Notes under the pieces: model-generated
Told to the model about the DNA's origin: nothing
The model's database searches: none
Seen by the model: the letters and a program-made list of their open reading frames with translations, nothing else
Position numbers and translations under genes: made by a program
Part shown: positions 1-34,932 of the stretch, one piece after another
Layout of the letters: every line of letters begins with the position of its first letter
How positions within the stretch are numbered: the stretch's first letter is position 1
Origin: an uncultured Bacillota bacterium
GTDB taxonomy: Bacteria > Bacillota_I > Bacilli_A > RF39 > UBA660
Assembly (NCBI GenBank): GCA_947303895.1
Contig: CAMYZQ010000004.1
Coordinates: 1 to 34,932 of the forward strand
Direction of reading: 5' to 3'
DNA length: 34,932 bases

Positions 1-1
1 T

Positions 2-79
2 GATTTACAAAGAGAAGATACTAGGATAGATTTAAATAAATATTGTACTTCTTTAAGAAAAATTTTGGAGGATAACTAA
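2..79 (+). CDS. C-terminal fragment of an upstream CDS, truncated by window start
   Basis: Open frame ...DLQREDTRIDLNKYCTSLRKILEDN* ending at 79, directly before the ATG at 80. Confidence 0.6.
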   Translation, partial: DLQREDTRIDLNKYCTSLRKILEDN

Positions 80-1075
80 ATGCTTTCTAACATAAAAAAT
101 ATTGTTGTTTTATCTGGTGGATCAGGTAATGATGCTATTCTTAAAGCTCTTATTGAGATGGGATACAGTGATAGAGACATAAGAGTTATAGTAAATGCTT
201 ATGATGATGGTAAGTCTACAGGAGTTTGTAGAGAAGTTACAGGAACCTTAGGAGTTTCTGATATTGGAAAAAATCATGAAAAACTTCATAAAATGTTTTA
301 TGGTGAAAAAAATCTTTATAAGCCTCTTATGCAGTTATATGAAAATAGAATAGATATAGATTCTAAGTATACTACTACAGATGCATTATTTGATAAAGCA
401 ATTAAAGATTTTTTTCATAGAGATAATGCAAAGTATTTTTCATATAAAAATTTTAATGTGATGAATATTATTTATTCTCAATTTTATTCTTCAATTGGAT
501 ATGAAGCTACTAATGCTTTATTTTCAGGAATTCTAGGATTAGATGATATAGTAAAATTGAATTCATTTGATAATGTTAAAATAATAGCTAAGACTGAAAA
601 AGGTAATATTATTACTGATGAAGGTGATATTGTTGAGTGGAAAAATCCAGAGGACAAAATTATTGACATAGATTTTGTTGGAAAGTCTGTAAGAGGATTA
701 AATCCTGAAGCTCTTAGTTTAATTAAGAATGCTGATTTAATTATTATTTCTACAGGAACATTTTGGAGTTCTCTTTATCCTACTTTAAGCTATTTTGATT
801 TTTATAAATATATAAATGAATCTTCTTCTAAGAAGCTTTGGGTTGTAAATTCAGAACAGGATAAGGATGCTTTTGGAGTTTCAAATATAGAATTTTATAA
901 TTTCATGGATAAACTTGGTTTAAATATGAAAGAGTTTGATATTTTAATCAATACAGAAGCAAATGAAATTCTTAAACAGCCTATTGAAAATAGTAAATTA
1001 TTTGATTTAGGAAATAATAATGGTCGTAATGAATATTCAAAAGTAAAAACAGCTTTAGAACAGATTTATGGATAA
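80..1075 (+). CDS. CofD/YvcK-like (UPF0052) family protein
   Basis: N-terminal VVLSGGSGNDAILKAL...VNAYDDGKSTGVCRE..GVSDIGK resembles the YvcK/CofD GGTG...DDGGSSG...GD pattern; C-terminal ADLIIISTGTFWSSLYPTL. Confidence 0.75.
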   Translation: MLSNIKNIVVLSGGSGNDAILKALIEMGYSDRDIRVIVNAYDDGKSTGVCREVTGTLGVSDIGKNHEKLHKMFYGEKNLYKPLMQLYENRIDIDSKYTTTDALFDKAIKDFFHRDNAKYFSYKNFNVMNIIYSQFYSSIGYEATNALFSGILGLDDIVKLNSFDNVKIIAKTEKGNIITDEGDIVEWKNPEDKIIDIDFVGKSVRGLNPEALSLIKNADLIIISTGTFWSSLYPTLSYFDFYKYINESSSKKLWVVNSEQDKDAFGVSNIEFYNFMDKLGLNMKEFDILINTEANEILKQPIENSKLFDLGNNNGRNEYSKVKTALEQIYG

Positions 1076-1748
1076 GTATGATAAAATAATTTTTGATTTT
1101 GATGATACTATTTGGTCAAGAGATCCTAATGATATTGATTGTTCTATTTATAATGTAAAATTTATAAAAGAACATTTAAGTGATAAAGCTATTATTGTGT
1201 CAGGTAATTCTTTTGTGTCTATAAAAGAGAAATTAGATGCAGTTGATTTAACTCTTCCAGAAGTTTGGGCTGATGCTAACTCTATTTTATATGAGCACGG
1301 ATTATTTTCTACTGTATTAAGTGGTTGTGATATAACAAGTTCAGCTTTAAAGTTTAATGAAGCTATAAAAAATACTTCTATTTTAAAAGGAAGAATTTTA
1401 ACATTTACTGGAACAGAAGATATTATTACAAATATAAAATTAAAGCCTTTCGGTTTAGATAGAGATATCTACCTTAAACAAATTAATGATCTTTTAAAGG
1501 ATTTAAAATTAACTGATTGTATAGCTAAAGCTACTGGAAAAACAACTATTGATATAGTATCAATTTACAATTCTAAGATTCTGGTATATAATTTTCTTGA
1601 ATTAGATAAGTATAAGACTCTTTATATAGGAGATGAAGTAGATAAAGGTAACGATAAAGATATTGCTAATTTGTGTACTAGAAAAATTAGAGTTGATGAT
1701 GTTTATGACACAAAAGCTTTATTAGATTGTTTTGGAGATAGTGTATGA
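1068..1748 (+). CDS. HAD-like hydrolase
   Basis: KIIFDFDDTIW motif I; late ..LYIGDEVDKGNDKDIA.. acidic motif. Confidence 0.7.
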   Translation: MDKYDKIIFDFDDTIWSRDPNDIDCSIYNVKFIKEHLSDKAIIVSGNSFVSIKEKLDAVDLTLPEVWADANSILYEHGLFSTVLSGCDITSSALKFNEAIKNTSILKGRILTFTGTEDIITNIKLKPFGLDRDIYLKQINDLLKDLKLTDCIAKATGKTTIDIVSIYNSKILVYNFLELDKYKTLYIGDEVDKGNDKDIANLCTRKIRVDDVYDTKALLDCFGDSV

Positions 1749-2464
1749 TTTATGGATTTATTATTGCTGCAGGTAATCAGACAAGATTCAACTCTGAAAT
1801 TCCTAAAGCATTATCACCACTTAATAATGGTACATGTCTTGACTATACTATAAATACTATGAGTAAAGTATGTGATGAAGTATATGTAGTATGTTCAGAA
1901 GAAAAAGAAAAATATTTTAATCATTATGATTCTATTCCAATAAAGTCTGGTTTAGGTTGTGGTGATGCCATTTTAAAAGCATTAAGAAAATTTAATTTTA
2001 ATGATGATGATTTATGTTTTATTCAATGGGGAGATTCTATTTTAGAAGATAGGATATATACATATTTAAAAAAGCATAGTTATGAAGATAGTGATATAAA
2101 TATTGTTTGTAGATTTGAGCACAATCCATATGTAAAATTGTTATCAAGTAATTTTAATAGACATGTAGATATTTATTTTTCTAAATATAAAGAAGTTCAT
2201 GGAGATGGTCTTCATGATTTAAGTTTATTTTATGGAAGTCCTAAACAGATATTAAAATACTGTGAGATATTTTATGGTAAATATTTTATAAAAGATAATT
2301 ATAAACATAAACACGGTAACGAATTTAATTTTCTAGATATTATGAATGAAACAGATATTATTGCTTCTGTAATTATTATGAATAAAGTTAAGAGTTATTC
2401 ATTTAATACTGAAGATGAGTATAAACAGATGCTACAGGAGATTAAAGAATTAAAATGGATTTAA
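1745..2464 (+). CDS. GT-A type nucleotidyltransferase (MobA/CofC/sugar-nucleotidyltransferase-like)
   Basis: FIIAAGNQTRFNSEIPKALSPL N-terminal NTP-transferase signature; QWGDS. Confidence 0.75.
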   Translation: MIYGFIIAAGNQTRFNSEIPKALSPLNNGTCLDYTINTMSKVCDEVYVVCSEEKEKYFNHYDSIPIKSGLGCGDAILKALRKFNFNDDDLCFIQWGDSILEDRIYTYLKKHSYEDSDINIVCRFEHNPYVKLLSSNFNRHVDIYFSKYKEVHGDGLHDLSLFYGSPKQILKYCEIFYGKYFIKDNYKHKHGNEFNFLDIMNETDIIASVIIMNKVKSYSFNTEDEYKQMLQEIKELKWI

Positions 2465-2898
2465 GTTTTATTAAGACTAAAGAAGTAAAGAGCCCAGTAA
2501 GAGGGCATTATTCAGATGCAGGAATTGATTTTTTCGTTCCAGAAGATTTTGAATCTATAGAATTGAAACCTGGCGAAGATATATTAATAGATTCAGGAAT
2601 TAAAGTTATTGTTCCAAGAGATTATGCTCTTATTTTTAAAGAAAAATCAGGAGTAGCCGTTAAAAAGAAACTCACTCTTGGTGCTTCTGTAATTGATAGT
2701 GATTATAGAGGAGTAGTACATTTTCATTTATTTAATAATGGGACTGTTCCTCAAACGATTAGTGCAGGAGAAAAAATTGTTCAAGGAATAGTATTTCCTA
2801 TATCTCTTTGTGAACCTAAAGAAATAACAGAAGATAATTATAATTTAAATTGTACTGAAAGAGGAGAAGGTGGATTCGGTTCTACTGGAGATAGATAG
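2455..2898 (+). CDS. dut: dUTP diphosphatase
   Basis: Trimeric dUTPase motifs: SDAGIDF, KSGVAVKKKL, GVIDSDYRG-like, C-terminal RGEGGFGSTG. Confidence 0.93.
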   Translation: MDLSFIKTKEVKSPVRGHYSDAGIDFFVPEDFESIELKPGEDILIDSGIKVIVPRDYALIFKEKSGVAVKKKLTLGASVIDSDYRGVVHFHLFNNGTVPQTISAGEKIVQGIVFPISLCEPKEITEDNYNLNCTERGEGGFGSTGDR

Positions 2899-3351
2899 AT
2901 GACTCAGTTAGAAAAAGACATATTTTATATGGAATTTGCTAAACATTCTGCTTCTAAAAGTAAGGATCCTAAAACTAAGGTGGGATCCTGTTTAGTAAAT
3001 GATAAAAGACTTTTGTCTATTGGTTATAATGGGGCTCCAAGAGGATTTCCTGATGAAATAATTCCTAGAGATTCTGATAGTGATATTCTATTAGAAAATA
3101 AAAATTCTTATATGGTACATTCTGAACTTAATGCTATTTTAAATTATGGTGGAAGTTTACAGGATCTTCAAGGAGCTACTTTATATGTAACTATTTCTCC
3201 TTGTCACGAATGCGCGAAAGTAATTATTCAAGTGGGAATAAAGAGAGTAGTTTATTTAGAAGAATATCATAGATCAAAAACATGGGAAATGTCTAAGTTT
3301 TTATTTAAACTGGCTGGAGTAAAATTGGAGAGATTAGGTGATAATAATTGA
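2899..3351 (+). CDS. dCMP deaminase
   Basis: HSELNAI and PCHECAK zinc motifs. Confidence 0.92.
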   Translation: MTQLEKDIFYMEFAKHSASKSKDPKTKVGSCLVNDKRLLSIGYNGAPRGFPDEIIPRDSDSDILLENKNSYMVHSELNAILNYGGSLQDLQGATLYVTISPCHECAKVIIQVGIKRVVYLEEYHRSKTWEMSKFLFKLAGVKLERLGDNN

Positions 3352-4460
3352 TTTGTAGAATAGAAGACTTAAAAAAGATTTCAACTATTTTGTTGACTGC
3401 AGTAGATACTAGTGATATATCTAAACTTACTGAGAATCTTGAGCTTAAAGTAGAAAATGAAGTTTTAAATCTTAGTGTTACTAATGGTGAATATTATGTA
3501 AATACTAAACTTCCTATTTATGAAGATATAAAGTTTCATGCTACAGTAAATGCCAATATATTTCTAAAGCTTCTTACTAAGATTACTACTGAGACTGTAG
3601 AATTTAATATCGATAAGAATAGTTTAGTTATTACAGGAAATGGTGAATATAAGATTCCATTAATTTATAGTGGTGATAAACTATTAACTATCCCCGAAAT
3701 TTCTATTTCAAATGTAACAAATAACTTCTATATAGATAGTTCTATATTAAAAAGTATTTTGCAGTATAATAGTAAAGAACTTAGTAAAAGAAATATCATT
3801 TCTAATCCTGTTCAGAAATTATACTATATTGATAATGAGGGTGCAATTACATTTACTTCTGGTGCATGTGTAAATGTATTTAAACTTGATAAACCAGTTA
3901 AGATGCTTTTAAATCAGAAAATAGTTAATTTATTTAAACTTTTTGATGATGATAAAGTACATTTTAGTATTGGGCAGGATGCTGTTTTAAATAGTCAAAG
4001 TACTCAAACTAAAGTTAAGTTTGAAACTGATTATTTAGTTATATCAGCAATTATTTCAAATAATGATTCTTTAGTAGGTTCTGTACCTGTTAAAAATATA
4101 AGAGATAGAGCTTTTAATACTTATAATAATTCTATAACTATTAATAGAGTTGAAATGCTTCAAGCTATTGATAGATTACTTATATTTTATGAAGGAACAA
4201 ATCAATTCTATGCCAATTTTTATTTCAGTTCTTCTGGAATGAAGATGAGTTCTTTTAATAATGAAATTTTTGAAAACGTATCCTTTGTAAATTATACTGG
4301 ATTAGACAATGATTATAGTGCTATTTTAGACTTAAATGATTTAAAGATTGTATTAAATAGCTATAATGATAATCACGTAACAATAAATTTTGGAGACAGT
4401 CAAGCTTTTGTTCTTATAAAACCAAATATTTATTCTGTTATCCCAGAGGCTAGATTTTAA
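3348..4460 (+). CDS. dnaN: DNA polymerase III beta sliding clamp-like protein
   Basis: Length and overall pattern of a DnaN fold (three repeated domains); TTG start overlapping previous stop. Confidence 0.7.
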   Translation: MICRIEDLKKISTILLTAVDTSDISKLTENLELKVENEVLNLSVTNGEYYVNTKLPIYEDIKFHATVNANIFLKLLTKITTETVEFNIDKNSLVITGNGEYKIPLIYSGDKLLTIPEISISNVTNNFYIDSSILKSILQYNSKELSKRNIISNPVQKLYYIDNEGAITFTSGACVNVFKLDKPVKMLLNQKIVNLFKLFDDDKVHFSIGQDAVLNSQSTQTKVKFETDYLVISAIISNNDSLVGSVPVKNIRDRAFNTYNNSITINRVEMLQAIDRLLIFYEGTNQFYANFYFSSSGMKMSSFNNEIFENVSFVNYTGLDNDYSAILDLNDLKIVLNSYNDNHVTINFGDSQAFVLIKPNIYSVIPEARF

Positions 4461-4627
4461 TGGCAGTTTCAGGTAAAGCTTTTGAAGAACATTTTAAAGA
4501 AAACTGGAAAAAATCTTTTCCTAATGGAGATATAATAAGACTTTATGATGTTACTTCAGGTTATTTAAATATAAGTAATATAAGTGATTTTATAGGTTAT
4601 TCATATCCTACCCCTTTATGGGTTTAA
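4460..4627 (+). pseudogene. 5' remnant of a RecU-like resolvase gene (55 aa)
   Basis: MAVSGKAFEEHFKENWKKSFPNGDIIRLYDVTSGYLNISNISDFIGYS... aligns by eye (about 25/47 identities) to the N-terminus of the CDS at 5532; stops after TPLWV. Confidence 0.75.
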
Positions 4628-4640
4628 CTATTTTAGTGTC

Positions 4641-4657
4641 TGCTAAATTATATATAA
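4641..4657 (+). promoter_or_regulatory. candidate phage promoter motif TGCTAAATTATATATAA
   Basis: Same pattern as 20239 and 32238; precedes the homing endonuclease RBS. Confidence 0.5.
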
Positions 4658-4677
4658 ATAATTAAGGAGATATTAAA

Positions 4678-5535
4678 ATGTATGGTTATATCTATGAAAC
4701 TACTAATTTAGTAAATGGTAAAAAATATATTGGTAAACATATAAGTAATATATTTGAGCCGGATAAATATATAGGTTCTGGCACTCTTATTTTAAAAGCT
4801 ATAAAAAAATACGGGAAAGAGAATTTTAAATGCAGACTTATTGAGGAATGTTCTTCTTTAGAAGAATTGAATGATAGAGAAAAATATTGGGTATCTTATT
4901 ATAATAGTGTATTAGATGAAAATTATTATAACTTAGCAAAAGGAGGGGATGGAGGAAGTGGACGAGGTGCTGGTTCTTATTGGATAGATAAGAATAAAAG
5001 AGCGGATGCTTTAGAAAAACAAAAAGAATCATTAAATAATTTCTATAAAGAAAATCCTTATGTCCATAGTGGTAAAAATAACCCTATGTACGGAAAACAT
5101 CACACAGAAAAAACAAAGAAAGCTATTTCTATTAATTCAAAAACGTCAGAAGGTGTTAAAAATTCCACACGTTTTAAAGGACACGCTCATTCTATCGAAT
5201 CAAGAAAAAAAATAAGTGATGCTTTAAGTGGAAGAGTGTGGATAACAGATGGAATTAATAGTAAAATGATTTTAAAAGAGGATATACTACCTGAAGGATG
5301 GTGGTACGGCAGAAAATTATCTGGTGAAACATTAAATAGAAGAGCTAAAGAGTATGAATATTCTAAAATAGAAAAAACTCCTGGAAAAAAGAAAAGAGTA
5401 AAATGTGTAGAATTAAATATAGTTTTTAATTCAATAAAAGAAGCTTCAGATTTTTGTGGAAATAGACATGTAGCAGATTGCTGTTACGGTAGAAGAAATA
5501 TTGCAGCAGGCTATCATTGGGAATTTGTATTATGA
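4678..5535 (+). CDS. GIY-YIG homing endonuclease with NUMOD-type DNA-binding repeats
   Basis: YGYIYETTNLVNGKKYIGKH...YIGSGTLI; NPMYGKHHTEKTKKAIS and HSIESRKKISDALSG NUMOD3-like segments; C-terminal VFNSIKEASDFC NUMOD1-like. Confidence 0.92.
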   Translation: MYGYIYETTNLVNGKKYIGKHISNIFEPDKYIGSGTLILKAIKKYGKENFKCRLIEECSSLEELNDREKYWVSYYNSVLDENYYNLAKGGDGGSGRGAGSYWIDKNKRADALEKQKESLNNFYKENPYVHSGKNNPMYGKHHTEKTKKAISINSKTSEGVKNSTRFKGHAHSIESRKKISDALSGRVWITDGINSKMILKEDILPEGWWYGRKLSGETLNRRAKEYEYSKIEKTPGKKKRVKCVELNIVFNSIKEASDFCGNRHVADCCYGRRNIAAGYHWEFVL

Positions 5536-5996
5536 TAAGTGGAAAGCAGTTTGAGAACAGATTTAAATTAGAATGGGAAAAAAGTTTTCCTAATTCTTTT
5601 ATACTAAGGCTCCCTGATCAAATGTCGGGATATAAATATTCAAATAATATATGTGATTTTATATGTTTTAATGATGGCATTCTATATCTAATCGAATGCA
5701 AAGCTCATAAAGGAGCTAGTATCCCTTTTGATAAAATATCTCAATATCCTAAACTTTTAGAGAAAGCGAATATTTACGGAATAAGATCTGGTGTGATATT
5801 ATATTTATATGAAAAATATAGAGTATTTTATATACCAGTTACTACGATAGAGCAAATGAAAAAAGATGGTAAAAAGTCTGTAGGTATAAAAGCTTTAGAA
5901 GAAGGTTATAATATTATTGAAATTCCTTCTAAAAAATTAAGAGTTTTTACTGATTCTGATTATTCTGTTTTACAAAATTTAAAAGAAGGAGAGTAG
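5532..5996 (+). CDS. RecU-like Holliday junction resolvase
   Basis: GKQFENRFKLEWEKSFP...DFICFNDGILYLIECKAHKGASIPF (PD-(D/E)XK core); start at ATG 5532 overlaps the homing endonuclease stop (ATGA). Confidence 0.8.
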   Translation: MISGKQFENRFKLEWEKSFPNSFILRLPDQMSGYKYSNNICDFICFNDGILYLIECKAHKGASIPFDKISQYPKLLEKANIYGIRSGVILYLYEKYRVFYIPVTTIEQMKKDGKKSVGIKALEEGYNIIEIPSKKLRVFTDSDYSVLQNLKEGE

Positions 5997-5998
5997 GA

Positions 5999-6559
5999 AT
6001 GGATTTTACTAAAATAAATGATTCACTTGAGAGTGTTAGTAATGATGTTAGTTATATAGAAAATATTATTAATGATGTTGTTAGTGAGTATAGTTCAAAT
6101 TTAGATGAAATTATGGATAATATTTATACTAACATTATTTGTGATGACTATCCAGCAATTAATACTATTGAAAAATACTTTATGGAACTTTCAAACTGTT
6201 TGTATTTTATGTGTGAAAAAAGTGAGAGGCTTGGGGTATTTGATTCTATTAGTAAGTCTAAAGCACAGGAAACTTATAATACTAAGTATTTAGAGCATCA
6301 ACATTCTAATGATGGTATGGTTGGAGCAAAAAAGCCTACGGTAGCAGAAAGTCAAGCTGTTTCTGAAAACGCTTCTATTTATGATAAGACAGTAAATGAT
6401 CTTTATAGTAGAGCTTATAAAATTATAAAATCTAAAGTATCGGCAGCAGAAACAATGGTAAGTACTCTATCTAAAATTCTTAGTCATAGAATGCAAGAAT
6501 CACAACTTGTTTCTATGCAGACTGGGAGGAAAATTTTAAATGAAGAAAATGTTTTCTAA
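5999..6559 (+). CDS. hypothetical phage protein
   Basis: Long ORF in tight operon context. Confidence 0.75.
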   Translation: MDFTKINDSLESVSNDVSYIENIINDVVSEYSSNLDEIMDNIYTNIICDDYPAINTIEKYFMELSNCLYFMCEKSERLGVFDSISKSKAQETYNTKYLEHQHSNDGMVGAKKPTVAESQAVSENASIYDKTVNDLYSRAYKIIKSKVSAAETMVSTLSKILSHRMQESQLVSMQTGRKILNEENVF

Positions 6560-6887
6560 AGAACTATTTATAGAAATTATGAATGCTTTACAGCAAGAAA
6601 ATGATGTAGTTAGTGAGCTATATGAAACATATAATATAGATCTTATTGATTGTAGTTGGCGTCAAAGTGATTATTATGTAGTAAAACTACTACAATATAT
6701 ATTCAATGATGAACATAATGATTGGATTGATTGGTGGTGCTGGGAAACTGACTTTGGTAGAGATACGACTTTAAATAGTTGCTATAAAACTTTTGAAGGT
6801 GAAGAGATAGAAGAAAAGATTGATACAGCAGAAAAATTATATAATTTTTTAATTTCAAATATAAAAGAGAAAGAAGAAAATAACTAA
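6540..6887 (+). CDS. hypothetical phage protein (Trp-rich DWIDWWCWETDFGRD)
   Basis: ORF with preceding gggaggaaa RBS. Confidence 0.75.
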   Translation: MKKMFSKELFIEIMNALQQENDVVSELYETYNIDLIDCSWRQSDYYVVKLLQYIFNDEHNDWIDWWCWETDFGRDTTLNSCYKTFEGEEIEEKIDTAEKLYNFLISNIKEKEENN

Positions 6888-8074
6888 TGGCTGAATTAAC
6901 TTTAAATGGAGTTTTAAGAGATATAAGTAAGAGATATGGAGATAATGTTGCAAAGTTTGGTGCAGATAGTCTAGAAGTAGATGGAATTCTTTCACTTGGA
7001 TCTCCAATGCTTGATTATTGTCTTTATGGTGGAATTCCTGAAGGTAGAATAATTGAACTTAGTGGTGCTGAGGGATCAGGTAAAACTACTACCGCATTTA
7101 TGATTGCAGCTTCTTATATAAAAGAAGAGCTTAAAAGAAATCCAGAAAATCCTAGATGTATTATCTTTTTAGATAATGAAGGTACACTAGATCCTACTTG
7201 GGCGTCAGTATTTGGTTATGATTTATCTGAGGATGCTCCTGTAAAAACAATTGTAATTAGACCTGAGGGCCAGAATGCTGAAGAAATTTTTGACATGGCT
7301 CTAAATCTTCTTAGAACAGGAGAAGTGGGTTTACTTATATTTGATAGTATTGCTACTCTTGTTCCTGCTCAAATAGCTGATGAATCTATGGAAAAATATC
7401 AAATGGGAGGTATTGCAAAATCATTAACTAGATTTGCTAATACAGCCCTAGGACTTCTTAGAAAATATCATGCTACTCTTATAGCTATTAATCAGGTTCG
7501 TGAGAATATGTCTGGATATGGAAATCCTATTACTACTCCAGGAGGTAGAGCTTGGAAACATGCTTGTTCTTCAAGATTAATGTTTAAAAGAGGAGAATTT
7601 TTTGATGCTGATGGAAATAAGCTGTCAACTACTGCAGAATCTCCAGCAGGTCATATTGTAAATGTAGCTGTTTTAAAGACTAAAACTAATAAGTGGGATA
7701 GAAAAGGTGGTTCATATAGATTAAATTATACAAGAGGTGTAGATATTTTATCTGATACTATTGAAGCAGCTTTGCATTTTGGTCTAATAGATAATAGTAC
7801 TCAGGGCTCATATAAAATTATTGACCCAGAAACAGGTGAAATAAAACTAGATTCTGAAGGTAAAGAAATTAAGATAAGAGGTAAAGCAAATGTAACTACT
7901 TATTTTAATGAACATTTAGATGAATGGAAAGCGTTGTATAATGCTGTTTACGATAGAATAAGAGAAAAAGAATCTCCATATCATTTTGCATTTGAACAAA
8001 TGCTTAATAGTGAAGTAGATAAAGTGTTTGGAGATAGTATAGCTAGAGCTAGAGCTGAGGAAGAAGAACTATGA
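6887..8074 (+). CDS. recA: RecA recombinase
   Basis: Walker A GAEGSGKTT; IFDSIATLVP; INQVREN; GGRAWKH. Confidence 0.95.
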   Translation: MAELTLNGVLRDISKRYGDNVAKFGADSLEVDGILSLGSPMLDYCLYGGIPEGRIIELSGAEGSGKTTTAFMIAASYIKEELKRNPENPRCIIFLDNEGTLDPTWASVFGYDLSEDAPVKTIVIRPEGQNAEEIFDMALNLLRTGEVGLLIFDSIATLVPAQIADESMEKYQMGGIAKSLTRFANTALGLLRKYHATLIAINQVRENMSGYGNPITTPGGRAWKHACSSRLMFKRGEFFDADGNKLSTTAESPAGHIVNVAVLKTKTNKWDRKGGSYRLNYTRGVDILSDTIEAALHFGLIDNSTQGSYKIIDPETGEIKLDSEGKEIKIRGKANVTTYFNEHLDEWKALYNAVYDRIREKESPYHFAFEQMLNSEVDKVFGDSIARARAEEEEL

Positions 8075-8265
8075 CAAGATATGAGTTAAATACTAATATG
8101 GAATATATTGAAAGAAGACGTATTAAACTCGCAGACATGATTGTAGATCATGAGACGCTCACTAATGAAGAAGTGATTGAAATGATATATGGACTTTATG
8201 GTTTATGTTTTATTATTCTTAATGAGATAAGAGTTCAAAAAGAGAAGGAGAAACGTAATGTCTAA
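8071..8265 (+). CDS. hypothetical protein
   Basis: ORF overlapping recA stop. Confidence 0.6.
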   Translation: MTRYELNTNMEYIERRRIKLADMIVDHETLTNEEVIEMIYGLYGLCFIILNEIRVQKEKEKRNV

Positions 8266-8542
8266 ATTTAATACTATTGTGTTGACTAGTGGGGAGTTTG
8301 GAGATTGTTTGTATGAAGAACTAGCTAACGTTCTTAGAGTACTAATAAGAGCAGGATATGCTTGTGTTGTTAATGAAGAGGATCCAAATATTATTAGAAT
8401 AGATTATAATTATGCTGAATATAATCATTTTGGAAATTCTACTCCTGTGTGGTTTGATGAAAGAGAATTAGAAATAATTGATTTTTGTTTAGACTATTAT
8501 AGAGAAGATGATAAAGATTGCTGTTGTAAGTGTAATAACTAA
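8258..8542 (+). CDS. hypothetical protein
   Basis: ORF with gagaaggag upstream. Confidence 0.65.
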   Translation: MSKFNTIVLTSGEFGDCLYEELANVLRVLIRAGYACVVNEEDPNIIRIDYNYAEYNHFGNSTPVWFDERELEIIDFCLDYYREDDKDCCCKCNN

Positions 8543-8901
8543 TGACTAAAAATAAGGAAGCTACAAGATACGCTTCAAGTATTCAAGAAAATAGAATAGC
8601 AAAAAAGTTTAATGGAAAAGCATCCTCTAGTTCAGGAGCATCTATATTTTCTGGTGGAGATGTTCATGTGGAGGATGCCTCATTATGTATAGAATGTAAA
8701 ACTTGTATGAAGCCTGCTAAATCTTTTTCTATTAAAAAGGAATGGATAGAAAAGAATACTAAAGAAGCTTTTATAAATAGATTTGAAAATCATTGTATAG
8801 CTTTTAATTTTGATTATGAAGATAAAAAAGATTATTATGTTATAGATGATAAACTTATGTCATTTTTAGTTGACTGTTTAATAAAAGAGTATAGTTTATA
8901 A
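8542..8901 (+). CDS. PD-(D/E)XK nuclease / phage Holliday junction resolvase-like
   Basis: EATRYASSIQENRIAKKFNGKASSSSGASIFSGGDVHVEDASLCIECKT: E...SGA..F..GDV...ECKT pattern. Confidence 0.75.
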   Translation: MTKNKEATRYASSIQENRIAKKFNGKASSSSGASIFSGGDVHVEDASLCIECKTCMKPAKSFSIKKEWIEKNTKEAFINRFENHCIAFNFDYEDKKDYYVIDDKLMSFLVDCLIKEYSL

Positions 8902-8930
8902 TTTACTTTTATATATGAATAGTATATAAT
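8902..8930 (+). promoter_or_regulatory. sigma70-like promoter
   Basis: TTTACT - 17 bp - TATAAT upstream of RBS aaaggaggg and ATG 8951. Confidence 0.7.
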
Positions 8931-8950
8931 AAATAAAAAGGAGGGTTATT

Positions 8951-9598
8951 ATGGCAGTATATAGTATTTCTAAAGCAGAATTAGAGTCTAATAAAGAAAA
9001 AATTTATACTTTACTTAGAAATATAAAAAGAGATGGGTCTAATATAGAAGGTCTTTTAAAGAAATTAGAAGAGTCTGATTATTTTACTGCTCCAGCCTCA
9101 ACTCGTTTTCATAATTGTTGTGTAGGAGGATTAGCAGATCATTCTCTTAATGTTTATTATAATCTCAAAAGACTTGTAGAAAATAAGCATTTAGAAGATT
9201 CTATTCCTGAGGAAAGTATTATTATATGTGGACTTCTTCACGATATGTCTAAAATTAATTATTATGAAAAAGGAATTAGAAATAAGAAAGTTTATAGTGA
9301 AGTAGGAAGTAAGTGGGATGAGCTTGGTCGTTATGATTGGGTTAGTGAAGAGTCTTGGAATGTAATTCCTGAAAAAGATAGATTTATTTATGGAAACCAT
9401 GAAGAAACATCTGAGTTTATGGTTCGTCAATTTATACCTTTAAAAGTAGCTGAATCAGTAGCTATATTAAATCATCATGCAGGAAAGGGAAATGATTCTT
9501 CTGGTATAAATGTAAGTGGAATTTATCATAGATATCCACTTGCTAATCTTCTTCATGTGGCTGACATGATTGCAACATATACCGATGAAACAGATTAA
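8951..9598 (+). CDS. HD-domain phosphohydrolase
   Basis: GLADHSLNVYYNL...LLHDMSKI...NHHAGKG HD motifs. Confidence 0.85.
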   Translation: MAVYSISKAELESNKEKIYTLLRNIKRDGSNIEGLLKKLEESDYFTAPASTRFHNCCVGGLADHSLNVYYNLKRLVENKHLEDSIPEESIIICGLLHDMSKINYYEKGIRNKKVYSEVGSKWDELGRYDWVSEESWNVIPEKDRFIYGNHEETSEFMVRQFIPLKVAESVAILNHHAGKGNDSSGINVSGIYHRYPLANLLHVADMIATYTDETD

Positions 9599-9935
9599 TA
9601 AATTTACATTACAAGAACTAGAAAAAATAGAAGATTTATTACCAAATAATTGGATAAAGTCTACTCATTTTATTATTGAATCTATTAATAATAGAAAAAG
9701 TAGTATAGAAGTTGGGAATAAATTTACTATAAAGATAGAAAATTATATTATAAATCAACCTCCTAATTTTTCATTGTCAGAAAATTGGAATGGTGGAACA
9801 GTTCCTCCTGAAGAAATTCTAGATGTAGAGATTATTCAGGTTATGGGGAAAATGACAAAAGTAAAAGCAGTTGGAAGATGCACTAAAATTCAATGGGAAG
9901 GATGGCTTCCTAATAAATCTTTTAAGATACAGTAA
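9570..9935 (+). CDS. hypothetical protein (start may be internal to this ORF)
   Basis: ORF overlapping the HD gene. Confidence 0.5.
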   Translation: MQHIPMKQINKFTLQELEKIEDLLPNNWIKSTHFIIESINNRKSSIEVGNKFTIKIENYIINQPPNFSLSENWNGGTVPPEEILDVEIIQVMGKMTKVKAVGRCTKIQWEGWLPNKSFKIQ

Positions 9936-9936
9936 T

Positions 9937-10968
9937 ATGGAATTTTTATATACTAAATATAGACCAAAGAATTTTTCAGAAGTTATAGGACAAGAATCAA
10001 TAGTTAAGATTTTAAAGCAGCAATTAGAAACTGATAATATTTTTAATTGTATGATTTTTTCAGGTGTTAGTGGTACGGGAAAAACTACAGTTGCTAGAAT
10101 CTTTGCTAATGAATTAAATAATCATATTGGTTTTCCAATTGAAATAGATGCTGCTTCTAATAATAGCGTAGATAATGTGAGACAAATAGTCGCCTCAGCT
10201 TCAGAAAGATCTGTTCATTGTAAATATAAAGTCTATATTATAGATGAGGCACACATGTTATCTATACAGGCTTGGAATGCTTTTTTAAAGACAGTTGAAG
10301 AGCCTCCTAAATATACGATATTCATTTTTTGTACTACAGAACCTCATAAAATTCCTGAGACTATTCAGAATAGATGTATGACATTTTACTTTACAAGAGT
10401 AGCATCTTCTTTAATAGAACAAAAATTAGATTTTATCTGTAGATCTGAAAATGAAACAGGAAGAAATATTACTAACTGGAATAACTCTATAAACTATATT
10501 AGTAGAATATGTGATGGTGAAGTGAGAAAAGCTATAAGTATGCTAGAAACATGTTTACATTATAGTAATGATATGTCAATAGAAAACATTCTTTTAGCTT
10601 TAGGAAATATATCGTATAGCTATTACTGTGATATTATTGATAATATATTAGATGGAAATATAAATAAAGTTAATTCTATTATAGATATTTTATATAATCA
10701 AGGAATTAATTTAAAACGATTTGTAGATCTATTTCTAGATTTTTGTTTGGATGTTTTAAAATATATATTATCTAATGATATTCAGACAACAAAATTTCCT
10801 ATACATCTAGAAAATAGTATAAAAAAGATTGCAAATTTTGATAAATCTGATAAGTATTATCTTTATTTTATAGATAAACTATTAGAATTAAAAAATATGA
10901 TTAAAGTAGATAATAATGAAAAAATTACTATTGAAGTAGTATTTTCTCAAATGTGTAGATTTATATGA
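9937..10968 (+). CDS. dnaX: DnaX-like clamp loader AAA+ ATPase (gamma/tau)
   Basis: MEFLYTKYRPKNFSEVIGQESIVKIL; Walker A GVSGTGKTT; IIDEAHMLS; SRC-like TIQNRC; ORF track start at 9871 extends too far upstream. Confidence 0.92.
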   Translation: MEFLYTKYRPKNFSEVIGQESIVKILKQQLETDNIFNCMIFSGVSGTGKTTVARIFANELNNHIGFPIEIDAASNNSVDNVRQIVASASERSVHCKYKVYIIDEAHMLSIQAWNAFLKTVEEPPKYTIFIFCTTEPHKIPETIQNRCMTFYFTRVASSLIEQKLDFICRSENETGRNITNWNNSINYISRICDGEVRKAISMLETCLHYSNDMSIENILLALGNISYSYYCDIIDNILDGNINKVNSIIDILYNQGINLKRFVDLFLDFCLDVLKYILSNDIQTTKFPIHLENSIKKIANFDKSDKYYLYFIDKLLELKNMIKVDNNEKITIEVVFSQMCRFI

Positions 10969-11765
10969 TTGGCCAAACAGAAATTATTAATTATATCAAT
11001 AATATACAATCTATTGACGATTTATCAAGGTCAATAGTTATTTCTGGTCCTTTTGGGATAGGAAGACATACATTATTTAAATATATTTGTGATAAATTTA
11101 ATTTTGATATAGAAGAAATAAATTATGATCTTTCTTTAGATATATTAAATGATATGTATAGTTTATCTATACCTAAAATGTATCTTGTTGATTTTGATAT
11201 GTTGAAAGAATCTAAACAGTTAGAAAGATTTCAAAATACTTTATTAAAGTTTATTGAAGAACCTCCTAAATTTGCTTGGATTACAATTATAGTTCCTGAT
11301 TGCAGTTTTATTTTAGAAACTGTGCTTAATAGATGTAAGATTTTTTATTTAAGTTCATACTCATTAAATGAATTAAGTCAAATAGCTAATTTATACGGTA
11401 AAGTTTTTAGTGATGAAGAACTCGTAAAACTTTCAACTCCTTATAATATAATAAATATTACTTCTAATGAACTAAAACAAATTCAAGATCTTATAGATAA
11501 TATTATTAATAATATGCATAGAGCTAATTTATCTAATGCATTGTCAATAAAGAAAAAATTTGATAGTGAAATAGATATATTTTTGTTTATACATTTATTT
11601 ATCATAAGTTTACATGATATATATTTAATTAATAATGATAAAAAATATTTTAATATTATTAAGTTGACACAAAAATTAACTAGAGACTTATATGTATTGA
11701 ATGTAAATAAATCTTATTTAATTGAAAATTATTTATTAAATTTAAAGCTTTTGTTTGATGATTGA
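10965..11765 (+). CDS. DNA polymerase III delta'-like clamp loader subunit
   Basis: MIGQTEIINYI..SIVISGPFGIGRHTLFKYI; EEPPKFAWITI; VLNRCKIFYL. Confidence 0.8.
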   Translation: MIGQTEIINYINNIQSIDDLSRSIVISGPFGIGRHTLFKYICDKFNFDIEEINYDLSLDILNDMYSLSIPKMYLVDFDMLKESKQLERFQNTLLKFIEEPPKFAWITIIVPDCSFILETVLNRCKIFYLSSYSLNELSQIANLYGKVFSDEELVKLSTPYNIINITSNELKQIQDLIDNIINNMHRANLSNALSIKKKFDSEIDIFLFIHLFIISLHDIYLINNDKKYFNIIKLTQKLTRDLYVLNVNKSYLIENYLLNLKLLFDD

Positions 11766-12624
11766 TATTGTAGAATTTAAAAAAGAGATAGAAAATAATT
11801 CATTAATATTAAATAAAGATCAACTATTTATTTTTATAGGTAAAGATATTTCATCTGAATTTCTTTTTGATCAGTATTTACATATTTATGCCATTAATAA
11901 TGGTTTAAATATTATTGTAGAGGATGAGTTATTTGATAATGTTGGATTTTTTGACTCTCAAAAATCCATTAGAATATTAAAGCTTAAAAATTTAAATAAA
12001 CAGATTATAGGTTTTAAAGGATGGATATTTTGTAATTCAGTATCAGAAGATATAAAGAACAATTATAAAAATATTATCAAGTTACCTAAGCTTGAGAAAT
12101 GGCAAATAATCGATTATATTTCTTCTATTTCTAATATCGAATTAGATCAGGCTGAACAATTATTTAATGAGTATAGTAATATTTATAAATTAAATAATGA
12201 ACTACAAAAATTATCTATTTTTAATAGAAATAGTTTTGATGAATTAAAAGATCAACTATTAGTATCTAATAACTATGAGATATTTGACTTAACAAATGCT
12301 ATTTTACAAAGAGATAAAATTAAATTACAAGAAATATATAAATCTAATTTACGAGTAGAATGTTTTGCTTTTCTAGCACTTCTTATAAAGAATTTTAAGC
12401 TTGTTATAGATATTCAACTAGCGAGAAATGCTACTGCAGAATCAGTAGGAATAAGTGGAAAACAATTTTGGGCAATAAAAAAATATAATTGTAATAAATA
12501 TTCTAAAGACGAATTAATTTATATATATAATATGTTAACTTCAATAGATTTATATATAAAGTCTGGATACATGAGTACAGATATTGTACAAGATTATATA
12601 GTATTTAAAATTTTATTTTTATAG
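11755..12624 (+). CDS. DNA polymerase III delta (HolA)-like subunit
   Basis: Position after dnaX/delta'; C-terminal FLALLIKNFKLVIDIQLARN..AESVGISGKQFWAIKKY resembles the HolA C-terminus. Confidence 0.65.
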   Translation: MMIDIVEFKKEIENNSLILNKDQLFIFIGKDISSEFLFDQYLHIYAINNGLNIIVEDELFDNVGFFDSQKSIRILKLKNLNKQIIGFKGWIFCNSVSEDIKNNYKNIIKLPKLEKWQIIDYISSISNIELDQAEQLFNEYSNIYKLNNELQKLSIFNRNSFDELKDQLLVSNNYEIFDLTNAILQRDKIKLQEIYKSNLRVECFAFLALLIKNFKLVIDIQLARNATAESVGISGKQFWAIKKYNCNKYSKDELIYIYNMLTSIDLYIKSGYMSTDIVQDYIVFKILFL

Positions 12625-12633
12625 GAGATTAAT

Positions 12634-13065
12634 ATGAGAACAGCTGAAATTTTTAATGGTAGAGAACTAATTACTGTAGCAGAAAATCATTCCTTTAGAC
12701 TTGATGGAGTATGGAATTGGGATGTTGGAACTGTAGTAACATTTCAAGTTAAGGCAGGAATAGAAGTTAAAGCTTTGGTTCAGGTAAAAGACGGTTTGGG
12801 AACTAAATTTTTAGTTACTGAAATAGTAACAGCAGATGATATAGCCGAAACAAAAGTTACTGCTGAAGAAGTAGAAGTAGAAGTGGTTAAGAATGAAGTA
12901 GTAGAAGAGTCTAAAACTGAAGCGGAAGAAAAGCCTAAAGTAAGTAATAGAATGACTAAAAGAGAAATTATAGAATTTATTGCTACTAATGATATAGATA
13001 TAGACACTAAGAATAAGACAAAAGCAGAAATTATTAGTATCCTTTCAGAAATGGGTTATATGTAA
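12634..13065 (+). CDS. hypothetical protein with C-terminal HeH/LEM-like motif
   Basis: Acidic E/V linker then TKREIIEFIATNDIDID..NKTKAEIISIL. Confidence 0.65.
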   Translation: MRTAEIFNGRELITVAENHSFRLDGVWNWDVGTVVTFQVKAGIEVKALVQVKDGLGTKFLVTEIVTADDIAETKVTAEEVEVEVVKNEVVEESKTEAEEKPKVSNRMTKREIIEFIATNDIDIDTKNKTKAEIISILSEMGYM

Positions 13066-13072
13066 AAGAATT

Positions 13073-14071
13073 ATGAAAATAGGAATCATAGGAGATATAC
13101 ACTTTAGTGAGTATTCATCTATTCTTAGAACAACAGGAAGAAAGTATTCTACTAGATTAGAGAATTGTATAGAATCAATAAATTGGGCTGAAGAAGTCAC
13201 TTCAGATTGCTATAAAGTTATCTATTTAGGAGATTTTTTTGATAAGTCTTCTTTAAATTCTAAAGAACTAACAGCATTAAGCGAGATTAGGTGGAATAGT
13301 TGTGAGCATGAATTTCTTGTTGGAAATCATGAGATGGGTATAAATAATCTTCTATTTAGTTCTGCTCATGTCCTAAAAGAAAATACTAGAAAATTTGTAG
13401 TAGATAAACCTTTCAAGTCTTATTTAGGAAATTGTGAATTATGTTATTTACCATACATATTAGAAGATAGTAAAAAATCTTCTATTAATGATTATTTTGG
13501 AAAATTAGAAGCAGAAAAGAGAGTTATATTTTCACATAATGATATTGCAGGAATTCAGTTAGGAAAATTTATTTCTAAAGCTGGATTCTCTATAGAAGAT
13601 ATAGAGGCAAATTGTAATTTATTTATTAATGGGCATCTTCATAATGGTTCTAATATAACAAATAAAATAATTAATATTGGTAATTTAACAGGACAAAATT
13701 TTTCAGAAGATGGGTTTAAGTATGAACATCATATTTTAATTTTAGATACTGATACTTTAGAATATGAGTTTTATAAAAATCCTTTTGCTATAAATTTTTA
13801 TAAGCTTGAGAATATAGAGGATATTTATAAAGTAGAAAATGGTGTTATTACTATAAAAGTAATAGAAGACAATATTACCAGAACAAAAAAATTAGTATCA
13901 GAAAATAAAAATGTTTTAGTATCTAGAATTATTGTTGAGCACAATAATATTAAAACTGAAGATCAAAAATTATCTTCAATAGATCATTTAGATGAATTTA
14001 GAAAATTTGTTTTACAGGAGATTGGAACCTCTGACTTAGTTCAAGAGGAATTAGATATTATAGATGGCTAA
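13073..14071 (+). CDS. sbcD: SbcD/Mre11/gp47-like nuclease subunit
   Basis: GIIGDIHFSEY; YLGDFFD; VGNHEM; FSHND; NGHLH metallophosphoesterase motifs. Confidence 0.9.
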   Translation: MKIGIIGDIHFSEYSSILRTTGRKYSTRLENCIESINWAEEVTSDCYKVIYLGDFFDKSSLNSKELTALSEIRWNSCEHEFLVGNHEMGINNLLFSSAHVLKENTRKFVVDKPFKSYLGNCELCYLPYILEDSKKSSINDYFGKLEAEKRVIFSHNDIAGIQLGKFISKAGFSIEDIEANCNLFINGHLHNGSNITNKIINIGNLTGQNFSEDGFKYEHHILILDTDTLEYEFYKNPFAINFYKLENIEDIYKVENGVITIKVIEDNITRTKKLVSENKNVLVSRIIVEHNNIKTEDQKLSSIDHLDEFRKFVLQEIGTSDLVQEELDIIDG

Positions 14072-15917
14072 GATTTATTTTAAACATTTATCAATTACTA
14101 ATTTTATGTCTTATGAAACTGCTGAAATAGACTTGAATAAAACTGGTAATATTTTAGTTGGAGGCATAAATAATAATCCTGATGATAATGCTAAGTCTAA
14201 CGGTTGTGGTAAAAGTAGTTTATTTTCAGCTTTGTGTTGGTGTTTAACCGGAGAAACAGTTAGTGGTGCTAAAGATGTTGCTAATATATATTTAAATGGT
14301 AAAACTGAAGTTTCAATAACTTTTGATTTAGACGGAAATTCTTATAAAATTACAAGAACAAAAAATCCTAGTAACTTATTTATTTATATAAACGGGGAAA
14401 ATAAATCAGGTAAAGGAATTAGAGATACTTCAGAATTACTAGAAGAATATATTCCACAATTATCTTCTTCTTTGATTAATTCTGTAATTATATTAGGTCA
14501 AGGACTACCTCAGAGGTTTACTAATAATTCACCCTCTGGTAGAAAAGAAGTATTAGAAAAATTATCTAATTCTGATTTTATGATTACTGATCTAAAAGAA
14601 AGGCTGTCAAAAAGAAAAATAACTCTTTTAGATCAACAAAGACAACTACAAGATGATAATTTAACTAATTCTACTTCAATAAAATTAAATAATGATAATA
14701 TTAGGTTATTAACAGAAGAATTAAATACTTTAGAAAGTAAAGAAGATTTAATTATTTCATTAAATAAAGTAGAATCAAGGTTAGATGAATTATCAGAAGA
14801 AATCATAGAGTTTGAAGAGCTAGATGAGGTATTTCAGGAAACTTTTTCTGATAAAAATCTTGAATATACTAAAATTAATAATGAATATTTAGATGCATTA
14901 AATTCTGTAGAGCAAGTAGATACTAAAGAACAAGAAGATAAACTTTTAGATCTAAAGAGTGAATATAAATTATTAAATAATAAAATTAGAGAACTAGAAA
15001 ATGTAACCGATATATGTCCTACTTGTGGTCAAAAGCTTCCTAATGTAACTAAGTTTGACACTACTGATTTAAGAATAGAATTAGACAATAAATTAAAATC
15101 TATTTCAACTTTAGAACAAGAGATTGATAATATAAATATTAAAAACAAAAATAATATTAGTTTATGTAAACAATTGTTTGATGAGAAAATAAATGACATA
15201 AAAGAAGATCTCGATATAATTAAAACTGATATTGTTGAAAATAATAAAAAATTACAAAGTATCAATAATACTAAAGTAGAATTAGAAAAAGAAAAGCTTG
15301 ATATTGAAAATAGAATAAATTCATTAGAAGAAAATATTTTATATAGAAAAAATAAAATATTAGATTTAACTGAAAAGAATAAAAAACTTAACGAAAAGTT
15401 GTATAATAATAATGAGCAATTAGATATTATTAATGAAAGAATATCTATAAACTCAAAAATGCAAACATTAGTTAAAAGAGATTTTAGAGGTTATCTTCTT
15501 AATAATGTTATTTCATTCATTGAAATGCAGGCTAAAACTTATTCTTTAGTAGTTTTTGGTACTGATAAATTATCTTTTAAATTAAACAATAATAATATTG
15601 ATATAGCTTATGATAATAAAGATTATAGTGTATTAAGTGGTGGTGAAAAACAAAAACTTGATATTATTATTCAATTTGCTATTAGAGATATGCTTTGTAC
15701 ATTCTTAGATTTTTCGTCAAACATTTTGGTTTTAGATGAAATTACTGATTCATTAGACAGTATAGGCGTAAATAACATATTTGATTTAATAGATTCAAAT
15801 TTAAATGATGTAGAAGTAGTCTATATTATTTCTCATCATGTTGATGAGTTAGAAATTCCTGCAGACGGTGAAATAATTATTATAAAAGGAGAGGATAAGA
15901 TTAGTAGGATAGTTTAA
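14064..15917 (+). CDS. sbcC: SbcC/Rad50/gp46-like ATPase
   Basis: NFMSYETAEIDLN; NGCGKSSLFSALCWCLTGE; CPTCGQ zinc hook; LSGGEKQKLDIIIQFA; LVLDEITDSLD. Confidence 0.93.
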   Translation: MAKIYFKHLSITNFMSYETAEIDLNKTGNILVGGINNNPDDNAKSNGCGKSSLFSALCWCLTGETVSGAKDVANIYLNGKTEVSITFDLDGNSYKITRTKNPSNLFIYINGENKSGKGIRDTSELLEEYIPQLSSSLINSVIILGQGLPQRFTNNSPSGRKEVLEKLSNSDFMITDLKERLSKRKITLLDQQRQLQDDNLTNSTSIKLNNDNIRLLTEELNTLESKEDLIISLNKVESRLDELSEEIIEFEELDEVFQETFSDKNLEYTKINNEYLDALNSVEQVDTKEQEDKLLDLKSEYKLLNNKIRELENVTDICPTCGQKLPNVTKFDTTDLRIELDNKLKSISTLEQEIDNINIKNKNNISLCKQLFDEKINDIKEDLDIIKTDIVENNKKLQSINNTKVELEKEKLDIENRINSLEENILYRKNKILDLTEKNKKLNEKLYNNNEQLDIINERISINSKMQTLVKRDFRGYLLNNVISFIEMQAKTYSLVVFGTDKLSFKLNNNNIDIAYDNKDYSVLSGGEKQKLDIIIQFAIRDMLCTFLDFSSNILVLDEITDSLDSIGVNNIFDLIDSNLNDVEVVYIISHHVDELEIPADGEIIIIKGEDKISRIV

Positions 15918-16768
15918 TGTTATTTTCTAAACCTAACATAAAATATACTGATATGTGTATATATGTGGATTCTATAGTAGAAAAAGAGAATCCAACTGAA
16001 CAAGAATTGAATAAGTGTTTTGAGTACATATATCATATAGGATTTATGTTAGCTCATAAACATAAATATTTTAATAAAAGTTATTATTATGAAGAATTTG
16101 CATTATTTTTAGCTACAGAAGTAATGCACAGGCTATTTTTCAATCCAAAATTAAAAGAAATATCTGAAGAAGGAGAGCCTTCATTAACTAAAATTAAAAG
16201 TGTTTTAAACTATATGAAGGCTATTATCTATGGGCGTAAAGTTGAGTTTGAACAACAGACTTATTCTCAACAGCTTTCAAGAAATTCAGAAGAAAGTAAT
16301 TTTTCTTATACTTATAATGAAGATTTATATCAATCTTTAAAAGAAACTGAGGTAAAATTATATTTTAATAGTCTATCGAAAACTGTTAAACATATTGTTT
16401 ATAATAAAAATTTTTATAAGAATGATAAACTATTAATGAAAAATATTTATATAAGTTGTTTATTGACAGTTTTAAATGGGTTTACTTTTACTAATTCAGA
16501 TATTTTGAAATTAAATAATACTTATTCTTCAATAGAGTCAAAATATAGATTATTAGGAAGATTATATTCTAAAAACAGAGATGAGGCATTAGTCTTATAT
16601 CATTTAGATGAAAAATATAGTGACTATATAAAAGTATTAGCAAATAAAGTTTATAAACAGATTAAAGAAGATTTATCAGATTTATCGAGTCAATCATTTG
16701 CTTTATCTGATGATGTTATAACTAATATTCTATTTTTAGAAGTAAATGGAGAAGATTATAACGAATGA
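15917..16768 (+). CDS. hypothetical protein
   Basis: ORF in operon. Confidence 0.75.
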   Translation: MLFSKPNIKYTDMCIYVDSIVEKENPTEQELNKCFEYIYHIGFMLAHKHKYFNKSYYYEEFALFLATEVMHRLFFNPKLKEISEEGEPSLTKIKSVLNYMKAIIYGRKVEFEQQTYSQQLSRNSEESNFSYTYNEDLYQSLKETEVKLYFNSLSKTVKHIVYNKNFYKNDKLLMKNIYISCLLTVLNGFTFTNSDILKLNNTYSSIESKYRLLGRLYSKNRDEALVLYHLDEKYSDYIKVLANKVYKQIKEDLSDLSSQSFALSDDVITNILFLEVNGEDYNE

Positions 16769-17133
16769 GCACACTTAGAAAAGAACTAGATAACTTAAAA
16801 ATGACAGATACTTTTTCTCTTATTTTATTTGTTTTATACAAAATAAGAGATGTAGATGAGTATTCTACTTTAAGTGAACTTGCATATATTTTAGATAAAG
16901 ATACTTTATTAAATCTATGTGAATATTTTGGCGGTTTAACTATACGTATTCCAACAATTGATGAGTTAGATTCAATAATTAATTCATTATTGCTTTATCA
17001 GTATATAAATATTGATGGTTATTCATATAAAGATGCTGTAGAAAAAATTGGATTTGACTCATTTCAATTAAGAAAAATAAAAAAAGACTATAACAATATT
17101 TGTTCTATTTTAAATAATTATTCGTTGAGCTAA
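16765..17133 (+). CDS. hypothetical protein
   Basis: ORF in operon. Confidence 0.7.
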   Translation: MSTLRKELDNLKMTDTFSLILFVLYKIRDVDEYSTLSELAYILDKDTLLNLCEYFGGLTIRIPTIDELDSIINSLLLYQYINIDGYSYKDAVEKIGFDSFQLRKIKKDYNNICSILNNYSLS

Positions 17134-17322
17134 ATGTTTGAGAAAAATTTACTTACTATAAAAAATGATTTAAAATATCATAAAAGGGATAAGGACTACT
17201 TAATTAAATTTTTTATACAAAAGCGTCTTAATGATTCTTTATCTAGTTATTTTAAAAATTTAGAATCTAGCGTATATGCACTTGTAGTAGCTAATCCTGA
17301 AAAAGTAATAAAGGAAATGTAA
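17134..17322 (+). CDS. hypothetical protein
   Basis: ORF in operon. Confidence 0.6.
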   Translation: MFEKNLLTIKNDLKYHKRDKDYLIKFFIQKRLNDSLSSYFKNLESSVYALVVANPEKVIKEM

Positions 17323-17651
17323 TGAAGCGTAAACTTTTAAATGATATATCAACTATATATTCAATTAGAGCTTCTATATTAAATAAATTAACAGAATTAG
17401 CTGAATTATGCATATGTGATTATCTTGTAGAAGCTAAATTGTTAGATGATGATCTATTAGAAATAAATATAGGAATTGGAAAAATATTAATTCTAATTTT
17501 AGAAGATTCTTTAGAATATCAATTTATTCCTTCTAGCAGATTAGAGCAACTAATATGTGATTCAATTATTAAATTAAAAAGTCCATTAGTATCTAAGTCT
17601 GAACAAGGACTAGAAGAAAAGTTGGTTTCCACATATAAGGAGTTATTTTAA
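17322..17651 (+). CDS. hypothetical protein
   Basis: ORF in operon. Confidence 0.65.
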   Translation: MKRKLLNDISTIYSIRASILNKLTELAELCICDYLVEAKLLDDDLLEINIGIGKILILILEDSLEYQFIPSSRLEQLICDSIIKLKSPLVSKSEQGLEEKLVSTYKELF

Positions 17652-18127
17652 TGGTTCCTGACACAATTAAATTAACTACTGATTCAAAAGATATTGAAAA
17701 GTATATCTTAGAAGAAGAAAACTTAGATGATCTTAATGATATAGTTAAATTATTTAATATTTCTTTAAAGAAAAAAGACTTAATAAGAAATAGTAAATTA
17801 AGTGAAGCTCAAGATAAAATAGTAGAACAGATTACTACTAGAGTGTCTGAAAGACCAGATAATTTTAGTAATGAAGATTTATTAAAATATTATAAAACAA
17901 TTCAAGACACTTTAACTAAAATGGACGGATCTTTAGATGATGTTAAAGTACCTACTATACAATTAAATCAACAAATTAATATTGCTCAGGACGAATTTGA
18001 TAGAGAGTCAAGAAAGAAAATAATAGATACTGTAAATCAAATTTTAAGTGTAGCTAAAGAGAGTTCACAGGAAATAAAAGATGTTATTGACTTGAATGAA
18101 GGAGATATAGAAACTATAAATGACTGA
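17651..18127 (+). CDS. hypothetical protein
   Basis: ORF in operon. Confidence 0.7.
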   Translation: MVPDTIKLTTDSKDIEKYILEEENLDDLNDIVKLFNISLKKKDLIRNSKLSEAQDKIVEQITTRVSERPDNFSNEDLLKYYKTIQDTLTKMDGSLDDVKVPTIQLNQQINIAQDEFDRESRKKIIDTVNQILSVAKESSQEIKDVIDLNEGDIETIND

Positions 18128-19277
18128 TAATTTGTTAAAAAGACCAGATGAATCTGATGTTGAATATAAAAATAGAATTTATTTATATAGAGATATATAT
18201 GGGTTAACTTGGGGAGATATTGCTGATATAATAAATAGTGAATTGAATACTAGTTATTCAGCAGATAAATATAGAAAAGAATCTTATAAAGTTCTTGATA
18301 ATGACTATTCTCAAATATTAAAGTTAGATGATAAACTTCTAGAGTACAAAAAAGAGAAAGTAAAATTAAATGATCAAAGAACTCAAATCACTGCTCTTAC
18401 TAGATTAGCAGCAAGAGAAGAAACCTTTAGAGATATTGCTATTGAAGTTGCTGCTAATATTTCAAAAGATCGGATACTAGAGCTTCCTGAAAAGATAGAT
18501 ATTAAAAATGAAGAAAAGAAAGCTATTCTTTGTATTGGAGATTGGCATTATGGACTAGAAGTAGATCTATTTTATAATACTTATAATACTGAGATTGCTG
18601 TAGAAAGAATTACAAAACTATTAAACTCTGTTCTAGTTAAAATTAAAGAACATAATATAGATGATTTATATGTAATTAATCTAGGTGATATGATTTCAGG
18701 AAGAATTCATTTACCTTTAAGAATCAATAATAGAATTGATACTGTTCAACAAACTATTGAGATTTCTGAAGTGTTAGCAGAATTTTTAACTATACTATCT
18801 CAATACACCCATGTTAATTATATATCAGTTTCTGATAATCATTCTAGAGTAGAGCCAAATAAAAAAGAATCTTTAAATACAGAATCTTTTGCTAGAATTA
18901 TTGATTGGTTTTTACAAGAAAGATTGTCTAATAATAAGAATGTTGATTTTATAGAAAATAATTTTTCTGAAGATTTTGCTATATTTTCTGTATTTGATCA
19001 TAGTGTAGTAGCAGTTCATGGTGATAAAGATCCACAGAGAGGAATTGTTGATAGATTAAATTCATATATGCAAGGTCATATTGATTTATTGATATCGGCT
19101 CATAGACATCATTTTACTGCTGATGAAAATAATTTTACAGAATTCTATTGTAATGGATCTCTAATAGGTCAAGATCAATATTCTGCTGACTTAAGACTGA
19201 ATAGTAAACCTTCACAGCTTTTATTTATTTGCACACCAGAAAATTTTTCTGAAATTATTTATAAGATAAAACTCTAA
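18120..19277 (+). CDS. metallophosphoesterase with N-terminal helix-turn-helix-like region
   Basis: CIGDWHYGLEVD; NLGDMISG; VSDNHSR; VVAVHGDKD; SAHRHH. Confidence 0.85.
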   Translation: MTDNLLKRPDESDVEYKNRIYLYRDIYGLTWGDIADIINSELNTSYSADKYRKESYKVLDNDYSQILKLDDKLLEYKKEKVKLNDQRTQITALTRLAAREETFRDIAIEVAANISKDRILELPEKIDIKNEEKKAILCIGDWHYGLEVDLFYNTYNTEIAVERITKLLNSVLVKIKEHNIDDLYVINLGDMISGRIHLPLRINNRIDTVQQTIEISEVLAEFLTILSQYTHVNYISVSDNHSRVEPNKKESLNTESFARIIDWFLQERLSNNKNVDFIENNFSEDFAIFSVFDHSVVAVHGDKDPQRGIVDRLNSYMQGHIDLLISAHRHHFTADENNFTEFYCNGSLIGQDQYSADLRLNSKPSQLLFICTPENFSEIIYKIKL

Positions 19278-19361
19278 ATAACCTTATAATATAAAGACAA
19301 CACTAAGTCCTAAGATAAGTCCACATAGGTAAGTTCTTAGGTAAATGTAAAGGAGAAAACA

Positions 19362-19799
19362 ATGAAATATTATAGTGAAAAATTAGATAAGATGTTTGAT
19401 AGTGAAGATGATCTTTTTAAAGCTGAAGAAGAGAAAGCTGAAAATGAGCTTGCTGTGGAGAAAGAAAAGACAGCACTCAGTAAAGCTAAAAAAGCTGAAG
19501 CTGATAAAGTACAACTTACAGACAAAGAGGTAGATGAAGCTCAGGAAAACCTTAAAAAGGTTAGGGAAGAGGCACAGGCTAAAATTGATGCTGCTCGTAA
19601 AGAAGCAGAAGATATGCTTAAAGAGGCATATAAAAAGCTGAGTGTAGCTCAAGAGCATAGGTTTGAAGCACTAAAGGCTTTTAATGAAAAATTTGGCCCA
19701 TATAAAACATATTATACTGGAGAAAAAGCCTATAATGAGTTTCAAAAGACATTGAGATATTTTGATAATATATTTAATGATTTTAGGTGGTTTTTCTAA
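19362..19799 (+). CDS. coiled-coil protein
   Basis: Alternating E/K/A heptad-like sequence; aaaggagaaaac RBS. Confidence 0.75.
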   Translation: MKYYSEKLDKMFDSEDDLFKAEEEKAENELAVEKEKTALSKAKKAEADKVQLTDKEVDEAQENLKKVREEAQAKIDAARKEAEDMLKEAYKKLSVAQEHRFEALKAFNEKFGPYKTYYTGEKAYNEFQKTLRYFDNIFNDFRWFF

Positions 19800-19828
19800 T
19801 ATTAGAAAATAGGTTATTTAGAGATAAT

Positions 19829-19862
19829 ATAGGGGATATAGTTAATTCTGTATCCCCTATTT
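19829..19862 (+). terminator. stem-loop terminator candidate
   Basis: ATAGGGGATATAG-TTAATT-CTGTATCCCCTAT near-perfect inverted repeat; U-tract is weak. Confidence 0.6.
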
Positions 19863-19883
19863 GAAATATTGGTAGGTAATAAA

Positions 19884-20225
19884 ATGGCAATTAAGCATGT
19901 AAGAGAATATTATGAAAGAATGGTTTCAGATTATGTAGAGATGAAACGCGTTCTAGAAGAAATGGAAAAATTATCAGAAGAAAAAGCATCAATAGCTTTA
20001 TCAAATATAGAACAAATTAGAGAGCAAGTTAAAATATTAGAAGCTAATTATAAACGTTTAGCATATATAATGTTTTTATTAAATCAACCTAATAAAGACA
20101 GTAAAAAACAAAGATATTTAAATAGAGAAAAAAAGAAGCTAGATAATATTCCAGTATCTAACAGGGAAGAAGCAGTAATTGAAGAAAATACTAGAATACT
20201 TGAAACATTAAAATCATATTTTTAA
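19884..20225 (+). CDS. hypothetical coiled-coil protein
   Basis: MAIKHVREYYERMV...; ATG 19884 preferred over track start 19869. Confidence 0.7.
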   Translation: MAIKHVREYYERMVSDYVEMKRVLEEMEKLSEEKASIALSNIEQIREQVKILEANYKRLAYIMFLLNQPNKDSKKQRYLNREKKKLDNIPVSNREEAVIEENTRILETLKSYF

Positions 20226-20238
20226 CGTTTTTAATATA

Positions 20239-20255
20239 TGCTAAATTATTTATAA
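20239..20255 (+). promoter_or_regulatory. candidate phage promoter motif TGCTAAATTATTTATAA
   Basis: Same 16-mer pattern in three gene-start gaps (4641, 20239, 32238). Confidence 0.5.
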
Positions 20256-20271
20256 CACGAGAGGAAAACTA

Positions 20272-20550
20272 ATGGATGAGAATAAGCTTGAATTGCTAGA
20301 TATCGTTGGTCTAGAGCCTGATGGAGATATTATTGATAATTATTATGTAATAAATCTCTATGATTATGATACATTCAATAATGTGTATAATAAATTAGAA
20401 AAGAATATTGAGTGTGAAAGAGATAGTGATCAAACTTCATTAGATGAAGAAGCAGCACATATTACATATGTCTATAAAGACGTTTTAGTAGAATTAGTTG
20501 CATTATTTAATTCTGATGAGTATTCACTAAATATATATGAGGAAAACTAA
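20272..20550 (+). CDS. hypothetical acidic protein
   Basis: ORF with agaggaaaac RBS. Confidence 0.7.
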   Translation: MDENKLELLDIVGLEPDGDIIDNYYVINLYDYDTFNNVYNKLEKNIECERDSDQTSLDEEAAHITYVYKDVLVELVALFNSDEYSLNIYEEN

Positions 20551-20553
20551 TTA

Positions 20554-21207
20554 ATGAAGATAGACACGAAGGAAGTTCTTGACTTAGACGCTTTAGTTAA
20601 AGTAGGGCGTTCTCAAGAAATAGATCATGAAAAAAATGGAAAGCTTATAAGAGAAATTACTGCTAATATAAAACGAACTATGAGAAAAAATAATCTCATT
20701 TCTTTATCTGCTCCTGGAATAGGATATAATAAGAGAATTTTTTGTATTGATTTTAGTGATAAAGAGATTAAAAGTTTTATAAATCCTGTAATAACTAACG
20801 CTACAGGTATGCAGCTAGTTAGAGAACAATGTTCTTCTATTCCAGGTAAAGAATATGTTATACCTAGAAATACAGTAATTGATGTAATTTATGAAACACC
20901 TACTGGGCAAATAAAAACAAAACGTCTTAAAGATGTTGTAGCATTTGTATTTCAGCATGAAATAGATCATCTAAATAATGTCACTTTAGATATTATTGGA
21001 TTAGAAGTAGATGAAGATTTTGATAGTGCTACTCAAGAAGAAAGAGAAGAAATTATAGATATGTATCTTGATTCTCTTGATTTAAGACAAAAATATTTAG
21101 AAGAAACAATAAACTCAGATAAAGAATTAAAAATAGTTTCAGATAGATTAAAATTTATAGAAGCGCTTGCAAGAGGTGATATAGAATTCGAAAAACAAGA
21201 TGAATAG
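20554..21207 (+). CDS. def: peptide deformylase
   Basis: LSAPGIGYNKRIFCIDF (G-x-G-hydrophobic motif 1), REQCSSIPG (Cys motif 2), QHEIDHLNNV (HExxH motif 3). Confidence 0.88.
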   Translation: MKIDTKEVLDLDALVKVGRSQEIDHEKNGKLIREITANIKRTMRKNNLISLSAPGIGYNKRIFCIDFSDKEIKSFINPVITNATGMQLVREQCSSIPGKEYVIPRNTVIDVIYETPTGQIKTKRLKDVVAFVFQHEIDHLNNVTLDIIGLEVDEDFDSATQEEREEIIDMYLDSLDLRQKYLEETINSDKELKIVSDRLKFIEALARGDIEFEKQDE

Positions 21208-21215
21208 GAATATAA

Positions 21216-22082
21216 ATGTCACGAACTAATACGAATATTCAATTTCAAAGAAGTACTAATACATTTTCGGAATTAGTAGAATCTCAGTTTTCTCCAGAAT
21301 TATCTTTTGGTGAACCTTTCTTTATAGATAATACTCAACATGATTCTAGTGGATATTTAACTGAGCCTGTTAATGCATATTTAGCTTTAGGTAGAAAACC
21401 TGATTCAGATAATGACAATGTTACTTTAGGTAAATCTCCAGTTATAAAAGCTTTAACTTTAGATAAAGCTAATTCATTAGTATTTTATAATAGTACTAAT
21501 GGATCTATAACAGATGAAGCAGGTAATGAATTACCAGTAAATAGAATAACAGCACAACCATTTTTAACTACAGATATAGATAGTTCTAATTCGACTAAAT
21601 ATCACATTTTATGCCAACCAGATAATGATACTACTGTTTATAAATTTACTTTAGATGACTTTGGTATTTTTGTAAATGGAAGAGGAATTATGAAAGGTGC
21701 TGCATGGAATGACTATGCAGAATACAGAAAAATTGAGGGAGAAGCCTTACCTGGTCAAGTAGTCTGTGATACTGGTTTAGGTACTGTTAAGTTATCAGAA
21801 AATAGACTTCAAGCATGCGCTCATGTAGTTTCAGATACTTATGGGCATATTATAGGAGAAAAAGAAAATAGTATACCTATAGCAGTAGCAGGTAGAGTAT
21901 TAGTAAATATAGACTCTAATATTGGTAATATTCAATTAGGTGACTGTGTTTGTGCAGGACCTAACGGTTTTGCTACTAAGATGACTAGCCAAGAAATTAC
22001 AAGTTGCCCAGATAAAATTTTAGGAGTTGTCTGTGAAGTATTATCTGACTCTCCTGAAAAAGTTTGGATAAATATTAAATAA
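21216..22082 (+). CDS. virion/tail protein with Peptidase_G2-like C-terminal domain
   Basis: WNDYAEYRKIEGEALPGQVVC...SDTYGHIIGE...IPIAVAGRVLVNI. Confidence 0.65.
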   Translation: MSRTNTNIQFQRSTNTFSELVESQFSPELSFGEPFFIDNTQHDSSGYLTEPVNAYLALGRKPDSDNDNVTLGKSPVIKALTLDKANSLVFYNSTNGSITDEAGNELPVNRITAQPFLTTDIDSSNSTKYHILCQPDNDTTVYKFTLDDFGIFVNGRGIMKGAAWNDYAEYRKIEGEALPGQVVCDTGLGTVKLSENRLQACAHVVSDTYGHIIGEKENSIPIAVAGRVLVNIDSNIGNIQLGDCVCAGPNGFATKMTSQEITSCPDKILGVVCEVLSDSPEKVWINIK

Positions 22083-22118
22083 TATATAAGTTATTGTTTA
22101 ATAAGAAGTATTTTAAAG

Positions 22119-22149
22119 CAGCCATCTTTAGCATAAATGGCTGTTTTTA
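22119..22149 (+). terminator. rho-independent terminator
   Basis: CAGCCAT-CTTTAGCATAA-ATGGCTG followed by TTTTTATTT. Confidence 0.75.
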
Positions 22150-22172
22150 TTTACTTTCTTAAAGGAAAGAAA

Positions 22173-22757
22173 ATGAATGAAATAGTGTTAAGAGGATATT
22201 TTAGAGATATTGAATTTTCACACTATCAAGGAAATATTGAATATGAAAAAGCTAATTTAATTTGTCCTCGATTAGGTGGAAAAGAAGAAGATATAATATC
22301 TCTAAGATATAAGAAATATACTAATAAATATAAAGAAGGTGATTTTATTGAATTAACAGGAAATATACGATCTTATTCTTCTCATAATGAAAATAAAAAT
22401 AATGTTCAAATTTATGTATTTACTTATTTTGATAAACCTGAAGAAATTTCAAATAATCATTTAGTTTTAGATGGTAGAATATGTAAGATAGAAGATCTAA
22501 GATATTCTAAAACTGGGGTTCCATATGTTCATTTTATATTAGCTAATAATATATTTACTCCAGATGGAAAAAAGATAAATAGTTATATTCCTTGTATATG
22601 TTATTCTGATAATGCAAATAAAATAATTTCTTTAGGCATTAGTGCTGAAATTAAAATAATAGGGGAATTTCATTCTCATACTTATAAAAAAGCATTAGAT
22701 AATGGTGAAATAGAGTTCAGAGTTGCTCATGAAGTTACAGTAAAGTCTATTAATTAG
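22173..22757 (+). CDS. ssb: single-stranded DNA-binding protein-like, tandem OB folds
   Basis: MNEIVLRGYFRDIEFSH... and LVLDGRICKIEDLRYSKTGVPYVHFIL; start at 22173 after aaaggaaag RBS, because track start 22137 lies in the terminator. Confidence 0.65.
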   Translation: MNEIVLRGYFRDIEFSHYQGNIEYEKANLICPRLGGKEEDIISLRYKKYTNKYKEGDFIELTGNIRSYSSHNENKNNVQIYVFTYFDKPEEISNNHLVLDGRICKIEDLRYSKTGVPYVHFILANNIFTPDGKKINSYIPCICYSDNANKIISLGISAEIKIIGEFHSHTYKKALDNGEIEFRVAHEVTVKSIN

Positions 22758-22767
22758 AGTAATTATT

Positions 22768-23037
22768 ATGAATAAGACAAGAGCAGAAAGAAGACATCTA
22801 AATATAATAAAAGCTTTAAGAAAAAGAGATATTGTTAGAAGATGTTATTGGTCTTGGGAAGATGATCCTCCAGAATATTATGATAATTTACATCAATATT
22901 CTAAAAATAAAATTCATTGTTCCTGTCCTATATGTTCGAATAAAACTAATAATATTTTATATGGTAAAAATTATAAAAAACAAGATTTAATGCAATTTGA
23001 AAAACTTAATCAAGAATTAGAAAGTTATTATGGCTAG
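22768..23037 (+). CDS. small Cys-containing protein (CSCPIC zinc-ribbon-like)
   Basis: IHCSCPICSNKT. Confidence 0.65.
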   Translation: MNKTRAERRHLNIIKALRKRDIVRRCYWSWEDDPPEYYDNLHQYSKNKIHCSCPICSNKTNNILYGKNYKKQDLMQFEKLNQELESYYG

Positions 23038-23233
23038 AGAATTAATAAAAGATTTTTATGGAAGAATATTAGGTTCTATTGAGACAGTAGGAACTAAACA
23101 AATTGCGAGAAATTTTTATGGCAAAATTTTAGGTACTTATAATTCTGTTGATGATAAGACTAGAGATTTTTATGGTAGAATCCTTACTAGAGGTAATACT
23201 CTAATAGGATTAATTTATGCAGAGAAAAAATGA
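23030..23233 (+). CDS. small protein with three DFYGRILG repeats
   Basis: KDFYGRILG / RNFYGKILG / RDFYGRILT. Confidence 0.7.
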   Translation: MARELIKDFYGRILGSIETVGTKQIARNFYGKILGTYNSVDDKTRDFYGRILTRGNTLIGLIYAEKK

Positions 23234-23580
23234 TTTTTGATTACTTACGTACAGTACAAGCAATGGACACAATATCAATTGAGGACATAGGTAATACTTG
23301 TATTAACGCTTTTAATGATGATGGACTTGAGTGGTTCTTAGTATTAGAAACTAACAATGGCTGGACTAAGACAACAATATTTGGGCCATTAAAAGTTGAT
23401 AGTAATAAACTTACAACTAGTTTCTCATATAGTTTTTATGAAAAAGATTTTTCTGAAAAAACTATTAATAAAACTATAGATAATTTTATTAATAACCCCA
23501 AATATATGATTACACAAGTTGAAGAAATAGATAAAAATTTTGCGAAAGAAAGATTTAATAAAATAAAAGAAAGTTTATAG
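23230..23580 (+). CDS. hypothetical protein
   Basis: ORF in operon. Confidence 0.7.
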   Translation: MIFDYLRTVQAMDTISIEDIGNTCINAFNDDGLEWFLVLETNNGWTKTTIFGPLKVDSNKLTTSFSYSFYEKDFSEKTINKTIDNFINNPKYMITQVEEIDKNFAKERFNKIKESL

Positions 23581-23633
23581 TTTTATTATTTTATAATATA
23601 ATATTATTGAATATTAAGATAATTAGGTGAGAA

Positions 23634-23825
23634 ATGCTTTATTCTAAATTAGAAATGTATGATATGCTGATTAATTTTGTAGGAATTGATCCAGATGGTC
23701 TTGATTTAATATTAAAATTGATGGGAGATACTCCACAAACTTATATAAAGGTATTAAATGCGAGTTCTCATTTTAAAACATTTGCTGATTTAGAAGATTC
23801 ATATTGTAGCGATGAGGAATTTTAA
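23634..23825 (+). CDS. hypothetical protein
   Basis: ORF; AT-rich upstream gap. Confidence 0.6.
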   Translation: MLYSKLEMYDMLINFVGIDPDGLDLILKLMGDTPQTYIKVLNASSHFKTFADLEDSYCSDEEF

Positions 23826-24354
23826 AAGTAAAATAGCATTAGATTTAGATGGTGTTATATGGGATTTAGTTGATCCTTGGGTTAATAGTTATAATATATT
23901 ATATGGTGATAATATAAAAACTACTGATATAAAAGAATATAAATTATCTAATACACTAATTAAAGCTACTTCAGAAGAACTTCATAATATTTTATTACAA
24001 AAGAATTTTTGGAATAATGTTTTTCCTTTTCCAAATGCTTTTGAATATTTAGATAAATTGAATAGTGAATATGATTTATATATAGCCACAAAAACTGACT
24101 ATAGAATATATGAAATTAAAGTGAATAGAGTTTTAAAATTATTTCCATTTATTAATCCAGAACAAATAATTTGTATTAATAATAAAAGTTTATTAGATGT
24201 TGACTGGTTAGTAGATGATTGTGCTGATAATTTAAATGGAAACTATAATAAAATACTACTAGATGCTTCTTATAATAGAAGTAATCACGAGTTTATTAGA
24301 GCTAAAGATCTTAAAGAAGTTTATAATATAATTAAATTTATGGAGATGAATTGA
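23812..24354 (+). CDS. 5'(3')-deoxyribonucleotidase-like HAD protein
   Basis: IALDLDGVIWDLVDPWV; LDVDWLVDDCADN. Confidence 0.8.
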   Translation: MRNFKSKIALDLDGVIWDLVDPWVNSYNILYGDNIKTTDIKEYKLSNTLIKATSEELHNILLQKNFWNNVFPFPNAFEYLDKLNSEYDLYIATKTDYRIYEIKVNRVLKLFPFINPEQIICINNKSLLDVDWLVDDCADNLNGNYNKILLDASYNRSNHEFIRAKDLKEVYNIIKFMEMN

Positions 24355-24558
24355 ATGATTGAAGTTTATTCTACTGAATACTGCCCTAGATGTAAAATGT
24401 TGAAAGAAAGACTTAATAGTAAAAATATAGAATTTAAGGAGAATCAAAATGAAGAGGAGATGGCAAATTTAGGTTTTACCACTATTCCTATATTAAAAAC
24501 AGAAGATGGTGAATTGTTAGATTTTGGTAAAGCTATTGCATGGATTAATTCTCTTTAA
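24355..24558 (+). CDS. glutaredoxin/NrdH-like thioredoxin-fold protein
   Basis: VYSTEYCPRCKMLKERL (CPRC), TTIPIL cis-Pro region. Confidence 0.85.
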   Translation: MIEVYSTEYCPRCKMLKERLNSKNIEFKENQNEEEMANLGFTTIPILKTEDGELLDFGKAIAWINSL

Positions 24559-24567
24559 GGATAACTT

Positions 24568-26496
24568 ATGAATATTAATATTAAATTAAATAGAAATTTT
24601 ACAACTCAGTTAAATAAATTAGACCAAGAATATGGAGAAGAATTTATTAAGCTTCAAGGCATAGATGAAGATAAATTAAGTTTAACTGATTTTATTAACA
24701 ATTTTGTTGTTAGTTCAAATGTTGCAGATGCTTCAGTAGATGCTAATGCAAATATTAGTCAAAAGGATATAGTTACTTTATTAAGTGAAATGTCCAAACC
24801 ACATCAAAAATTATTAGCATATAATAAACTTTATTGTGAAATTCAAGAGCTATATGGTTTTAAAGTTGCTAATGAAGCATTTGAAAAAATGTGGAATTAC
24901 TCAATTTATATGCATGATTTTAATACGGCAACTTTCTTACCATATTGTTTTGCTTATGATATAAAAGATATAGTAGAAAAGGGTTTATTCTTTATAGAGA
25001 ACTATAATGCTCAACCTCCAAAACATTTAGATAGTTTTGTGCAAATTCTTATGGAAGCTGTAGCATTTCTGTCTAGAAGACAGTCTGGAGCTGTAGGATT
25101 ACCGAATTTAATTCCTTATTTATATTATTTTTGGAGTAGAGATGTAAAGCAAGGATATTATACAAAAAGTCCTTGTGTTTATAAAAAACAACAAATACAA
25201 GCTCTTATTTATAGATTAAATCAACCTTGGGTAAGACAGGACCAGGCAGCATTTACTAATGTAAGTGTATTTGATCATCCATATTTTGAGGCTATTTTTG
25301 GAAGTTCACAGTTTCCAGATGGTTCATATATGATAGATGAGGAAGAAGAAATTATTCAGTTCCAAAAAGATTTTATTGATGTAGTCAATGAAGTAAGAGA
25401 AGAAAATATATTTACTTTTCCAGTTTTAACTGCTTCTTTACTTTACCAAGAAGGTAAGTTTGTAGATGAAGATTTTGCAAGATGGGCATGTGAAGCTTCA
25501 AGAAAATGGAATCTATTTAATTTCTTTACTGATAGTACTGTAAATAGTTTAAGTAATTGTTGTAGACTTAAATCAGATGTAACAGAATTATATTTTAATA
25601 GTATTGGTGGAACAGCTCTTAAAGTAGGAAGTACTAAAGTATCTACTCTTAATATTGCTAGATTAGCTTATGCTAGTAGAAATAGTGAAAAGAAATTTTT
25701 AAATTCTCTTAAAATTCTTACTGAGCTTGATCTTATGATTCTCGATGCTCAAAGAAATATTATTAGAAAAAATGTTAAGAAAGGATTACTTCCTAATTTT
25801 GATTCTGGATTAATTGATTTTGAACATCTTTATTCGACAGTGGGTATAAATGGTATTTATGAAACTATTAAGACTTTCGGCTATTTAACTGTTGATGAAT
25901 TAGGAAATACATATTATACTGAGGAAGCTTTTGATCTTGGCAAAAAGATTTTTAAAACTATAAAAGATGTAATTGATGAATTTGTAAAAGATAAAGATTA
26001 TAAAGTCAATATTGAACAAATTCCAGCCGAACAAGCAGCAGTAAAATTACAGACTGCAGATAAGCTTCTTTATCCAAGAAAAGTAGTAAAAGACCTTCCA
26101 CTATATGGTAATCAATGGATCCCACTTGGTATTAAAGCAACAATAGCTGAAAGAACAAAAATCTGTGCGGCTTTTGATTCTTATTGTAATGGTGGAAGTA
26201 TTGAACATATTAATATAGATACTTATTTTGATTCTTTTGAAAAGGCCTGGCATATGCTTAATTGGGTAGCCCAGCAGGGAGTAACTTATTTTGCATTTAA
26301 TGGTAAAGTTTCTCAATGTGAAGAACAACATAGTTTCTATGGTTCTACTTGTCCACACTGTGGAAAACCTTCTGTAGTTGAATATACTAGAGTAGTAGGA
26401 TTTTATACTCCTATAAATACTTGGTCTAAAGAGAGAAGTAGTGAGTATAAACTAAGAGAATGGATGCCTTTAAATGAGAAGGCAGAAAATGCATAA
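24568..26496 (+). CDS. nrdD: anaerobic ribonucleoside-triphosphate reductase
   Basis: C-terminal CEEQHSFYGSTCPHCGKPS zinc site and RVVGFYTPINTWSKER glycyl-radical-type motif. Confidence 0.92.
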   Translation: MNINIKLNRNFTTQLNKLDQEYGEEFIKLQGIDEDKLSLTDFINNFVVSSNVADASVDANANISQKDIVTLLSEMSKPHQKLLAYNKLYCEIQELYGFKVANEAFEKMWNYSIYMHDFNTATFLPYCFAYDIKDIVEKGLFFIENYNAQPPKHLDSFVQILMEAVAFLSRRQSGAVGLPNLIPYLYYFWSRDVKQGYYTKSPCVYKKQQIQALIYRLNQPWVRQDQAAFTNVSVFDHPYFEAIFGSSQFPDGSYMIDEEEEIIQFQKDFIDVVNEVREENIFTFPVLTASLLYQEGKFVDEDFARWACEASRKWNLFNFFTDSTVNSLSNCCRLKSDVTELYFNSIGGTALKVGSTKVSTLNIARLAYASRNSEKKFLNSLKILTELDLMILDAQRNIIRKNVKKGLLPNFDSGLIDFEHLYSTVGINGIYETIKTFGYLTVDELGNTYYTEEAFDLGKKIFKTIKDVIDEFVKDKDYKVNIEQIPAEQAAVKLQTADKLLYPRKVVKDLPLYGNQWIPLGIKATIAERTKICAAFDSYCNGGSIEHINIDTYFDSFEKAWHMLNWVAQQGVTYFAFNGKVSQCEEQHSFYGSTCPHCGKPSVVEYTRVVGFYTPINTWSKERSSEYKLREWMPLNEKAENA

Positions 26497-27122
26497 TGAA
26501 AATAAGAGATATAATTATAGAAGATTTTGTTAATTATAAAAAACCTTCCATGTTTATAAATATGGGAAATTGTGATTGGAAATGTTGTACAGAACAAGGT
26601 TTAGATATTTCTATATGTCAAAATTCTGAAATGGCTTTAATGCCTGAGATAGATATAGAAAGTTCAAAGATTGTAGAAATGTATATTTCTAATCCTATAA
26701 TAGAATCTATAGTTATAGGTGGATTAGAACCTTTTTATAATTTTAAAGATCTATTAGAATTAATAAGTAAATTTAGAAACTTTACAAATGATGATATAGT
26801 AATATATACAGGTTATTATCCATATGAAATTCCAGATAAACTTATGTATCTATCTCAATATGATAATATTATTATTAAATTTGGTAGGTTTATACTTGGA
26901 GATGATAAACATTTTGATCAAGTATTAGGCGTAGAATTAGCTAGTGACAATCAATATGCAGTAAAATTAAATAAAGGAACACAAAAAATAATAAAAGCAA
27001 TGGCAAATAATAATGGTTACTGTCCTTGTAGAATAGATAAAAACGAAGATACTAAATGTTGTTGTCTAGATTTTAGAAATAAATTTGAAGAAAAATGCCA
27101 CTGTGGAATCTTTAGTAAATAA
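26496..27122 (+). CDS. nrdG: anaerobic RNR activating radical-SAM protein
   Basis: Adjacent to nrdD; MGNCDWKCCTEQGLDISICQNSE Cys cluster, GGLEPFYN. Confidence 0.8.
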   Translation: MKIRDIIIEDFVNYKKPSMFINMGNCDWKCCTEQGLDISICQNSEMALMPEIDIESSKIVEMYISNPIIESIVIGGLEPFYNFKDLLELISKFRNFTNDDIVIYTGYYPYEIPDKLMYLSQYDNIIIKFGRFILGDDKHFDQVLGVELASDNQYAVKLNKGTQKIIKAMANNNGYCPCRIDKNEDTKCCCLDFRNKFEEKCHCGIFSK

Positions 27123-27132
27123 AGGAATTTAA

Positions 27133-27993
27133 ATGTTATATGATTATATAGTAGAATCTGCTAATATGTTTTTAACTGAAGAAGTCTTAGAAGAAGATAG
27201 AATGGTTAAATATAATGGGGAATTAGCCCCTAAATTTGGCTGGTTTGTTATTTATGTAGGTGGGCCTGGTTCTGGAAAAGGAAGTTCTACTAATTTTAAA
27301 TCAAGACTTCAAGGAGATTATTTTAATATAGATAATCTTAAAGAAATTGAAAGAATGTGGGATATAAAAGATCCTACTACTGGAAAAGCTCGTAAAGATG
27401 ATTTTGAGACTCCAGAAGATGCAAGAAAAATGAGTAATCCAGAATTTGTTTCTGAACTTCATTATAGTATGAAACCATTAGCAAAAAAATGGGAAAAGTC
27501 TATTTTACATAATCCTGAGAATGAGAATGATGCTAGAAAAGATAGACTTCCTAATATTATTTTTGATGTGACTGGTGATGAGCTTGATAAGATTATGAGG
27601 TATGTAGAACCTCTTAAAGCTAAAGGATATAAAATAGCTATTATTTGGGTATTATCTACTATAGAAAAAGCTCATGAAAATAATACTTTAAGAGCTAGAA
27701 AAGTTGATGTTGATAATGTATTTATACCTAAGCACGAAGATGTAATTAAAGCACAAGAAGCATTATTTGAAACAGGTTATATTCATAATATTGATGAATT
27801 CTGGGTGATAGATTCTGCTATTGAAATAAATCCTAAAAAAGATCCGGTTGGTTATCACGATGCTCAAAATGTATATCATATTCCTTGTAATGAAGACGGG
27901 CTTAAATATTTTGAGCACATAGCGAATAGAATTGATTATAATAAAAGTGAATTAGAAAGATTTAAACAAAAAAGAGCTGGAAATCTTGAATAA
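27133..27993 (+). CDS. P-loop kinase, zeta-toxin-like
   Basis: FVIYVGGPGSGKGSSTNFKSRL Walker A; DNLKEIERMW. Confidence 0.7.
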   Translation: MLYDYIVESANMFLTEEVLEEDRMVKYNGELAPKFGWFVIYVGGPGSGKGSSTNFKSRLQGDYFNIDNLKEIERMWDIKDPTTGKARKDDFETPEDARKMSNPEFVSELHYSMKPLAKKWEKSILHNPENENDARKDRLPNIIFDVTGDELDKIMRYVEPLKAKGYKIAIIWVLSTIEKAHENNTLRARKVDVDNVFIPKHEDVIKAQEALFETGYIHNIDEFWVIDSAIEINPKKDPVGYHDAQNVYHIPCNEDGLKYFEHIANRIDYNKSELERFKQKRAGNLE

Positions 27994-27996
27994 CTA

Positions 27997-28025
27997 TTTA
28001 CTTTATATATAATATATATTATAAT
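27997..28025 (+). promoter_or_regulatory. sigma70-like promoter
   Basis: TTTACT - 17 bp - TATAAT. Confidence 0.7.
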
Positions 28026-28052
28026 ATATATGTAAATAGGAGGTGCATTTAT

Positions 28053-28343
28053 ATGATTGTTTTAAAAGATATAAGAAAAGATCTAGAAGAATTCAAAAAT
28101 TTTGAAATCATATTTAATCTTTCTGAGACTGGTTGTAAAAGATTTGAGCAGGAATATAATACTGTAGAGGAGTTGCTTAATCTTCCAGATGAATATGAAA
28201 TTCCATATGAGTGTTATGAAGTTATTTATGACTGGGATGATTTTGGTGTTGGAGACGGTAAAGATGCTATATGTTTTTATTCAAAACGACCAGGTTTTCT
28301 AGAGAGGAATGAAAAAGCTACTTATGCTTATTCACTTAGATAA
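28053..28343 (+). CDS. hypothetical protein
   Basis: ORF after promoter and aggaggtgc RBS. Confidence 0.7.
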   Translation: MIVLKDIRKDLEEFKNFEIIFNLSETGCKRFEQEYNTVEELLNLPDEYEIPYECYEVIYDWDDFGVGDGKDAICFYSKRPGFLERNEKATYAYSLR

Positions 28344-28352
28344 GGAGACAAG

Positions 28353-28520
28353 ATGCAACTTAGAGAAGAAGTAAAAGTAAATAGTGGTGTATTAGAATGT
28401 CCAATAAATGATTATTTTTGTAAGTTTTTTGAGAATGGATCTTGTAAACTTATAAATGCACATGAAAAATGTATCGTATTAAAAGAACATGTTAAGAAAA
28501 CTAAGAAAATTTTGGAATAA
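28353..28520 (+). CDS. small Cys-rich protein (55 aa)
   Basis: MQLREEVKVNSGVLECPINDYFCKFFENGSCKLINAHEKCIVLKEHVKKTKKILE; aaggagac RBS; not in supplied ORF track. Confidence 0.55.
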   Translation: MQLREEVKVNSGVLECPINDYFCKFFENGSCKLINAHEKCIVLKEHVKKTKKILE

Positions 28521-28737
28521 AAATATAAGATACAGAAATGCTCAATTAACTCCTAAGGGTAGTTGCTTTAAAAATTATTGTGAAAAAATTTATAATGATA
28601 CTTTAGAGAGTAAAATTGAAGCATATGAAGATTTTATATGGTATATAAGGGATTTAGTAATAGAAGAATATGGGCTAGTATTGTCTAGAGAAGAGTCTGT
28701 AGAACTTATTTTAAAATCTTATGAAGAAATTTTATAA
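28489..28737 (+). CDS. hypothetical basic protein
   Basis: ORF overlapping previous CDS. Confidence 0.55.
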   Translation: MLRKLRKFWNKNIRYRNAQLTPKGSCFKNYCEKIYNDTLESKIEAYEDFIWYIRDLVIEEYGLVLSREESVELILKSYEEIL

Positions 28738-28742
28738 AAATG

Positions 28743-28771
28743 TTTACTTTTATAAAAAATCGTATTATTAT
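28743..28771 (+). promoter_or_regulatory. sigma70-like promoter for the RNA island
   Basis: TTTACT - 17 bp - TATTAT, just upstream of structured RNA. Confidence 0.6.
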
Positions 28772-28777
28772 AAAAAT

Positions 28778-28958
28778 GTATTCAATAACCGCCAACCTTC
28801 GATCGAAGAGCAAGAGGCGAGCTCATTAAAAACGCTGATGAGTTGGTTAAGACGTGGGAAACTCCCCGTATGAGTAGGTTACATTAATGCGGTTACTACT
28901 CAATTAGGAGATAACCCGTTACGTCGGGGAGATGATAAAAAAACGTAGCGGGTATTAT
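28778..28958 (+). ncRNA. unassigned structured RNA upstream of tRNA-fMet
   Basis: Visibly less AT-rich than flanks; inverted repeats TAACCGC/GCGGTTA, TGAGTAG/CTACTCA, CCAAC/GTTGG, CTTCgatcGAAG, ACCCGTTACGT/ACGTAGCGGGT. Confidence 0.5.
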
Positions 28959-29034
28959 CGAGGGGTGGAGCAGTCGGAAGCTCGTCGGGCTCATTACCCG
29001 AAGGTCGTGGGTTCAAGTCCCACCCCCTCAACCA
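28959..29034 (+). tRNA. initiator tRNA-fMet (CAT)
   Basis: Cloverleaf CGAGGGG..GAGC/GCTC..TCGGG-CTCATTA-CCCGA..GTGGG-TTCAAGT-CCCAC..CCCCTCA-ACCA; C1:A72 mismatch and GGG:CCC anticodon stem are initiator hallmarks. Confidence 0.92.
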
Positions 29035-29118
29035 AAGTCATGAAAGTCTCATATTTCTTTCATGGTGTCCTCCTTTCTTATAAATATGAAGGTGTGGGAG
29101 ACTCCCCGCCTTCATTAT

Positions 29119-29200
29119 GGGGATGAATATGGTTTCGGTATGGCTTAAAAGCCAAAGTGCATAGCTGTACACCTCGGTTCGATTCCGAGCATCTCCACCA
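29119..29200 (+). ncRNA. tmRNA tRNA-like-domain-like / aberrant tRNA-like RNA
   Basis: Acceptor GGGGATG/CATCTCC with G3.U70, T-arm CTCGG-TTCGATT-CCGAG, ACCA end; no D-stem, no normal 7-nt anticodon loop; 5' GGGGaTGAaTaTGGtTTCG resembles tmRNA 5' end. Confidence 0.6.
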
Positions 29201-29243
29201 AAAGGGCATATGCCTTGTATATATACATAAAATTCAGATTAAA

Positions 29244-29326
29244 TGGCTCGTTAAAGGAAAAGCCTTTACTAAAGAGAGAATTGATCTTTAGTTACTGGTT
29301 CTGAAGCTGTTCTAGTAAGTCAGCCA
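29244..29326 (+). ncRNA. four-helix-junction RNA between tRNA-like genes
   Basis: P1 TGGCT/AGCCA; P2 TAAAGG/CCTTTA; P3 CTAAAGA/TCTTTAG; P4 TTACTGG/CTAGTAA; zero-nucleotide linkers between P2, P3 and P4. Confidence 0.5.
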
Positions 29327-29340
29327 GCGGTAGATGTTTT

Positions 29341-29417
29341 GCTCCTGTATCCCAACAGGCAGAGGAAGCGGACTTAAAATCCGTATAGTGCAGGTTCGAA
29401 TCCAGCCAGGAGCACCA
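29341..29417 (+). tRNA. tRNA with TAA anticodon (Leu), short variable loop
   Basis: GCTCCTG/CAGGAGC acceptor, GCGGA-CTTAAAA-TCCGT anticodon arm, TTCGAAT T-loop, ACCA. Confidence 0.85.
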
Positions 29418-29422
29418 ATATG

Positions 29423-29472
29423 TAGATACTTACAGTAATATAATTAATAAAAAGATTTTTAATTAGTATCTA
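29423..29472 (+). ncRNA. R0: stem-bulge RNA element, 5' of TROVE/DUF2828-like gene
   Basis: TAGATACT / AGTATCTA perfect 8-bp stem with TACAGTAA immediately after the 5' strand. Confidence 0.6.
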
Positions 29473-29486
29473 GGAGGGAAATGGAT

Positions 29487-31037
29487 ATGATTAAGGAAAG
29501 AAAGAACTTTGTAGAAGCATTGAAGACTCAGAACAGTAAGAAGAAGACTTTTACTGAAAATGGTGCTGTGGCGTATGAAACTACAGGCAAGTATTTACTT
29601 GACTTTAATTTCAAGCTGTCTCAGTACAGAAATATGAGTGTTGAGGAGATTAAGAAGGACTTTGCTAAGGTTTACTTCGAAGATCCTAAGCTTGCTACAA
29701 AGTTTATTTTTTATATTGGAGATGCTAGAGGCGGTCTCGGTGAAAGAAGAACTTTCAATGCTTGCATTGATTGGCTTGTAGAAAATAATTCTGAAGTTGC
29801 TGCTAAAGTAGTTAAATTTATCCCTGAATATACTCGTTGGGATAATCTTGTTAAACTTATCAGAAGTAGAAATAAGTATATTTCAACAATAGTGACAGTT
29901 GCTATTGGAAATCAACTTATTGAAGATTTGGATAACATGGCTGCTGGAAAGAGTGTTTCTCTTTGTGCTAAATGGCTTCCTTCAATAAATGCATCTTCTG
30001 CTGAGACAAGATCTTTGGCTAATTTTCTTTGTAATCAGCTTTGTCTTACTCCTAAGAAATATAGAAAGACTCTTTCTGCTCTTAGAAAGTATCTTGATGT
30101 AGTTGAAGTCAAGATGTCTGCAAATGAGTGGAATAAGATCGATTATTCTAAAGTACCATCTCTTGCTAATATCAAATATACAGATGCATTTTATAGAAAT
30201 GATCCTTATAGAAGAGTGGAATATCTTGCTTCTCTTAAGAGAGGCGAGACAAAAATTAATGCTTCTGTTTCTCAGCCTCATGAGATAGTAAGAAGATATT
30301 ATAATCAGCCTAATTCTTGGTGGCATGAAATAAAAGAAGTTGATACAGCACTTGAAGAAATGTGGAAGGCTTTGCCGAATATTTCAGTAGAAGATAGTCT
30401 CATAGTTAGAGATGGTTCTGGTTCTATGTGCTGTTCTGTAGGCCATAATTCTAAGACAACTTGTCTTGATGTAGCTACAGCTCTTACTATTTATTGTGCA
30501 GAGCATAATTCTAATATTTGGAAGGATAAGTTTATTACTTTTTCTTCTAGACCTAAGTTTGTAGATCTTTCTAATTGCAAAACACTTAGAGATAAGCTTA
30601 TTAGGTGTGATGCAGAAGATGATTGTTCTAACACTAATATTGAAGCTACAATGAGGCTTATTCTTGATACTGCTATTGAGAATAATCTTTCTCAGGAAGA
30701 CATGCCTAAGAATATTGTAATTATTTCTGATATGCAGTTTGATGCGAGAAGAAATAGCTTCAATTGGAATAAGACATTGTTTGAGCAGATTGCTGAGGAT
30801 TATGCTGAAGCTGGATATAAGCTTCCAAAGATCTGTTTCTGGAATGTTTGTTCTAGAAATTTTGATACTATTCCTATGCAGAATAACGAACTTGGTCTTG
30901 TTCTTTGTAGTGGATTTTCTATTACTAATATGAATATGTTTATGAGTGGAGAAATTAATCCATATAAAGTTCTTGTTGAACAGATTAATGGTGAAAGATA
31001 TGATCCTATTGACAAAGCAATAAATAATATAATATAA
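29487..31037 (+). CDS. TROVE/DUF2828-like protein with C-terminal vWA (MIDAS) domain
   Basis: FIFYIGDARGGLGERRTFNACIDWL; KWLPS..KKYRKTLSALRKYLDVVE; LIVRDGSGSM (DxSxS), NTNIEATM, NIVIISDMQFD; ATG 29487 better spaced from AGGAGGG than 29481. Confidence 0.8.
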   Translation: MIKERKNFVEALKTQNSKKKTFTENGAVAYETTGKYLLDFNFKLSQYRNMSVEEIKKDFAKVYFEDPKLATKFIFYIGDARGGLGERRTFNACIDWLVENNSEVAAKVVKFIPEYTRWDNLVKLIRSRNKYISTIVTVAIGNQLIEDLDNMAAGKSVSLCAKWLPSINASSAETRSLANFLCNQLCLTPKKYRKTLSALRKYLDVVEVKMSANEWNKIDYSKVPSLANIKYTDAFYRNDPYRRVEYLASLKRGETKINASVSQPHEIVRRYYNQPNSWWHEIKEVDTALEEMWKALPNISVEDSLIVRDGSGSMCCSVGHNSKTTCLDVATALTIYCAEHNSNIWKDKFITFSSRPKFVDLSNCKTLRDKLIRCDAEDDCSNTNIEATMRLILDTAIENNLSQEDMPKNIVIISDMQFDARRNSFNWNKTLFEQIAEDYAEAGYKLPKICFWNVCSRNFDTIPMQNNELGLVLCSGFSITNMNMFMSGEINPYKVLVEQINGERYDPIDKAINNII

Positions 31038-31042
31038 TTGGT

Positions 31043-31125
31043 TAGATGCTTACAGCAACATTTAAAGGATTTTTCTTTATTATATCTTAGCATTAAGACA
31101 TTTAATAACATAAATATAGCATCTA
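31043..31125 (+). ncRNA. R1: stem-bulge RNA element
   Basis: TAGATGCT / AGCATCTA perfect 8-bp stem, TACAGCAAC bulge, inner hairpins AAAG..CTTT and TCTTA-gcat-TAAGA. Confidence 0.6.
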
Positions 31126-31134
31126 GTGAAAATT

Positions 31135-31194
31135 TAGGCACTAACAGCAACACATAAAACGATAATTGCAAATTATGGAGTAATATAGTGTCTA
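31135..31194 (+). ncRNA. R2: stem-bulge RNA element
   Basis: TAGGCACT / AGTGTCTA stem (one G.U), AACAGCAAC bulge, inner ATAATT-gca-AATTAT hairpin. Confidence 0.55.
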
Positions 31195-31205
31195 GTCGAA
31201 TTTAA

Positions 31206-31288
31206 GCTTCATTGGTGGAATTGGTAGACACGCAAGATTTAGGATCTTGTGCCTATGCGTATAGGTTCGAGTCCTATATGAAGCACCA
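31206..31288 (+). tRNA. tRNA-Leu (TAG), class II
   Basis: GCTTCAT/ATGAAGC acceptor, CAAGA-TTTAGGA-TCTTG anticodon arm, variable arm TGCCTATGCGT, ATAGG-TTCGAGT-CCTAT T-arm, ACCA. Confidence 0.93.
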
Positions 31289-31289
31289 T

Positions 31290-31349
31290 AAACCACTTAC
31301 AGCAAATATATGCATTAGACTGGTAATCTAAATTGGCAAAACGTGGTTT
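31290..31349 (+). ncRNA. R3: stem-bulge RNA element with tRNA-anticodon-like hairpin
   Basis: AAACCAC / GTGGTTT stem, TTACAGCAA after 5' strand, inner TTAGA-CTGGTAA-TCTAA hairpin. Confidence 0.55.
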
Positions 31350-31350
31350 G

Positions 31351-31379
31351 TTTAATATTTATTAATATATATGTATAAT
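31351..31379 (+). promoter_or_regulatory. sigma70-like promoter
   Basis: TTTAAT - 17 bp - TATAAT. Confidence 0.55.
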
Positions 31380-31427
31380 TTATGCTTTCTATATTATTAT
31401 AATAATGTAATAAAGGAGGTATTAAAA

Positions 31428-31574
31428 ATGATTATGAATATTATTAATAAATTAGGATGTCTTATTTTTTGTTTTGGAATTTGCCTAGCAGACAGTGAGA
31501 ATTTACTTATTCCTATAAGTACAGTCTTAGTTGGAATTATACTTTTTAAGATAAGCTACAAAAAGATCCAGTAA
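31428..31574 (+). CDS. small membrane protein
   Basis: Two hydrophobic segments; aaaggagg RBS; start 31428 rather than 31371. Confidence 0.55.
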   Translation: MIMNIINKLGCLIFCFGICLADSENLLIPISTVLVGIILFKISYKKIQ

Positions 31575-31590
31575 ATTGGATCTTTTTTGT
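31560..31590 (+). terminator. rho-independent terminator
   Basis: AAAAAGATCCA-gtaaat-TGGATCTTTTTT. Confidence 0.85.
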
Positions 31591-31618
31591 TTACTTTTTA
31601 TTAATTATATATTATAAT
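31590..31618 (+). promoter_or_regulatory. sigma70-like promoter
   Basis: TTTACT - 17 bp - TATAAT. Confidence 0.7.
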
Positions 31619-31646
31619 ATATATGTAATTAATAGGAGGTGTAGAT

Positions 31647-31880
31647 ATGTATTATGCATTTGATTTTAATGATACTAAAGCTTTAGATGAATTTAATTTA
31701 TCAAATATAGATATAGTATCTATGGTCAGATTTGAAACTTTAGAGAAGCTTGAAAAATTTTTAGATGTTAATTATTCTTATATTGCAGTTTATAATTCAG
31801 ATGAAAAGTATCCAAGTCCTATTAATTTTGAGAGTATAAATGATGCGAAAATAGCTTTAATAAAATGTTTAAATAGATAG
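31647..31880 (+). CDS. hypothetical protein
   Basis: ORF after promoter and taggaggtg RBS. Confidence 0.7.
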   Translation: MYYAFDFNDTKALDEFNLSNIDIVSMVRFETLEKLEKFLDVNYSYIAVYNSDEKYPSPINFESINDAKIALIKCLNR

Positions 31881-31890
31881 GAGGGAAAAC

Positions 31891-32172
31891 ATGGAAGAAT
31901 TTGTAGAAGTACTGGAGAGAATTAAAGAAATATGTAGTAAGACAGATTGTTCAGAGTGCCCATTTTCTATAGGAATTTATCAGGAAGGACCGGGGTATAC
32001 TTATTATTTCTGTGATATTAGAAAGAAACCAAGAGATTGGGATCTTAAAAAAGAGAGAATGAAACAAGATAAGAATTATAGAAAGAATCTTGAAAAAGAA
32101 GAAAAAAAGAAACAGAAAAATAAAGAAGAAAAACCAAAAAAGAGAGGACGTAAGAAGAAAGAAGATAAGTAA
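31891..32172 (+). CDS. hypothetical protein with Lys-rich C-terminus
   Basis: CSKTDCSECPFS Cys motif; KKKQKNKEEKPKKRGRKKKEDK tail. Confidence 0.7.
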   Translation: MEEFVEVLERIKEICSKTDCSECPFSIGIYQEGPGYTYYFCDIRKKPRDWDLKKERMKQDKNYRKNLEKEEKKKQKNKEEKPKKRGRKKKEDK

Positions 32173-32178
32173 TAAATG

Positions 32179-32203
32179 AGACCTCATAAAGAGGTCTTTT
32201 TAT
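32179..32203 (+). terminator. rho-independent terminator
   Basis: AGACCTC-ataaa-GAGGTCT TTTTATTTTATT. Confidence 0.85.
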
Positions 32204-32237
32204 TTTATTATAAAAATATATTATCAAATAATAATAA

Positions 32238-32254
32238 TGCTAAATTATTTATAT
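32238..32254 (+). promoter_or_regulatory. candidate phage promoter motif TGCTAAATTATTTATAT
   Basis: Same pattern as 4641 and 20239; precedes tail module. Confidence 0.5.
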
Positions 32255-32282
32255 TATGTATAAATAATAAAAAGGATTAAGA

Positions 32283-32597
32283 ATGATAAGGGGAACTACT
32301 CCTACATTAATATTTAAGACACCATATACTGCAGATCAAATAGAGCTTGGATATATAACTTTTGCAAGAAAGGGTATTGTATTTATGGATATTCCATTTA
32401 CAGATAGTAGAGTTTCTGTAGATGATTATTCAGTTTCAATTACATTTTCACAAGAAGATACTCTGAGATTTAACTCAATGACTGTTTATGCAGTTCAATT
32501 AAGAATTTTATTAGAAGAAGGATTAGCTGTTGCATCAAATATATTAACAGTACCAGTTGATTCTATATTAAAAAATGGATTTATAGCAAATGAGTAA
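32283..32597 (+). CDS. tail/baseplate-associated phage protein
   Basis: MIRGTTPTLIFKTPYTADQI..GYITFARKG pattern common in phage tail modules. Confidence 0.55.
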   Translation: MIRGTTPTLIFKTPYTADQIELGYITFARKGIVFMDIPFTDSRVSVDDYSVSITFSQEDTLRFNSMTVYAVQLRILLEEGLAVASNILTVPVDSILKNGFIANE

Positions 32598-32919
32598 GAA
32601 ACCTAATTCAGCTTATTTTGAAACAGAGTTTAATCTAGGAGATGTATTTGAAACCAATCTAACAAATACTTTAACTTTCGAATCTGGGCTTCAAGAAGTA
32701 ACTGCAATATATAAAGCTGATCACGCTGTATTAAAAAATAGAGATTTAGATGATCAGCATCCAATAAGTGCTATAACTGGATTACAAGCTGCATTAAATT
32801 CTAAACAAGATGAACTTATTACAGATGGTAATTCGGGCATAGTAATAGAAAATAATTATATACGATTAGATAACTTAATATTAGACTGTGGTACTAGCAC
32901 TACAGTAATTTGGGAGTAG
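32590..32919 (+). CDS. tail fibre-associated protein
   Basis: DDQHPISAITGLQAALNSKQDEL fibre-like motif. Confidence 0.6.
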   Translation: MSKKPNSAYFETEFNLGDVFETNLTNTLTFESGLQEVTAIYKADHAVLKNRDLDDQHPISAITGLQAALNSKQDELITDGNSGIVIENNYIRLDNLILDCGTSTTVIWE

Positions 32920-32922
32920 TAA

Positions 32923-33315
32923 ATGAGCACTACAATAAATCCAAGAATAAAATTAAAGAGAGATACCACTGCAAATTGGAATAATGCTATAGGTTTTATT
33001 CCTTTACAGGGTGAAGTAATAATATATGAAGATTATGAAACCAAAACATATACAGTTCAAGAATATGGAGAAACAGTTACAAAAACTGTAAATATACCTA
33101 ATATAAAAATAGGAACTGGAAATGCTTATGTTCAAGATTTAGCTTTTGTAGATGAAAAAACACGTGATATATTAATGGCTCATATACAGAATCATGATAT
33201 TCATGTAACATTAGCTGAAAAATTATTTTGGAATAATAAAATTAACGTTGATGATGCAGAGGAACAAATCTCTGGTGAGTTAAAAGATGAGACGTTAGTT
33301 CTAACTAGAAATTAG
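32923..33315 (+). CDS. tail fibre-associated protein
   Basis: Typical RIKLKRDTTANWN...FIPLQGEVIIYEDY phage structural motif. Confidence 0.6.
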   Translation: MSTTINPRIKLKRDTTANWNNAIGFIPLQGEVIIYEDYETKTYTVQEYGETVTKTVNIPNIKIGTGNAYVQDLAFVDEKTRDILMAHIQNHDIHVTLAEKLFWNNKINVDDAEEQISGELKDETLVLTRN

Positions 33316-33323
33316 GAGAAAGA

Positions 33324-34553
33324 ATGGCAGAAATTAGTAAAATTACATTACCTTCTGGTAATACGTATGATATTAAGGACGCAACTGCTCGCCAGATGAT
33401 TAGTGGTGGTGTAAGCTTTGTTATTGCATGGGATGGTGGTGTTCCAACAGTTGCAAATATACCAGCAGGCATTAAGGTAGTTTATAATGGTACTACTTAT
33501 ACTGGTACATTAGATGCTGATGACGCACAAGCTGGTGCTTTTTATCTAGTTAAATCAGCAACAACTCCAAGTGGAGAAACATCTGATATTTATGACGAAT
33601 ATGTTCCAGTTGGAACTACAGGAAGTAAAACTTGGGAAAAAATTGGTGATACCCAAGTTGATTTATCAGATGTAGTAACTGGGGTTAGCTTAACAAAGCA
33701 AACAGATACCGTAATAGGTTCTGATGCTACATTTACAGTAACTCAGCCTACAATTACATTAGCAGAAGATTCATCTACTGGAGTTACTTTTGTTAGAGGT
33801 GGGACTTCTAAATATATGGCGGCTTCTGCTTCAGGCACAGCAGTTACTCCTACTACTACAAATATTAAGGCAACTGCATCTGGTGCAAGTACTGCTTGGA
33901 ACTCAAAAGATTCAGTTACAGCAGTAACCGGTTATTCAAACCCGTCAACAGATACTTTTGTAAAATCTGTAAGTGCTGAAACTAATAAGAATTTAGTAAC
34001 AACTACAGTTCCTAATGTTACAGCAGCAGGTTCTGCTTCAACTTGGAATTTTGCTATGGGCAGTGGAGACGCTTCAGAAACATTGATCATAAGTGGCGGA
34101 AATAGTACTGCTCCTACTTTAGGCACAGCAATTACAGTTGCTACAGGCGCAACTTCTACAAGTGGTACAGGAGATGCAGTTGTAACAGGAGTTACAATTG
34201 GAAGTTCTGCTAGTGCCATTACTGGACTTGGAACTCCTGACACAGATACTGTAATTGGAGCTGATTCTACATTTACAATTACTCAGCCTACGATAGCATT
34301 AGCTACAGGAGCAACTGCTGGGACTGGCGTAGTTAGTGTTGCTACTGGAATTTCTTCAGTAACTCAACCTACTATTAGTTTATCTGCTGAAGATTCAACA
34401 GCTACAGGAAGAGCACAGTTTATTCAGAGCGTTGATACTTCTAAGAAACTTAAAGGTACTGCTTCAGGAGCTGGAGTTGCTTGGAACAATAAAGATCAAG
34501 TTACAGTCCTTACTGACAGTACTGATGTTAATGTTACTAAGGGCAATGCATAA
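33324..34553 (+). CDS. tail fibre protein with internal repeats
   Basis: ITLPSGNTYDIKDATARQ N-terminus; Thr/Ser/Ala/Gly-rich repeats incl. TDTVIGSDATFTVTQPTI / TDTVIGADSTFTITQPTI. Confidence 0.75.
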   Translation: MAEISKITLPSGNTYDIKDATARQMISGGVSFVIAWDGGVPTVANIPAGIKVVYNGTTYTGTLDADDAQAGAFYLVKSATTPSGETSDIYDEYVPVGTTGSKTWEKIGDTQVDLSDVVTGVSLTKQTDTVIGSDATFTVTQPTITLAEDSSTGVTFVRGGTSKYMAASASGTAVTPTTTNIKATASGASTAWNSKDSVTAVTGYSNPSTDTFVKSVSAETNKNLVTTTVPNVTAAGSASTWNFAMGSGDASETLIISGGNSTAPTLGTAITVATGATSTSGTGDAVVTGVTIGSSASAITGLGTPDTDTVIGADSTFTITQPTIALATGATAGTGVVSVATGISSVTQPTISLSAEDSTATGRAQFIQSVDTSKKLKGTASGAGVAWNNKDQVTVLTDSTDVNVTKGNA

Positions 34554-34569
34554 TAAGGAGAAATAAGAG

Positions 34570-34728
34570 ATGTCAGATGGAAGTATTTCAAAAATTCAAT
34601 TACCTAGTGGTAATATCTATGATATAAAAGATGAGAATGTTGGTATTTCTTCCACATATGACGGTTCTACAAATACTGTTACTTTAGTAGTAAGCTCTTT
34701 AAGTGATGGAGATGCTACTGAGTATTAA
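34570..34728 (+). CDS. short tail-associated protein (52 aa)
   Basis: MSDGSISKIQLPSGNIYDIKDENVGISSTYDGSTNTVTLVVSSLSDGDATEY; shares N-terminal module with CDS 33324. Confidence 0.6.
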   Translation: MSDGSISKIQLPSGNIYDIKDENVGISSTYDGSTNTVTLVVSSLSDGDATEY

Positions 34729-34738
34729 AAGGAAGAAA

Positions 34739-34932
34739 ATGTCTAGAGTTGCAGTAACAGATTCATATTTAACAGATATAGCTGATGTAATTCGTGCAAA
34801 AAAGAATACTCTTGATACATATACACCAAGTGAAATGGCTGGAGCTATTGCTTCAATAAATGGAGGTGGTACAGTACTAAAAATAGGTGTAGTAAGACCT
34901 GATGCAGAGTTGGTTACTAGTTATTCATATGA
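34739..34932 (+). CDS. tail-associated protein, truncated by window end
   Basis: MSRVAVTDSYLTDIADVIRAKKNTLDTYTPSEMAGAIASING... Confidence 0.65.
   Translation, partial: MSRVAVTDSYLTDIADVIRAKKNTLDTYTPSEMAGAIASINGGGTVLKIGVVRPDAELVTSYSY

What the first reader, a model, noticed from the sequence alone, without database searches (positions are those of the whole stretch)
29423..31349. Candidate phage Ro60/Y-RNA-like RNP: TROVE/DUF2828-like vWA protein flanked by four related structured RNAs
Sequence shows: a 517-aa protein with a complete MIDAS-type vWA (DGSGS, T, D) and an N-terminal region reading like DUF2828/TROVE. It is bracketed by R0 (29423-29472), R1 (31043-31125), R2 (31135-31194) and R3 (31290-31349). 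Each RNA is closed by a 7-8 bp helix and has (U/A)ACAG(C/U)AA directly after the 5' strand: TAGATACTTACAGTAA, TAGATGCTTACAGCAA, TAGGCACTAACAGCAA, AAACCACTTACAGCAA. In R0 and R1 the stems are perfect, with stem sequence co-varying (ATAC/GTAT vs ATGC/GCAT). Established knowledge: Ro60/Rsr TROVE proteins bind Y RNAs often encoded next to them, and some bacterial Y RNAs mimic tRNA. Inference: R0-R3 are ligands or guides of this protein, interspersed among tRNAs so that tRNA processing releases them.
Basis: partly seen in the sequence, partly recalled or inferred. Interest (0 to 1): 0.9.

Follow-up and report, generated by a model that had tools for sequence, protein, structure and literature searches.

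The report
Phage Ro60-like protein with tRNA-mimic RNAs
This phage carries a distant viral cousin of the human Ro60 autoantigen beside four small RNAs of a widespread, uncatalogued family that often imitate parts of transfer RNA, which suggests a common viral RNA-protein machine that few have looked at.

Summary
CTWACAGYAA occurs exactly four times in the window, all in R0-R3. The protein is DUF2828+DUF7788 (PHROG 850); its AlphaFold model matches Ro60/TROVE structures in the seven best PDB hits, although no TROVE sequence model detects it. A covariance model built without the window finds R0-R3 as its only significant window hits. The module, an ~8-bp covarying stem (AAGRYRCN/NGYRYCUUG) followed by N-ACAGCAA, recurs beside this gene in phages of Listeria, Mycobacterium, E. 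coli, Campylobacter, Staphylococcus, Bacillus and others. Searching IMG/VR by RNA pattern alone gave at least 119 contigs (permuted core: 1); at least 79 encode the protein. It is not in Rfam. The RNAs come in three forms: short ones, often with a perfect anticodon stem-loop mimic (Lys-UUU commonest; R3 = GGU, R2 = GCA); circularly permuted tRNAs (YrlA-like); and complete tRNAs carrying the module at the anticodon. In 47 of 94 genes one element sits in the leader, often abutting the Shine-Dalgarno; R0 is such an element. Best reading: a Ro60-type RNP whose protein probably represses its own mRNA through R0, while R1-R3 act in trans as tRNA-mimicking Y-like RNAs. Binding, processing and purpose are untested.

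The parts
29487..31037 (+). DUF2828+DUF7788 (vWA) protein, PHROG 850, predicted Ro60/TROVE-like fold; alternative start 29481
29422..29473 (+). R0: stem UAGAUACU/AGUAUCUA + U + ACAGUAA; the 3' strand runs into the SD (CUAGGAGGG) of the protein gene: predicted autoregulatory leader element
31042..31126 (+). R1: stem UUAGAUGCU/AGCAUCUAG + U + ACAGCAA, long interior, no clear tRNA-like part
31134..31195 (+). R2: stem UUAGGCACU/AGUGUCUAG + A + ACAGCAA; interior holds a 4-bp anticodon-like hairpin AUAA-UUGCAAA-UUAU (GCA)
   Evidence: loop pattern as tested
31289..31350 (+). R3: stem AAACCAC/GUGGUUU, mismatch, ACAGCAA; interior holds a perfect anticodon stem-loop mimic UUAGA-CUGGUAA-UCUAA (GGU)
   Evidence: loop pattern as tested
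29341..29417 (+). tRNA-Leu(UAA) directly upstream of R0
31206..31288 (+). tRNA-Leu(UAG) between R2 and R3

Best explanation
The locus encodes a phage ribonucleoprotein of the Ro60/Y-RNA type. The DUF2828-DUF7788 protein is a remote Ro60-like protein (helical domain plus vWA domain). It most likely recognises one RNA module: an ~8-bp stem (AAGRYRCN/NGYRYCUUG, pairing kept, sequence free to covary) followed on the 5' side by N-ACAGCAA. The same module is built into (a) the leader of its own mRNA, next to the Shine-Dalgarno (R0), where binding would block translation, and (b) small RNAs in the tRNA cluster (R1-R3). Those RNAs present tRNA-like parts: anticodon stem-loops, circularly permuted tRNAs, or tRNAs with the module at the anticodon. 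They probably tether, gate or divert tRNA-acting factors to or from the protein. Shown here: the RNA family, its covariation, its link to the gene, the tRNA mimicry, the leader position and the predicted fold. Inferred: binding, autoregulation, release between tRNAs, and the final purpose.
For: Fold: the seven best of 350,542 PDB chains are all Ro60/TROVE (E 5e-10 to 1e-5, TMq 0.45-0.55), including the Thermus phage phiLo Ro60; plain vWA domains follow at TMq ~0.2. RNA to gene: the pattern alone finds at least 119 IMG/VR contigs against 1 for a permuted core; 56 carry DUF2828 in the held stretch, all on the same strand, median distance 250 nt, plus 23 of 50 more elsewhere on the contig. Gene to RNA: 76 stem+ACAGCAA elements on the gene strand, 2 on the other, mean 2.9 for permuted motifs; elements in 12 of 15 named or fecal phage records. 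Stems: 41% of ACAGCAA sites have a stem of 7 or more against 4.7% after shuffling downstream DNA. Mimicry: 57 of 205 short elements hold an anticodon stem-loop (7.8 expected), 44 with 5 bp (3.1 expected), and CUUUUAA makes 16 of these 44; T-arm in 44 of 278 (0.55 expected); 25 complete tRNAs carry the module at the anticodon, none in controls. Leader: 31 of 94 own genes have an element ending 5-17 nt before the start codon, against 1 of 882 other genes. Literature: in Listeria phage CKA15 a homologue was found in purified virions and HHpred related it to Deinococcus Rsr (PMC12282133).
Against: No binding, expression or processing data for this phage. Sequence comparison with TROVE is weak: no Pfam TROVE hit, and hhalign probability 49% against two TROVE proteins, mostly over the vWA domain. 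R0 and R1 show no clear tRNA-like part. About 40 of the 119 RNA-pattern contigs show no gene, though many are fragments. The covariation count is partly circular, because elements were chosen for having a stem; the controls do not share that flaw. Loci within IMG/VR are not independent of each other.
Confidence: 0.68

Rival explanations
1. The elements act only in cis: they are operators or processing signals in the mRNAs and tRNA arrays that bind the protein or a nuclease, and no separate small RNA is used.
For: Half of the genes have an element in their own leader, often fused to the SD; the elements lie between tRNAs in one direction of transcription.
Against: Elements also occur in tandem arrays of three with no gene in between (Staphylococcus S-CoN_Ph7, Listeria cka15, MiniLon) and downstream of the gene; their interiors carry tRNA-like parts under selection, which a pure processing signal does not need. 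The long mycobacteriophage form has a YrlA core.
Confidence: 0.17
2. The elements are decayed or intron-interrupted tRNA genes of phage tRNA clusters, and their vicinity to DUF2828 reflects only that both live in such clusters.
For: Form C is a complete tRNA with an insert at the anticodon; the gene is usually in a tRNA cluster.
Against: The module is found within a median of 250 nt of the gene, always on its strand, and beside genes with few or no tRNAs (Vibrio ValKK3, Campylobacter F367); the stem and ACAGCAA are conserved while tRNA parts vary, the reverse of decay.
Confidence: 0.06
3. The repeats are DNA-level elements (recombination or replication sites, mobile repeats, terminators).
For: Several copies per locus.
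Against: Compensatory pair changes at 7 of 8 stem positions (with the caveat on selection), strand bias 76 to 2, conserved single-stranded core on one side only, no U-run after the stem, bodies of different sequence.
Confidence: 0.02

Closest known systems
YrlA / bacterial Y RNAs with Rsr (Rfam RF02553)
   Same: Ends pair to form a protein-binding stem; long forms here contain a circularly permuted tRNA (T-arm, closed acceptor, D-arm) that matches the YrlA core at 42.0 bits (L022) and 37.7 bits (mycobacteriophage MiniLon); encoded beside a Ro-like protein.
   Different: Matches cover only model positions 23-89 and lie below the family cut-off (69); the YrlA stem consensus (cggCga-AUGCU-uggGgaa) is not the N-ACAGCAA module. 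Short forms with anticodon stem-loops and unpermuted tRNA forms are not part of YrlA as modelled.
Ro60/Rsr (TROVE, PF05731; 1YVR, 1YVP, 2I91; Thermus phage phiLo Ro60 9L5Y)
   Same: Predicted overall fold with helical N-terminal region and C-terminal vWA with MIDAS.
   Different: 11-16% identity in the structural alignments, not found by PF05731; belongs to DUF2828/DUF7788.
Putative Y RNAs of Listeria phage CKA15 (PMC12282133)
   Same: Homologue CKA15_055 (35% identical to ours) lies downstream of highly transcribed non-coding regions that the authors suspected to be Y RNAs.
   Different: No motif or RNA was defined there. The region they place at 26,236-26,727 matches ROOL RNA (RF03087, 90.1 bits), not this family; the three elements found here lie at about 25,287-25,552, directly before the gene.
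'Ro-like RNA binding protein' of cluster L/C mycobacteriophages
   Same: Same protein family as ours by tblastn; structural similarity to human RO60 was reported for clusters C and AF (PMC12363180).
   Different: Those annotations name no RNA partner. Chen et al. 2014 is cited in PMC12282133 for Y RNAs in mycobacteriophages; that paper is not held and could not be compared in detail.

Membership tests
DUF2828 / DUF7788 (PHROG 850) | Profile match above the curated cut-off | tested here: met
   PF11443 132 bits (cut-off 29), PF25043 143 bits (27.1), phrog_850 E 2.8e-123
Ro60/TROVE | TROVE sequence profile (PF05731) | tested here: not met
   No hit at E up to 10 nor for any of 13 homologues at E up to 1; hhalign 48.6%
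Ro60/TROVE | Ro60 overall fold | tested here: met
   Top seven PDB matches all Ro60/TROVE; model pLDDT 80, pTM 0.74; a prediction, not a structure
Ro60/TROVE | vWA domain with MIDAS | tested here: met
   DGSGS, T and SD invariant or nearly so in the alignment
Ro60/TROVE | Binds Y RNA on the outer surface and RNA ends in the central cavity | not testable with these tools
   Needs binding or structural experiments
Y RNA / YrlA | 5' and 3' ends pair into a stem with a conserved motif | tested here: met
   R0-R3 and 278 distinct elements
Y RNA / YrlA | Rfam YrlA score above gathering cut-off | tested here: not met
   R0-R3: no match; long relatives 37-42 bits against 69
Y RNA / YrlA | tRNA-like effector domain | tested here: inconclusive
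   Met by a subset; in the window only anticodon stem-loop mimics in R2 and R3, nothing clear in R0 and R1
Y RNA / YrlA | Gene next to a Ro-like gene | tested here: met
Y RNA / YrlA | Expressed as a stable RNA bound by the protein | not testable with these tools
   No expression data for this phage

The most novel reading that the evidence does not exclude
The phage RNP is a counter-defence device: the Ro60-like protein holds arrays of RNAs that display anticodon stem-loops (Lys-UUU above all, then Asn, Ser, Cys, Tyr) or tRNA bodies with the anticodon replaced. They act as decoys or traps for host tRNA-cutting enzymes (anticodon nucleases), with the protein adjusting its own level through a leader copy of the same module. 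Supported only by the enrichment of real tRNA-like anticodon loops (16 of 44 five-bp stem-loops are CUUUUAA; shuffles give 3% UUU) and by the location in tRNA clusters.
Probability: 0.22. Interest if true: 0.93.

Novelty: new variant of a known kind. Interest (0 to 1): 0.82.

Why it matters
It would give the DUF2828 family, found in at least 682 phage records and named only as domains of unknown function, an RNA partner, a testable binding motif and a likely mode of self-control. It would turn Ro60/Y RNA, known mostly from animals and a few bacteria, into a common viral RNP. The anticodon stem-loop forms and the two circularly permuted designs (tRNA opened at the anticodon or at the acceptor) make the question of what Y RNAs are for directly testable in laboratory phages. 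The motif also explains some odd 'undetermined' tRNA annotations.

Tried and rejected
Rfam at gathering and at permissive thresholds: no family for R0-R3. Single-sequence folding: not significant for R0-R3, so not used as evidence. DNA similarity of the region to known phages: only tRNA genes match. TROVE (PF05731) in RNA-pattern contigs without DUF2828 on the held stretch: none of 50, so a canonical Ro60 does not replace it there. YrlA search in related bacteria: hits below cut-off; the best one inspected (L101) spans two tandem tRNA genes, so the hits were not used. That the CKA15 high-expression region is a Y RNA: rejected for the one region with coordinates, which matches ROOL. That the anticodon loops arise from A+T-rich composition: shuffles and a reversed-loop control give far fewer, and G+C-richer MiniLon also has one (UUUCA-CUGCUAA-UGAAA). 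Not pursued: structures of RNA-protein complexes (no tool).

Full report
1. The observation. The window is a whole contig (C4) of a 1.13-Mb, 71% complete assembly. It is phage DNA: UvsX-like recombinase, SbcC/SbcD-like nuclease, clamp loader parts, sliding-clamp-like factor, anaerobic ribonucleotide reductase, and a tRNA cluster. At 29487-31037 lies a 516-aa protein. Pfam gives DUF2828 and DUF7788, PHROGs gives family 850 'RNA-binding protein'; 682 phage records hold homologues.

2. The protein. An AlphaFold2 model from 13 homologues reached pLDDT 80 and pTM 0.74. Foldseek against the PDB returned Ro60/TROVE structures as all seven hits with E below 0.001 (TMq 0.45-0.55), among them Ro60 of Thermus phage phiLo; the best ordinary vWA hits reach only about 0.2. 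By sequence the link is weak: no TROVE Pfam match, no Ro60 in sequence searches of the PDB, hhalign 49% to two TROVE proteins. I therefore call it Ro60-like by predicted fold, not a TROVE family member by sequence. 'Ro-like' annotation of relatives in mycobacteriophages and a structural remark on them already exist (PMC12363180).

3. The RNAs are a family. In about 83 non-redundant IMG/VR loci that encode relatives, an 8-bp stem directly followed by N-ACAGCAA occurs 76 times on the gene strand and twice on the other; 40 permuted motifs average 2.9 (the two highest, AACAGCA and CAGCAAA, overlap the true motif). Of 291 ACAGCAA sites 41% have a stem of at least 7 against 4.7% when the downstream DNA is shuffled. 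The consensus is WWAGRYRCN-N-ACAGCAA ... N'GYRYCUWG, with a nearly invariant final G. Seven of eight stem pairs change on both sides (partly circular since elements were chosen for a stem, but sliding and shuffling controls fall far below). A covariance model that excludes the window finds R0-R3 and nothing else significant in the window, and seven places in the whole assembly; on 18 further loci all 29 hits at E up to 1 are on the gene strand.

4. Link to the protein in both directions. Fifty-six carry the DUF2828 gene within the held stretch, always on the same strand, median distance 250 nt; of 50 of the rest searched whole, 23 more do, none a TROVE gene. In 85,462 bacterial and archaeal genomes a sister pattern gave only 14 places, eight with a full-length gene nearby and one with a fragment. 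Named phages with elements beside the gene: Listeria cka15 (three in tandem), Mycobacterium MiniLon (three), Staphylococcus S-CoN_Ph7 (three), Escherichia wV8, Campylobacter F367, Bacillus PJN02, Enterococcus VRE9_4 and EFDG1, Klebsiella KP13-26, Cronobacter S13, Vibrio ValKK3, Sinorhizobium phiM12. Synechococcus B23 has variants (UUCAGCAA, UAACUGCAA); Aeromonas phiWae14 showed none.

5. Three designs. (A) Short RNAs, about 60 nt. Of 205, 57 hold an anticodon stem-loop mimic (loop YUNNNAW, at least 4 bp) against 7.8 expected; 44 against 3.1 with 5 bp; a reversed loop gives 6. Sixteen of the 44 five-bp loops are CUUUUAA (Lys), then CUGUUAA (Asn), CUUGAAA and CUGCUAA (Ser), CUGCAAA (Cys), CUGUAAA (Tyr); shuffles give UUU in 3%. 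Window R3 is UUAGA-CUGGUAA-UCUAA (GGU), R2 AUAA-UUGCAAA-UUAU (GCA). (B) Long RNAs: 44 of 278 contain a T-arm (0.55 expected), many in the order T-arm, closed acceptor, D-arm, that is a tRNA opened at the anticodon, the topology of the YrlA core, which they match below cut-off. (C) Complete tRNAs with the module as a closed hairpin at the anticodon: 25 of 34 closed hairpins, acceptor pairing 6-7 of 7, none in controls; Cronobacter S13 'tRNA-Ser' and 'tRNA-OTHER' and B23 'tRNA-Undet' have this layout with variant cores. B and C are circular permutations of one design: stem-ACAGCAA module plus tRNA body.

6. The leader element. In 47 of 94 loci an element lies in the leader of the protein's own gene. 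In 31 its 3' strand ends 5-17 nt before the start codon, so that the conserved CUUG/CUAG often continues as the Shine-Dalgarno (CUUGGAG, CUAGGAGG). Of 882 other gene starts in the same loci one shows this. R0 is exactly this arrangement (AGUAUCUAGGAGGGAAAUGGAUAUG). I infer autogenous repression: free protein binds its own leader until the small RNAs take it up.

7. How it probably works. R1-R3 would be transcribed with the tRNAs and freed as these are processed (inference). The protein binds them by the stem-ACAGCAA module, leaving the tRNA-like part exposed (inference). By analogy to Deinococcus, where Y RNA tethers Rsr to PNPase (reported in PMC7790460), the tRNA-like part may recruit or divert a tRNA-acting factor. 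Whether that serves RNA repair, surveillance, or defence against anticodon nucleases cannot be decided here; a tRNA-mimic competitive-inhibitor role was suggested for YrlA in PMC7790460. The CKA15 homologue was found in purified virions, with the authors' own caution about mass-spectrometry sensitivity (PMC12282133).

8. Known or new. The kind (Ro60 with Y RNA, and Y RNA suspected or reported in some phages) is known. The module, its spread, the anticodon-loop class, the paired permuted and unpermuted tRNA designs and the leader operator were not found in Rfam or in the papers I could search; Chen et al. 2014 and work behind PDB 9L5Y were not available, so priority is not claimed for every part.

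Noticed in passing
window 29119-29200: An 82-nt tmRNA-like RNA (Rfam RF00023, 58.2 bits) with acceptor, tmRNA-type 5' region, T-arm and CCA, but almost no middle part; a similar sequence is in L001 (3621-3703) and L020.
   Followed up: partly
window 28780-28955 and 29203-29335: Two further non-coding stretches of the tRNA cluster look conserved in L001, the second also in L020 (e.g. GAGCTCATTAAAAA...ATTACATTAATGCGGTT; TTCAGATTAAATG...GTAAGWCAGCCAGCG); neither matched an Rfam family.
   Followed up: no
L107:5461-6012 (Listeria phage cka15 about 26,195-26,746): The most transcribed non-coding region of phage CKA15 (PMC12282133) matches ROOL RNA (RF03087) with 90.1 bits, E 4e-17, just below the cut-off of 99.1.
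   Followed up: yes
L228:4902-5144 and L237:4875-4984: Genes annotated tRNA-Ser, tRNA-OTHER and tRNA-Undet in Cronobacter phage S13 and Synechococcus phage B23 are tRNAs with the module (variant cores AUUCAGCA, UAACUGCAA) inserted at the anticodon.
   Followed up: partly
G000:C20:11336-12880 (L020) and G000:C9:251-314: A second, 83% identical copy of the protein with two elements lies on another contig of the same assembly, and one more element at the end of contig C9 next to tRNA genes: probably related phages in one bin.
   Followed up: partly
L027:5350-5459: A drum RNA (RF02958, 78.5 bits) lies in the same kind of tRNA/DUF2828 cluster.
   Followed up: no
window 80-1075: CofD-like protein (PF01933, E 2.9e-21), an unusual gene for a phage.
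   Followed up: no
DUF2828 outside phages: The few papers that name DUF2828 are on plants; if the family is Ro60-like, plant members may be too.
   Followed up: no

What the first reader, a model, noticed from the sequence alone, without database searches (positions are those of the whole stretch)
31041..31349. Three copies of a stem + ACAGCAA-bulge RNA downstream of the vWA gene with divergent interiors
R1, R2 and R3 keep the outer stem and the ACAGCAA bulge but differ in length and inner hairpins. R1 has AAAG-gattttt-CTTT and TCTTA-gcat-TAAGA, R2 has ATAATT-gca-AATTAT, and R3 has TTAGA-CTGGTAA-TCTAA. A constant platform with a variable payload suggests a recognition element carrying different effector or target regions.
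Basis: partly seen in the sequence, partly recalled or inferred. Interest (0 to 1): 0.72.

Follow-up and report, generated by a model that had tools for sequence, protein, structure and literature searches.

The report
Phage Y-RNA-like RNAs with tRNA mimics
Many bacterial viruses carry a ring-shaped RNA-binding protein like the human lupus autoantigen Ro60, and next to it a family of small RNAs that share one fixed stem-and-motif handle but hold exchangeable inserts, a good part of which look like the anticodon arm of a transfer RNA, so the purpose of phage Ro60 can now be tested.

Summary
The neighbouring vWA gene (29481-31037, DUF2828+DUF7788) folds like Ro60 over its whole length (VIA-align Z 22.7 to 1yvp). 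Relatives occur in 682 phage records. The three copies belong to a conserved RNA family: 5'-AAG(R)C(R)C-NN-(R)CAGCAA ... G(Y)G(Y)CTT-3'. CAGCAA is the first of 4087 hexamers for lying beside a stem. The stem covaries: A-U 121, G-C 37, G.U 4, A.C 0 at one pair. Of 96 Ro-like loci, 68 have copies within 3 kb on the same strand (172 copies), against 3 on the opposite strand. A pure DNA search also leads back to Ro-like genes. Some long copies hold the known YrlA tRNA-like module. Short copies carry tRNA anticodon-arm mimics about ten times more often than shuffled inserts (48 versus 4.9): R3 clearly, R2 weakly, R1 not. Best reading: phage Y RNAs, a Ro60-binding platform carrying exchangeable tRNA modules. 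The role, decoy or tether for anticodon-loop enzymes, is inferred. Phage Y RNAs were known; the common platform and the anticodon-arm payload appear new.

The parts
29481..31037 (+). Ro60-like ring protein (DUF2828 + DUF7788 vWA with MIDAS DGSGS; PHROG 850 'RNA-binding protein')
   Evidence: Pfam; PHROG; AlphaFold2 pLDDT 87.6; full-length match to Ro60 1yvp Z 22.7, rmsd 3.8 over 408 residues
31009..31038 (+). perfect sigma-70/A-type promoter TTGACA-N18-TATAAT inside the 3' end of the Ro-like gene; predicted start about 31044-31046, at the base of the R1 stem
   Evidence: similar placement at copies in other loci
31041..31127 (+). R1: platform RNA; core stem 31043-31049/31119-31125, ACAGCAA 31052-31058; payload with AAAG-GATTTTT-CTTT and TCTTA-GCAT-TAAGA, no canonical anticodon arm
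31134..31195 (+). R2: platform RNA; core stem 31135-31141/31188-31194, ACAGCAA 31144-31150; payload can form ATAA-TTGCAAA-TTAT (Cys GCA-like loop, 4 bp) at 31162-31176, or ATAATT-GCA-AATTAT instead
31206..31288 (+). tRNA-Leu(UAG) between R2 and R3, with encoded CCA
31290..31349 (+). R3: platform RNA starting one base after the tRNA CCA; core stem 31290-31296/31343-31349, ACAGCAA 31299-31305
31315..31331 (+). R3 payload: anticodon-arm mimic TTAGA-CTGGTAA-TCTAA (Thr GGU type loop)

Best explanation
R1-R3 are phage Y-RNA-like RNAs, partners of the adjacent Ro60-like protein. Each is a small RNA whose 5' and 3' ends form a 7-10 bp stem, followed on the 5' side by the nearly invariant (A/G)CAGCAA. 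This platform is the predicted Ro-binding handle. The loop is an exchangeable payload, often made of tRNA parts: a short anticodon arm (R3, weakly R2, many short copies elsewhere), a tRNA body without acceptor stem, or the permuted T-arm/D-arm module of YrlA. Shown here: the RNA family, its conserved and covarying stem, its link to Ro60-fold genes, and the excess of anticodon-arm mimics. Inferred: the Ro-like ring binds and stabilises the platform, and the payload shows a tRNA-like face to enzymes that recognise anticodon loops. The most likely use is a decoy against host anticodon nucleases during infection, or a tether for handling their damage, which would fit the location in phage tRNA arrays. 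Probabilities: phage Y-RNA family bound by the Ro-like protein about 0.85; payloads act by tRNA mimicry about 0.6; anticodon-nuclease decoy or repair as the specific role about 0.35.
For: Unbiased screen: of 4087 hexamers in 83 non-redundant loci, CAGCAA is most associated with an adjoining stem (137 of 556 v 1.3% background, 58 loci; 1 of 297 on the other strand), ahead of tRNA's own AGCTCA/GCTCAG. 68 of 96 Ro-like loci have copies within 3 kb on the gene's strand (172 copies), 3 on the opposite strand. A DNA-only search of IMG/VR gave 74 stretches; 41 hold the Ro-like gene, all on the same strand, and 8 more records hold it elsewhere. Non-circular covariation at two pairs, p 2e-32 and 9e-37, no A.C mismatch; mycobacteriophage copies 100% paired with 4 double-changed pairs. 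Ro60 fold. Rfam YrlA matches inside the platform: L007 4477-4584 and 4655-4778, L172 2735-2843, L012 6572-6643. Anticodon-arm mimics (Y32, U33, R37, at least 5 bp): 48 of 245 short copies v 4.9 (sd 2.2) shuffled; 23 of 133 cluster representatives v 3.2. Lys UUU 14 of 48 v 40 of 979 phage tRNAs. Position 37 is G after G36 in 6 of 7 cases. Promoter abutting R1.
Against: No binding or expression data for these RNAs. 28 of 96 Ro-like loci show no copy within 3 kb, and some long records with the platform (277, 248, 200, 175 kb) show neither DUF2828 nor TROVE, though they may be fragments or have divergent Ro proteins. Only about 20% of short copies hold a strict anticodon arm (40% relaxed, of which about 15% is chance), so most payloads remain undescribed. 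Mimic stems are no closer to tRNAs of the same anticodon (p 0.73). The Lys UUU excess shrinks when similar copies are merged (5 of 29 clusters). In the best RNA-seq of a relative (Listeria phage CKA15) the most abundant ncRNA lies at CKA15_059-061, not at the platform copies (PMC12282133).
Confidence: 0.75

Rival explanations
1. Tether model as in Deinococcus: the RNAs are Y RNAs that join the Ro-like ring to a host or phage ribonuclease (PNPase-like) to degrade structured RNA or host RNA; the tRNA-like payload only aids folding or nuclease docking.
For: Bacterial Rsr is tethered by Y RNA to PNPase (reported in PMC7790460 and PMC8058203). Same protein fold. The authors of PMC12282133 propose it for CKA15. 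Overexpressed LeBron Ro-like gp53 is toxic (PMC13148394).
Against: Does not explain the many different anticodon arms, nor the clustering inside tRNA arrays; no conserved second motif was found in the payloads.
Confidence: 0.25
2. The copies are degenerate or minimal (armless) tRNAs that decode on the ribosome, the long stem being an acceptor stem.
For: Location in tRNA arrays, stem of about 7 bp, anticodon arms in a subset, tRNA bodies inside some copies.
Against: No encoded CCA end; nearly invariant (A/G)CAGCAA where a D arm should be; about 80% lack a strict anticodon arm; permuted YrlA payloads cannot decode; mimic stems unlike tRNAs of the same anticodon.
Confidence: 0.04
3. Payloads are antisense or guide regions aimed at host mRNA or rRNA.
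For: Interiors differ between orthologous sites while the platform stays.
Against: Payloads are not random: 7-nt-loop hairpins with U33/R37 are about ten times over chance and long ones are YrlA or tRNA modules. Complementarity itself was not searched.
Confidence: 0.06
4. The elements are processing or transcription signals separating tRNAs in arrays, not functional RNAs.
For: They lie between tRNAs, and R3 starts one base after a tRNA CCA.
Against: Own promoters with starts at the stem base at several copies; many copies lie next to the Ro-like gene with no tRNA neighbour (61 of 107 within 500 nt of a tRNA); a conserved loop motif and YrlA payloads are not needed for processing.
Confidence: 0.04

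Closest known systems
YrlA / bacterial Y RNAs (Rfam RF02553; Chen et al. 2014)
   Same: Next to a Ro60-type gene; 5' and 3' ends form a stem; a tRNA-like module in the loop; some long copies on this platform match the YrlA model. Y RNAs are reported from mycobacteriophages (cited in PMC12282133).
   Different: R1-R3 and other short copies have no YrlA module and no Rfam match; their payload, where recognisable, is an anticodon arm; several different copies per phage; platform motif (A/G)CAGCAA beside a covarying AAGRCRC stem.
Ro60 / Rsr / TROVE proteins (1yvp, 2nvo, Thermus phage phiLo 9l5y)
   Same: Same helical-repeat ring plus vWA fold over the whole length (Z 22.7, 13.4, 14.4); MIDAS residues D311, S313, S315, T385, D417 invariant.
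   Different: Sequence identity about 12%, own Pfam families (DUF2828, DUF7788) rather than TROVE.
Salmonella rsr-yrlBA-rtcBA RNA repair operon (PMC7790460)
   Same: Ro protein plus tRNA-mimic Y RNAs tied to anticodon-loop tRNA damage; the authors suggest YrlA could competitively inhibit the anticodon nuclease. Phage P100 has an RNA ligase and a tRNA splicing ligase near the Ro-like gene.
   Different: No rtcBA found among the window proteins tested; phage-borne; many RNA copies.
Phage tRNAs that evade tRNA-cutting defences (PARIS/T5)
   Same: A phage RNA answer to attack on tRNA-Lys would suit the Lys UUU excess (PARIS AriB cuts tRNA-Lys, PMC11455837).
   Different: These are not tRNAs and go with a Ro protein; decoy action is inferred only.

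Membership tests
Ro60-fold (TROVE-like) protein | helical-repeat ring closed by a vWA domain, full-length fold match | tested here: met
   Foldseek E 4.6e-8 to 9kop, VIA-align Z 22.7 to 1yvp over 408 of 518 residues
Ro60-fold (TROVE-like) protein | MIDAS metal site DxSxS...T...D | tested here: met
   D311, S313, S315, T385, D417 invariant
TROVE family by sequence (PF05731) | match to the Pfam TROVE model | tested here: not met
   only DUF2828 and DUF7788 match significantly; so it is a Ro60-fold relative, not a PF05731 member
Y RNA (general) | encoded beside a Ro60-type gene | tested here: met
   68 of 96 loci within 3 kb same strand; DNA-only search returns Ro-like genes
Y RNA (general) | 5' and 3' ends pair into a stem that is conserved by covariation | tested here: met
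Y RNA (general) | bound by the Ro protein | not testable with these tools
   needs RIP or gel-shift
Y RNA (general) | Ro-binding sequence motif of cellular Y RNAs | not tested
   motif known to me only from memory; the phage platform has (A/G)CAGCAA in the comparable place
YrlA (RF02553) | permuted tRNA-like module, model score over gathering cut-off | tested here: not met
   no match for R1-R3 even at E 1; long platform copies elsewhere match below the cut-off (34-45 bits v 69)
tRNA | cloverleaf and CCA end | tested here: not met
   ARAGORN and Rfam find only the three true tRNAs in the window
tRNA anticodon arm (mimicry, not membership) | 7-nt loop with Y32, U33, R37 on a stem of at least 5 bp, beyond chance | tested here: met
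   R3 yes; family 48 v 4.9 shuffled; loops of 5, 6, 8 nt not enriched

The most novel reading that the evidence does not exclude
Tailed phages on a wide range of hosts carry a modular Ro60 RNP in which one protein serves a set of Y-type RNAs with a common handle and interchangeable tRNA modules (anticodon arms of different identity, tRNA bodies, permuted elbows), acting as a panel of tRNA decoys or repair guides against host anticodon nucleases.
Probability: 0.35. Interest if true: 0.9.

Novelty: new variant of a known kind. Interest (0 to 1): 0.74.

Why it matters
Ro60-like genes lie in hundreds of phage genomes, annotated 'RNA-binding protein' or hypothetical, with no known purpose. A defined, countable RNA partner family with a simple consensus gives each of these phages testable substrates, links Ro60 biology to phage tRNA arrays, and offers a concrete idea (tRNA-arm decoys or tethers) for the open question of why phages carry Ro60 and Y RNAs. 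It also suggests that the YrlA module is one of several payloads on one handle.

Tried and rejected
Single-sequence folding of R1-R3: not significant. Rfam: no family for R1-R3 even at E 1. The hypothesis that the super-abundant CKA15_059-061 transcripts are R copies: rejected, the platform copies lie at L014 3154-3418, some 0.8-1.4 kb downstream of that region; whether the two other abundant unannotated regions of that paper are the R cluster could not be read from the text. Descent of mimic arms from tRNAs of the same anticodon: no support. The reverse complement is not a fair control for the anticodon-arm rule, as the rule is nearly self-complementary (20 of 133; reversed sequence gives 3). 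Papers on Y RNAs by Chen 2014 and Sim & Wolin are not held, so prior description of the platform motif in phages could not be excluded. Neighbour genes in the window: no RNA ligase or RtcB among the ten large proteins tested.

Full report
WHAT IS THERE. The window is an AT-rich phage contig (UvsX-like recombinase, clamp loader, SbcCD-like and anaerobic NrdD genes) in a 1.13 Mb, 71% complete genome bin. Downstream of a 518-residue gene (29481-31037) lie R1 (31041-31127), R2 (31134-31195), a tRNA-Leu(UAG) gene (31206-31288) and R3 (31290-31349). A perfect TTGACA-N18-TATAAT promoter (31009-31038) ends just before R1, so transcription should start at the base of its stem.

THE GENE. Pfam finds DUF2828 and a DUF7788 vWA domain with the metal-site motif DGSGS. 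An AlphaFold2 model from 39 aligned sequences (pLDDT 87.6) matches Ro60 over its whole length: 1yvp Z 22.7, rmsd 3.8 over 408 residues; Thermus phage phiLo Ro60 Z 14.4; Deinococcus Rsr Z 13.4. Homologues occur in 682 phage records from Escherichia, Mycobacterium, Salmonella, Vibrio, Listeria, Staphylococcus, Campylobacter, Enterococcus and others; some are annotated 'Ro-like RNA binding protein'.

THE RNA FAMILY. In 83 non-redundant loci I scored every hexamer for an adjoining stem, without assuming the motif. CAGCAA came first of 4087 (137 of 556 occurrences against 1.3% background, z 48.5, 58 loci; 1 of 297 on the minus strand), ahead of AGCTCA and GCTCAG, which belong to the tRNA D arm. Within 3 kb of the Ro-like gene 68 of 96 loci have copies on the same strand (172 copies) against 3 on the opposite strand. 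A search of IMG/VR by DNA pattern alone returned 74 stretches; 41 contain a Ro-like gene, all on the same strand, and 8 more records contain it elsewhere. The consensus is 5'-(T)AAG(G/A)C(A/G)C-NN-(A/G)CAGCAA ... G(Y)G(Y)CTT(G)-3'.

COVARIATION. To avoid circularity I took all 174 non-redundant matches to the 5' consensus without asking for a partner; 162 have a 3' arm that was left free at the tested positions. At position -4 the pairs are A-U 121, G-C 37, G.U 4, A.C 0; at -6 A-U 59, G-C 96, G.U 7, A.C 0 (Fisher p 2e-32 and 9e-37). Related copies are not independent, so the p values overstate, but the absence of A.C is plain. Twelve mycobacteriophage copies keep all pairs with four pairs changed on both sides.

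THE PAYLOAD. Long copies on the same platform in Bacillus, Enterococcus, Mycobacterium, Escherichia, Citrobacter and Cronobacter phages and in metagenomic contigs contain tRNA pieces. In some the order is T arm, acceptor-like hairpin, D arm, i.e. the permuted YrlA module (Rfam YrlA at 34-45 bits, E 7e-7 to 9e-4 in a 46-kb search, below the 69-bit cut-off). L006 2960-3022 matches the tRNA model from position 6 to 65, a tRNA body with the acceptor stem replaced by the platform. Short copies (245) show hairpins with 7-nt loops and U33/R37 far above chance: 48 with a strict rule against 4.9 (sd 2.2) in shuffles, 23 of 133 against 3.2 after merging similar interiors; loops of 5, 6 or 8 nt are not enriched. 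Position 37 follows position 36 as in tRNAs (G36 with G37 in Pro-type loops). Lys UUU (14) and Asn GUU (9) lead; Lys is in excess over phage tRNAs (p 3e-8 on copies, weaker on clusters). Arm stems are not closer to tRNAs of the same anticodon, which argues against recent decay of ordinary tRNAs. In the window R3 is a clear mimic (Thr GGU), R2 a weak one (Cys GCA, 4 bp), R1 none. Most short payloads remain unclassified.

ORTHOLOGOUS SITES. In L015 (Ro-like protein 66-67% identical) the copy after tRNA-Leu(UAG) has the same stem as R3 (AAACCACT/AGTGGTTT) but an unrelated interior; in L096 (83% identical protein, another contig of the bin) there are two copies with other interiors. The handle stays, the payload is exchanged.

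HOW IT MOST LIKELY WORKS. Shown: a covarying RNA family tied to a Ro60-fold gene, with tRNA modules in part of its payloads. Inferred from Ro60 biology: the ring protein binds the stem/CAGCAA handle and shields the RNA. Inferred further: the payload is read as a tRNA. Salmonella's Ro/YrlA/Rtc operon responds to cut tRNAs and its authors suggest that YrlA could compete with the anticodon nuclease (PMC7790460); PARIS cuts tRNA-Lys and T5 escapes with its own tRNA-Lys (PMC11455837). A decoy or repair tether against anticodon-loop enzymes is thus my leading role, at about 0.35; a PNPase-type tether is the main rival.

EXPRESSION. In Listeria phage CKA15 the Ro-like CKA15_055 is found in purified particles (57% coverage) and ncRNA regions upstream dominate the transcriptome, which the authors guessed might be Y RNAs (PMC12282133). 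The top region (CKA15_059-061) lacks the platform; three platform copies lie unannotated between it and the gene (L014 3154-3418). Their reads could not be checked here.

NOVELTY. Y RNAs in mycobacteriophages and Ro60 in phages are known. The common platform motif, its spread, and the anticodon-arm payload class were not found in Rfam or in the papers I could search, but key Y RNA papers are not held. Hence 'new variant of a known kind'.

Noticed in passing
window 29119-29200 (also L096 1169-1250, L015 about 5622-5702): 82-nt tmRNA-like RNA (Rfam RF00023, 58 bits) with acceptor (G3.U70), D and T arms but no tag reading frame and no normal anticodon loop; followed by about 140 nt of conserved non-coding sequence. 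Looks like a tmRNA reduced to its tRNA-like domain.
   Followed up: partly
L007 1125-1472 (Enterococcus phage EFDG1): Complete phage-encoded tmRNA with predicted tag AKNEELLAVA.
   Followed up: no
L014 2009-2319 (Listeria phage CKA15, CKA15_059-061): The most abundant phage transcripts in published RNA-seq, non-coding, next to the tRNA array and Ro-like gene but without the CAGCAA platform: a second, unexplained ncRNA.
   Followed up: partly
L097, L133, L135, L146 (records of 277, 200, 248, 175 kb): Platform RNAs inside tRNA arrays of large phage contigs with no detectable DUF2828 or TROVE gene.
   Followed up: partly
L006 1894-4886 (Bacillus phage vB_BcoS-136): About ten platform copies interleaved with about 18 tRNAs, several with their own consensus promoter.
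   Followed up: partly
window 28840-28960 and 29240-29340: Further non-coding spacers between the tRNAs with conserved segments in L096 and L015, function unknown.
   Followed up: no
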